Assembly: GCF_037975245.1 (NCBI RefSeq)
Contig: NC_092577.1
Coordinates: 10,539,513 to 10,603,512, forward strand
Reading direction: 5' to 3'
Length of the DNA: 64,000 nt
From: Apostichopus japonicus
Lineage: Eukaryota > Echinodermata > Holothuroidea > Aspidochirotida > Stichopodidae
Shown: one piece after another, positions 1 to 64,000 of the stretch
Layout of the letters: every line of letters begins with the position of its first letter
Numbering within the stretch: position 1 is the first letter of the stretch
The notes under the pieces: model-generated
What the model was told of the DNA's origin: nothing
The model's input: only the letters and a program-made list of their open reading frames with translations
The model's database searches: none
Translations under genes and position numbers: made by a program

Positions 1-1090
1 GGATAAATATTATTGTAGTGATTATAGTAATTTTTTCAACAAATTTCCCAAATTTAGATTCATCATTTAACACTGATGACAACATATGTGAGCCTCATGT
101 ACAGATTGCACATATCTTATTCTTACCTTTCACTGTAAGTTTTCTATGTTTAAGAGGATCCACTGGTAACGGCCAATACACTTCATTCGGTATTACCTTT
201 GCTTTCCGTGCTTGACTAATGTTATATTCAATCTATATATAACTCACTACCTTTAACCTATGTCATGTAGTCGTAAGACCATGGGCGTCTTGTCGTAAAC
301 AATTTTGTTAACAAGTTCCCTAAATTTTGAATTACTTCCATATATCAGTATATCGATTTAACACTGATGAAAACATACCATAGCCTCATGTACAGATTGC
401 ACATATAGTATGCCTACCTTTCACTGTTCGATTTCTATGTATATAGAGGATCCACTGGTAACGGCCAATACACTTTATTCGGTATTCATTTTGCTTTCCG
501 TGTTTGACTAATTCTATATGCAATCTATATATAACTCACTACCTTTAACCTATGTCATGTAGTCGTTAGACCATGGGCGTCTTGTCGTTATCAAATCTGT
601 TACCAAATTTCCTAAATTTTGAATTACCTCCATATATCAGTATATCGTTTTAACACAGTTGAAAACATATCATAGTCTCATGAACAGATTGCACATATAT
701 TATGCCTACCATTCACTGTTCGTTGTCTACGTATATAGATGATCCACTGTAACGGCCAGTAAACTTCCTTCGGTGTAAATTTTCTTCCGTGCTTGACAAA
801 TTCTATACTCAATATATATATATATATATATATCACTCAGTACGTTTAACCTATGTCATGTATTCGTTAGACCATGGGCAGCATGTCGTTAACAATTCTG
901 TCAACAAGTTTCCTAAGAAAACATATCATAGCCTCATGTACAGATCGCAAATATCTTATGCCTACCTTTCCACTGTTCGTTTTCTATGTATATAGAGGAT
1001 CCACTGGTAACGGCCAGTTTACTTCCTTCGGTATTACGTTTTGATCTATATGCTATCTATATATAAATAACTATGTCATGAGTCGTATGA
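1..1090. repeat. Tandem repeat, unit about 295 bp
   Basis: About four diverged copies of one unit. Anchor words recur at regular spacing: ACCATGGGC starts at 278, 570 and 871, and a block reading GCCTCATGTACAGATTGCACA recurs in each unit, as does GAGGATCCACTGGTAACGG. Spacing is 292 and then 301 bp. The array starts before the window, so its full size is unknown. The units are AT-rich, contain a short TA run near 813-832, and carry no credible coding frame. It looks like satellite DNA. Confidence 0.85.
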
Positions 1091-4000
1091 CCGTGAACGT
1101 AGAACAGAATTCAAAGTTGAACAAAATTCGCAAATAGCACTATACAGAGTATTCAAAAGTCCATGACGGTCGTCATGGTGCTATTCTTCCCGACCTTTGT
1201 GTCACATTCTAATTTGCACTCTACCATACTGATGTTTGTTGATATAACCCCCCAAAAAAATCAAAGATCACTAGTAATAGAATTGCAAGTGCCCAAAACT
1301 GACAAATTATACCATATATGATTTTAAACGTTGTCTGTGTAGCCATCACGAACAGAAATATGGAAAATTTTTAGTTATCATTACACCAAAAGGTAAATTC
1401 GTAGGGACAAAAAAGAATTGTTCGCAAAAACAATAAAATGGGTTCTTGGTTTGGCCTATTACCTTTGAGACCTTTACGTTCATACCAATATCATTACTGA
1501 ACATTTTTCAAAAGTTCAATTACAGAATTCGGTTTTCTAATAAAGTAGCGATCTTTGCTGTTTTTATATGTATGTAAAACGGCATTACAGTGGGGTTGGT
1601 TTATATATAATGCTTCAGTATTTGCGTTTGAGTTTTACACACCATGCCCGCTTAGGAATGGAACGAAATGCAGATGTTAACCTTTACTAGAGCTATGGCA
1701 AGAACGGTACGACGACAAATAACTAGTACGTCTTGAATCCTTCTTTGACAAAAGAGACGTTAATTTTCACAAGACCTGTTATGTTGGATTGAATTTAAAT
1801 AGAATATTTCAGTTTACTTTTATTCTGGTCTGTTGCAATTAAACATTTTCGGCTCATTTTCGACCTGCTAAAATCTGTCATTTCATCTCTTTTTATTTCT
1901 TGCATTTCTTGCAGTAGGCTGTACAAAGAGATATGAACATCAACCTGGGTCATACTTCTAAATGCATATTAAACTGAATTTACGACGAAGATTAACGAAT
2001 GTTTCCTTACCTTATCTCATCTTCTTGGACAATTTTCGTAGTTTTCTTTTTCTCTTTATAATAATCTAATGAGGAGTCTAACTACTAGTTATATGTATTA
2101 CCCGATTGATACCTTGACCCCACCCCAAGCTAGTGTGGCTCTGATTGAGTGCATGGAACCCGTTATATTTCCATCCCTTTCGCTCACACTGGCACATGGG
2201 TTAACGGAAAAAATAAAAGATGAAATAATGTATGGATGCACGACCCGGTAGTGTGGACACCCGGACTATCGATAAACAGGGAAATGGTCAAACGTATAGT
2301 CACAATATAAGAACAAACAGCAACAACAGCCAGGAAGGTCTCACTACATTACATTACAAGTAGCAATCGTTTGGCAGGCATGGACAAATACAACTGGTAA
2401 CTACGAACATTTTTAAGATGTGTTTATAAAAAGTTAATAGGGCCTATAAGTTGTTTTCAATATTTAATGGTTTATCGTTATTTCATAAAGTTTCATCTTG
2501 TCTCTGATAAACCTGATTGCGCTAAATGCTAATACTGTTTTTGTGTTTGTTGATATCGAAATTTCAATGAAGTACACCCATCGCTAAAGCTGTTGCTAGA
2601 TCACATATAAATAAAATAAAAAATCCTTGAATCACGATTACAGTTTGAATATGATTATTAATTAAACCACCGTGGAATCAGCCCTCGACAGATGTAGACG
2701 TAAAAATATTAAATAAAAGTCATTCACTACAGGTCATGCTTACATAACTACAAGATATTGATTTGATGTGATTTTAAAAACTGTATTTTAACCATCGTCG
2801 CTTAATATTGTTAGTATGTATAGTAATAGGTAAGTTTGAGACAAAGTGTACCTTTTAAGCAGCTTCAAACTAAAGAAATGATGAATGGCAAAAAGAAACC
2901 AACGGGTTAAGGGGAATCCACAGAAGCTATCACTATGTAAGGTCCTCATGAACAAAAGACAAATCACAAAGGAAAAAAAGAAAAAGGAAACATTAACAAT
3001 AAACAAGTACTTAGTTGACATGGTTTTGCAGAAAAATATTCGTGAAATAAAAGAATGATGTTGGGTCTCGCAAAAGCAAGTATATACTTATTGTCTTCAA
3101 GTTGAAGACAATAAGTATATACTTGCTTTTGCGATAAAAAAAATTGAAAAACAACTGTTAAGTGTATTATTAGTACTGAGTATATGCTACTGTTACAATC
3201 ATGAATACTAGTGCAATTATCATGGCTGTTTGACGTACATTAGGCTACACTCAGATAATGTATCATTTAATTGTCTACTACTCCAGGCTGGGTCAACGGA
3301 AGACATGTTAATCACGATACGATATGAGCAATTAACGTTCGTTTAACAGATCTATAACGACCACCAATCTAATTCCCAGTTTTACAGTTTTCAGTTTTTA
3401 TTTTCACAACTGTCCAAGGCATGTGTGGCAGCTCATGCTTAAATAATACTAGAAAATCCAAAAGAAAGGACTCCTCACGTTTCGGAACAAAATGAAGAAC
3501 TGCATGATACATGTTTTCATTGTTTTGTTTACAGGTTTACAGGGCAAAAAGATATTCTGGGCTGTTTTGCATATCATTATCGAAGACAAATAACCTTAAA
3601 ACTGATTTCAAGCTGTAATAAATGGGAACCAAATTAATGCAAACCTCTCCATGTCTGACCTAAAAATATGTTTCAATAAGTGTTTCAGGGCTTCTTAAAA
3701 TTACAACTTCATTGGCAGGAAACAATTTGGAATGTGATGTGCCCTTGATTTTGCCCTGAGGTTATAGGTGACTCATGATAACTTACCTACTTCTGATGTA
3801 CTACATAAATATAAATAGTTCAACCGCGGTAACCGCAGCCAGAATAAAGCAAAGGTTAAAAGTATAAACTCGATTCACCTTCGTTGACTATTTGAATACG
3901 ATAACGGTATTGTAAAACCATGCGGTATGTGTACAGTCTTACCGACCTAAGCTAGTTTCCTTATCAACGTCTCATTTGGCTATACAACGAGCATTATGAT

Positions 4001-4340
4001 ATATGGGAAGGCGTGGACCAAAGGTGTCCTGCATAACAAAGGCTACAAAGGACTTGCTATATCTTGAGAAAGTTTATTAAAGGTGTCTATGTCTATTGAC
4101 AACAAGTGCGAACAGAAAATAGTTTGTGTGTTCACGTTCCGATTAAAACTGATATTTTCCTGGTATAGTTCGATGAAAAACCTCAAATGCAATAAACAAT
4201 AGGCCGTTTTAGTTGTTCTTATATTCTGGTAGGTAATGTTAAAGAATAGAATGCATGACGCAATGTATACATACAACAGAAACAAAGTCATATGACAATA
4301 TTGTCGTAAATAGTTTTCTTGTTATACTGCTATACAATAC
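1091..4340. other. Intergenic DNA with no recognised gene
   Basis: About 3.2 kb of AT-rich sequence. Reading frames are short and low-complexity and have no family signature. The one structured item is the palindrome at 3068-3134, listed separately. I see no transposon termini or RNA gene here. Confidence 0.6.
3068..3134. repeat. Perfect 33-bp-arm palindrome
   Basis: Two perfectly complementary arms, 3068-3100 and 3102-3134, are separated by the single base G at 3101. The arms read TCGCAAAAGCAAGTATATAC onward and return exactly. The absence of any mismatch implies a young event or active maintenance. It could be a fold-back duplication or a tiny MITE. The 1-nt loop makes a microRNA precursor unlikely. 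Confidence 0.9.
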
Positions 4341-4350
4341 TACTATGAAA

Positions 4351-4712
4351 ATCCCCATTACACTACTACTACTACCTTTACTACTACTACGACGACAACT
4401 ACTACTACTACTACCACTTCTACTAGCCTACTACTATACTGCTACTGCTACTACTACTGTACCAATACTACCAATACTTTTACTACTACAACTACTGCTA
4501 CTATTACTACTACTATTACTAGTACTGCGACTACAACCCCTTCTACTGCTACTTCTACCAATACCAATACTACTACCACTACTACTAATATTAATACTAC
4601 AACTACTACCACTGCTACTACTACTACGTCTACTACTAATAATCCCAATACTACCACTACTACTGCTACAACTACTTCTACTAGAACTACTACTACTACT
4701 ACTGCTACTACG
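4351..4712. repeat. (CTA)n-type trinucleotide microsatellite
   Basis: About 360 bp of imperfect CTA/CTG/CCA triplets. It opens long frames on both strands (poly-Leu on plus, poly-Ser or poly-Val on minus). These are compositional artefacts and not genes. Confidence 0.95.
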
Positions 4713-4739
4713 TGAAGCATTCAAATGTAAATCATAACA

Positions 4740-6640
4740 ATATGGGAAATCCGGAGAGTAACATTATATTGATTGACTAAAAAGGAAGATTTATCCAAAT
4801 TATTCAATACGACAGTATTCATGTCAAGACGACATATTTATTGTCTTGAATTTCTGAAAGTGTGATTCACGGTAGTGCATTAGCGAAATGTTTTCCGAAA
4901 CGATATGTGTGTTTGAAGGATGCTAAATTGTTCCTTAATCGAGATCTGCAATCACTCCTTTCACAGTGTAATCGTTCAATCTGCCGGCGCTCTTTCAGAG
5001 GATGTCCGACTACACTTCCTTGATTTATGAGTAATGAACCCGTTTCGCGAAATTTCATTGAAAGTAAGGCCTACGTACAATGTTTACATGATTGCTTAAA
5101 AGCTTATTTTGCTCCATCGACAACAAATGACGCGATTCTACATTTGACTTTCAAAGTGTCGATGTTAACTTGCTCACATTTTATCAAATGTGCCGAGTGA
5201 ACGTTGCAAATTGTTTTACCGTTGTACGAATTCCGCGCATTTCGCACTACTAGATAGTTACTAAGAAGTTCATTGACCATGTATTCGAACTTGGAAAACC
5301 CCAAACACGCCCGCCAGACGTGACTTAGGACTATTTCACTTGTATGTTGTATAGGGCTAATTATGCTTGCTGAGCTTAACACACAGACTCCGTCATCGCC
5401 CATGGTAGACTATACGTTCAACTTTGAACACAATTTAAGGGTTCGTGTAGTTTATTCAACCATGTGACCATTATACGCCCGCCAGACGTGTCTTAGGACC
5501 ATCCCACTTGTATGTTGTATTGCCACATGATATGCAACCAGTTGATCAGATACACAAACAATGCACTGGCAGATTTTATTTGTACATTTGTTGTCGTATG
5601 TGGTCATTGTAGGATGTTGACCCGTGTAAAGATAGGACTCGTGTAGTTTAAAGCATTAGCCTATTGCTGGTATTACGCATATGACTCCGTCATCGGTCAT
5701 GGTAGACTATACTTTCAATTTTGAACACAACTGAGGGTACGTTTAGTTTATTCAGCCATTTGGCCATTATTAAAAGATATCGGATTAACTTGGTGCGCGA
5801 GATCTCGTATGAAACGAGTTGGCTATCGTCAAGTACTGATAAGCTAGGCTACTACGGTACTACTGTATAATATACATTCATCAAAATAGGCGAATTTCAT
5901 CGTCTTGAGCAAGTGCTACCTTCCTATGCAATATCATTTAATAGAGTAGGTACACACACCGTGTTTCGGCTCCTCAAATGATAATCAAACAAGGAACAAT
6001 CCTTGTTAATCGATCGATTCATTCAGTGTTCAGTGGGATCTCACTCATTAACATAACTTCACGGTATGATCAAACATATATATTGCTTGACCATAGTTAT
6101 ATATAGATGAACTGAGTCAAATGATTCGTGAAATCTAATTGGTCTTTGACAGTCCACGTGATGTGGAAGCAAACACAAAGATCCGCATATATTGGAGATA
6201 CACAACCAAATATCGTTTTCCGTGGGAACACGTGAGGAGAATGTGGATTTCTATGACATGTTGGCGTGAAGCGATAAGGAAGGAACGTTTTAATTTACAG
6301 AGTGTTTCAGCTTCTATATTATATTTACGTCAGATAATACAAATACCAATAATGTAATTTTCACTCTATGTAGTAATTTGTAACTCTTAATTCCACCAGT
6401 ACAAGTGGTCCAGTTAGTCCACCTTTTTTTAACATAATTCTCAATAATTTCGAAAGTGATATTAACTGGACAAATATGGGAAAATGTTCAGCTAAGTGAC
6501 GTTCGTTTACTGAAATGAAAAAGACAATGAAATTATGCATAATTAAATATATTTTCCGTGCCATAAGGTATATAGTCGCTTCATTCCTAGATGACATGTA
6601 CTGGTCTTTATGTCAGTAACTCTGAGATTCTTTTACTGCA
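4740..6640. repeat. Segmental duplication block, copy A (matches 21850-23740)
   Basis: Non-coding block recurring with small differences at 21850-23740. Shared landmarks include GAAATCCGGAGA near the start, the stretch around 5760-5840 with GCGCGAGATCTCGTATGAAA, and the CGATCGATTCAT segment near 6010. It also contains an internal repeat: the CATGGTAGACTATAC segment near 5401 recurs near 5698. No gene is supported in it. Confidence 0.8.
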
Positions 6641-6899
6641 CAGCAATATAATAAACTAAACTGAGATGCCCTTCTCTATCGATACAGACATCACATTTTA
6701 CGTCGTTGTTTGTTCATTTTACGTGGCAACTAATACAACTTTCCCGGGTGTTGTTTTTCTGTTAGTAGTTTTGCCTATTTGTCTACTTGTTAATGTGATC
6801 GTACAACCAAATTACCATCTACTTGTCTTGTTGTGAGTTACAAGCTTCTATACAGCAACATGCTACAGTGCACTCAACGAGATATCACGTGGAAAAATT

Positions 6900-7300
6900 T
6901 CAAAAAATGTATATTTAAGGAATATCAATCTTATGATTAAAATATCGTCGTTTGAGTTTACTTTACCATCATGTCATAATTTCAATCTTTAGTCTATTTA
7001 ACCCAACATATTACCAAAATTATGACAAAAATCAAATCAAATGAAACAAAAAGTATTAAACATGATATTATGCAATGCATTCAAGTCACAAACAAATATT
7101 AAAATGTGAAATAACAGTTTATACTTTAGTTGAAAGGCTAGAAAACATATTGATAAAGCTTCAATTATGAAATTTCATTCAGGCAATCCTAACATTTACT
7201 TCCGTAAGAGAACTTGGTGGAAGTCAGGAAAGTACAATGTTGTTAGTGATGAGACAATTCATCCAGGTATATTTACTGGAGTAATATGTGACAAAAATGC
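6900..7300. repeat. Duplicated block, copy A (matches 25540-25900)
   Basis: Sequence from the ATGATTAAAATATCGTCGT segment to about 7300 recurs at 25540-25900 with modest divergence. This extends the duplication that places TRIM loci 1 and 2 in parallel units. No coding potential is seen. Confidence 0.75.
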
Positions 7301-7519
7301 AAAATAATGACCAATCGTTTGTTATCACCATATGATTTTCAGGCTGAATATCATATAAATTTCCGTACGATTTCATGATTGACAATACATCCTGCATGGT
7401 AAGCTATCGAATCGTTATCAATTCATAAACCTTTTATCCATATTTAACTTTTTTTTACTTTACTACCTTACTTTGTCGTCCACTAGATTATAATATTTGC
7501 GCACGTTTTAGTTTGAGGA

Positions 7520-7960
7520 TCAGTTCAATCCATGGTGAGTTTATAGCTAGGGTTAATTTCAGTCAGTTACAATTTTTTACACTAAAGTTAACCCTTATCA
7601 TTCATGAAATTATAGCTCACGTTAATTCTAATAAGCAATCAAGTTATAGCTACGATAACTGGCTGCCAGAAATCAATTTCAGCTAGAGCTAATTCTAGCT
7701 CAAAATCATTTTGTAGTTGGCATTCAGTCTTATCAATAACCAATTTATAGCTAAAGTTAATTTTAATTCCAACCAGTAATCGTCAAACTAAAAGCTAGCT
7801 TTAATCCAATCACTTATCAACGTATAGCTAAATTTGAATAAGTTTATTGCTGTATTTGTTACCATCAAGTTACCAGTAGTGTAGCTGAAATAAATTGCAA
7901 TCCATTTATAGCTGGAGGAAACTGCTATATATGACCATGGAGCTATAAATTAAAGCTCAA
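7520..7960. repeat. Degenerate short repeat rich in TATAGCT
   Basis: The words TATAGCT and GTTAATT recur roughly every 50-60 bp from about 7538 to 7950 in a strongly diverged array. Copy B of the unit, near 25900, lacks it, so either it was lost there or it expanded only here. It is non-coding. Confidence 0.6.
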
Positions 7961-9114
7961 TGATAAACCAATTGATTACTACATGTAATTTCACGCATTC
8001 CTCATTCCATGGCTGGGGTTTTATTATTCCAATTAAGAGAGAATGTGATACAGATATCGAAAGGACCCGTCTCATTCATTATCTTTCATAATTTCCAATC
8101 TGATATTTTTCTTTTCTTTTCATTAAGCATTAGTGAGCAATGCGAGAATTATTCTTTATCGAATTATATCAATCCTTGGATTTTGCTTAGCTCTTTACAC
8201 CGGTACAGTTTGAGACTATAAATTATTGTGTTCCTACGTGTACTCAGGAATTGTTAGAACAAAACTTCAATCGAAGAGAATTCTCTTAATGTGATTAAAA
8301 GACCCTCTAATACATTTCTGGATGAAAGATTGTGTACTAGTGTCAAATTATGTTCCTCTATCTGTGATAATACCGCATGCCTTGTGATATCTGATCAGCA
8401 TTTCTTTGGAAATTATTCTGCTACGATAGGTGGTCTCGTATAATTCAATAATTTCTGCAAAGATATAACTTTCTCTTGAAGCAAAGTTTACCTCACACTT
8501 GCACTACAAAGTTAGTTAACTTATAGCTGCTTTAAGTGCATCCAGACAAAAAGGATGGAACACTTTTATGGTAAGTCAATTAAAGTAATTTAAAGTGAGC
8601 TGAAAGAACAAAATATACAAACATGGATATGGGTTGTTTTTTGTCTTGTCTCTTGGGGGGGGGGGGGGTTGGTAGTGGCTGTTTATTTGAACCGCAAGAT
8701 TCACACGTCAACCCCCTTTCCCACAGACATACCTTCTTCCTTTAAATATATATTAATGTTTCTGAATTACTGAGAAATGCCGCAAACAAACTTATTATCC
8801 ATATTTCTTGATACCAGCAACCGTTGGTTATTTTTCTCTGTACTGCGCTAAGATACAATTCTGCGTAATCTGAGCTTTATGCTTTTAATAGTCATTAAGA
8901 AAGAAAGATGAGTATGCTCCCTTTTTGACCGTTACAGAAGGTAAGGTGCGCCACTAATTCTTGCAGATAAATGCATGGAAGGCAGCCGACTCCCACAAAA
9001 ACTACCAGCGTGTCTTAAAACACTGTAAGTGTCAATTATTATATATGTTTACTTGCATTTTGTTTATATTTTGTGATTAAAAAACTCAACCCACTCCTCA
9101 TATTTGGGAGAACA

Positions 9115-9955
9115 CCTGTATTATTCCGGTACCCAAACAATCAGGCATAACCAGCATGAACGATCTTCGTCCAGCTGCCCTCGCTTCCGTCGTAATGAAA
9201 TCATGCGAACGATTTATATTACACTACTTTATGAAGCTAACTGCTAATCTTATGGATGATCTCCACTTTGCCTCAAAAAAGATTGTAATACTGAAGATGA
9301 TATCCTGTTCACACTGGACTAACTGTATTCTCATCTTGAAGACTCCAGATCTGGTTCTGTCTCAGCCAGCATAATGCAATTTTTATGTCTCATTTGCATG
9401 CAACGCTATACAGCCTCATATTTTAGTAGATCTGCTACTGGTTCTTATAACGTTGGTTCTTAGATTATAATACCAACCATTCACGATTTGTCCGTATTGG
9501 TATTCTGTTAAATCTGATGTTATTAATTGTGGTACTGGAGCATCCCAGGGTACCTTGCTTGAAGCATGCCTTCTTTACGTTGTATACTTCTAACATTCTA
9601 ACGTTCTACAGACACTTATTGTACGCTTATTCACGTTGGAGATGACACTGATCTAATTGGTTTGATTAGCAATGATGATGATAGTAGCTACCTTTAGCAA
9701 ATTACTGATTGTGTTATTCACTGTGATAGAAATGAATTTGAATTACATGTTAATAAGACAAAGGAATTGATTGTTGACTTCCGGAAGGTAAATAAGGTGT
9801 CTGAACCAGTTGTTTTAAAGGATAACGTAGAGGATAGAATTAGTGAGTACAAATGCCTGGGACTATGTTTGAAGACCATCTCAAGGGGGATGTACACTTC
9901 GAGTATATAGCTAAACGTCTGAAACCCCGTATGTATTGTTTTAACAAAAATCACG
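9115..9955 (+). pseudogene. CR1-like LINE reverse transcriptase relic, copy A
   Basis: Broken remnant of a non-LTR retrotransposon reverse transcriptase. Frame fragments match the CR1/L2-type RT order. First comes NDLRPAALASVVMKSCERF (9156 onward), which corresponds to the usual 'RPIALTSVVMKCFE' block. Next is GTGASQG near 9533, the 'TGxPQG' block. A GDDTDLIGLISNDDDSS segment near 9640 is the catalytic 'ADDT' block, with the first residue altered. Then come HVNKTKELIVDFRK (about 9745-9790) and a KCLGL thumb segment. Frameshifts and stops separate the pieces, so it is dead. Copy B lies at 26755-27690. Family placement is from remembered RT motifs. Confidence 0.85.
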
Positions 9956-10415
9956 ACTTACTGTATAACAACATGGGACATCGCGGCAATGCAAATAAGA
10001 CATCTAAGAGAGACTTTATATTATTTTTGATTGTTTTATATTATCAAGCGGGCCGGACGGGAATTGTTCGCCTACGGTGGACCAAGTTTTTGAAAGTCGG
10101 GTTCGTGGGCAAACTTAGTTATGTGTAAAAGGATGTTAGCCACCCCCAAATATTAAGAAATGAGTAATTCTATCATTCCACTCGGTGGTACAATGCGACC
10201 ACTGAGTGCACACATCATTCGCCGGCTACCCTTCGTCCTTTCTGTGGCAAGCCGTTAGTACTTTTAGCTTGTTTCTTAATCATTAATCATTCTTCATGTC
10301 ATTGTCATTGAATTGTTTGGGTTTTTTGCAACTTGGCAATGTCTCGTCTGTTCTGTGTTACCTTTGTACATGCATTTCGTTCGTTAGATCCTTTTTTAGT
10401 GTTATTATGTCTTGT

Positions 10416-11038
10416 TCATCTTATTATCGCTCTTGCTTTACCTCCTTTCATCTGCAGGCATGGAATTACACTTGTTTGATACATACCGTAAGTGTACAGC
10501 TTTATAGACTCATTTGTTGCTATTAAGAGTTTATCAGTACCATCAACTTCTAATATGGTTATACAACGAGCATCACCGTCTACTTCTCTTTTTGTTAGTA
10601 ACTTTCTTCCATTCTGACTATACTGTAGCAGGATACTTCTCTGTTTACCTGAGAAGTATGTCGACCATAACATGTAGATGAATTGATTCTTGTCTGTGCA
10701 AACACTGAAAGGTCTCCAGTCACCTCTACCAAGAAATGCTCTCATAAATTCATATATCAGATTACCCATCATGGTGACTGCATAAACTTTTTTAGCAATG
10801 CTATCGCATACCAGGAGACTACCTCTATGTACAGCGATATCGTCCGAGTATTTGATTACATCTGGTAATGTGATGGTGTGACTATACCTTAACTGATCAT
10901 CAAATACATACATATATCTGCTGCCAGTACCAACAATGATGTGATTGTTGAGGGGATCGAAAGCAACACAGCTCACAAATCGATCGTGGGGCCAGTCATT
11001 AATGACGTCACTGATGTTTCTCTTGCTAAGTACACCAC
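10416..11038 (-). pseudogene. TRIM locus 1, C-terminal beta-propeller part (downstream of the TIR element)
   Basis: This is the 3' portion of a TRIM-type gene whose 5' portion lies at 16126-17758. The reading frame continues the order seen in intact locus 2: GVLSKRNISDVINDWPHDRF, then about 186 residues to the stop at 10416. Repeated blade-like motifs are visible (HIIVGTGSRYMYVFDDQLRY; GSLLVCDS; YAVTMMGNLIYEF; FIYMLW; LLIATNESIKLY). They resemble the NHL/WD-like propeller of the TRIM2/3/56-type group. The fold is inferred and not computed. A 5.1 kb insertion separates it from its RING and coiled coil, so it has no start codon or promoter of its own. It is about 90% identical to locus 2 by eye. 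Confidence 0.9.
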
Positions 11039-11040
11039 CA

Positions 11041-11480
11041 CTCTCTTAATTCGCAAGATTGACTTTTCACTCTTAAAGATTGAATTTTAAATCTTTGGCA
11101 GATTGATATTAGGGACCAATCGGCTTAGATTGACTTTCAATCTGTCTTAAGATTGAAAAAAAAATAGTCTTAAAAGATTGAAAGTCAGTGTTTTTTAAGA
11201 TTAATATATCAATCTAATGGATTGGTTTTCTTAATCTAAATTCGATTGACTTTGAAATTTCAATCTAAAACGATTGTAACTATCAGTGAATTAGATTGAT
11301 AAAAGTCATTCCATACGATTGACTCTTCGATCATAAAAACTGACTTTCAATCTGTTATAGATTGAAAAGGTAGAAATCTAATAGATTGACTTTAGAATCT
11401 AATTTAGAATGACTATTAGTCTAAAAATGTTTTTTATTTATATGATTGGGACTGTCAATCAATATGATCATGATTGTCAC
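11041..11480. repeat. Left TIR and subterminal AGATTGA repeat array
   Basis: The TIR is followed by more than ten copies of AGATTGA or its complement TCAATCT in both orientations, often as the palindrome-like AGATTGACTTTCAATCT. A shorter matching array lies inside the right end (15905-16110). Such arrays usually bind the transposase. Confidence 0.8.
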
Positions 11481-12132
11481 TCGTTTTGCAGTTTGTCTAT
11501 GTTTAAGCTTTCAACGTTAATTTTGTAAACATATATTGAAACAATTGGTTTTGTCACCCAATTAAATTATTCTCAAACAGAAGCTATTAACATAAGAGTA
11601 TATGTCCACTTAGTTTCGCTTGAGGAAAACACCAGAAACAGAAAAGACAGAATGTACTTTGTAGACGAATTATATTCATTTACTGATGCAGTGAAGAAAA
11701 CAAAACATGCAGAACATGGGAAATACTGGAGTTCCATAATTTTAAACATTTTCAGGTGCTAAAGATGAAGGCTAAAATAAAACATAATTAAAACACTGGC
11801 ATGCATTTACTGATGCAGTGATAAACAAAACATGGGAAATACTAGAGTTCCATAAGTTTAATCATTTTTATGTGCTAAAGATGAAGGCTTAATACTGGTG
11901 TTCCATAATTCTAAAGTTAAAGAATGAAGTTTGCAATAACATACTGAAGATTTTATCAGGTGTAAAAGGAAAATTTGAATAATTAGCCTTTCCTATAGAT
12001 ACAATAGGCAAATAAGAACCTGAACTGGATTAAAAAAACTGAGGCTATGTCCCTTTTGGTTAAAACAAAACAACCTGGTAAGAATACCGAGCTGAACTAA
12101 AATTATGCATGCTTGTTTTAAATGCTAAATCT

Positions 12133-12138
12133 TTTATT
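12133..12138 (-). terminator. Polyadenylation signal AATAAA of the element-borne gene
   Basis: On the minus strand AATAAA lies about 40 bases after the stop codon at 12177. This is the expected distance for the poly(A) signal of the gene ending there. Confidence 0.6.
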
Positions 12139-12176
12139 TATATTTCATCAGTAAACACCATTTTAAGTCAATATCA

Positions 12177-12497
12177 TTACTTGGGTGGTGCTCTTATTGC
12201 TGCACCAAGAGCTCGGACCTGTGGTTTTGCTGTTGCTGGAGGTAGTACTTCATAGTTCATTGCAGCAATAAATTCCCAAAATTGTTGCAAACTTGGAGAG
12301 TACTCCACATTAAAAACATAATGACACTCAAACAGTCTGTCTAAAGCATCCACCACATGAAGCCCTCCTGAAATTGCAATGCGGTCCAATATTACAAAGA
12401 ACTGTTTCGGATCTTTTTCTGCACCAAGGGATAGCAACAATGGCTGCTTGAAACGATCTTCTTTCAACTTTGTTGCTTCTTCAACATCTGTTCCTTC
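12177..12497 (-). CDS. Terminal exon of an element-borne gene; C-terminal conserved domain of unknown function
   Basis: The exon encodes 106 residues to a stop. It is preceded by a strong acceptor: the pyrimidine-rich tract CTCTTTTCTGCTTGTTATCC followed by CAG at 12500-12498. The frame is also open upstream to about 12582, so the true exon could be longer. Visible features are an Asp/Glu/Lys-rich start (EGTDVEEATKLKEDRF), then PLLLSLG, FFVILDRIAI, VDALDRLFECHYVFNVEY and LQQFWEFI. The pattern 'LFxxHxVFNxxY...FxxFI' resembles the C-terminus of uncharacterised multi-copy proteins of fish and marine invertebrates, some of them SAM-domain-like. That resemblance is from memory and the function is unknown. 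The matching first exon is at 15574-15643. I could not identify middle exons, and a nested element occupies part of the gap. The gene may be fragmentary. Confidence 0.6.
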   Translation of the reverse strand, partial: EGTDVEEATKLKEDRFKQPLLLSLGAEKDPKQFFVILDRIAISGGLHVVDALDRLFECHYVFNVEYSPSLQQFWEFIAAMNYEVLPPATAKPQVRALGAAIRAPPK

Positions 12498-13617
12498 CTG
12501 TGGATAACAAGCAGAAAAGAGTAATAACTGTAACACATGGTAATGCTCTCCTTTTATCCATTTTCTGAAATGAGGATGATTTCTGCAGTTGAGCTAACTC
12601 TTTAACGCTTAAGCTTGAAAAATATGTTCAACTGCTTTTAAAGTAGCATTTTGCGTTTGGTCGCCGTATTATACTTTTTTGACATGTCCATCAAGTTTTT
12701 TACATATATCAATCACAAAAGAGCCAACTAAGATATTTATAAGATATTTGCAGATAATGAGAAAAGTGTCCACGACAAACTCGATATTTAAAATTAATCG
12801 CATACAGTTCCCCCAAACCTACTAGTCTGAATTCAACCAATCAGAGATATGCAGGTTTAGTGATGAGCCGTTGCTAAAAATAGATTCAAGACTTTGCGTT
12901 GGTACAACCAAAGAGTTGTAATGGAACTCCCTGGTACAACTGCCATATAGACTGTACACAAATCAAGCATGGTGTTGTATTATGGATTGGTCAATGACGT
13001 TCGTAGTGTATATTCATATTATCGGTGAGGTTTATTGAGATTCCAACGGATAATATCTTGGAGAAAAACACAGTTGAAAGTTGCAAAATGTTCAACTTTT
13101 ATGCCACCATTTGAAGTAAGATTTAAATAGATGGGCTAGTTATGTATGTCGTTATGGCATAGTGGAGTCAGTGAGGTTGAGAAAAATCATAGAAAAGCAC
13201 GCAAATTGTTTTATTGCACATGTAATTATGTATGCACAGTAACCGTAGAAGGTGTACCGTAACAGTGCAATAAATGTACTAGATAGTCTATACTATCCAC
13301 ACTTTTGCCATCTGTGGGCACTGTGCTTGATATTATGATATTATGCCGATATGGATTATAATATTGAACTGACAAGAGAAGTCACAAGCCTTTACCAATT
13401 TTAATGAGCAGTAAACTTCTTGCATATAAGTACAACATGATATGTACAAGCATTAAGCATCACTACACACTTAACCCTACTGTCCAGAGAATACACACTT
13501 TTTACATATATACTGCACATATATACAGTTTCAGTATGACCAACCCACAGCTGCTGACCTTGTTCTGTGAACTGCTTGTAGTTCAAGGGTCCCATTAACC
13601 ATTGGGCAATAAGGTGT

Positions 13618-14594
13618 ATACTATGGCGCGAGAAAGCGGAATATATTACGTACAAATATATATCTCTAAAAAAAATATACAATTGAGTGAAATGCGCCCT
13701 GCACCACTGACGTAACAGTTTACCTGCCTTACAGATTTCAATAGGCACTTGCGGTAGATCGCAGGAAATTTGAGCTGTGCAAATGACTTTCACACGTTCG
13801 TTTCCTTTGCAAGGTTTGGCAAACTGCTTACGTAACACACCGGATAACGTTCCAAACTAATAACCTTGAAATGTGAAGAAGTGAGCAGTTACTGTTAAGC
13901 CGGCTGGTTACGTACGGTACAGAAGGCTTCGCTGTCGAACGTACCGTAGTACAATCAGGGAGTTGTTATGGAATAATCCCTGGTACTATCATGTGCAATG
14001 TGATATCGCAAACCCACTAACAATGAACTGCATTAAGATTCTGAGCAAACATGTGCGTTTTATGAATGGCCAGTGTAAAGAACAGGCTGGTCACTGCTGA
14101 AGTTACGGAACATCTCAGTCAGCACTTACAGAGCTCCGTACTTTGTACAGCATATATATTTTTCGCACAGAATATATTTTTCGTACAGAATATATTTTTC
14201 GCACAGAATAGGTCTTGAATATTAGAGAATATATATATTTTCTTTACACACAATAAAAATATATTTTTGCACAGAATATAATTTCTCCTGTAGAATATAT
14301 ATTTTTTCTGTCTCAGAATTTATATATTTTGCTAGAGAAAAATATTTTTCTGTCAGAGAATATATGTTTTGGTACTTTGTACAGCATATATATATTTTTC
14401 GACCAGAATATATTTTTTCGCACAGAATAGAATTTTGTTGTTAGAGAATATATATTTTCCGTACACACAATAAAAATATATTTTTGCACAGAATATAATT
14501 TTTCCTGTAAAATATTTTTTTTTCTGTCTCAGAATTTATATATTTTGTTAGAGAAAAATATTTTTCTGCCAGAGAATATATATGTTTCTTAACA

Positions 14595-14649
<55 letters not shown>

Positions 14650-14844
14650 GAAAATATATATTTTTCTCTTAGAGAATATATATTTATATTATAAATGTTT
14701 TTGTGTCAGAGAATATATTTTTTTTTTCAGAATATATATAAATATGTCTAAAATGTATTTTTGAAGTAAACCATGTATATATTTTGCAAGTAAAGCATAT
14801 ATATTGTTGTACACAATATATTCCGCTTTCTCGCGCCATAGTAT
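13618..14844. mobile_element. Nested AT-rich element with ~37-bp TIRs
   Basis: The left end ATACTATGGCGCGAGAAAGC (13618 on) is repeated in inverse at the right end, 14844 back to about 14808. The match continues through GGAATATATT and GTACA with two mismatches. The interior is AT-rich and contains a duplicated ~230-bp unit: the words CTTTGTACAGCATATATAT begin near 14142 and again near 14373. A TA microsatellite also lies inside. No protein is evident. It is nested inside the 5.1 kb element, so it is younger. Confidence 0.8.
14598..14643. repeat. (TA)n microsatellite
   Basis: A run of about 23 TA dinucleotides inside the nested AT-rich element. Confidence 0.95.
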
Positions 14845-15573
14845 CCTCATGAGGGTTTCTCCTAGCTAGTAGTAACTGGAATGTGATTAATGATTTATCA
14901 TTTGATGACTTTTTCTCCTATACAATTCTAGCGTGATATTATACTATTCTAGACTGTCACTGTGTGAAGAATTTTGTACACTCTGCACAAGGGATGTGGT
15001 GGGAAGGTATGAAGGAAACACAGCACTGTAGTGTTTAACAGTTGATTTTAGCACTAGCAAGGGCCAAGGCTAGGTCTAACGTTAGGCCTTGCCTGCCATA
15101 GGCCTAACAAGTTTCAATGTGAATATGGCGATGGTCTTTATCTATCATGCTGCTAGACTACACAACCGAAGTTGAATGAATGTTTCAAATGTATCACGAT
15201 AAAGCCTAGGCCTACTGTAATTGAATTAATCCGCATGCACATACGCATGTGATTTTCTCTGCAGTGCGTTAAACCTCATTTCGCCAAAAGTCACAATAGA
15301 CACTTGCCTAACTTTAAGTCTAATATAATTAAAGTAGGAAATGCAACAATAAAAGAAAAGGAAAATTGAAGATGGGCAGATACACAAATTAAAGGAGTAA
15401 ATGAAAGCGTATAAAACGAGCATTTTGAAGTACAGACAATAAGAAAAGCGTAACGTTAAGCCTAACGTTATCATAGGCTTAGTAGATCAGCAACTAAGCA
15501 GACTGAACAGCGAAATGCTAGGCTACATGATCGACAACTAGCTGAAAGGTGTTAAAAAGTCAAAAATACGAAC

Positions 15574-15643
15574 CTTCTAGAATAGTGATTATCTCCTCCG
15601 TGAACTCTTTCTTCGCCAGAAAATTTCTTACGGTTCCTGCCAT
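15574..15643 (-). CDS. First coding exon of the element-borne gene, SAM-like N-terminus
   Basis: ATG at 15643 opens 23 codons, MAGTVRNFLAKKEFTEEII onward ending TILE, and stops at a canonical donor, AAG|GTTCGT, at 15574/15573. The split codon leaves phase 1. The peptide resembles the start of SAM-like domains ('xVxxFLxxxxFxEExIxxLEExxID') in proteins that also carry the C-terminal block encoded at 12177-12497. The exon is short, so the evidence is the combination of Met, amphipathic helix pattern and donor. Three CCAAT boxes lie 215-330 bp upstream on the same strand. Exon 2 was not found. Confidence 0.5.
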
Positions 15644-15857
15644 CTTTCTTTAAATGAGAAGGCTTCTTCGAAAGGTTTTAAGAAACTGAACTAAAATACA
15701 CCGCTGTTTTGGCACAATCAGTCAATCAGTACTGTGTACTATCATATACGTTTCATGCAGTGCGTTGTGCAGAGCAGTATACAGAAGACCGGTATAATGT
15801 ATTACGCTGTGTGTACGTACGCGGTGCAGCAGTGGGTATTTGGTTTTGCGAAATCTG

Positions 15858-15974
15858 ATTGGACAATAGGCAGCGTTGGTATTTGTTTTGGCGTAATCTG
15901 ATTGGATAAAAGTCAATCTTTACAAGACTGACTTTTATTTGCACCACGTGACTTGATTCTAGCGTTTTCATTGG
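15858..15974 (-). promoter_or_regulatory. Three CCAAT boxes upstream of the element-borne gene
   Basis: CCAAT on the minus strand occurs at 15858-15862, 15901-15905 and 15970-15974. The first two share the wider context TCCAATCAGATT, the classic NF-Y type. They sit between the right TIR and exon 1, so the promoter would travel with the element. Confidence 0.5.
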
Positions 15975-16125
15975 ATATATCTGTAAATCTAAAAAACGAT
16001 TAAGTCAAGGATAAGACGTATTCAATCTATTAGCTTAGATTTCAGTTCATTTTCAATCAAATAGATTGAAAACTACTGTCAATCTTAGCTACCACTGACT
16101 TTGTCAATCTTACGAGTTAAGAGAG

Positions 16126-17758
16126 CATGCACATCATAAATACTGACTTCATCACGCAAGCAAGCTGTTACAACTTTGAAGTTTGATAAAGAACAACAGT
16201 AACGTAATGCGAAGGACCTGGACCTCTGATTCTGGATCTGATCTTTTCGTACAACTTTACCTTCCTTGTTGATCACAGTGATATGTGTGTAACCTTCTGA
16301 TTCATCACCAGTGATGACAATGTGGCCTTTCCCGCTGCTTGCAATACCATTGATTCCCCTACGTTTACCTTTGATTCCCAAAACGTCAATAACGGACTCT
16401 TCATGTTCAGTTTCCGTGACGTCATCAAAAGTTACTTTAGTTATGTCGCTAATTGGAAAAACATATGAAGATGTAAAGTCTGGAAATTCTTTTTTCATTT
16501 CTTCTATCAGAGGTTCACATGCTGCTCTAATATCTGGAATACACTGAACGTATGTCCAATCGTTATTAGAAGCAAGAACAGACGAACTCGTTATTGTTAA
16601 GTTCTCATATCGATTAATAATCTGGTCAAAACTTTCCGAGATATCTTTAAGTTCATCTTCATTTCGTTTTGCAAGTAGTTCTTTCGTTGTTGTCAAGTTC
16701 TTTAAATTAAGATCAAGTCTTTCAACTTTTCTTGACAGTTGTTCCTCAATTATATTGCAATTTTTTTTAAACTCTTTACATTTATCATCATATTTTCTTT
16801 TAGTTGTTTTCCTGATGTTGTCATATTTCTCTCTTAGTTGGTTCAATTCTTTTTCATAATCAGAACTCGTTTGATTGTCTTCTTCTTTTCTTAGGTTTTC
16901 TATGTCCAATATCCCTCGTTCTCTCACATTAATACGTTCAGCAAATTTATCTCTAATTTTGTGTGCCTGCTCTTTGTGCTGTTTTATGAAACTTTCTGTC
17001 ACATTGACAACAATTTCCTTTAATTTTATAGTTGTGTCTTTAACTTTCTTTGGTAAGTCGTATAGTTTAACTTTGTGTATATTAAGTTCCGCTAGTTTCG
17101 GTTCGAGCAATTCTCTTTCACTCGTTGCTAGTTCTGTTACGTCGTGTAGGTCATGATCTTTGTGTTTACTGTATGTACAGATCACACAAACCGGTAGATT
17201 TCCGCAAGTACTGCAACATAATTTGGCATTCTCGTTCACATGTACATCGCACATAGGATCTTCCGTGAGTGCTGCTAACTTATCCAATGTTAGTTTCTTT
17301 GTTTCAATATCGTCCAATTTCAGAGAGTGTGGTTGATGATCTGTAAGCATTTTACTTTTGACGTGGACCTCGTAACATTCATCACATAGAAACTCCCTGC
17401 ACTTAAAGCAGTATGCTGAAACTACAGTATGCTTTGAACAGCTGATGCATTTCTTTAAATCTTTATTTCCAAAACATTTTTGCAATATTATGAATTCAAG
17501 CATACTCTTCATATGAAAATCAGTCTTGAAATCGTCTACCCCATTTTCCGGTACGACGTTATCCTGTTTACACATTGGACATTTAACTGACCCGTCTTGG
17601 CTGGCTCCAATGACTGCTTTCAAGCAATCTTTACAGTATCGATGAAGACATGGTAACTGTTTCGGCTCTTTAAGTTGATCCAAGCAAACAGGACACAGGA
17701 AGAAATCGTCTGGCAAGTCTTTTAGAGATGTAAGCGAAGCCATCGTTGTGGTAGACAT
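16126..17758 (-). pseudogene. TRIM locus 1, RING / B-box / coiled-coil part
   Basis: A TRIM-type E3 ligase gene disrupted by the 5.1 kb element. Reading from ATG at 17758 (MSTTTMASLTSLKDLPDDF) the frame gives a C3HC4 RING (CPVCLDQ...LPCLHRYCKDC...CPMC), two B-boxes (CISC...CFKC...CDEC; CDVH...CCSTC...CVIC...HKDH), a long coiled coil and the first propeller strands (SSGKGHIVITGDE). It ends RDEVSIYDVH, then runs into the element's inverted repeat and stops at 16085. The real C-terminus is at 10416-11038. A truncated RING/B-box/coiled-coil protein of about 557 residues could still be made, so calling it dead is an inference. Just upstream is a splice acceptor (TTGCAG, AG at 17764-17765), implying an intron in the 5' UTR. 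Confidence 0.9.
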
Positions 17759-17999
17759 GATTTCTGCAATATACAAGGATATAACGGATCAAACTAACCG
17801 TTATGCCATAAACTTCTTTAGTCAATCCTCAAACGTGTTTAACAAAATAAAGAGAGTTAGCAAGTTCTAAACTTGTATGATATTTGATCACGCTGGCGCG
17901 CGCACTACCTTGCATCGTCAGTCGCGGGAAATACTTCAGTCATATATTTTTATGTTTTTTTATGCATTCACACGTGAACGAACATGAAAAATCCTCAGA

Positions 18000-19330
18000 A
18001 TGAACACACCCCACACCCAACTCCCCCCACAAACACACCAATATCCTTTCAACCTCACCTATAGATCCCTTCATAAGAAACGTTTCAATGAACCCAAGGC
18101 AAACGACTCTCTTCTAAATTTCTTAATCGGCTTCTTGTCACTGCCATAAAAATGGAGGCCCACTACTTAAATAAGCAAAAGGGATAATTTGTATATGAGC
18201 GCAACTCCCCATCCCCTTAAAGTTGGCATCTCATCTCTCGAGCAATTTAAAGGTGCAATCGATTATTTCTTTGACAAGGGACCATATTTACTTCTGGACT
18301 AACAAACTTGATTATAATTCCATTTCCATACCTCCCAATATAGAATCCCCCCAGCACCACCTGTAAACTCATTGGCACATCACTATTTGATCAAGGTATG
18401 AGCTGCTTCAAATTTCTTAACTTCATGAAATACTGAACAATCATAATGACGAACGGATCTAATCTGACACACAATGTACTGCATCATCTCTTCACCTCTT
18501 GATTTTAAGAGCTCTCTCATCTACTTTCACCCCATGTCCCCCACCATTTAACCCCCCTCCCCACACATACAGAGGTGTGTTTTGCATTCAGACTGAAGAC
18601 CTCATTCTTTTGTTCTATTTTGCAAATCTACATACCCTAGCCTTAACAACACCCCGGAACAAAACACAAATCTTCTGAGGACCTGAGGATTCTTTTGAAA
18701 TGATGTCTGAGGACTTTTAGTTCAGAATAATAAACATGTGCAACCACACATATACCCACCCAGTCCACGAAACACGCATACCAACAGAACATCATACTGT
18801 AAAAGCTTTGAGATGGTCATATTTATTGATGAAATGGAAATAATGGAAATTTTCTATGAAAAATGTTTAGCATCTCATCGTTGGAGTAATTTAAGATCGG
18901 AAACAAATTATCAAGGGACCATATTTACTTCTGGACCAAAAACCTTGATTATATTTCCATTTAACAAACTTCCCAGACACATAATTCTTTACCGATGCCG
19001 AAGGTACACGTGGCATTGTTGAGTATTCATAACAAGCTGATGTGATGGTTAAGGTGTAAAGGACAGTGTAATGAATGATTCGACAATAGCAAAGCATCCA
19101 ATTTGATAATAATTACTTTTATAAGGTCTGTACTGTGAAGCAATGCCATTAATTTTATTATCATAGAAAGCAGAAGTGATGTAAATAAAATCAGATTATT
19201 TGTATCAATAACTTTACATACACGTGGAGAACACATGGCCCCAGTAATTTCGTTGTCTATCTAGTATTGTTCTAGGCTATATAATTGTGTCTCTTACTAC
19301 TTTCTCCAAACGTATGCTTTTAAAAATAAA
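18000..19330. repeat. Duplicated non-coding block S1, copy 1
   Basis: The block recurs at 31734-33050 and in shortened form at 43200-43990. It contains two related sub-blocks, each with GACCATATTTACTTCTGGA (near 18281 and 18917). On the minus strand one frame through these sub-blocks reads like YGNGIIIK...PEVNMVP, possibly an old exon remnant. No intact gene is present. Confidence 0.75.
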
Positions 19331-19399
19331 AACCTTTTGCATTCATAATTTTTAATAATAATTCAGTAATTTGGGTCGTTTTTCGCACGTTTCTCGCAC

Positions 19400-20040
19400 G
19401 CCAGATCTATGGGTTGATTTCCATACTAATCTCATGTTTTTTTAAGTATACTTGAATTTTCTTTAGGTATGATCAACGATGGTAAATTGTCACATGAGAT
19501 CAAAGATCGATTTTTTTAACATTGAATGTGAAACAATCTGAAATATGAATTGTAATGCCTCTACGGTATACTATATACAGATGCGCCAGTTAACGCGACT
19601 ATCAAACTCTGGTAGTATATCACCGAACAAGAGGGTTGTCCCACTCCTTGAAACAGGCTCCCTACACACCTTTCACACTCTATGTACAGATGGGCACATT
19701 CAAGACAGTCGTTTTCGGGTTTAATTGCCATTGTAAGAGACTATAGCTTGGTGACCAGTAGACTGAATGTTTACTTACCTTATATCGGTAAAGATCCCCA
19801 CAAAGTAGTTCACTCCTTTACTGGTTTTAGTCTTTAAAGCGTTTTAAACAGTTTTTCCGTGTTAATCGAAGTTCACTTAAAATATTTCTAGTGTGGCTCT
19901 GTATACTATATGTATATATATCAAGCATTTCAATAAACCATGCTATGGTGTTGTACAGCAAAGTAACGATACGTTATGTTTGAACGAAGATTGCGTGTAT
20001 TTCACGAGGGAACACCTTAACACGGTCAACGATTCCATTG
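19400..20040. repeat. Duplicated non-coding block S2, copy 1
   Basis: Matches 33100-33860, 44020-44780 and 56520-57100. The most conserved words are GATGCGCCAGTTAACGCGAC (near 19580), TCACCGAACAAGAGGG and CAAAGTAGTTCACTC. It travels with the TRIM units. From about 20041 to 20474 the sequence is unique in this window and shows no gene. Confidence 0.75.
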
Positions 20041-20474
20041 TGCGAAATCGTTGATAATCCTGATTACATTTGTTCCTGTTCAGTTTTTGATGTGAATGCC
20101 CCCAAAACAATTACAGTGTGCATTGTCATTAGTCACTACTTCACAAATGATGCGAGTCGAAAATGACAACACAGCCTACCCTTATAGGATTTGTATACAA
20201 CAATATGGTAACCTAACATTTAAACACCACAGTCTTTACACGGTAAAATAATGTGCCAGTTTTCGGAATTGGATTCGAATTTTGTGCACAATGAGTACGA
20301 AAGATAACATAACGAAGTTGTAAAAGTTCATAAGCCGTTAACAGTCAATCAAATCATTGGAAAACATTTTTCAGCTCACTTTAGCAAGAAACATTTTGCA
20401 AATTATTGTTAAACCCTGTGAAGATAGGTGCATTACACTAAAAATCAATCTTCTTTTTTGTTTGTTAGGCATAC

Positions 20475-21485
20475 TGTTGCGAGGGCCCATTGTAACCTAA
20501 CGCTAGTCACTGCTAGTGAGGAACCTAATGTTATAATATAGAAAGTATTTGAAGTGGCCTACCTGACAAATCAATATTTGAGAAATTAGGTCGGGTTACC
20601 GTGTCAGAATGTTATTTATGTAATGAGCAATACACGATTGTTCTGGTATATTCCTTATGATGGCACACTGGTCTCGGTTCCCGACGGTTTACGTGAATTC
20701 CCGTTGTACGCTGTGCACGCATCTTCGTGGATTCTCTGGAATGTTCGCGAGATATGCAAAGGACTTCCGGAAACGGGGAAACTGGGTCGAGTTGTTACTC
20801 AGGTGTATCGAGAAAATCTAGATGATTCTTGACATGGCGAATCGTATAAAAACCCGCCCCAGATCGGATAGTTGCTCAGGTTCGGAACGAATACAAGCGA
20901 CGACACATATTATACCATTCTACTATATATCGTCAGTGCTCAACTGCCAGTAGTTTCTGAGGGATTGACATATCGATACCAAGATTGATTCTACACTTCC
21001 ATTCAGAAGTTTGAAGAGGACTTTGCTGTGAAACTACAGTTTTCCAGTATTTATTTCGGAGAATGTGAAGAATTTCTGTCTCCGTTGAGGAAGTTCGTTA
21101 CGCCATGAGTTGGTGGCTATAAAGCTGATTTTGGACTGACTCTGGAATATTTAGTCGGCGAGAAGTTCGACTTGTGCTTCACTCGATTGTGGCCTGAAGT
21201 CCGTCTTCTATTTTGGAGCATCGCCGGAAAGAAGGTGACTGCTGTTTCTGGGATCACGAGAAACTTCGTCGAGGACCAGTGAATTTCGCGGTACAACGGA
21301 CCGAGAATCGTCGTCATCAAGGTCGTGGCCGCTGAGGGATATCGCCGTTGGAAGAGACCAGCGTGTTTTAAAGTGTATCAAATTCTCTAGACTTGTCAAT
21401 TTGTCTATGTTCCTCTCATAAACGAGCCCAGGCTTGTGTCTCGTTAAAAATTAATTATCGAGACCTCTTGCATTCCAACGTAACA
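20475..21485 (+). mobile_element. Solo LTR-like element, copy 1 (1011 bp)
   Basis: It begins TGTTGCGAGGGCCC and ends CCAACGTAACA (TG...CA). It is flanked on both sides by ATAC (20471-20474 and 21486-21489), a 4-bp target duplication. A TATAAAA box at 20845-20851 lies about a third of the way in, as in a U3/R boundary. No internal retrotransposon region is present, so this is a solo LTR. A second copy (30641-31729) sits at a non-equivalent place with its own duplication. A 4-bp duplication fits a Gypsy-type or related LTR element. Confidence 0.85.
20845..20851 (+). promoter_or_regulatory. TATA box of the LTR, copy 1
   Basis: TATAAAA followed by ACCCGCCC. It is conserved at the same relative place in the second LTR (30987-30993), so it is probably the LTR core promoter. 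Confidence 0.65.
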
Positions 21486-21489
21486 ATAC

Positions 21490-21849
21490 ACTTTCTACGA
21501 ATTTCTTCGACAAAGTAATATTATGCCTATATTTAATTGTCCCAACTTCCGGAGGCCTTTTGGTTCTTAACCCCCATCACGTAGCATTTGATATTTTCAT
21601 TACAAAGCGTTTCAGAATAATTCCTCTTCACGAAGGGTAGTTTTGAGCTCGAAATTAACTACGAGGGCCAACAAATATCTGAAACTGCTCGTCCCTAAAA
21701 TAACCCCATATCGTTCGTACCTTCCCCCACCTCACCAGAAATAGCATAGCCTCATACATCTCCGATATTGTTTTCACTCGGTTCAATTTTGTTTTTATCG
21801 TACCCCCTCTTCCCCACCCCTCCCTCCGTGTGGAAATTCTTCAAAGGAC
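21490..21849. other. Unassigned intergenic stretch
   Basis: No coding frame, repeat partner or transposon terminus was recognised here. Confidence 0.5.
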
Positions 21850-23740
21850 CCACGAGTTGTCTATCGAGAAACAGTATTCAGATGTAAATAATAATAATAT
21901 AGGAAATCCGGAGAATAACATTATATTGATTGAGGAGAAAAAGGAAGATATATCCAAATTATTCAATACGACCGTATTGATGTCAAGACGACATATTTAT
22001 TGTCTTGAATTTCTGAAAGTGTGATTCACGGTAGTGCAATAGCGAAATGTTTTCCAATACGGTATGTGTGTTTGAAGGATGCCAAAGTGTTCCTAAATCG
22101 AGAGCTGTAGTGACTCTGTTCATAGTGTAATGATTGTACGGCTTCAACTGTCAGCAAAGTTTGCACTGCCCGTGAAATTTGATACGACAAATATTAAAAT
22201 AAATTTGCTTTTTACTCCAAAACAAAACTTTTGTTGTTGTACCAGGTATATTTCAAAAACCCAGTTGTGAACCCTTTCTATCTGCCGGCGCTTTTCTTGA
22301 GGATGTCCGACTTCACTTGCTAGATTTATGAGTAGTGAGCCAGTTTCGCAAAATTCCATACAAAGTAAGGCCTACGTACAATGTTTACATGATTGTTTAA
22401 AAACTGATTTTGTTCAATCGACTAAAAATGACGCGATTCTACATTTAACTTTCTAAGTGTCGATGTTAACTTGCTCAGATTCTATCAAGTGTACGTTGCA
22501 AATTGTTTTACCGTTTACGAATTCCGAGCATTTTGCACTACTAGACAGTTACTACGAAGTTCAATGACCATGTATTTGAACTTGGGAAACCCCAAACACG
22601 CCTGCCAGACGGATCTTAGGACCACCTCACTTGTATGTTGTTTTGCCACGTGATATGTAAGCAGTTGATCAGATACACAAACAAATGCACTGGAAGATTT
22701 TATTTGTAAATTTGTTGTCGTATGTGGTCATTGTAGGATGTTGACCCGTGTAACGATAGGACTTGTGTAGTTTAAAGCATTAGCCTATTGCTGGTATTAC
22801 GCATATGACTCCGTCATCGTTCATGGTAGACTATACTTTCAATTTTGAACACAACTGAGGGTACGTTTAGTTTATTCAGCCATTTGGCCATTATAAAAAG
22901 ATATCGGATTAACTTGGTGCGCGAGATCTCGTATGAAACGAGTTTGCTATCGTCAATTACTGATAAGCTAGGTTACTACGGTAATACCGTCTAATATACA
23001 CTGATCAACTGATATCTTTCTATAAAATATTATTTAATAGGGAAGGTGCACGCTTCGTGTTTCGGCTCCTCAAAATGATAATCAAACAAGAAACAATCCT
23101 TGTTAATCGATCGATTCATACAGTGTTCAGTGGGATCTCACACATTTACATAACTTCACGGTATGATCGAACAGATATATTGCTTCACCAATAGCAATAT
23201 TGTTATATATAGATGTTCTGAGTCAAATGATTCGTGAAATCTAATTGGTATTTGACAGTCAACGTGATCTGGAAGCAGACACAAACAAAGATCCGCATAT
23301 ATTGGAGATACACAACCAAATACCTTTTTTTTCCATAGGAACACGTGAAGAGAATGTGGATATCTATGACATGTTGGCGTGAAGCGATAAGGAAGGAAAG
23401 TTTTCATTTACAGAGTGTTTCAGCCTCTATATCATATTTACGTCAGATAATACAATTACCAATTATGTAATTTTCACTCTATGTAGTAATTTGTAACTCT
23501 TTATTCCACCAGAACATGTGGTCCAGTTAGCCAACCTTTCTAAACCTAATTCTCAATAATTTCGAAAGTGATATTAACTGGACAAATATGGGTAAATGTT
23601 CAACTAAGTGACGTTCGTTTGCTGAAATGAAAAGGAAAATGAAATTATGCATAACTAAATATACTTTCTGTGCCATATTATTATATTCGCTTCATTCCTA
23701 GATGACATGTAGTCTACTGGTCTTTATGTCAGTAACTCTG
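21850..23740. repeat. Segmental duplication block, copy B (matches 4740-6640)
   Basis: Second copy of the block described at 4740-6640. Relative to copy A it lacks the trinucleotide microsatellite at its edge and has its own indels, for example an extra segment near 22190-22260. It is non-coding. Confidence 0.8.
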
Positions 23741-24510
23741 AGATTCTTTTAAATAGAAATAAGAAATAGAAACTAAAAAATGAAATAACTAATAATAGAA
23801 CATGAGTATATTTTGATTTTTTTTAATTGACTTTTGATATTATTTTAGGTTGTCTATCTTTCTTTTAATTATGCTGATGATGCAGATACCTGCTTATTAT
23901 ATGTCACCTGATTGTCAAGGAATTGGAATATGCAGTGCAGGATGAGGGCATTCACCCCCCCCCCCTCCCTCCTCCTTTATTTGACATAGAAGTTTCTACT
24001 TTGTCAGTTTATGATGGTTACATCTATCACTTACCTGTCATCCCGCCACTTTTCCCTACACACCCAAACAAGTTCCATGTTATGACACTTCCAGCAAGAG
24101 GCCCAATTCTACTGAGAAATTATTCACAGAGGAAAAGTTTACTCAAATTAACAACTACTAGTACCAGTAATAAAAGCAATTCAAAATGGGCTTAAAAAAC
24201 TACAAGCTATCCCTACGCCACCCCCTTTTCCATGTCAAGAAAAAGTAGGGTGAATTTGTGCAAAGGAACTAAAATTACTATCCCAGGATATCTTCCACAG
24301 TGTAGCGATCCCCTCCCTCCCCCCCCCCCGGTCGCGATTTTTTCCCAAGCAGGTTTGTAATTACGGAGTTTTCAGCCAATCAGATTGCTCGTGACGTCAG
24401 CATAATAATAATCATCGCTTGGAAGTTCGAAGACATATTCTGAGTTACACACTGACACTTGATTGAGTCTAGTTAAGGGGTTTCCCTTCAAACGCCCTAA
24501 TTTTATTTTT

Positions 24511-24990
24511 AATGCTTGAATTACATGTTGACCTCACTTATGATACATACTCTACATTCTATTTGGTTCGTGTTTACGTTATCCACGATTCGTGAGCCGT
24601 TCTATTGAAATCAGAATTCGTTCGTGGAATGGGTAGGCCTACACTAAAAGCAACTTTACGACGCGAGTTCACGAGTCTTGAGTGAATAAACGCAAAACAG
24701 TATAGTGTATAGTGTAATATATTTCCGTCACTGCACTGTGTACAGAGTTTAATGCTTGGATTACATGTTGACCTCACTTATGATAAATACGCTACATTCT
24801 ATTTGGTTCGTGTTTACGTTATCCACGATTCGTGAGACGTTCCATTAAAATCAGAAATCGTTTCGTTGAATGGGTAGGCCTACACTAAAAGCAACTTCAC
24901 GACGCAAGTTCACGAGTCTTGAGTGAATATACGCAAAACAGTATAGTGAATAGTATGATATATTTCCGTCACTGCACTGTGTACAGAGTT
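24511..24990. repeat. Two-copy tandem repeat, unit 240 bp
   Basis: The two units are nearly identical, with only scattered substitutions, so the duplication is recent. Confidence 0.85.
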
Positions 24991-25127
24991 ATAATACATA
25001 TAGGCCTACAGCGCATGTGTGATGTACCCTGTACGAAACTTTCACTGTGCGATGTCATCGATTAATGCCTTCACAGAAAACTTCGATCAAAGTAGATAAT
25101 ACAATACTAGTGTTCTAAATATGTACA

Positions 25128-25286
25128 CATCCATTTGTTGCAACGAAGATATACCCGTTCAAAATTGCTCGTAGCTTTTCGTTCATATAATTAGATATGT
25201 TTGGAATATTCCAAACATATCTAAATATATGTACGAAAAGCTACGGGTAATTTGAACGGGTTCATCTTCGTTGCAACATATGGATG
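25128..25286. mobile_element. Short hairpin MITE-like element
   Basis: A 159-bp inverted repeat centred near GGAATATTCC at about 25207. The outer arms read CATCCATTTGTTGCAACGAA on the left and the near-perfect complement on the right. The inner arms share GCTTTTCG and CATATCTAA words with a few mismatches. It is a hairpin of roughly 75-bp arms, typical of a MITE. No clear target duplication was identified. Confidence 0.75.
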
Positions 25287-25939
25287 CAGAACCTCGAAGT
25301 GAAGGTTTCTATGGTGATGACGTAACTTTTCCGACCAATCATGAACGACTATTTACGCACAATTGCAAACCTGTTTGGGAAAATAATTCGCCCCTGTCCT
25401 CCAGCTGACCCCATCTGTCCAGCGAAGACACCTGAAGAAGACAATCAATGACATTGTGCTTTTAAAACACTTTCTCTTCACAAATGTACATTTTAACCAA
25501 TTACTATGCATGTAGCTATATGGATACTACTTGGCAGTAGGAATAACAATCGTATGATTAAAATAACGTCGTGTGAGTTTACTTTACCATAATTTCATAA
25601 TTCAATCTTTAGTCTATTTCACCCAAACGTATTACGAAATTATGACAAAAATCAAATCAAATGAAACAAAAAGTTTTAAAAATGATATTATGTAATGCAT
25701 GCAAATGAACAAACAAATGTTAAACAGTGAAACAACAGTTTCTACGTTAGTTGAAAGGCTATCAAACATGTTGATAAAGCTTCAATCGTGAAAATTCATT
25801 CAGGCTATCCTAACATTTACTCCTGTAAGAGAAGTTGGTAGAAATCAGAAAAGTAAAAAGTTGCCAGTGATTGAACAATTCATGCAGGTATATTTACGGG
25901 AATAATATGTACACAAACAAATGCAAAATAATGACCAAT

Positions 25940-26030
25940 CGTTTTTTTTTGAGGGGGGGGGGGGGGTCGGTATTGGTTGTTCATCCGTATCGCAAGATTT
26001 CCATGTCAAGCCCCCCCCCCCCCCACCTTC
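25940..26030. repeat. Facing poly-G and poly-C tracts
   Basis: A G run of about 13 near 25954-25968 and a C run of about 14 near 26010-26023 face each other and can pair as a hairpin. The equivalent site in unit A (about 8656) has only the G run. Simple-sequence expansion is likely. Confidence 0.8.
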
Positions 26031-26199
26031 TTCCTGTATGTATCTATTCATATTTCTGAATTACTGAGAAAATGCCGAAAACAAGTTTATTATACATATC
26101 TCTTGATACCTGCAAGCGCTGGTTATTTTTCTTTGTACTGCGCAAAAATACAATTCTGCGTATTCTGAGCTTTATGCTGTTAATAGTCATTAAGAAAGA

Positions 26200-26560
26200 A
26201 TGATGATATTTTATCTGATTATTAGAATATTGGAAATGATAAAGTAAGGAACAGAGAAATGAAAGTTAAAAATAAAATGTGTGGTTCTCAAGTATGCCTT
26301 CTGTAAATACTTTTAGTTAGACGATAACTATATTGACATTACTCTTTTCATCGCCATGATATCACTCTACTACAAATAAAATATCTAGAGTGTCTGGAGC
26401 GGTATCCGTATGATGAGCGGCTATGCTAACAATAGCATTAAAACACGTCTTAGGCTATCAGCTGAACTCATTCTATAATTGATTTGTCTGGCAAGATTTC
26501 ACGAATGCAGTTGATCTACTTCTTAGTGCAACTTCTGAGTGGGGTGGAGGGGGCGGGGAA
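26200..26560. other. Unit-B-specific stretch
   Basis: Present only in unit B, between two segments that adjoin at about 8905-8920 in unit A. AT-rich, with no gene or element ends recognised. Confidence 0.5.
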
Positions 26561-26754
26561 TCTGCTCCCCTTTTGACCGTTACAGGAGGTGAGGTGCGCC
26601 ACTAATCTTGCAGATAAATGATTGGAAGGCAGCTGACTCCGACAAAAGCTGCCAGCGTGTCTTAAAACAATGTAACTGTAAACTATAATATATGTTTACT
26701 TACATTTTGTTTATATTTTGTGAATCAAAAACTCAATCCACTCCTCATATTTGG

Positions 26755-27690
26755 ATGTAATCTTGTATTATTCCGGTACCAAAACAATCAGGCATAACTA
26801 GCATGAACGATCTTCGTCCAGCTGCTTTCGCTTCCGTCGTACTGAATCATGCGAACGATTTATTTTACACTACTTTAAGAAGCTAACTGCTAATGTTATG
26901 GATGATCTCCACTTTGCCTATAGAAAAGATCGTAATACTGAAGATGATATCCTGTTCACACTGGACTAATTGTATTCTCATCTTGAAGACTCCAGATCTG
27001 GTTCTGTGTCAGCCAGCATTATGTACTTTTTGTATGTCTGATTTGCATGCAATGCTATACAACCTTATATTTACTCCCTGCCCTGTTCCTTTAATCCTCT
27101 CTTTCCCCCTCCACTGTTTATCTCCTACGTCTCCTCTTCCCCGGTTGCTTTCTTCTCTCCATCCCTTGTCTACTCATAATCCCCTTTCATCTATCTCATT
27201 GTGTTCACCGTGCTCATCAACCTGTCTGTATTGTGTGCGTGTTTTTGTCTCTTCTGTTACTGTTACTTGTCATTTAGCCTCTGAAGAAGATCCTGCTAGG
27301 ATCTAAACGTCAGGCAATCTTACTTTTACACAACCGTATATTTTAGTAGATCTGCTACTGGTTCTTATAACGCTGGCCCGTTGGGTCTTAGATTATAATA
27401 CCAACCATTCACAAGGTGTCCGTATTGGTATTCTGTTAAAACTGATGTTATTAATTGTGGTACTGGAGCATCCCAGGGTACTTTGCTTGAACCTTGCCTC
27501 TGCTCTAACTGGTTTGATTAATAGGGATAAGGTGTCTGAACCAGTTGTTTTTAAAGGATAAGGTAGAGGATAGAGTTAGTGAGTACAAATGCCTGGGACT
27601 ATGTTTGAAGACCATCTCAAGGGGGATGTACCCTTCGAGTATATAGCTAAACGTCTGAAACCCCGCATGTATTGTTTTAACAAAAATCAC
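26755..27690 (+). pseudogene. CR1-like LINE reverse transcriptase relic, copy B (interrupted)
   Basis: Paralogue of 9115-9955. It keeps the NDLRPAA block near 26808 and the CLGL and RLKPRMYCFNKNH thumb region near 27590-27690. It has lost the segment with the catalytic GDD-like motif and is interrupted at 27073-27329 by a retro-insertion. Several frame breaks make it non-functional. Confidence 0.85.
27073..27329 (+). mobile_element. 257-bp retro-insertion with 14-bp target duplication
   Basis: It is bounded by ACAACCTTATATTT (27059-27072) and ACAACCGTATATTT (27330-27343). Unit A has a single copy at this site (near 9410). The 3' part reads CCTCTGAAGAAGATCCTGC then GATCTAAACGTCAGGC, which resembles the conserved 3' tail of CR1-like LINEs and the SINEs they mobilise. 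It is a 5'-truncated LINE tail or a SINE inserted after the A/B duplication. Confidence 0.8.
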
Positions 27691-28162
27691 GACTTACTGT
27701 ATAACAACATGGGACATCGCGGCAATGCAAATAAGACATCTAAGAGAGACCTTATATTATTTTTGATTGTGTTATATTATCAAGCGGGCCGGACGGGAAA
27801 TGTTCGCCTAAGGTGGACCAAGTTTTTGAAAGTCGGGTTCGTGGGCAAACTTAGTTATGTGTAAAAGGATGTTAGCAACCCCCAAATATTAAGAAATGAG
27901 TAATTCTATCATTCCACTCGGTGGTACAATGCGACCACTGAGCGCAAACATCATTCGTCGGCTACCCTTCTTCCTTTCTGAAGCAAGCCGCTAGTATAAC
28001 TTTTAGCTTGTTTTTTTAATCATTAATCATTCTTCTTGTCATTTTCATTGCCTTGTTTGGGTTTTTGCAACTTGACAATGTCTGGTCAGTACTGTGTTAC
28101 CTATGTACATGCATTTCGTTGGTTAGATCGTCTTTTAAAGTGTTAGTGTTTTTATGTCTTGT

Positions 28163-30418
28163 TCATCTTAATATCGCTCTTGTTCTACTTTGTTTTATCT
28201 TCAGGCATGGAATTACACTTGTTGGATATATACCGCAAGTGTACAGCTTTATAGACTCATTTGTTGCTATTAAGAGTTTATCAGTACCATCAACTTCTAA
28301 TATGGTTATACAACTAGCTTCACCGTCTACCTCTCTTTTTGTTAGTAACCTTCTGTCATTCTGACTATACTGTACCAGGATACATCTCTGCTTACCTGAG
28401 AAGTATGTCGACCATAACATGTAGATCAAATCGTTCTTATCTGTGCACACACTAGTAGGTATCCAGTCACCTACATCAAGAAATGCTTTCATTAATTCAT
28501 ATATCAGATTACCCTTCATGGTGACTGCATAAACTCTTTTACCAATGCTATCACAAACCAGGAGACTACCTCTATGTACAGTGATATCGTACGAGTATTT
28601 GATTACATCTGGTAAAGTGATGGTGTGACTATACCTTAACTGATCATCAAATACATACATATATCTGCTGCCAGTACCAACAATGATGTGACTGTTAAGG
28701 GGATCGAAAGCAACACAGCTCACAAATCGATCGTGGGGCCAGTCACTAATGACGTCACTGATGTTTCTCTTGCTAAGTACACCACTATGCACATCATAAA
28801 TACTGACTTCATCACGCAAGCAAGCTGTTGCAACTGTGCGGTTTGATAAAGAACAACAGTAACGTAATGCGAAGGACCTGGACCTCTGATTCTGGATCTG
28901 ATCTTTTCGTACAACTTCACCTTTCTTGTTGATCACAGTTATATGTGTGTACCCTTCTGATTCAATACCAGTGATGACAAAGTGGCCTTCCCCGCTGCTT
29001 GCAATACCATTGATCCACCTACGTTTACCTTTGATTCCCAAAGCATCAATAACAGGCTCTTCATGTTTAGTTTCCGTGACGTCATCAAAAGTAACTTTGG
29101 TTATGTCGCTAATTGGAAAAACATATAAAGATGTAAAGTCTGGAAATTCTTTTTTCATTTCTTCTATTAGAGGTTCACATGCTGCTCTTATATCAGGAAT
29201 ACACTGAACGTCTGTCCAATCGTCATTAGAAGAAAGAACAGACGAACTCGTTATTGTGAAGTTCTCATATCGATTAATAATCTGTTCACAACTTTCCGAG
29301 ATTTCTTTAAGTTCATCTTCATTTCGTTTTGCAAGTAGTTCTTTCTTTGTTGTCAAGTTCTTTAAATTAAGATCTAGGCTTTCAACTTTTCTTGAGAGTT
29401 GTTCCTCAATTCTATTGCAATATTCTTTAAACCCTTTACATTTATCATCATATTTCCATTTAGTTGTTTTCCTGATGTTGTCATATTTCTCTCTTAGTTG
29501 GTTCAATTCTTTTTCAAAATTAGAACTCGTTTGATTGTCTTCAACTTTTCTTAGGTTCTCTATGCTCAATATCCCTCGTTCTCTCACATTAGTAACTTCG
29601 GCAAGTTTATCTTTAATCTTGTGTGCCTGCTCTTTGTGCTGTTTTTTGACACTTTCTGTCACATTGACAACACTTTCCTTTAATTTTATAGTTGTGTCTT
29701 TAACTTTCTTTGGTAAGTCGTATAGTTTAACTTTGTGTTTATTAAGTTCCGCTAGTTTCGGTTCGAGCAATTTTCTTTCATTCTTTGCTAGTTCTGTTAC
29801 GTCGTGTAGGTCATGGCCTTTGTGTTTACTGTATGTACAGATCACACAAACCGGTAGATTTCCGCAAGTACTGCAACATAATTTGGCATTCTCGTTCACA
29901 TGTACATCGCACATGGGATCTTCGGTAAGTGCTGCTAACTTATCCAATGTTAGTTTCTTTGTTTCAATATCGTCCAATTTCAGAGTGTGTGGTTGATGAT
30001 CTGTAAGCATTTTACTTTTGACGTGGACCTCGTAACATTCATCACATAGAAACTCTCTGCACTTAAAACAGTATGCTGAAACTACCGTATTTTGTGAACA
30101 GCTGATGCATTTCTTTAAATCTTTATTTCCAAAACATGTTTGCAATATTATGAATTCAAGCATACTCTTCATATGAAAATCAGTCTTGAAACCGTCTACC
30201 CCATTTTCCGGTACGACGTTATCCTGTTTACACATTGGACATTTAACTGATCCATCTTGGCTGGCTCCAATGATTGCTTTCAAGCAATCTTTACAGTATC
30301 GATGAAGACATGGTAACTGTTTCGGTTCTTTAAGTTGATCCAAGCAAACAGGACACAGGAAGAAATCGTCTGGCAAGAATTTTAGTGATGTTAGCGAAGC
30401 CATCGTTGTGGTAGACAT
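28163..30418 (-). CDS. TRIM-type RING E3 ubiquitin ligase with C-terminal propeller (locus 2, intact)
   Basis: Single-exon CDS of 751 residues and the only complete TRIM gene here. The RING is C3HC4 with C22, C25, C37, H39, C42, C45, C60 and C63. B-box 1 spans about 104-144 and B-box 2 about 170-205 (CDVH, CCSTC, CVIC, HKGH). A Lys/Glu-rich coiled coil spans about 215-410, and a propeller-like region with repeated strand motifs about 465-735 (GEGHFVITG, HIIVGTGSRYMYVF, GSLLVCDS, LIYMLW, LLIATNE). The order matches TRIM proteins with NHL-type C-termini; the propeller is an inference. I chose the start MSTTTMASLT because an acceptor (TATATTGCAG, AG at 30424-30425) lies 5 bases upstream, so the frame further upstream is intron. 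The expected role is ubiquitin transfer in the cytoplasm, with the propeller binding protein or RNA. Confidence 0.9.
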   Translation of the reverse strand: MSTTTMASLTSLKFLPDDFFLCPVCLDQLKEPKQLPCLHRYCKDCLKAIIGASQDGSVKCPMCKQDNVVPENGVDGFKTDFHMKSMLEFIILQTCFGNKDLKKCISCSQNTVVSAYCFKCREFLCDECYEVHVKSKMLTDHQPHTLKLDDIETKKLTLDKLAALTEDPMCDVHVNENAKLCCSTCGNLPVCVICTYSKHKGHDLHDVTELAKNERKLLEPKLAELNKHKVKLYDLPKKVKDTTIKLKESVVNVTESVKKQHKEQAHKIKDKLAEVTNVRERGILSIENLRKVEDNQTSSNFEKELNQLREKYDNIRKTTKWKYDDKCKGFKEYCNRIEEQLSRKVESLDLNLKNLTTKKELLAKRNEDELKEISESCEQIINRYENFTITSSSVLSSNDDWTDVQCIPDIRAACEPLIEEMKKEFPDFTSLYVFPISDITKVTFDDVTETKHEEPVIDALGIKGKRRWINGIASSGEGHFVITGIESEGYTHITVINKKGEVVRKDQIQNQRSRSFALRYCCSLSNRTVATACLRDEVSIYDVHSGVLSKRNISDVISDWPHDRFVSCVAFDPLNSHIIVGTGSRYMYVFDDQLRYSHTITLPDVIKYSYDITVHRGSLLVCDSIGKRVYAVTMKGNLIYELMKAFLDVGDWIPTSVCTDKNDLIYMLWSTYFSGKQRCILVQYSQNDRRLLTKREVDGEASCITILEVDGTDKLLIATNESIKLYTCGIYPTSVIPCLKIKQSRTRAILR

Positions 30419-30422
30419 GATT

Positions 30423-30430
30423 TCTGCAAT
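30423..30430 (-). promoter_or_regulatory. 5' UTR splice acceptor shared by TRIM loci
   Basis: On the minus strand, TTGCAG precedes AAATC and the start codon. The same arrangement is found at loci 1 (AG 17764-17765), 3 (TTTCAG, AG 39512-39513) and 4 (TTGCAG, AG 54180-54181). Conservation across diverged copies argues that a 5' UTR intron precedes a single coding exon. The upstream exon was not located. Confidence 0.65.
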
Positions 30431-30640
30431 ATACAATATATAACGGATCAAACTAACCGTTTTGCCATAAACTTCCTCAGTAATACTCAAATGTGTTTAA
30501 CAAAATAAAAAAGTTAGCAAGTTCTAAACTTTTCTGATATTTGATCACACTGGAGCGCACACTACCTTGCATCGTATATTTTTATGTTTTTTATGCATTC
30601 ACACGTGAAAGAACATGGCAAATCCTCAAACTGAACACAC

Positions 30641-31729
30641 TGTTACGAGGGCCCATTGTAGCCTAACACTAGTCACTGCTAGTAAGGAACCTAATGTTAT
30701 ATTATAGAAAGTATTTGAACTTGCCTACGTGATAAATCAATATTTGAGAAATTAGGTCGGGTTACCGTGTCAGAATGTTATAATACACGATTGTTCTGGT
30801 ATATGATGACGCGCTGGTCTCGGGTTAACGTCGGTTTACGTGAAATCGCGTGTAAGCTGTGCACACATCATCGTGGATTCTCTGGAATGTTCGCGAGATA
30901 TGCAAAGGACTTCCGGGAAGGAAGAAACTGGGTCGAATCGTTACTCAGGTGTATCGAGAAAGATCTAAATGATTCTTGGCGAATCCTATAAAAACCCGCC
31001 CAGATCGGAAAGTTTCTCAGTGTCGGAACGAATACAAGCGACGACACATATTATACCATTCTACTATATATCGTCAGTGCTCAACTGCCAGTAGTTTCTG
31101 AGGGATTGAGATATCGATACCAAGATTGATTCTACACTTCCATTCAGAAGTTTGAAGAGGACTTTGCTGTGAAACTACAGTTTTCCAGTCTTTATTTCGG
31201 AGAAGGTAAAGAATTTCTGTCTCCGTTGAGGAAGTTCGTTAAGCCAGGAGTTGGTGGCTATAAAGCTGATTTTGGACTGACTCTGGTAATATTTAGTCGA
31301 CGAGAAGTTCGACTTGTGCTTCACTCGATTGTGGCCTGAAGTCTGTCTTCTATTTTGGAGCATCGCCGGAAAGAAGGTGACTGCTGTTTCTGGGATCGCG
31401 AGAAACTTCGTCGAAGACCAGTGAATTTTCGCGGTACAACGGACCGAGAATTGTCGTCATCAAGGTCGTGGCCGCTGAGGGATATCGCCGTTGGAAGAGA
31501 CCAGCGTGTTTTAATGTGTATCTTATCTTGTTAAGTTTGTGAGTAATTTTCTATATATTTGTAATTACCACTTGTTGTTGGTGGTTCAAACTCCATTGTT
31601 CAATATAGTTTACGTTCTCATTCAAATTCTCTAGACTCGTCAATTTGTCTGTGTTCCTTACGGAAACGAACCCAGGCTTGTGTCTCGTTAAAAAATAATT
31701 ATCGAGACCTCTCGCATTCCAACGCAACA
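30641..31729 (+). mobile_element. Solo LTR-like element, copy 2 (1089 bp)
   Basis: It begins TGTTACGAGGGCCC and ends CCAACGCAACA, flanked by ACAC on both sides (30637-30640 and 31730-31733). The empty site is seen in unit A near 18005 (GAATGAACACACC). A TATAAAA box is at 30987-30993. Compared with copy 1 it contains about 70 extra bases near 31530-31600. No internal region is present, so this is a solo LTR. Confidence 0.88.
30987..30993 (+). promoter_or_regulatory. TATA box of the LTR, copy 2
   Basis: TATAAAA followed by ACCCGCCC, at the same relative position as in copy 1. Confidence 0.65.
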
Positions 31730-31733
31730 ACAC

Positions 31734-33050
31734 CCACACACAACTCCCCCCACTACACACCAATATCCTTTCAACCTCACCTATAGATCCCTTCATAAGA
31801 AACGTTTCATTGAACCCAGGGCAAACGACTCTCTTCTAAATTTCTTAATCGGCTTTTGTCACTGCCATAAAAATGCAGGCCCACTACTTATATAAGCAAA
31901 ATGGATAATTTGTATTAGAGCGCAACCCCCCACCCCTTAAAGTTGGCATCTCATCTCTCGAGCAATTTAAAGGTGCGATCGATTATTTCTTTGACAAGGG
32001 ACCATATTTACTTCTGGACTAACAAACTTGATTATAATTCTATTTCCATACTTCCCAATATAGAAACCCCCCCCCCCCCCGCACCACCTGTAAACTCATT
32101 GTCACTATTTGATCAAGGTATGAGCTGCTTCAAATTTCTTAACTTCATGAAATACTGAACAACCATAATGACGAACGGATCTAAACTGACACACAATGTA
32201 CTGCATCATCTCTTCACCTCTTGATTTTAAGAGCTTTCTCAATCTACTTTCACCCCATGTCCCCACCATTTACCCCCCCCCCCCTCCCCACACATACAGA
32301 GGTGTGTTTTGCATTCAGACTGAAGACCTCATTCTTTTGTTCTATTTTGCAAATCTACATACCCTAGCCTTAACAACACCCCGGAACAAAACACAAATCT
32401 TCTGAGGACCTGAGGATTCTTTTGAAATGATGTCTGAGGACTTTTAGTTCAGAATAATAAACATGTGCAACCACACATATGCCCACACAGTCCATGAAAC
32501 ACGCATACCAACAGAACATCATACTGTAAAAGCTTTGAGATGGTCATATTTATTGATGAAATGGAAATAATGGAAATTTTCTATGAAAAATGTTTAGCAT
32601 CTCATCGTTGGAGTAATTTAAGATCGGAAACAAATTATCAAGGGACCATATTTACTTCTGGACCAACAACCTTGATTATATTTCCATTTAACATACTTCC
32701 CAGACACATAATTCTTTACCGATGCCAAAGGTACACGTGGCATTGTTGAGTATTCATAACAAGCTGATGTGATGGTTAAGGTGTAAAGGACAGTGTAATG
32801 AATGATTCGACAATAGCAAAGCATCCAATTTGATAATAAGTTGACGTTAATAAGGTCTGTACTGTGAAGCAATACAATCAATTGTATTATCAAAAAAAGA
32901 AGAAGTGGTGCAAATTTAATCAGATTATTTGTATAAATAACTTTACCTACACGAGAACACATGGCCCCCAGTAATTTCGTTGTCTTATCAGTATTGTTCT
33001 AGGCTATATAATTATGTCTCTTACTAGTTTCTCCAAACTTATGCTTTTTA
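31734..33050. repeat. Duplicated non-coding block S1, copy 2
   Basis: Close match to 18000-19330, with expanded C-tracts near 32066 and 32276. It is displaced from the TRIM gene by the LTR at 30641-31729. No gene is supported. Confidence 0.75.
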
Positions 33051-33099
33051 AAATAAAACCTTTTTTTGCATTCATAATTGTTTTTCTCGCTTTCTACTC

Positions 33100-34060
33100 T
33101 ACTAATCTCATGTTCGTTACGTATATTTGAATTTTCTTTATGTATGAGAGCTGCACTTTACAGTATAGACTGCAAATCAACGATTTTAAATTGTGTAATT
33201 GAGACCAAAGATAGATATTTTAACATATGTCGGTGCCAACCATCTGAAATATGAACTGTTAATGCCTCTATGCTATACTATATATAGATGCGCCAGTTAA
33301 CGCGACTCTGAAAATCTGTTAGTATCCTATATCACCGAACAAGAGGGTAGTCCCACTTTACCCTGAAACAGGCTCCCTTCACACCTTTCACATTTTATTT
33401 ACAGATGGACACATCCATGGTTAACTAAAGTCTTTGCATAACAGTAGAACCCAGTTGGATAGAAAGTGTGCGAAGGTGTACGTAAATGTACACTGCAGCT
33501 ATCGGGAGACTTCCGCAGGTTAAATTGCCAAAGAAAGAGTCTATAGCTTGGTAACCAGTAGACTGAATGTTTACTTACCCTCTATAGGTAAAGATCCCCA
33601 CAAAGTAGTTCACTCTTTTACTGGTTTTAGTCTATAAAACAACTTAACCAGTTGTTCCTAGTTAATCGAAGTTCACTTCCAATTTCTAATGTGGCTCTGT
33701 ATACTATGTGTATATAAATTAGGCATTTCTATATACTATTCTGAGGTGTTGTACAGCAAAGTAAGGATACGTTATGTTTAAACGAAGATTGCGTGTATTT
33801 CACGTGAGAACACCTTGTCACGGTCAACGATTCCATTGTGCGAAATCGTTGATGTGCGTAGCATTAATTAATAGTAATCTCACCAGACTTAGGAAAGTGG
33901 GGTTTACGGTAACATTAGGGGTTGAGGGAGAAAGTGGAGAACGGAAACTGGTTACAGAAACGGAGGCCTATAAGCTTTGTGGTTTTTATCTTTTTCCAGT
34001 ACTTACATCAGATGAATATTTGTGTTTATTAGTTAAACATTATAATAAGTAGAAGTCAGA
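33100..34060. repeat. Duplicated non-coding block S2, copy 2
   Basis: Matches copies at 19400, 44020 and 56520. It includes GATGCGCCAGTTAACGCGAC near 33287. The extension to 34060 (AGACTTAGGAAAGTGGGGTT, GGCCTATAAGCTTTGTG) is shared with 44830-45000. It is non-coding. Confidence 0.75.
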
Positions 34061-34167
34061 TGTTGCCAATGTGTACTTTCCAGTCTTTGGTTCGGATAGG
34101 TCAAATTTCATTGAGGGCACCGAAGTCAATGGTGCGTTTTAATCAGATTTTTTGTTATAAACCCAAG

Positions 34168-34468
34168 CAGGCGCGTAGCCAGGAATTTGTAAAGGGAAGG
34201 CGAACCTGTAGGCAAACTATAAGAGCCGTAGATTCTGCTTAAAATCTATCTAAGCATAGCGCCACTATAAGTTGGCGCTACGCGTACAAGAAAATTTGGG
34301 CTGAAAATGCCTCCCAGAACACTGGAAATGGTACTTCCGCAGGCCATGTAAGTTGCATCCAAGCTTGTAATTACTAGCGATATCATAAAAACATACCAAC
34401 AAAATATGCTCAACTCAAGGGGGGCGGCGTTCGACCCCTTCGCACCCCCCTAATTGGCTACGCGCCTG
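34168..34468. mobile_element. hAT-like non-autonomous element, 301 bp
   Basis: Terminal inverted repeats CAGGCGCGTAGCCAGGA (left) and TTGGCTACGCGCCTG (right). It is flanked by AACCCAAG (34160-34167) and AATCCAAG (34469-34476), an 8-bp target duplication with one mismatch. The homologous sites near 45110 and 57460 are empty. TIRs starting CAG and an 8-bp duplication are hAT hallmarks. No transposase is encoded. Confidence 0.9.
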
Positions 34469-34476
34469 AATCCAAG

Positions 34477-35305
34477 CAAACTTTCAATTTGTCTCTAAAC
34501 TCCGCTCGTAGAAAATATACAACATTTGAAGTGAACAAAGAAAAGAGCTAAGTAGTCTTGATGTAGATTCTATCGAATCACTATGAATCCATGGAGGATA
34601 GGGGTTACGATTCGAAAGCCGTGACATTTGGCCTTGATTTAAACGTTGCACTGTTGCAAACTATGCATAAGTTAGAAGCACGCATCGTACAGATCACGGT
34701 CAACAAAGTTAGAAGCCACTAGGAAGTTAGTCATTGGTGCTACATACGTTATTTGCGAAAAGCATAGCAGAGTTTGGGGAGAGGGGGTAAGGGCGATGCT
34801 TTTTGGGCGGTTTTGATTGTTTCCAGAACTTATCTCAGCTTCTATTAAAGTAAAGTCTAGTTGTTGAACTAAAGATACGTTCAAAATATTAAGTGGAAAT
34901 TTTGATACAACAAGTTAACATTCCGGCTCTTAATATTCGTAATTGTGAGCATGTGGCCGGGGGGGGGGACATTTTCGAATAACATACGATAGAATACGAC
35001 AAAACTTCCGCCGATTTATAGTTCGAAATTTCTCCTTTGATAAAACCTGTAACCATAGTTACACCAAATGCCTAGCCCGAAACAGTGGATGATTCATTTT
35101 CAGCTTCCGCCCCCCCCCCTTCCCGCCCCTTACCACATACACGATCGAAACAACTCTTAGCGCGACTTTCCTAACCCACTATTTCTCTCTTTCTTTTCCA
35201 TTCCTTCCTCCTCTGTTTTCCCACGCATTTTTCTCTCCTCTTTTTTTTCTTTCCTCTTTTTCTTACCCGGGACGGGCGTCCCTCCCCCCTGGATACGCGC
35301 CTGAC
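34477..35305. repeat. Duplicated non-coding block plus a partial DNA-transposon end
   Basis: 34477-35175 matches 45120-45735 and 57470-58200. Between about 35178 and 35303 there is an unmatched pyrimidine-rich insert that ends CTGGATACGCGCCTG. This is similar to the right TIR of the hAT-like element at 34468, so it is probably a truncated relative. Confidence 0.6.
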
Positions 35306-35862
35306 GAGGTACGTCATTCTACAGACCAGCCGCCTTATATATCGGTCCATATGTCTCTATCGGTCACTATTTTCTCTTCCTTACTCCTGTCTTGTTACTT
35401 GTTCCTTTGACTTACATTTTATATATTTTCTTTCACGCTACCCACATCAGTGTTTGATATACTCCTATACGTACACTGTGAGGTACGTCATTCTACAGAC
35501 CTGCCGCCCTATATATCAGCCCATGTTTCTCTATTGGTCTCTATAGTCATTCTCTCACCCTAACTCTTGTCACTTGTTCATTTGACTTACATGATATATA
35601 TTTTATTTCACCCGCTACCCACATCAGTGTTTGATAAATTCCTATTCGTACACTATGAGGTACTACATTCTACAGACCTGCCGCCCTATATATCAGCCCA
35701 TGTTTTTCTACATCTTAGCCAAAAGGCCGAGAAGCGACCTGCCGCCCTATATATCAGCCCATCTGTCTCTATTGGTCTATATAGTCTTTCTCTCACCCTT
35801 ACTCCAGTCTAGTTACGTGTTCATTTGACTTAACATGTTATATATTTGCTTTCACGCTTTGT
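35306..35862. repeat. ~175-bp tandem repeat array, copy 1
   Basis: Units begin GAGGTACGTCATTCTACAGA at 35306, 35480 and 35657. Each contains GCCGCCCTATATATC and ends in CATCAGTGTTTGATA...CGTACACTATG. The array also occurs at 45735-45958, 48332-48870 and 60289-60830 and is a preferred landing site: three different mobile elements lie inside its copies. Confidence 0.85.
35712..35735 (-). pseudogene. Truncated U2 snRNA 5'-end remnant
   Basis: On the minus strand it reads GCTTCTCGGCCTTTTGGCTA followed by AGAT, the first bases of U2 snRNA. The rest of the 189-bp retrosequence found at the two homologous sites is missing here, probably by a deletion joining at a short CTACA microhomology. Confidence 0.85.
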
Positions 35863-37260
35863 CCGTTCTTCTAAATTGGAAAAAAGATAAGCAACTCGAC
35901 CAGAGAAAACAAACAAAAGCCTTTGTTTACAGTTTTTGTTTTCCTTTCGTTATTTTTCTCATTTTCATTCTCAAAATAAAATACAAGGCCCGTTTATGTT
36001 TCATTTCTCCATACTACCACGAAATCAAGTCTTTGTTTACACATAATAAGAAAAAGAAGAAAAGGGCATGGAAGTCTTGAAAGTTTAGGTTAAATTAACA
36101 AAAAGTTAAATGTTAAAGAGTGAAAGGAGCATGATTTTATAATGCTCGCTATCTCTCTTTCTCTCTTTTGATAAACACTTAAAATAGCTGATACATAACT
36201 TAACAAAATTACAACATTCTGTGATTTTGTCTTAATTTGCAAAACATGAATGAAAAGACCCAAAACAAACTTCCCAACCGAAATTGCAGAAATAAACTTA
36301 ATAAAACCCGCCACAAAATAAATGCAATCGCAAAGCTCTGTTTGTTAGCTTCATTTTGACACCAAAATAAAGTACAGCAATTGCGATAAATGGTTTCCTT
36401 TACTAAACTAAATCTCTGGCATGCATGTAGATTACTGACTGTGGAATGTTTGACAACTAATGATTAGCTGCAAACAGTATTCTACTAAGGGTAAACACAA
36501 TACCACCAGTTACGTACAAACCTCGACTTACGTTATACAGCCATCATGTTCAACGTTGAAGATCATTCTCACACAGAGTACCGTGGAATTCTGATTCCAA
36601 GGTTGGTTCGTCGATCTGAATTTATTGAATTGATGTAAATGAGCTATAAGAGGGTCACAAAAACTAAACCACAACTTTTGCTCATCAAGGATACCATTGA
36701 TGAGAACGAAATGTGTGAGAGATCAACGTGTCATGATTCAATTGCAGTGCGATAATATTTGATATTATTGTCACAAAACAATGAAACCCACCATTGACGA
36801 GCCTCTCGTGTATCTAGCGAATTTTTTATAGATCAAATCAGCATGTTTGGTTGTGACTGCTGGTACTTTAGAATAGATGTGTTAGAAATAATGTAACACT
36901 GAATTCTAGTCAATGCAAGTCAAAGATATGGTTTCACTCTGTTTATCATTGATTTCAAATGATATAGGCATACTAGGGTGGTTTTAAATATAGTTTTCAA
37001 TATGTTTCTTCTCTCCTCCACAAAGCTAAGCAAAGGAACAAGGTATCTACGAAGAATGTTATAGAGTATAGATCACGGAATCCTCACATGTACAAGGTAA
37101 AGATGTTTTAAAAATCTTATTAAACCTTCGTTTTTCAACGTTCAACAGATAGCCCTAAAACATATTGTTAACTCAAATGGCTTTTCTCTTCTTATGAAAT
37201 CTTGTTAAAACTAAAAACCTTTGAAATATCGACGAATTTGTATGACAAAGAAGCAGCACT
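35863..37260. repeat. Segmental duplication block S4, copy 1
   Basis: Matches 60830-62222 almost base for base and 48870-50060 with more changes and a deletion. It is AT-rich, with no gene recognised. The block lies downstream of TRIM loci 3, 5 and 4. Confidence 0.85.
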
Positions 37261-37261
37261 A

Positions 37262-37960
37262 GATTATTCAGATAACGAATACTTGTTGGTAGCTGTGAAT
37301 AAACAAGAGCGCTTTTCTCGAAAGTGTAATCTTCGCATAGTTGGCTATCCATAGTCTTCGTACTGTCGGCCTTCAAGATGCTAAGTTCTGAGAGCTCATC
37401 GTGATGGTGCTTCCCGTCCTAACCAGCAACGACCTAGACATATTTTGGTGCGACTAACCACATTCCAAGACAAACTTACTATTCTACGGAAGCAGCGAAC
37501 CTCCCTCATCGATAGGGAGTATTTTATCAACGACGATCTCACCCATGCTGATTTACTGGAGAAGCGGAAATGGAGTGATCGTGTTTCGCAATTATACTCG
37601 GAAGGCATTAAACTGCGTTTCTTGTCAGGCCAATGGCGTGATCAAAATGTTAAATCATTTAACTTCTCCTAATTGCCATGATGTAGTTGTCTAGTTTCTC
37701 CAGCACTGTGGGCCCGATGTATCTTCCTGATAATCGTAGTACTCTGCTGGTTTTCGACGTTGACCCGCCCCTGCTCCAAGACAGCTTATCTCTCAAGGTC
37801 AGATTTTTCTGATGGCTGTTTGGGGTTAAGTACTTTTCTTTTTCTTTCTTTTTCTGTTTGCTTTTAACCACTGTATCTATCGTAACTTTATCATTTTTAT
37901 GGCCAGTAAAATTAGTTAAACTTTATCCTATAAGTAAAAGTACATAATGATTGTAAGCTT
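37262..37960 (+). pseudogene. L1-like LINE ORF1 relic, copy 1
   Basis: The frame at 37445-37672 reads VRLTTFQDKLTILRKQRTSL, then DDLTHADLLEKRKWSDRV and LRFLSGQWRDQN. This is the pattern of the L1-type ORF1 protein C-terminal region (nucleic-acid chaperone of the Transposase_22 family). The N-terminal part is broken: after VGYP a stop and a ~41-bp deletion occur relative to the copy at 52004-52432. ORF2 is absent. Confidence 0.8.
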
Positions 37961-38029
37961 CTTTATTTAAGTCTTTTTGCTGATTCTTGTGTATTATAAG
38001 CTACGGTACTGTAAAGAAATTACAATACA

Positions 38030-39490
38030 TTAAATAAAAAAAGAAAGTAAATATGAGACGAAAGAAGAAAGTAAATACAAGAAGAAAGAAGAAAGTAAAT
38101 AGAAGAAAAAAAAAGTAAGAAGAAAAAATTCACAAATGGAAATCAAACTAGGAGAATCTTGCTCTATGTCTGCTGCAGTAACTTTTTGAATATCACAAAC
38201 ACTAAAGTCAGATAAAGATTCTAACACTGGAAATTCCTTCTTCATTTCTTTTATCAGAGGTCCACAGGCTGCCCTAATATCAGGAATACACTGAACGTCT
38301 GTCCAATCGTCTTTAGAAGCAAGAACGCATGAGGTCTTTGCTCTTAAGTTCTCGTACCGTTTAATAACCTGTTCGCAATATTCTGTTATTTGTTTTAGTA
38401 CATCTTTATTTTCATATACACGCAGTTCGTTTGCTGTTGTCAAATTCTGAAAGTTAGCTTTTAGGCTGCCAAGTTTTCTTAAGAGTGGGCCCTCAGTTAT
38501 ATCACATTTGTTTATAAAATCTTCAGATTCTTTGTCATATTTTTGATTTGCTGTTTTACTGATTTCATCATATTTCTCTCTCACTTGTCTCAATTCCTCT
38601 TCCAAATTAAGAGTTATCTGACCGTCGTTAACTCTTCTTCTGCATTCGATGTCTTCTAAACCTCTTTTTCGTTCCTTAGTATATTCCGCAAGTTGATCTG
38701 TAATCTCTTGTGTCTGCTGTTTGTGCTGATTTGTCAATCCTTCTGTCTTTTTCACGGCATTTTCATTCAGCTTCTCTGCAGTAGTTTGTATTTTCGTTGG
38801 CAAGCCGTACAGTTGGTTTTTGTATTTGGTTAGTTTAGCAAATTCTTGTTTCAGTAACTTTCTTTCACGTTCTGCTATTTCAGTAACGTCATGCAGGTCA
38901 TGACCTTTGTGCTTATTATATGTACAAGCTATGCACACTGGTACATTTTCGCAAGAACTGCAGCATAATTGTGCTTCTTTTTTGTCATGGATATGGCACC
39001 TGGGGTCTTCCGTAAGTGACGTTAATTTATCCAGTGTCATATTCTTTGCTTCCATATTATCCAATCTCAGAATGCGGGTTTTGTGATCTGTAAACATTTT
39101 ACTGATGACGTGAACCTTGCAACATTGCCCACACAAGTAGTCTCTGCACTTAAAACAATAAGCTGAAACTTTTGTATTCTTGAAGCAGCTTACACATTTC
39201 TTTATATCCTTATTTTCAAAAGACTTTTGCAATTGTATGAACTCAAGCATACTATTCATATGGAAGTCGGTCTTGAAATCGTCAACCCCATTTTCTGGTA
39301 TCACGTATTCCTGTTTACACAATGGACACTTTAGCTTTCCACCAGAGCTTGCTTGAATGACTGTCTTCAAGCAATTTCTGCAGTATCGATGAAGACATGG
39401 TAACTGTTTCGGTTCTTTATATTGATCTAAGCAAACAGAACACAGGAAGAAGTTCTCTGCCAGATCTGTGAGAGCAGTTGACGAAGCCAT
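38030..39490 (-). CDS. Truncated TRIM-type RING E3 ligase with hydrophobic C-terminal tail (locus 3)
   Basis: An intact frame of 486 residues. RING at 17-58 (C17, C20, C32, H34, C37, C40, C55, C58), B-box 1 (CVSC...CFKC...CGQC) and B-box 2 (CHIH...CCSSC...CIAC...HKGH), then a coiled coil to about 390. It keeps the linker seen in locus 2 (DDWTDVQCIPDIRAAC; EMKKEFP), then loses the propeller. After DIEQDSPSL the frame enters a GAAGAAAGTAAATA microsatellite whose complement encodes a run of Phe/Leu/Ser/Tyr, about 33 hydrophobic residues to the stop. This may form a membrane tail anchor or may be degraded; both are inferences. A 5' UTR acceptor (AG 39512-39513) is kept. Locus 5 shares the truncation. 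Confidence 0.8.
   Translation of the reverse strand: MASSTALTDLAENFFLCSVCLDQYKEPKQLPCLHRYCRNCLKTVIQASSGGKLKCPLCKQEYVIPENGVDDFKTDFHMNSMLEFIQLQKSFENKDIKKCVSCFKNTKVSAYCFKCRDYLCGQCCKVHVISKMFTDHKTRILRLDNMEAKNMTLDKLTSLTEDPRCHIHDKKEAQLCCSSCENVPVCIACTYNKHKGHDLHDVTEIAERERKLLKQEFAKLTKYKNQLYGLPTKIQTTAEKLNENAVKKTEGLTNQHKQQTQEITDQLAEYTKERKRGLEDIECRRRVNDGQITLNLEEELRQVREKYDEISKTANQKYDKESEDFINKCDITEGPLLRKLGSLKANFQNLTTANELRVYENKDVLKQITEYCEQVIKRYENLRAKTSCVLASKDDWTDVQCIPDIRAACGPLIKEMKKEFPVLESLSDFSVCDIQKVTAADIEQDSPSLISICEFFLLTFFFFYLLSSFFLYLLSSFVSYLLSFFI
38033..38130. repeat. GAAGAAAGTAAATA-type microsatellite forming the TRIM tail
   Basis: Purine-rich simple repeat at the 3' end of locus 3. The homologous tract at 62996-63060 differs in length, yet the TRIM frame stays open through both. 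Confidence 0.8.
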
Positions 39491-39499
39491 TGAGCTTGA

Positions 39500-40057
39500 T
39501 GTAAGAGATTTCTGAAATTTATAAAATAGAGAGATATTATAACTATTGGGGTAATATTCTTGTTACATTAATTCCAATCACTTATATTAAAAAGTTCTAA
39601 TAGTTTCAGAAAAAGTCAACCTTGTAAAAAAAAGTATTTTTCGGTATACTTGCTGTAAATGCAGTTACATTGTCTAGCTGTGCACAAACTCATTTTCTTG
39701 CTTGTATTGGATAAAATTGCGGTTGAGAAGAAGAGGTGGGCTGGGAAAGGGCTAAGGTGCCATCTAGTCATACAAATTTGAATTTGCACAACTTTAATGG
39801 ATAGCCTTTTTAATGTGAATAATTTCCAAAGACGAATGACCAACAATTTTCAGAGTATGGAGCGGGTTCAGACTGTATGGTCAGGGGTGCAGGCCCTTCC
39901 TTGTTTTTTTTCCCTCGTGGAATATATATATATAGCTATACAAACTGGTGCACTCCACCATAATTTTGACATAAGGAAAGACGGTCTCATCCATAGTAGT
40001 GATACACTGCGTCAACATCTGTGGTGTGTACGAATATTAATAGTGACAAAGGAAGGA
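39500..40057. repeat. 5' flank of TRIM locus 3, duplicated at 54170-54775
   Basis: Holds the putative 5' UTR intron and promoter region of the gene. It includes a short AT run near 39922-39935 that has expanded to about 27 dinucleotides in the other copy. No promoter element could be identified with confidence. Confidence 0.7.
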
Positions 40058-40566
40058 GGTGAGGGGTGATGGATGATAGGTAAAGGGTGACGGTTGAGGG
40101 GTAAGGGGTGGAGGGTGAGGGGTGAGGGATGAGGGGTGAGGGATGAGGGATGAGGGATGAGGGATGAGAGGTGAGGGGTGAAGGGTGAGGGGTGAGTGGT
40201 GAGGGATGAGGGGTGAGGGGTAAGGGTTGAGGGTTGTATCTGTGGTGTGTACGATCTGTGGTGTGTCTGTGGTGTGTACGAATATCTGTTATGTGTACGA
40301 ATATTAATAGTGACAAAGGAAGGAGGTGAGGGGTGATGGATGATAGGTAAAGGGTGACGGTTGAGGGGTAAGGGGTGAAGGGTGAGGGGTGAGGGATGAG
40401 GGGTGAGGGATGAGGGATGAGGGATGAGGGATGAGGGATGAGGGATGAGAGGTGAGGGGTGAAGGGTGAGGGGTGAGTGGTGAGGGATGAGGGGTGAGGG
40501 GTGAGGGGTGAGGGGTGAGGGTTGAGGGGTGAGGGGTGAGGGGTGAGGGATGAGGGGTGAGGGTGA
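40058..40566 (+). repeat. G-rich heptamer minisatellite (GGGTGAG/GGGATGA)
   Basis: About 500 bp of 7-bp units. A larger unit is itself duplicated: the words GTGTACGAATATTAATAGTG followed by the G-rich array start near 40026 and again near 40296. The plus strand is rich in GGG runs and could form quadruplexes. The homologous array is at 54775-55030. Confidence 0.92.
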
Positions 40567-42105
40567 CGTAGGTTTCTGGTAGTTTTATATGTTTTTTTTG
40601 TGTTTCTTGTAGGGTTCATCGATATCGTTATACTCATTGAATAATAACTACTTTCTGACAAAATCCACAACATAGGGCCTTCACCAATCTTTTAATACTA
40701 TAAGGGCATCTTAGCTCTCATGTGTGCTTACATCTATATACATCCCCTTGCTAATGTATATCATACGTATATGTACGGAAGTCATTACGTAACCCTCATT
40801 TCTTGTATAATTAACGATTTAACATATGATTAGTAGTATTATTAGTATTATTGTCATTATTGTTATTTAGATTTCTTCGTCTTCGTCTTCGATACGGTGA
40901 CACATCCGCAAAAAGGGACAATATCTCACACACACACGTCAAGAGAGTAATTAGTTAAATCTGACACGAATACTGATATGAGTGACAGGATTCACAGAAC
41001 CACTGGAACTACTAATGAGGTCTGCAGGCAGACTATTCCAATCCCTAATTGTATTTGATAAACAAAAAGAGAAAAAGAGTATGAAGAGAAATTTTTCAAT
41101 CCACATAAAAATTATTGCATTTTCTTCGACTTTTACCTAATCTGAAACTTGCATGAATCAAGCGATCTCGTGGGTGTAGTCAACTACCAGTGGTTAATAT
41201 TAAACAAAGTACTATTGTAGGGTGAAAAGTATCTACACAAGTTTTCCATGACAATAGAAAAGGACGGTTTCTGTATGTTTTATTGAGTTTGAGTTTCATT
41301 TATTTCCACATAATGTAAATAAAATGGTGAATATCCAAATTACAACTACTATTGTTCACGTTCCCAGAAAAACTACTTCGCGCCACCTTTGAAGGAGTGA
41401 AGATGTTCATTGACGAGAAATCATGCAAATGCCTTTCTCACTACGTACGATCGAAGACCAACAAAGGTCCAATCAGTCCATTGCTAAATCCAGTGAATAA
41501 GTGGCATACCAAATAAAACCACAATCAGTGTAAGTGTTCTCGCGTGACACAATGAAACATCATTTGAGATCGATTTGTCTTTTACGCAGATATAATAAAT
41601 GTCTGATCAATATATCCTCTTTACTGGGTTAAGGGACCATTACTTTGTGCAGAGACGATATCATTGAATTGTGGCCATATATTAACGGTATTATGAGGAA
41701 TAATCATGGGAGTGGTTCCTCCAAGGACGCGCATAATTAATACGTCAAAACTTCTCCAAAGTTAGATGAAAGAATGGATAAATTACAGGTTATTGTAGAG
41801 TATTGGTACGGTCGCAGTTTTAAGGATCGATGACTCTACGTACGTATGCATATACGAACGAAAGTGTAAATATGTTACGTTCGCTAAATACCTTAGAAGG
41901 ACATCACAAGGCTTCTATAATTGCAGGTTTTCTTACGGTTAATTTACGAGCGAAGTCTGCTTCAATATATTGGTGTCAACAAGAAGGGAGGAGAGAGGGT
42001 CAAGGGGACTTGTGCGGACAAGATTTGGGCAGGGGGAGGCAGTGTGTATATGACCCCTAATTGTTAAACCAACACATAACCAAAAGTAGTTATTAACACA
42101 GTATT
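40567..42105. repeat. Segmental duplication block S5, copy 1 (matches 55030-56520)
   Basis: AT-rich non-coding block upstream of the TRIM unit, matched at 55030-56520 with indels. It ends near GAAGGGAGGAGAGAGGG. No gene was seen. Confidence 0.75.
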
Positions 42106-42189
42106 GACGATGATCACTCAGTCACAATCTCGATGCAAGGGGACTGGGGTTGAGAGCGGATCAGTCATATGGTCGTTTGGTTTTTCGTG
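42106..42189 (+). repeat. Body fragment of the U2-headed retrosequence family
   Basis: GACGATGATCACTCAGTCAC through TCGATGCAAGGGGACTGGGG to GTTTGGTTTTTCGTG matches the middle of the 189-bp insert at 48542-48730, in opposite orientation and without the U2 part. The body therefore exists apart from the head at this site. Confidence 0.8.
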
Positions 42190-42192
42190 TTG

Positions 42193-42340
42193 TCTTTAAT
42201 AACCTCCGTTATACCACTGATAAGGAAATAAGATAAATATTCTAACTCTGGATATTCCTTTTTCATTTCTTCTATCAGAGGTGCAGAGGCTTCTTTAATA
42301 TTAGGGATATACTGGGAGTCTTTCCACCCGTCCTCAGAGA
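42193..42340 (-). pseudogene. TRIM gene relic (post-coiled-coil linker)
   Basis: The minus frame reads EDGWKDSQYIPNIKEASAPL, then IEEMKKEYPELEYL and ISGITEV. This is the segment just after the coiled coil in loci 2-5 (DDWTDVQCIPDIRAAC...LIEEMKKEFP). It is too diverged to be a recent copy of any of them, so a third subfamily is likely. Sequence like the 5' flank of locus 1 (GTCGCGGGAAA, CACACGTGAAAGAACATG) follows at 42793-42860, suggesting that most of a gene was deleted between. Confidence 0.8.
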
Positions 42341-42349
42341 AGCAAGGAT

Positions 42350-43190
42350 AGTGTGTAGCATAAAGATTAAGGGAAGATCTCAAACCAAATATACTGCAGT
42401 AGCTGATTATGATTAGCGAGACATCTCTTTTGGTAAAGTGGAACCCTATCCACATCATAGTTCGTGTTAACAATAAAGTGCTATTTAAAAGAAAATATTA
42501 CAATTTGATAGTTTCTTCAATTAAGAAACACCTATGGTATAAAGTCGAAGGTAACGTTCCCCTTGAACTGTCTTGTTTATTAAATAATTCATGTTGTCTT
42601 GAATGAACCTTCTTTATTTTCTAAGCGAATGTTCAACTATTTTGCCAATAACGCAAAATGTAAGGATTTTTACACAAATGACAGTATGTTTTTAAGAGTC
42701 TATCTTTTATGTTTATGACTCTATAGCCATTTTGTTTCCAAAATAATAGGCTTAAAATGATATAAAAATAATCTATGGTGTATTATCCATTCAGTCGCGG
42801 GAAAGGTTCAGTCGTTTTGCAATCACACGTGAAAGAACATGACAAATCATCAGAATGAACTATTTTACGATTATCCATGTGCTTTTCGGTCTATGCAATC
42901 ATGTATATGTTATGTTTATATGCTTGAAGGATTACCAAAACAAACATGGATGAAATAAATACAACATGGCATTGAAAATTTATGTTTATTTTTTGCAACT
43001 CATGATGAGTTTATGCTGTCATAACGTATTTTTTGTTAATACTCAAAATGCCGCAGTAATTTTAAACGAACTCAGCAACATTACAGTAGCGTAGCAATTT
43101 TCCACTGTCACAAAAGCGTCCACATATACTTGATCATCTGAGCTGTTCCTAGCATACACGGCTTCTAAGATATATTGTTCGATTGACTAT
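42350..43190. other. Remnant flank of a deleted TRIM gene
   Basis: 42790-42860 matches the upstream region of locus 1 near 17920-18000. The rest is AT-rich with no recognised gene. Confidence 0.5.
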
Positions 43191-43199
43191 GTAATAAAC

Positions 43200-43990
43200 A
43201 GTTGCGCCACGCCACTGCATTCCCAACCTGCACCCCCTCCCCCACAGTGGAAAGTGGACAACATTCTGACTGAGGACTCCATTGTTTTGCTTTCATTGGT
43301 CAAATCCACATACCCGAACCTGAACCTGAAATGACTTCTGGGGACTTTTGGTTCAGAGAGGTGCAACACACACACGCATACCCAGGCCGTTAAACAAACA
43401 GAATATCATAGATGTGTAAAAGCTTTGAGATGGTCACATTTATTCTTGAAATGGTTATAATATCAGTAATTAATGCTGGTATGATTATATTAAAATTGTT
43501 TATGAATAAATGTTAATGTTAGCTTCTCATCGTTCAAGTAATTTAAGGTGCGATCGTAGTATATTTTACAAGGGACCATATTTACTTCTGGATCAACATC
43601 CTTGATTATAATTCCATTTCCATACTTCCCAGACACATAGTTCAATACCGATGCCAAAGGTACACGTGGCATAGATGAGTATTCATAACATGTTGATGTG
43701 ATGGTTAAGGTGTAAAGGACAGTGTAAAGAATGATACGACTTATAGTGAAGCATCCAATTTGATAAGAATTACTTGACGTTTATAAGGTCTGTACTGTGA
43801 AGCAATACAATCAATGTTATTATCATAGAAAGCAGAAGTGATGTAAATATAATCAGATTATTTGTATAAATAACTTTACCTACACGAGACCACATGGCCC
43901 CCAGTAATTTCGTTGTCTTATCAGTATTGTTCTAGGCTATATAATTATGTCTCTTACTAGTTTCTACGTATACTTTTAAAAATAAAACCC
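43200..43990. repeat. Duplicated non-coding block S1, copy 3 (shortened)
   Basis: Matches the second half of S1 (18560-19330; 32300-33050), including GGGACCATATTTACTTCTGG near 43573. The first sub-block is missing. Confidence 0.7.
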
Positions 43991-44019
43991 TTTTTGCATT
44001 CATAATTATTTTTCTCGCT

Positions 44020-45735
44020 TTCTACTGTACTAATCTCTTGTTCTTTACGTATATTTGAATTTTCTTTATGTATGAGACCTGCACTTTACAGTATAGACTG
44101 CAAATCAACGATGGTAAATTGTCTAATTGAGACCAATGATCGATATTTTAACATATGTCGGTGCCAACCATCTGAAATATGAACTGTTAATGCCTCTGTG
44201 CTATACTATATACAGATGCGCCAGTTAACGCGACTCTGAAACTCGGTTGGTATCCTATATCACCGAACAAGAGGGTAGTCCCACTCTACCCTGAAACAGG
44301 GTCCGTACACACATTTCACATTTTATGTACAGATGGGCACATTCAAGTTGTCATGGTAAACTGAAGTCTTCTGCATAGCAGTAGAACTCAGTTGTGTAGA
44401 AAGTGTACGAAGGTGTACGTAAATGTACACTACAGCTATCGGGAGACTTCCGCAGGTTAAATTGCCAATGTAAGATGACTGTAGGTTGGTCACCAGTATA
44501 CTGAATGTTTACTTACCTTCTTTATGTAAAGATCTCCACAAAGTAGTTCACTCTTTTACTGGTTTTAGTCTATGAAGCGACTTAACTAGATTTTCCTAGT
44601 TAATCGAAGTTCACTTCCAATTTCTAGTATGGCTCTGTATAGGCCTACTCTGTGTATACAAATCAAGCATTTCAATATACTATTCTATGGTGTTGTACGG
44701 CAAAATAATGATACGTATTGTTTGAACGAAGATTGCGTGTATTCACGTGAGAACACCTGGTAACAGTCAACGATTCCATGGTGTGAAATTATTGATGTGC
44801 ATAGCATTGCATTAATTAATATTGATCTCACCAGACTTAGTTGAGTGAGGTTAACGGCAACATTAGGGGTTGGGGGAGAATGTGGAGAACGGAAACTGGT
44901 TACAGAAACGGAGGCCTATAAGCTTTGTGATTTTTATCTTTTCCAGTACTTACATCAGATGAATATTTGTGTTTACTCGTAAAACATTACAGTAAGTAGA
45001 AGTCAGATGTTGCCAATGTGTACTTTCCTGTCTCTTGTTTTGATAGGTCAAATTTCATTGAGGGCACCGAAGTCAACGATGCGTTTTAGTCAGATTTATG
45101 CTTATAAATCCAAACTAATTTTCAAATTTCTCTATAAACTCTGTGTGTATTAAAAAACATATTTCAAGCGAACAAGAAAAAATGAGCTAAATAGTCTTGA
45201 TGTAGATTTTATCGAATCACTAAGAATCCATGGAGGATAGGAGTTACGATTGAAAAGACGTGACATTTGACCTTGATGTAAACATTGCACATGTTTCAAA
45301 CTATGCATATACTATAAACTAACATTAGTTAGTAGCACGCATCGTACAGATCACGGAGACCTATGTAAAGTTGATATTGCATCAAGTTAGAAGGCACAAT
45401 TAAGTTAGTCAGTGGTGCTACATACGTTATTCCGAAAAGCATAGCAGAGTTTTGGGAGGAAATATTAAGTGGAAATTTTGATACAACAAGTTGAAATTTC
45501 GGCTTTTAAAATTCGTAATTTTGAGCTTGTGGGGACATTTTCGAATATTATACGATAAAAACCGATAAAACTTCCGCCGATTTATAGCTCGAAATTTCTA
45601 TTTTGATAAAGCCTGTAACCCTCGTTACACCAAATGCCTAGCCCGAAGCAGTGGATGATTCTCTTTCAGCTTCCGCCCCCCCCCCCTTCCCGCCCTTACC
45701 ACACACGCCATCGAAACAACTCTTAGGGCGACTTT
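44020..45735. repeat. Duplicated non-coding block S2 and extension, copy 3
   Basis: Matches 33100-35175 without the hAT-like insertion at 34168-34468. Landmarks are GATGCGCCAGTTAACGCGAC near 44214 and the poly-C segment near 45677. It is non-coding. Confidence 0.75.
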
Positions 45736-46359
45736 CCTAACCCACATCAGTGTTTGATGTACGCCCATCCGTACACTATGAGCTACGTCATTCTACAGAC
45801 CAGCCGCCTTATATAACGGTCCATGTGTCTCTATCGGTCACTTTTTTCTCTCCTTTACGCCTGTCTTGATACGTGTTTATATGACGTACATGTTATATAT
45901 TTTTCTTTCACGCTACCCACATCAATGTTTGATATACTCCTATACGTGCATTATGAGGGCTTGCGAGTCACTTCGCCCAACAACCATTTCGCCCAACTGC
46001 CATTTCGCCCAACCAGCCTGGTCATTTCGCCCAACCAGCATGGTCAGTTCGCCCAACCGTGTTGGTCATTTCGCCCAACCGTGTTGGTCATTTCGCCCAA
46101 CCGTGTTGGTCATTTCGCCCAACCGTGTTGGTCATTTCGCCCAACCGTGTTGGTCATTTCGCCCAACCTTATTTTTACTAATATTCAGTCAGAATAATAT
46201 TACTTTTTCTATTCCACCAGTTCAATTTGATTTATTTTGGGTAAGGTTACTTCGTAATAGGTAAATAAAGTGAGGTCCGCTCGATATCGATCGGAGTCTG
46301 AGCAGTTATTTCGGGTATAATGGGAGGATTACACTACTTTAGGCGTTTACGCATACAAT

Positions 46360-46790
46360 GGAAGTTATATTATTATACAAACAAAGGGGAATCGGTGTGG
46401 AATAATATAACCGTTTCTATTTCACTAGTTCAATTTGATTTATTTTGGGTTATATTATTGGTAGTTATATTATTATTATTATTATTATTATATGGAAGTT
46501 ATATTATTATATAAACAAAGGGGAATCGGTGTGGAATAATATAACCGTTTCTATTTCACTAATTCAAGTTTATTTATTTTGGGTTAAATTATTGGAAGTT
46601 ATATTGTTATTTTTTGGAAGTTATAATATTATACAAACAAAGGGGAACCGTTGTGGAATAATATAACCGTTTCTATTTCACTAGTTCAATTTGATTTATT
46701 TTGGGTTATATTATTGGTAGTTATATTATTATTATTATATGGAAGTTATGTTATTATAAAAACAAAGGAAAATCGGCATGTTTGAGGAAC
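46360..46790. repeat. Internal tandem repeats of the foldback element
   Basis: Units of about 120-130 bp start with GGAAGTTATATTATTATA and contain AACAAAGGGGAATCGG and AATATAACCGTTTCTATTTC. There are three full copies and one partial. Confidence 0.85.
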
Positions 46791-46901
46791 TGAATAGTTG
46801 TGTTTTTCTGGAGCATTAAGTGGCCCTAAGAAGAGCCGTTTGCATATTTGAGGAACTATAGTTTTCATCTTTCTGGAGGATAGTTCAGGAGCTGTGTAAC
46901 C

Positions 46902-47301
46902 TCACATCGTTGGTCCGTTCAGGAAAGAACACGCTCTCAGAAGACTGGATGTGGACCGCCTCCCTTCAGAGTACTCCTCCCAGAGATCGAAGTACCGCCC
47001 TTGTCTATTCCGGTATGTCTTTCGTTGGTACCTGGCCAGCTTTCCATTCTTCACTAGACGTGCCTGGAGTGGTAGGAGGGTAGCTTCTTGGTGCAGTATG
47101 GGTACCAGGAGATAGAACTGAAGGAACATCGCACTCGATCTCTGTGTTGGCAGCCTGGTCGTCGCCGTCAACCGCCGGGAGTTGGTCATTATGAAGTGCC
47201 TCCTCCTCTATCGTCTTGGGATCGTTGAAGTCTGCGGTGACGTGGAACTCGGTGGACGGCACTTCGTTGGGTGTTGGCTGAGAGGTGCAGAGAGATGCCA
47301 T
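46902..47301 (-). other. Possible coding remnant inside the foldback element
   Basis: GC-richer than its surroundings. From ATG at 47301 a frame gives MASLCTSQPTPNEVPSTEF and runs 98 residues, rich in Thr, Pro, Glu and Asp. A second frame overlaps its end and continues with RNRQGRYFDLWEEYSEGRRS to 46902. They could be one gene joined by a frameshift or an intron; CAG|GTACCA is a possible donor near the join. I recognise no family. Confidence 0.3.
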
Positions 47302-47739
47302 ACTAACTTCGGCGATTTGGAGCTGAAGTCTGATAGAGTTGAATCTTGGTGTGAACTGATGTTCGGAACAGATTGTACTGTGCCCAACTCAAACGAGGGG
47401 AGGGCTTTTATCCATCCTTTGGGTTTATCCCATGTGATTGACAGGCTGATGTCAATAATTGATGTTATTGCATTTGTGAGTCAGTAATCCGCAGTTATTG
47501 TTTTGGTCAGCCAAGCGTTAATCCGGTCAGCCAGACGTTTATCGGAGGCCTATTGTTTGTGGTTTATTAATCCACACCTATTGTTCTGCTTGATGACTTC
47601 GGTCAAGGTTTATCAAGTCCGACAGGCATTAATCAAGGGTATTGTTCACAGCAGTTATGTGTTTATCTAGTTCTACATAGTGTTAATCTAATGTTATACA
47701 AACACAGGGGAATCGGTCTTCATAAAAACCTATCAAACC

Positions 47740-48195
47740 TAACCCCTAAAATACTGGTCCATCCTACTGACTAACAATTCCGGAACGTTAAGTGAAAAAC
47801 AATATATATATATAAAACCCGTCCGTAATATTTATCAATGTAACCACATATGTAATCACATATGTAGGCCTAATCAATTTAACCACGACTTCAAGTTTCC
47901 TTAATACTCGGTTCGTATCCCGTAACGTTAACAATTCCCGACCGTTTACTATCAAACCTATCAAACCTAACCCCTAAAACACTGATCCATCCTCAAGATT
48001 CCTTAATATTCGGTTCGTATTCTGTAACGTTTCCTTACTAAAGTTATGCAAAGAAAAGGACTTCAAGTTTCCTTAATATTCCTTAATATTCGAACGTTTA
48101 CTATCAAACCTAACCCCCAACACACTGAACGGTCCTCAAGTTTCCTTAATATTCGGTTCGTATCCTGTAACTTTAACAATTCCCGAACGTTTACT
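47740..48195. repeat. Second internal repeat series of the foldback element
   Basis: Recurring segments CTTAATATTCGGTTCGTAT and CAAACCTAACCCCTAAAA with spacing of roughly 120 bp, in three diverged copies. Confidence 0.75.
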
Positions 48196-48331
48196 TTTCA
48201 AGGCTGGTTGGGCGAAATGACCAGGCTGGTTGGGCGAAATGACCAGGCTGGTTGGGCGAAATGGTAAGGTTGGGCGAAATGGCAGTTGGGCGAAATGGTT
48301 GTTGGGCGAAGTGTCCTGCTTCCTTATGAGG

Positions 48332-48870
48332 TACGTCATTCTACAAACCTGCCGCCCTATATAACGGTCCATATGTCTCTATTGGTCACTTTAGTCTTTC
48401 TCTCACCCTTACTACTGTCTTGTTACTTGTTCCTTTGACTTACATGATATATATTTTATTTCACGCTACCCACATCAGTGTTTGATATACTCCCATACGT
48501 ACACTATGAGGTATGTCAGTCCACAGACCTGTCGCCCGATACTCTTTAAGAAGAGTCACCCAGGAAAGAACCTGGGCACGAAAACCAAACTACCAAAAGA
48601 CTGATTCGCTCTCAACCCCAGTCCCATTGCATCGAGACTGTGACTGTGTGATCATCGTCGGTTGTGGATCACCATTCCCATCGAAAGGGAACAGATACTA
48701 CACATGATCTTAGCCAAAAGGCCGAGAAGCGACCTGCCGCCCTATATATCGGCCCATCTGTCTCTATTGGCCACACTAATCTTTCTCTCACTCTTACTCC
48801 TGTCTAGATACGTGTATATTTGACTTAACATGTTATATATTTTCTTTCACGCTTTGTCCGTTCTTCTAAA
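48332..48870. repeat. ~175-bp tandem repeat array, copy 3, holding the U2-headed insert
   Basis: Units homologous to 35306-35862. One is interrupted by the retrosequence at 48542-48730. Confidence 0.8.
48542..48730 (-). mobile_element. U2 snRNA-headed retrosequence (SINE-like), copy 1
   Basis: A 189-bp insert between GACCTGTCGCCCGATA (48526-48541) and GACCTGCCGCCCTATA (48731-48746), a 16-bp target duplication. On the minus strand its first ~44 bases match the 5' end of U2 snRNA: GCTTCTCGGCCTTTTGGCTA, then AGATCA and GTAGTATCTGTTC (stem I, branch-point-pairing region). After TCTGTTC it departs completely from U2 and runs into a body with hairpins: GTGATC/GATCAC, CCCAGG/CCTGGG and a terminal ACTCTT/AAGAGT. 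It is not a functional U2: stem II, the Sm site and the 3' stems of U2 are absent. A second copy is at 60505-60693. Confidence 0.85.
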
Positions 48871-50060
48871 TTGAAAAAAAAACACCGATAAGTAACTCGA
48901 CCAGAGAAAACAAACAAAAGCCTTTGTTTACAGTTTTTGTTTTCCTTTCGTTTTTTTTCTCATTTTCAATCTCAAAATAAAATACAAGGCCCATTTATGT
49001 TTCATTTCTCCTTACTACCACAAAATCAAGTCTTTGTTTACACATAATAAGAATAAGAAGAAAAGGGCATGGAAGTCTTGAAAGTTTAGGTTAAATTAAC
49101 AAAAAGTTAAATGTTAAAGAGTGAAAGGAGCATGATTTTATAATGCTCGCTATCTCTCTTTTGATAAACGCTTAAAATATCTGGTACATAACTTAACAAA
49201 ATTACAACATTCTGTGATTTTGTCTTAAAATTTGCAAAACATGAATGAAAAGACCCAAAACTAACGTCCCAACCGAAATTGCAGAAATAAACTTAATAAA
49301 ACCCGCCACAAAATAAATACAATCGCAAAGGTCTGTTTGTTAGCTTCATTTTGACACCAAAATAAAGTACAGCAACTGCGATAAATGATTTCCTTTACTA
49401 AACTAAATCTCTGGCATGCATGTAGATTACTGACTGTGGAATAATTGACAACTAATGATTAGCTGCAAACAGTATTCTACTATGGGTAAACACAATACCA
49501 CCAGTTACGTACAAACCTCGACTTACGTTATACAGCCATCATGTTCAACATTGAAGATCATTCTCACATAAAGATTACGGTTGAATTATGATTCCAAGGT
49601 TGGTTCGTCGATCTGAATTTATTGAGCTAATATAAATGAGCTAAGAGGGTCACAAAAACTAAACCACAACTTTTGCCTATCAAGGATACCATTGATGAGA
49701 ACGAAATGTTTGAGAGATGAACTTGCCATGATTCACTCTGTTTATCATTGATTTCAAATGATATATGCATACTACGGTGGTTTTCAATATAGTTTTTAAT
49801 ATTTTTCTAGTCTCCTCCACAAAGCTAACCAAAGGAAAAAGGTATCTACGAAGAATGTTATAGAGTATAGATCATGGAATCCTCACATGTACAAGTACTC
49901 TAAAATCATATGAAAGCTTCGTTTTTCAACGTTCAACATAAAGTCCTAAACACTCAAATGGATTATCTCTTCTTTTGAAATATTGTTAAAAGTAAAAAAA
50001 AATGAAATATCGACGAATTTTGTATGACAAAGAAGCAGTGCACTAGATTATTCAGATACC
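48870..50060. repeat. Segmental duplication block S4, copy 2
   Basis: Matches 35863-37260 and 60830-62222 but lacks about 190 bp near 49735. It is non-coding. From 50060 to 50587 the sequence is specific to this unit and holds the 3' flank of locus 4. Confidence 0.8.
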
Positions 50061-50587
50061 GTACGTAACAATTAATGATCAACTCTGTCTATAAATTGAA
50101 GAACATATTCCAATTAATGGTCGACTGTAAGATTGCCATAATCTGACGGTTCCAAATTGAGAAATTGAAACTGTTGAGAAATTAAATATGTGCTTTAATG
50201 TCAGAAGATGGGAAAAATTGAAACTATATACAGAAAGTCGGTAAAAATGCTGAAGGTTGAAATGACAACTTTAAACATAGCCCTAAACGTTAAGTGACCG
50301 AACTTATTTCATATTCGGCAAAATGAGAGATAACTCACCATCAAAGATGAAAACAAGATTTCAAATATAAGAGATTTCCTTAATGGAAAGGAAAGTAGAA
50401 AATGCGACGGGAACTTAAAACTCGCTCACAACTAATATTGGGTACCACTGTCTCTTACTTCCTTTGTGTGTTGACGCAGTAAAACACAATTATCAATTGT
50501 TTGGATGTCATGCTAGGGCTTAACATGACTGTTGAAAACATGTCATGTTAAAGTGTCCACTGTCATTTACGTTTAATGATTAATAAT

Positions 50588-51530
50588 CTATCTAACCACT
50601 AGACCGTAGGTAAACAGCTTTCCCAACTTGGATGTTGCAATAAGGAGTTTTTCCGCAGTATCCATTTTTAATGTGGTCACGCAACGGAAATCATCATCTA
50701 ACTGTCTAGTTGATAGTAACTGTCTCCCATTCTGGCTATACTGCGCCATGACACGCTTTACAGGACCTGATGTTGCGGCTCGCCATAACATGTAGATAAA
50801 ATCGTTCTTTTCTGAACACACACTAAAGGGAACCCGGACAGCTTCATCTGGTTTTGTGAATTCATATCTTATCTTACTTTCTGATCCATCGATGTCGACT
50901 GCAAAAGGCCCTCCTACCGAAATGTCACAGATCAGGAAGCTATGACCTTGTATATTGATATCAAGAGATGCAGTGCATACATCTACAAGTGTCGTAGTGT
51001 GACTGTAATTAAACTGACCATCAAATACATATAAATCTCTGCTGTAGGTACCTACTATGATTTCATCTTTCATAGAGTCACTTGCTACACAGTACACCAG
51101 CCGACCTGCTGGCCAGCTGGTGACGACGTCACTTATTTTCTGACTGTGTTATGAACCATTACGAACATCGTAAATCCAGATTTCGTTGGCCACGCAAACT
51201 GTTACAACTTTGAACTTTGATAAAGGACGGAAGGACGATACGGAGCAAATCCCAGTTCTCTCTCCATCTGATGCTGTCGTTGTATTTTCCCTTTTCTGTT
51301 GATAACAGAAATATGCGAGAATTCATCACGGTCACAGGCACCAGTGATGACGATATTGCCATCGCCACCGCAAGCTATACCATTTATCAAGCAACCTTTA
51401 TCCCTGATTCCCTTAACATCAACAACAGACTCTTTGCGAGCAGCAACTTTTGTAATATCGCCAACACTAAAGTCAGATAAAGATTCTAACTCTGGAAAAA
51501 TTCATGTTTCATTTTTTCTATCAGAGGTTC
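50588..51530 (-). pseudogene. TRIM locus 4, propeller part
   Basis: Read on the minus strand it continues a TRIM gene: LSDFSVGDITKVAA, KGIRDKGCLINGIACGGDG, then SHISVINRKGKIQ, a frame break, VVTVCVANEIWIYDV, an in-frame stop after RNGS, then SDVVTSWPAGRLVYCVASDS and about 165 residues to the stop at 50588. The last stretch has propeller motifs (IIVGTYSRDLYVFDGQFNY, FLICD, FIYMLW, LLIATSKLGKLFTYG). This propeller is much diverged from locus 2. It shows what loci 3 and 5 lost. It is broken by at least one frameshift and one nonsense codon. Confidence 0.85.
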
Positions 51531-51534
51531 ACAG

Positions 51535-52790
51535 AGATACAAGATGGCGGTGTAGTAGAGTGCTCCACGTTATTTGGGCTCCCCGGAATTCATCCGGGAC
51601 ATTTACTTACTACTCATATCTGGTGAGATAATCATAATCACTATTCTCAGCTGTTTGTTATCATGAGTCCCTCCTCCCGTACTACAAGAGCAACTAGAAT
51701 GGCTAAAAATAAGAATCAGCAGACAACGCCTACACAACGTACGTTAGATTTTGTTAGGCGAGATAGCCTATACAATGCCACAGACGAGGACCATAACTAG
51801 GAACAGGTTGACGACTAGGGGCTATTCGGGAATCCATGTATCGTATTAAAGATGACCTAAATCGTACTGATCGGGAATTCAACGGAGCTTTGGCTTTGAT
51901 TAGCACCCGAGTTGAAGTGCTCGAGACAAAAGATGCAAAAACTCAACGACATATCACTGCATTGGAAACTTAAGTTTGCGATTTTGAGAAAGCTAACGAA
52001 AACTTGTTGGTAGCTGTGAATAAACAAGAGCGCTTTTCTCGAAAGTGTAATCTTCGCATAGTTGGCTATCCATATTCTGAGGAAGAGGATTGTGTTGCTA
52101 TTTCTAAGGGAGTGCTTCGTACTGTCAGCCTTCAAGATGCTGAAGTTCTTAGAGCTCATCGTGATTTTGCTTCCCGTCCTAACCAACAACGACCTAGACA
52201 TATTTTGGTGCGACTTACCACATTCCAAGATAAACTTACTATTCTACGGAAGCAGCGAACCACGCTCATCGATAAGGAATATTTTATCACCGACGATCTC
52301 ACCCATGCTGATTTACTGGAGAAGCGGAAATGGAGTGATCGTGTTTCGCAATTATACTCGGAAGGCATTAAACTGCGATTTTTGTCAGGCCAATGGCGTG
52401 ATCAAAATGGTAAACCATTTAACTTTTCCTAATTGCCATTTTGTAGTTGCCTAGTGTTCTCCAGCACAATGGGCCCGATGTTCCTTTCTGGTTATCGTAT
52501 TAGGCTACTCTGCTGTTTTTCGACGTTGACCCGTCCTGCTCTAAGACAGCCTATTTCTCAAGATCAAATTTTTCTGATGGCTGGTTGGGGTTTAGAACTC
52601 TTCTTTTTCTTATTTTTCTGTTTGCTTTTTACCACTGTATCTATCGTTACTCTATCATTTTTGTGGCCAGTAAAATTAGTTAAACTTTATCCTATAAGTA
52701 GAAGTACATAATGATTGTAAGCTTCTTTATGTAAGTCTTTTTGCTGACTCTTTTGTATTACATGTACAATATTAGTAAAATATACAGTAT
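51535..52790 (+). mobile_element. L1-like LINE insertion in TRIM locus 4 (5' UTR and ORF1)
   Basis: It begins near AGATACAAGATGGCGGTG, an L1-type 5' end. ATG at 51664 (MSPSSRTTRATRMAKNKNQQ) starts ORF1, which stops early. A coiled-coil-like segment (KDDLNRTDREFNGALALIST) and, at 52004-52432, the RNA-binding and C-terminal parts follow (NLRIVGYPYSEEEDC; RPRHILVRLTTFQDKLTIL; LRFLSGQWRDQNGKPFNFS). ORF2 is missing. About 95 bp of TRIM sequence is repeated on both sides (51435-51530 and 52838-52930), far longer than a normal LINE target duplication. Confidence 0.8.
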
Positions 52791-52829
52791 AACAGTATAA
52801 AACTAAAAACTAAAAACTAAAAACAACAT

Positions 52830-54160
52830 ACTCGAGAGCAGTAACTTTTGTAATATCACAAACACGTAAGTCAGATAAAGATTCTAACACTGGAAATTCC
52901 TTCTTCATTTCTTTTATCAGAGGTTTACAGGCTGCTCTAATATCAGGGATACACTGAGCGTCCGTCCAATCGTCTTTAGCAGCAAGAATGCATAAGGTCT
53001 TTGCTGTTAAGTTCTCGTACCGTTTAATAACCTGTTCTCAATATTCTGTTATTTGTTTTAGTTCATCTTCAATTTGAATTACATGCAGGTCGTTTGCTGT
53101 TGTGAAATTCTTAAAGTTAGCTTCTAGGCTGCCAAGTTTTCTTAAGAGTGGGCCCTCAGTTATATCACATTTGTTTATAAACTCTTCAGATTCGTTGTCA
53201 TATTTTTGATTCCCTGTTTTACTGATTTTATCATATTTCTCTCTCACTTGGCTCGATTCCTCTTCCAAAGTAACACAAAAAGTTATCACAGCGTCGTAAA
53301 CTCTTCTTTTGAATTCGATGTCCTCTAAACCTCTTTTTCGTTCCTTAGTACATTCTGCAAGTTTATCTTTAATCTTGCATGCCTGCTGCTTGTGCTGATT
53401 TATAAATCTTTCTGTCCTTTTCTTTGCATTTTCATGCAGCTTCTGTTTAGTAGTTTGTATTTTCGTTGGTAAAGCTGTATAGGTGGTCTTTGTATTTGTT
53501 TAGTTCAGCAAATTCTTGTTTCAGTAATTTTCTTTCACGTTCTGCTATTTCAGTTACGTCATGCAGGTCATGACCTTTGTGCTTATTATATGTACAAGCC
53601 ACGCACACAGGTACATTTCTGCAAGAACTGCAGCATAATTGTGCTTCTTTTGTGTCATGGATATGGCACCTGGGATCTTCCGTTAGTGATGTTAATTTAT
53701 CCAGAGTCATATTCTTTGCTTCCATGTTATCCAATCTCAGAATGCGGGTTTTGTGATCTGTAAACATTTTACTGATGACGTGAACCTTGCAACATTGCCC
53801 ACACAAGTAGTCTCTGCACTTAAAACAATAAGCTGAAACTTTTGTATTCTTGAAGCAGCTTACACATTCCTTTAAATCTTTATTTTCAAAAGACTTTTGC
53901 AATTGTATGAACTCAAGCATACTTTTCATATGGAAGTCGGTCTTGAAATCGTCAACCCCATTTTCTGGTATCACGTATTCCTCTTTACACAATGGACACT
54001 TAAGCTTTCCATTACAGCTTGCTTGAATGACTGTCTTCAAGCAATTTCTACAATATCGATGAAGACATGGTAACTGTTTCGGTTCTTTATATTGACCCAA
54101 GCAAAGAGAACACAGGAAAAAGTTATCTGCCAGATCCGTGAGAGGAGTTGACGAAGCCAT
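52830..54160 (-). pseudogene. TRIM locus 4, RING / B-box / coiled-coil part
   Basis: From ATG at 54160 (MASSTPLTDLADNFFLC) the RING and both B-boxes are intact for about 230 residues. Then an extra T near 53470 shifts the frame (LYSFTNENTNY, stop) relative to LYGLPTKIQTTA in locus 3. The coiled coil continues in another frame (VREKYDKISKTGNQKYDNES), with a nonsense codon replacing Cys at EYCEQ (TGA at about 53037). The linker DDWTDAQCIPDIRAAC follows. The acceptor upstream of ATG (AG 54180-54181) is preserved. A RING/B-box fragment could still be expressed, but the gene as a whole is dead. Confidence 0.9.
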
Positions 54161-54591
54161 TTGTCTTGATGACGAGATTCTGCAATTTATAAAATAGAGA
54201 GATATGAAAACTATTGGGGTAATATTCTTGTTATAGTAATTTCAATCACTTATATTAATATGTTCCAATAGTTTTAGAAAAAGTCAACCTTGTAAAAGAA
54301 AAAGTTTTTTTCGGTATACTTGCTGTAAATGCAGTAACATTGTCTAACTTTGCACAAACTCATTTTCTTGCTTGTATTGGATAAAATTGCGGTTGAGAAG
54401 AGGTGGGCTGGGAAAGGGTTAAGGTGCCATCTAGCCATACAAATTTGAATTTGCACAACTTTAATGGATAACCTTTTTAATCTGAATAATTTCCAAAGAC
54501 GAATGACCAACAATTGTCGGAGTATGGAGCGGGTTCAGACAGTATGGTCTGGGGCGCAGGCCCTTCTTTGTTTTGTTTTTATTTCCACGTG

Positions 54592-54596
<5 letters not shown>

Positions 54597-54650
<54 letters not shown>
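54597..54650. repeat. (AT)n microsatellite
   Basis: About 27 dinucleotides. The homologous site near 39922 has only seven or eight, so it expanded in this copy. Confidence 0.95.
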
Positions 54651-54651
<1 letters not shown>

Positions 54652-54774
54652 CTATACAAACTGGTGCACTCCACCATAATTTTGACATAATAAGGAAAGA
54701 CAGTCTCATCCATAGTAGTGATACACTGCGTCAATATTTGTGGTGTGTACGAATATTAATAGTTACAAAGGAAG

Positions 54775-55030
54775 GAGGTGAGGGGTGATGGATGATAGGT
54801 GAAGGGTGACGGTTGAGGGGTAAGGGGTGAAGGGTGAAGGGTGAGGGGTGAGGGATGAGGGATGAGGGGTGAGGGATGAGGGGTGAGAGTTGAGGGGTGA
54901 TGGGGTGAGGGGTGAGGGATGAGGGGTGAGGGATGAGGGATGAGGGATGAGGGGTGAGGGGTGAGGGGTGAGGGGTGAGGGGTGAGGGGTGAGGGGTGGG
55001 GTGAGAGGTGAGGGGGTGAGAGGTGAGGGT
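54775..55030 (+). repeat. G-rich heptamer minisatellite, copy 2
   Basis: Shorter homologue of 40058-40566, with the same GGGTGAG/GGGATGA units and the same flanks. Confidence 0.92.
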
Positions 55031-55441
55031 GACGTAGGTTTCTGGTAGTTTTATATTTCCATTCAGTGTTCTGTATTCAACAATCGACGATGCTTACACT
55101 ATAAGACGGTTGTATTTTTAGTTGGAAGTATGTTCCATGGTCTTTTTTTCGTGTATCCTTATAGGGTTCATCGATATCGTTATACTCATTCAATAATAAC
55201 TACCTTCTGACAAAATCCACAACATATGGCCACAAGAAATCCACAACTTCACCAATCTTTTAATACTATAAGGGCATCTTAGCTCTCATGTGTGCATACA
55301 TCTATATACATCCCCTTGCTAATGTATATCATACGTATATGTACGGAAGTCATTACGTAACCGTCATTTCTTGTATAATTGACTATTTAACATTTTCTAT
55401 CATCTATACGATACCCGAAGAATATTTAGATAGAACACCGG

Positions 55442-55482
<41 letters not shown>

Positions 55483-56520
55483 GATGATGATTATGATTAT
55501 TATGATTATTGTGATTATTTTTTTAGTTATTAAGATTTGATAAACAAAAAGAGAAAAAAGAGAATGAAGAGAAATTTTTCAATCCACATAAAAATTATTG
55601 CATTTTCTTCGACTTTGACCTAATCTGAAACATTAATCAAGCGATCTCGTGGGTGTAGTCAACTACCAGTGGATAATATTAAACAAAGTACTATTGTAGT
55701 GTGAAAAGTATCTACACAACCTTTCCCTGACAATAGAAAAGGACTGTATGTTGTATTGAGTTTGAGTTTCATTTATTTCCACATAATGTAAATACAATGG
55801 TGAATAGTTAAATTACAACTACTATTGTTCACGTTCCCAGAAAAACTAGTTCGTGCCACCTTTGAAGGAGTGAAGTTGTTCATTGACGAGAAATCATGCA
55901 AATGCCTTTCTCACTACGTACGTTCGAAGACCAACAAAGGTCCAATCAGTCCATTGCTGAATCGAGTGAATAAGTAACATACCAAATGAAACCACAATCA
56001 GTGTAAGTGTTCTTGCGTGACACAAGGAAACAACATTTGAGATCGATTTGTCTTTTACGCAGATATAATAAATGTCTGGTCATTATATCCTCTTTACTGG
56101 GTTAAGGGACCATTACTTTGTGGATCCCGCAGAAACGATATCATTTAATTGTGGCCATATATTTACGGTACTATGAGTAATAATCATGGGGGTGGTTCTT
56201 CCAAGTACGCGCACTATTAATACGTCCGAAACTTCTCCGAAGTTAGATGAAAGAATGGATAAATCACAGGTTATTATTATAGAGTATTGGTACGGTCGCA
56301 GCTTTAAGGATCGATGACTCTACGTACGTATGCATATACGAACGAAAGAAATTTAAATATGTTCCGTTAGCTTAAGACCTTAGAAGGACATCACAAGGCT
56401 TCTACACTTGCAGGTTTTCTTACGGTTAATTTACGAGGGATGTCTTTTTCAATATATGGGTGTCCACAAGAAGGGAGGAGAGAGGGGCAAGGGGACTTGT
56501 TAGGCGAAGATTTGGGCAGG
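55031..56520. repeat. Segmental duplication block S5, copy 2, with (ATT)n microsatellite
   Basis: Matches 40567-42060. An ATT trinucleotide run occupies 55443-55482. At about 56520 it joins S2 directly, with no S1 or TRIM relic between, unlike copy 1. Confidence 0.75.
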
Positions 56521-58245
56521 GGCGGTGCACTTTACAGTAAAGACTGCTAATCAACGATGGTAAGCTCTGGTAGTATCCTTTATCACCGAACAAGAGGGTA
56601 GTCCCACTCTACCCTGAAACAGGCTCCCAACACACCTTTCACATTTTATGTATAGATGGGCACATTCAAGACAGTCTTGTTCCTCGTAAACTGAAGTCTA
56701 CTGCATAACAGTAGAACCCAGTTGGATAGAAAGTGTACGAATGTGTACGTAAATGTACACTGCAGCTATCGGGAGACTTTCGCAGGTTAAATTGCCAATG
56801 TAAGAGACCATAGCTTGGTAACCAGTAGACTGAATATGTACTTACCTTCTATCGGTAAAGATCCCCACAAAGTAGTTCACTCTTTTACTGGTTTTAGTCT
56901 ATAAAGCGACTTAACTAGATTTTCCTAGTTAATCGAAGTTCACTTCCAATTTCTAGTGTGGCTCTGTATAGGCATACTCTGTGTATATAAATCAAGCATT
57001 TCAATATACTATTCTATGGTGTTGTACAGCAAAGTAATGATACGTATTGTTTGAACGAAGATTGCGTGTATTCACGTGAGAACATCTGGTAACGGTCATT
57101 AATTAATATTGATCTCACCAGAATTAGAAAAGTGGGGTTCACGGCAAAATAAGGGGATATTGATCTCACCAGAAACAGAAAGATCGGTTTTGCGGCAAAA
57201 TAAGGGGATAGGGGAGAATGTGGAAACTGAAACGGAAACTGGTTCCAGAAACGGATGCCCAGGGGTGAAGCTTTGTGGTTTTTATCGTTTCCAGTACTTA
57301 CATCCGATAAATATTTTTGTTTACTAGTAAAACATTACAGTAAGTAGAAGTCAGATGTTGCCAATGTGTACTTTCCTGTCTCTTGTTTTGATAGGTCAAA
57401 GTTCATTGAGGGCACTGAAGTCAATGATGTGTTTTAATCAGATTTGTTCTTACAAATCCAAGCTAACTTTCAAATTTCTCTATAAACTCTGTGTGTAGAA
57501 AAAAAATATAATATTTCAAGCGAACAAGAAAAAATGAGCTAAATAGTCTTGATGTAGATTTTATCGAATCACTATGAATCCATGGAGGACAGGAGTTACG
57601 ATTTGAAAGACGTGACATTTGACCTTGATGTAAACGTTGCACATGTTGTAAACTATGCATATACCATATACTAATACTAGTTAGTAGCAAGCAGCGTACA
57701 GATCACGGAGACCTATGTAAAGTTGATATTGTATCAACGAAGTTAGAAGGCACAATGTGGTTAGTCATTGGTGCTACATACGTTATTCCGAAAAGCATAG
57801 CAGAGTTTGGGGAGGGGAGGGGTATTAAGGGCGGGGTCTTAAGGACGATGCTTTGTGGTTTTGATTGTTTCCGGAACTTAGCCCAGCTTCTAGTAAAGTG
57901 AAGTCTAGTAATTGACCTAAGATATGTTCAAAATATAGAGTGGAAATTTTGATACAACAAGTTGAAATTTCGGCTTTTAAAATTCGTAATTTTGAGCTTG
58001 TTGGGGACATTTTCGAATAACATACGATAGAATACGACAATTCTTCCGCCGATTTATAGCTCGAAATTCCTCCTTTGATAAAACCTGTAACCCTAGTTCT
58101 ATTTAATGCCTAGCCCGAAACAGTGGATGATTCCCTTTCAGCTTCCGCCCCCCCCTCCCGCCCCTTACCACACACACACCATCGAAACAACCTTACGGCG
58201 ACTTTCTAACCGACATCAGAGTTTCATATACTCCCATACGTACAC
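56520..58245. repeat. Duplicated non-coding block S2 and extension, copy 4
   Basis: Matches 33100-35175 and 44020-45735 but starts part-way into S2. A short local duplication of ATTGATCTCACCAGAA is seen near 57108 and 57157. It is non-coding. Confidence 0.75.
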
Positions 58246-58253
58246 TTTGAGGT

Positions 58254-60288
58254 CACTGGCGGATCCAAGGGGGGGGGCCAGAGGGGCCATGCCCCCCCCC
58301 CAAAGGTGAGCCAAAAAGTGTTTCCGAACATCCGCTAAATCATATGACTGGAAATTAAAAAAAATCGAGAGGAATAGCAGTGGTAGACTAGTCTTAACCT
58401 TTTCGTTTTCTGGCTTAAAATTAAATGCAGAGCTCCCAACTGACCCGCATGTCGCGGTATTTAGACCCGCATTCTAACACCCAAACCCGCTGACCCGTGC
58501 AAGCGTCCGAAAAAACCGCATTGTAATTGTCAAGTATACATAAAAAAATTGGCATCAAATTTTGACTTAGCAACCATCATTTTTTTAGCATTTAGCATAA
58601 TAGAGTATAAAACCTCCTTTACAGCATCATTTGAACCTCAAATTAGCCTATAATTCTTTTCATTGGGGCGAGCAGCGAACATTTTCATGCCACGGGAAAG
58701 AATGAATTATCACCTACTATTCAATTTATTGCTGTTACACACAAAAAAAAATGCATATTTGTCAGAAAATTTTGGGTGACAAAAGCCTTTCTAAGTGCCA
58801 CCATTTTATATGTAGGCATCACCAGGATTCCAAAAAAATTATACCCCTCCCCAGCAGTGGCGGCGGAACCGGGGGGGCTTGGGGGGCTCAGCCCCCAATG
58901 AAAAAGTTGAGGGGGCAAATGCATGATAACCCCCCCCCCCCTCCCAATATTTACCAAGGCTCCGAAACGTGCATCTGCCCATTTTTCAATGCATACTTGT
59001 CGATCTGTCCGATGCACACGTATACTATATAGGTGTAATAGGTGTCCCCTGGCTATAGACCACATTGTCACCCCAACCGCGTCTTCACGCCCCGTGAAAA
59101 GTGGAAGCAGTGAGTGTGAGTACCGGTAGGCGTAACACAACTTCGTCTTAGGCCAATGACTTGCCTCATTTCAGCCAGTTCTCCAACATCCCCTTACTGA
59201 GCGGCGGAGCGTATATATATACACAGTCAGGGGGCGGATGCCCCCCCCCCCGGACGTACTCAAATGGACTGCTGGTGCCCTTTTGAGCTTTTCACTACTT
59301 TTTACTTATTCGCGATTATTGACTATTTTATTGCGCTCTCATATACCTATTGACATTTGTCATATTCTTTTTGTGTAATTTTCCGACAAAATGGCGACGA
59401 CACCTATTTATTCTCCGTTTATCTGCAAATTAGCAAGGCCCGGAAAGGGTCATTTCCTGCAATCTAGGGAGTATCTTTATCCAAAATTTTTCTGTACGCT
59501 CCGCGCCAACCTGTGGTGGCGCTCCGCTTAGATAGTGTTGAAAGCGCCCCTACAGACCATTCTTGCCCCCCCCCTGACCAATACCCCAAGCTCCGCCACT
59601 GCCCTTACCACACTCAAAAACGTCTTTGCGAGTACACTATGAGTAATAGCTACTCTCTTAAAGCACCATCGAATATACAAAATTACAATGTTTTTACAGA
59701 CTTTTACGTGCAATCTGCAGACTTGAGACCCATATTTTAGGGCTAGGTATTCGCAGCATAAAACACTCGGGAAGTGCCGTTTCCGGCCATCTGGGGGTTT
59801 GAAAAAACCCAAAATTTTCTTGTACGCTCCGCGCCAACTGATGGTGGCGCTCCGCTTAGATAGTCTCCATACATTAGCCCCCCAATAATTTTTCCGTTCC
59901 GCCGCGCCTGTCACCCAGGACGGCGATTCGTGGCATGGACCAGCATTTGCCTTCTCAAGAGTTGGGAGCTATGTAAATGTATGAGCATGAGGATTTACAA
60001 GCTGGTTGTAAGGAATTTATAACCTATGAGAAATAAAATTTCTTGAGAAAGATGATCCCAACTTTGTTTTATAAATATTTTAGAAAATTACACCTGGGAA
60101 GCATTTTTTTTAGAAGTAAATTAACATCACCATTGTACACTTTTGTCACACCAAATTGCATCTGAGGGCATTCAGCAATAGAAAATTTTCCAAAGGCGAT
60201 GGGGGCCCCCCTCCCCTTACACCCCTCCCCCATATCACTCTAATGCCACTTTGGCCCCTCCCAAACAAAGGCCCTGGATCCGCCAGTG
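58254..60288. mobile_element. hAT-like element, 2.0 kb, containing nested elements
   Basis: TIRs CACTGGCGGATCC (left) and GGATCCGCCAGTG (right). It is flanked by TTTGAGGT (58246-58253) and TATGAGGT (60289-60296), an 8-bp target duplication with one mismatch, inside the ~175-bp repeat. The interior holds a second element (58428 to about 59972), and within that are further hAT-like ends such as CAGTGGCGGCGGAAC near 58854. No transposase frame is present. Confidence 0.88.
58428..59972. mobile_element. Nested hAT-like element
   Basis: Left end CAGAGCTCCCAACT and right end AGTTGGGAGCTA form TIRs. TAAATG occurs on both sides (58422-58427 and 59974-59979), a 6-8 bp target duplication depending on where the right end is placed. 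It contains a direct repeat (GTACGCTCCGCGCCAAC near 59493 and 59822) and poly-C/G tracts. It is non-coding. Confidence 0.75.
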
Positions 60289-60296
60289 TATGAGGT

Positions 60297-60830
60297 ACGC
60301 CATTCTACAGACCTGCCGCCCTATATATCAGCCCATCTGTCTCTATTGGTCACTTTAGTCTTTCTCTCCCTTACTACTGTCTTGTTACTTGTTCATATGA
60401 CTTACATGTTATATCATTTTATTTCACGCTACCCACATCAGTGTTTGATATACTCCTATACGTACACTATGAGGTATTTCATTCTACAGACCTGCCGCCC
60501 GATACTCTTTAAGAAGAGTCACCCAGGAAAGAACCACGGCATGAAAACCAAACTACCGAACGACTGATCCGCTCTCAACCCCAGTCCCCTTGCATCGAGA
60601 CTGTGACTGTGTGATCATCGTCGGGTGTGGATCACCGTTCCAATTGAAAGGGAACAGATACTACACATGATCTTAGCCAAAAGGCCGAGAAGCGACCTGC
60701 CGCCCTATATATCGGCCCATCTGTCTCTATTGGCCACACTAATCTTTCTCTCACCCTTACTCCTGTCTAGTTACGTGTTCATTTGACTTAACATGTTATA
60801 TATTTGCTTTCACGCTTTGTCCGTTCTTCT
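60297..60830. repeat. ~175-bp tandem repeat array, copy 4
   Basis: Continues the array after the hAT-like element and contains the second U2-headed insert. Confidence 0.8.
60505..60693 (-). mobile_element. U2 snRNA-headed retrosequence, copy 2
   Basis: 189 bp, flanked by GACCTGCCGCCCGATA (60489-60504) and GACCTGCCGCCCTATA (60694-60709). Same site and length as 48542-48730, so both descend from one insertion through segmental duplication. Substitutions have broken one hairpin here: the left arm CCAGG now faces CCACGG. Confidence 0.85.
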
Positions 60831-62222
60831 AAATTGAAAAAAAAGATAAGTAACTCGACCAGAGAAAACAAACAAAAGCCTTTATTTACAGTTTTTGTTT
60901 TCCTTTCGTTATTTTTCTCATTTTCAATCTCAAAATAAAATACAAGGCCCGTTTATGTTTCATTTCTCCTTACTACCACAAAATCAAGTCTTTGTTTACA
61001 CATAATAAGAATAAGAAGAAAAGGGCATGGAAGTCTTGAAAGTTTAGGTTAAATTAACAAAAAGTTAAATGTTAAAGAGTGAAAGGAGCATGATTTTATA
61101 ATGCTCGCTATATCTCTTTCTCTCTTTTGATAAACGCTTAAAATAGCTGATACATAACTTAACAAAATTACAACATTCTGTGATTTTGTCTTAATTTGCA
61201 AAACATGAATGGAAAGACCCAAAACAAACTTCCCAACCGAAATTGCAGAAATAAACTTAATAAAACCCGCCACAAAATAAATACAATCGTAAAGCTCTGT
61301 TTGTTAGCTTCATTTTGACACCAAAATAAAGTACAGCAACTGCAATAAATAGTTTCCTTTACTAAACTAAATCTCTGGCATGCATGTAGATTACTGACTG
61401 TGGAATAATTGACAATTAATGATTAGCTGTAAACAGTATTCTACTAAGGGTAAACACAATACCACCAGTTACGTACAAACCTCAACTTACGTTATACAGC
61501 CATCATGTTCAACGTTGAAGATCATTCTCACATAAAGAGTACTGTTGAATTCTGATTCCAAGGTTGGTTCGTCAATCTGAATTTATTGAATTGATGTAAA
61601 TGAGCTATAACAGGGTCACAAAAACTAAACCACAACATTTGCCTATCAAGGATACCATTGATGAGAACGAAATGTGTGAGAGATCAACGTGTCATGATTT
61701 AATTGCAGTGCGATAATATTTGATATTATTGTCACAAAACAATGAAACCCACCATTGACGAGCCTCTCGTGTATCTAGCGAATTTTTTATAGATCAAATC
61801 AGCATGTTTGGTTGTGACTGCTGGTACTTTAGAATAGATGTGTTAGAAATAATGTAACACTGAATTCTAGTCAATGCAAATCAAAGATATGGTTTCACTC
61901 TGTTTATCATTGATTTCAAATGATATAGGCATACTAGGGTGGTTTTCAATATAGTTTTCAATATGTTTCTTCTCTCCTCCACAAAGCTAAGCAAAGGTAC
62001 AAGGTATCTACGAAGAATGTTATAGAGTATAGATCACGGAATCCTCACATGTACAAGGTAAAGATGTTTTAAAAATCTTATTAAACCTTCGTTTTTCAAC
62101 GTTCAACAGATAGCCCTAAAACATATTGTTAACTCAAATGGCTTTTCTCTTCTTATGAAATCTTGTTAAAACTAAAAACCTTTGAAATATCGACGAATTT
62201 TTATGACAAAGAAGCAGCACTA
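60831..62222. repeat. Segmental duplication block S4, copy 3
   Basis: Nearly identical to 35863-37260, with few differences per 100 bp by eye, so the unit holding locus 5 is a recent copy of the unit holding locus 3. Confidence 0.85.
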
Positions 62223-62930
62223 GATTATTCAGATAACGAATACTTGTTGGTAGCTGTGAATAAACAAGAGCGCTTTTCTCGAAAGTGTAATCTTCGCATA
62301 GTTGGCTATCCATAGTCTTCGTACTGTCGGCCTTCAAGATGCTAAGTTCTGAGAGCTCATCGTGATGGTGCTTCCCGTCCTAACCAGCAACGACCTAGAC
62401 ATATTTTGGTGCGACTAACCACATTCCAAGACAAACTTACTATTCTACGGAAGCAGCGAACCTCCCTCATCGATAGGGAGTATTTTATCAACGACGATCT
62501 CACCCATGCTGATTTACTGGAGAAGCGGAAATGGAGTGATCGTGTTTCGCAATTATACTCGGAAGGCATTAAACTGCGTTTCTTGTCAGGCCAATGGCGT
62601 GATCAAAATGTTAAATCATTTAACTTCTCCTAATTGCCATGATGTAGTTGTCTAGTTTCTCCAGCACTGTGGGCCCGATGTATCTTCCTGATAATCGTAG
62701 TACTCTGCTGTTTTTCGACGTTGACCCGCCCCTGCTCCAAGACAGCTTATCTCTCAAGGTCAGATTTTTCTGATGGCTGTTTGGGGTTAAGTACTTTTCT
62801 TTTTCTTTCTTTTTCTGTTTGCTTTTAACCACTGTATCTATCGTAACTTTATCATTTTTATGGCCAGTAAAATTAGTTAAACTTTATCCTATAAGTAAAA
62901 GTACATAATGATTGTAAGCTTCTTTATGTA
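62223..62930 (+). pseudogene. L1-like LINE ORF1 relic, copy 3
   Basis: Same truncated relic as 37262-37960. The frame at 62406-62633 encodes an identical 75-residue peptide. It was duplicated with the TRIM unit and not inserted independently. Confidence 0.8.
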
Positions 62931-62980
62931 AGTCTTTTTGCTGATTCTTGTGTATTATAAGTTACGGTACTGTAAAGAAA

Positions 62981-64000
62981 TTACAATACATTAAATAAAA
63001 AAAGTAAATAGAAGAAGAAAGAAGAAAGTAAACAGAAAAAAAATACAGTAAGAAGAAAAAAGGCACAAAGGGAAATCAAACTAGGAGAATCTTGCTCTAT
63101 GTCTGCTGCAGTAACTTTTTGAATATCACAAACACTAAAGTCAGATAAAGATTCTAACACTGGAAATTCCTTCTTCATTTCTTTTATCATAGGTTCACAG
63201 GCTGCCCTAATATCAGGAATACACTGAACGTCTGTCCAATCGTCTTTAGAAGCAAGAACGCATGAGGTCTTTGCTTTTAAGTTCTCGTACCGTTTAATAA
63301 CCTGTTCGCAATATTCTGTTATTTGTTTTAGTACATCTTTATTTTCATATACACGCAGTTCGTTTGCTGTTGTCAAATTCTGAAAGTTAGCTTTTAGGCT
63401 GCCAAGTTTTCTTAAGAGTGGGCCCTCAGTTATATCACATTTGTTTATAAAATCTTCAGATTCTTTGTCATATTTTTGATTTGCTGTTTTACTGATTTCA
63501 TCATATTCCTCTCTCACTTGTCTCAATTCCTCTTCCAAATTAAGGGTTATCTGACCGTCGTTAACTCTTCTTCTGCATTCGATGTCTTCTAAACCTCTTT
63601 TTCGTTCCTTAGTATATTCCGCAAGTTGATCTGCAATCTCTTGTGTCTGCTGTTTGTGCTGATTTGTCAATCCTTCTGTCTTTTTCACGGCATTTTCATT
63701 CAGCTTCTCTGCAGTAGTTTGTATTTTCGTTTGTAGGCCGTATAGTTGGTTTTTGTATTTGGTTGGTTTAGCAAATTCTTGTTTCAGTAACTTTCTTTCA
63801 CGTTCTGCTATTTCAGTAACGTCATGCAGGTCATGACCTTTGTGCTTATTATATGTACAAGCTATGCACACTGGTACATTTTCGCAAGAACTGCAGCATA
63901 ATTGTGCTTCTTTTTTGTCATGGATATGGCACCTGGGGTCTTCCGTAAGTGACGTTAATTTATCCAGTGTCATATTCTTTGCTTCCATATTATCCAATCT
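62981..64000 (-). CDS. Truncated TRIM-type gene, locus 5 (partial, runs off the window)
   Basis: The frame is open from the stop at 62981 to the window edge, about 339 residues. It begins inside the segment before B-box 2 (LDNMEAKNMTLDKLTSLTED). B-box 2 (CHIH...CCSSC...CIAC...HKGH) and the coiled coil are intact. The propeller is missing, as in locus 3, and the protein ends in a hydrophobic microsatellite-encoded tail (LCAFFLLTVFFFCLLSSFFF onward). Over the shared region about seven residues differ from locus 3, for example LTKYKNQLYGLPTK against PTKYKNQLYGLQTK. The RING should lie beyond the window. Confidence 0.85.
   Translation of the reverse strand, partial: RLDNMEAKNMTLDKLTSLTEDPRCHIHDKKEAQLCCSSCENVPVCIACTYNKHKGHDLHDVTEIAERERKLLKQEFAKPTKYKNQLYGLQTKIQTTAEKLNENAVKKTEGLTNQHKQQTQEIADQLAEYTKERKRGLEDIECRRRVNDGQITLNLEEELRQVREEYDEISKTANQKYDKESEDFINKCDITEGPLLRKLGSLKANFQNLTTANELRVYENKDVLKQITEYCEQVIKRYENLKAKTSCVLASKDDWTDVQCIPDIRAACEPMIKEMKKEFPVLESLSDFSVCDIQKVTAADIEQDSPSLISLCAFFLLTVFFFCLLSSFFFYLLFLFNVL

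Follow-up and report, generated by a model that had tools for sequence, protein, structure and literature searches.

Most knowledge of CACTA elements comes from plants, in which the mobility of Spm depends on two proteins. Maize En/Spm is described as an element with two proteins, the transposase frame (tnpD) lying in intron 1 of tnpA, and maize Spm as carrying subterminal repeats and giving rise to deletion derivatives that rely on proteins supplied in trans (PMC2613891). The termini of CACTA/EnSpm elements are 5'-CA..TG-3' in most lineages, their target-site duplications are 2–5 bp and they carry subterminal repeat arrays. According to PMC12730594, the CMCT signature consists of D, D and E, the stretch from the second D to E containing C(2)C and H(3-4)H.

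Our analysis of a window of 64,000 nt from Apostichopus japonicus (GCF_037975245.1, NC_092577.1 positions 10,539,513–10,603,512, forward strand) identifies what is very probably a non-autonomous derivative, shortened by internal deletion, of an animal cut-and-paste transposon of CACTA/EnSpm type (CMCT clade) with a two-gene full-length form, a confidence that covers the element and its two genes and not the role of its SAM-domain protein. The window family resembles maize En/Spm, as portrayed in PMC2613891, in having two proteins, subterminal repeats, deletion derivatives and a transposase frame placed within the first intron of the other gene, but its duplications are 2 bp in length, compared with the 3 bp given for EnSpm (PMC12730594). 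Its ends begin with CT and not CA, reading CTCTCTTAA here and CACTCT in relatives instead of CACTA, and its second protein has a SAM domain, with no relation to TNPA found in Pfam. The 2-bp duplications (found in 7 of 14 copies of SmTRC1) and the CXXC are shared with SmTRC1 and other animal TRC elements of the CACTA superfamily, as are the D-x-[LM]-H motif and several spliced transcripts, reported for those elements (PMC1636069) and predicted for the window family. Within that motif, the window family has E where SmTRC1/TRC is described as having L, often with P before D (PMC1636069). By comparison, SmTRC1 is 4.5 kb long and has CCC ends, and the portion of its description that we draw on mentions no SAM protein (PMC1636069). 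As far as its description allows a comparison, the EnSpm-like ESTA group is also similar in combining the CMCT signature with TA duplications, whereas ESTA is described from fungi and some of its members carry TET/JBP (PMC12730594).

The element occupies positions 11041–16125 (5,085 bp, with its gene on the minus strand) and is matched across 12 short copies. The left terminal inverted repeat CTCTCTTAATTCGCAAGATTGAC (11041–11063, plus strand) and the right terminal inverted repeat (16103–16125, minus strand) are 23 nt each and 91% complementary in an inverted-repeat search of the window, and direct reading of the flanks gives the target-site duplication CA on the left (11039–11040) and on the right (16126–16127). 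The left subterminal array (11056–11389) contains 13 AGATTGA motifs in both orientations and the right array (15913–16110) contains 5, which together make up 18 of the 30 matches in the 64-kb window. The expectation for the whole 64 kb is 14.9, and a total of 30 was reached in one of 100 shuffles; the signal is the clustering of the motif at the element ends, rather than its total count. The inverted ends, the 2-bp CA duplication and the AGATTGA arrays of the original prediction were all re-found by these computations. In addition, the short element contains a nested inverted-repeat insertion (13618–14844; 46-nt arms, 91% complementary), of which 836 to 1,227 of 1,227 bases are matched in each of 11 other short copies and at most 71 bases in the long copies described below.

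Remnants of a SAM-protein gene are preserved on the minus strand of the window copy. Three CCAAT boxes (15858–15974; at 15862, 15905 and 15974) lie 5' of exon 1; between the end and exon 1, three are likewise present in the C10 long copy and two in a related family (family A), and TCCAATCAGA is found among the boxes of all three alike. Exon 1 (15574–15643), which encodes the first half of the SAM domain, is 70 nt long counted from its ATG (15643–15574) and ends in phase 1 at the donor GTTCGT. The terminal exon (12177–12497) begins in phase 0 after the acceptor CCACAG at its 12497 side and contains 106 codons and a stop, with AATAAA (12133–12138) 38 nt beyond the stop. These two surviving exons join out of frame, yielding MAGTVRNFLAKKEFTEEIITILEGRNRC followed by a stop. 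When spliced to the second SAM exon of a long copy, window exon 1 scores 30.6 bits against SAM_1 (cut-off 23), a query in which one residue at the exon join was entered as E and for which the later gene model has D, and the C10 long copy's own SAM protein scores 25.3 bits against the same cut-off. Comparison of the terminal domain of the SAM gene with solved structures gave one chance-level match (E 0.89).

At least 12 short copies, the window element among them, have the same ends (end match 98–100%), and two long copies of 16 and 19 kb have both ends in common with the window element at 88–95%. Perfect 2-bp duplications flank 13 of these 14 copies (TA in nine, CA in two and TG in two), the fourteenth, L011, lacking its left tip, and copies with the same ends sit at unlinked places. 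The long copies hold what the short form has lost, namely an 868-codon transposase frame and seven middle exons of the SAM gene, which has nine exons in the full-length form; whole-length comparison of short with long copies shows the missing middle. The short form is an internal deletion of the full-length element, with a junction at 12634–12639 where GCTTTT is common to both sides; it retains the two ends with their subterminal repeats, and the first and the terminal exon of the SAM gene. In the full-length form, the transposase, which has C2H2-like fingers, and the SAM gene are on one strand, and in the C10 long copy and family A the transposase frame lies inside intron 1 of the SAM gene in the same orientation.

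These results bear on several claims of the original prediction. The SAM-like N-terminus is borne out, exon 1 being half a SAM domain that reaches 30.6 bits once joined to exon 2, and the CCAAT boxes near the right end, the 70-nt first coding exon with its donor, the terminal exon with its acceptor and the AATAAA, at 38 nt past the stop, are likewise present. The exons also recur between such ends elsewhere, the terminal exon being matched in 12 of 12 short and both long copies found. The 'complete gene architecture' attributed to the window copy has to be withdrawn, because this copy lacks the middle exons and the transposase, which the two long copies have. The implied absence of a recognisable transposase holds for the window copy but not for the family, whose long copies encode one of CACTA/EnSpm type.

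In the transposase, D310, D405, C424-x2-C427, D491, H494, H638-x3-H642 and E662 show no variation across the 16 relatives that were aligned, a choice from 59 matches, and the CMCT signature (D, D, E; C(2)C; H(3-4)H) is present in all of them, with D310, D405 and E662 as the putative catalytic residues. Pfam Transposase_21 (tnp2) is matched in six of the 16 relatives (best E 1.8e-5), with scores for five of these six of 14.0–24.5 bits, all below the curated cut-off of 28.6, and the window family's own transposase gave no match in Pfam, NCBIfam or PDB sequences. Against solved structures, the transposase profile matched mainly C2H2 zinc fingers (best E 1.2e-4), and FokI and others only weakly (E 0.066 and above). 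A scan of viral contigs with the transposase alignment produced 105 stretches matched by pattern, none of which was confirmed. ISL2EU and Tc1/mariner, which the 2-bp duplication had suggested, were dropped because the transposase carries the CMCT signature.

The window element has inserted into a host TRIM-like gene, whose frame it splits. The 5' part, with RING and B-box, was located by frame and domain search at 16128–17788 and the 3' part by frame comparison at 10416–11040, both on the minus strand, and a 93% identical paralogue (27527–30640, minus strand) has an uninterrupted, empty site. Through this insertion, the window family alters an expanding host gene array.

SAM-gene exons beside a transposase are clear in five of six other families examined and weak in one (family F, E 0.0018); families A to E have transposases 32 to 59% identical to that of the window family, with SAM exons adjoining. 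Related ends flank the SAM family in family A, whose transposase is 59% identical, and in family C (33%), as well as in two groups of short elements without a nearby transposase. Because SAM exons adjoin the transposase in the window family and in other families, the SAM protein is, to judge from these sequences, transposon-encoded, in line with the guess of the original prediction, and its exons travel between such ends in families A and C as well. Among the 59 transposase matches, 16 have a terminal-exon match within 15 kb on the same strand and none on the opposite strand (chance mean 0.27); the 43 matches that have none come from a single-sequence search, which also missed families B and C, both found by profile. 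Family A has a nine-exon SAM gene with splice phases identical to those of the C10 copy and 52% amino-acid identity, the donor of its exon 5 being picked among in-frame GT sites. At the DNA level, alignment of the two copies is confined to the transposase, three SAM exons and a 106-base stretch at one end. The SAM coding exons are conserved between families even where the introns have ceased to align. Between C10 and family A, dN is 0.40 for the SAM protein and 0.29 for the transposase, and dN/dS is not given because dS is saturated.

We infer that transposase supplied in trans would cut at the CTCTCTTAA ends, that insertion would occur at pyrimidine–purine steps, above all TA, with duplication of two bases, and that the SAM protein might bind or pair the AGATTGA arrays near the ends in the manner of TNPA in maize Spm, the last step being the least certain. 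By this analogy, the SAM protein is rather probably a second, TNPA-like transposition protein. Alternatively, it may be encoded by the element without being a DNA-binding partner, and either counter host silencing or form polymers that aid chromatin state or nuclear import, which we regard as unlikely. SAM domains commonly drive protein–protein assembly, as such a role would have it, and a Pfam search of the protein gave no DNA-binding domain apart from SAM. Other DNA transposons are described as carrying presumed anti-silencing genes, for example TET/JBP in fungi (PMC12730594). The subterminal arrays and the Spm-like nested layout would nevertheless favour the TNPA-like role.

It is quite improbable that the SAM gene is captured host cargo of no help to transposition. 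Similar multi-copy proteins do occur in animal genomes, and the divergence of the two proteins, compared in 10 pairs from five families, showed no significant correlation (rho 0.45, p 0.19), but in families A to E the SAM exons adjoin, on the same strand, transposases that are 32 to 59% identical to that of the window family, with none on the opposite strand among the 59 matches, and the coding exons persist where introns do not align. Canonical splice signals, CCAAT boxes and AATAAA would also suit a normal host gene that happens to lie between inverted repeats, a reading ruled out by the unlinked copies with the same ends, the perfect 2-bp duplications that flank 13 of the 14, the empty site in the 93% identical paralogue and the out-of-frame exon join.

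This animal CACTA-type lineage retains a SAM-domain second protein in very different families, in a layout echoing the plant one. Among the papers listed by a literature search that did not extend to Repbase, none described a SAM-domain protein in CACTA/EnSpm or other DNA transposons. More tentatively, and less likely than not, such a lineage, using the SAM protein for transposition and carrying the transposase within the first intron of its gene, may be widespread in animals, and multi-copy SAMD3-like animal proteins, which we take to begin with a SAM domain and to resemble the SAM protein at the C-terminus, may be transposon proteins or their domesticated descendants; we merely suppose the connection to SAMD3 and the occurrence in other animals. 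If it is also present in other animals, multi-copy 'uncharacterised SAM' genes would be transposon genes, giving annotators a reason to mask them, and the lineage would offer an animal system for asking what the second protein does.

The layout and ends vary among the families. In family E the SAM gene is upstream of the transposase, and nesting in intron 1 is therefore not universal. A search for inverted words bordered by a 2-bp duplication did not recover the ends of families B, D, E and F; those of family C, which it also missed, were recovered from copy boundaries. Four further groups (A, C, L038/L039 and L041) have TA duplications and ends starting CTCTCTTAAA or CACTCT, the start of the window family being found in family A and L041, and CACTCT in family C and L038/L039. 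The subterminal motif is AGACTGA in family A, and TGACCCA at the left end of family C, where it is rare at the right end.

Copies of the element were sought across the genome (671.6 Mb, 35 contigs) by DNA searches with its left end, right end and terminal exon. At least 14 places, a lower bound as are all counts from these searches, carry both ends: 12 short copies and two long copies (C10:10814621-10830640 and C17:20282802-20302018). Two further places show single-end matches only (C9:758066 and C3:9179742). The short copies span 5,009 to 5,505 bp (n = 11 with both tips read). Relative to the window copy (11041-16125), the remaining 11 short copies are 97.8 to 99.2% identical over their main blocks, except for one 468-base block (94%). 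A perfect 2-bp duplication flanks all 13 copies with both tips (TA in nine, CA in two, TG in two); the fourteenth, short copy L011, lacks the left tip. In the window copy itself, the predicted inverted ends, CA/CA duplication, AGATTGA arrays, CCAAT boxes, AATAAA and two exons with canonical splice signals (15574-15643 and 12177-12497, minus strand) were all located where the original prediction had placed them. The two subterminal stretches hold 18 of the 30 AGATTGA matches in the window, for which 14.9 are expected over the whole 64 kb.

The short form aligns to the long copies on the left up to a site in the last intron of the SAM gene, and the alignment restarts far off in intron 1. The junction lies at 12634-12639, where six bases, GCTTTT, are common to both sides, which would fit interrupted gap repair. 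The sequence lost between the two points comprises an 868-codon transposase frame, as read in the C10 copy, and seven middle SAM-gene exons. A nested inverted-repeat insertion (13618-14844; 46-nt arms, ATACTATGGCGCGAGAAAGCGG..; A+T-rich, repetitive core) of 1.2 kb is present in all 12 short copies, with 836 to 1,227 of its 1,227 bases matched in the other 11, and is absent from the long copies (at most 71 bases matched). In the C17 long copy the transposase is split over two frames, and SAM exon 2 is matched over the first 25 of 152 bases only. This copy also contains a non-LTR retrotransposon with a zinc-knuckle frame and an endonuclease-reverse transcriptase frame (L015, the extracted C17 locus, 3361-7070).

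The element had been described as lacking a recognisable transposase; long copies with the same ends, by comparison, carry a transposase with a CMCT arrangement. One protein search with this transposase gave 59 matches scored among 402 candidates, with identities from 100% down to 31% and many open frames. Among 16 aligned relatives taken from these 59, residues D310, D405, C424, C427, D491, H494, E498, G499, H638, H642, E662 and H665 are invariant. As PMC12730594 gives for the CMCT group, the relatives carry C(2)C and H(3-4)H between the second D and the E, and the motif described for animal CACTA elements in PMC1636069 is similar, but not identical, to the D-x-M-H stretch here. Pfam Transposase_21 matches 6 of the 16 and DUF4218 matches 3; the scores examined (five of six and one of three) are all below the curated cut-offs, as is the score of the window family's N-terminal finger (zf-C2H2, 19.0 bits against 25.2). 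Because a Met directly precedes the fingers in several families of the alignment, the transposase frame probably has its own start.

Open-frame comparison of the C10 copy with family A (C14:22541816), whose transposase is about 60% identical to that of the window family, indicated nine SAM-gene exons with concordant splice sites and phases. The proteins predicted from the two copies have 476 and 459 residues and are 52% identical; in Pfam, SAM_1 and SAM_2 exceed their cut-offs and no other domain does. Presumably the protein resembles SAMD3-like animal proteins. Divergence of the gene is greatest at third codon positions (0.63 versus 0.38 and 0.25), and alignable DNA is confined to three SAM exons, the transposase and a 106-base stretch at one end, as in genes kept by selection. 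The gene predicted to be complete in the window copy proved otherwise, as the middle exons and the transposase are missing. The two exons that remain differ in phase (1 at the end of exon 1, 0 at the start of the terminal exon), so that a direct splice would yield MAGTVRNFLAKKEFTEEIITILEGRNRC and then a stop; judged from its sequence, the window copy cannot make the SAM protein in this way.

The association of the two genes extends to other transposase families. We chose families A to F from the 59 matches and searched the transposase surroundings for SAM-gene exons. The whole gene lies beside the transposase in family A, and matches are clear in family B (middle exons, E 2.4e-10 and 7.3e-7) and in families C, D and E (terminal exon, E 6.4e-21, 3.5e-18 and 4e-18) and weak in family F (E 0.0018). 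All are on the strand of the transposase; those on the opposite strand are few and no better than chance (E 0.1 to 2). Of the 59 transposase matches, 16 have a same-strand terminal-exon match no more than 15 kb away, and none has one on the opposite strand. Random placement (2,000 trials, using 149 of the 150 terminal-exon matches listed and some assumed contig sizes) gave a mean of 0.27 same-strand pairs and a maximum of 3. The remaining 43 of 59 had no terminal-exon match within 15 kb in this single-sequence search, in part because families as distant as B and C escape such a search. In family E, the SAM-gene exons lie upstream of the transposase rather than around it (L020, 1597-6850), indicating that gene order was altered within the lineage.

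In the C10 copy and family A, where the transposase frame lies in intron 1 of the SAM gene, the layout matches that of maize Spm, in which, according to PMC2613891, the tnpD frame lies within tnpA intron 1, TNPA binds the subterminal repeats, and TNPA and TNPD are both required, deletion derivatives being mobile with the proteins in trans. Beside the ends, duplications, copy number, gene content and deletion that we observed, a mechanism can be proposed in which the transposase would act in trans, inserting at Y-R dinucleotides, TA foremost. On balance, the analogy favors a TNPA-like role for the SAM protein; the likeness is one of layout only, and a Pfam search with the SAM protein found no sequence relation to TNPA. 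The superfamily itself is already known. The present lineage is set apart by its CTCTCTTAA ends, by duplications of Y-R steps and, foremost, by the SAM-domain second protein, for which literature searches, with Repbase outside their scope, returned no link to CACTA/EnSpm or other DNA transposons.

The original prediction would have failed had such ends elsewhere never enclosed the exons; exons were found in bounded elements of other groups. Two groups of terminal-exon matches with no transposase near were sampled, two copies each, and both pairs proved to be elements with defined boundaries, about 5.3 and 5.6 kb long. L038 and L039 start with CACTCTAAAAAC and L041 with CTCTCTTAAATTTG, each flanked by TA on both sides; L040 has one tip missing. 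The left end of family A (L017, 6623-7098) has at least 38 short derivatives (96-99% identity), 19 of which retain a terminal-exon remnant. These derivatives represent a recent burst of non-autonomous copies. A family C copy is nested in another repeat (L023, 190-867; L036, 3992-4674), one side of which has 32 matches at about 97% and the other 18 at 98-99%.

The window copy interrupts one of two tandem TRIM-like (RING, B-box) genes on the minus strand (10416-17788 and 27527-30640). When the element and one CA are removed from the sequence, the flanks join into a 761-codon RING and B-box frame without a stop. The insertion site is intact in the 93% identical neighbor, and the element therefore probably arrived after the two genes had duplicated. 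Across the genome, one stretch of the TRIM-like protein gave 150 matches scored of 254 candidates; many of these matches lie close to the window on C17. The window also holds two minus-strand U2 snRNA matches, at 48663-48733 (71 bases, score 50.1) and 60598-60696 (99 bases, 52.1; gathering score 46), which are perhaps U2-derived fragments.
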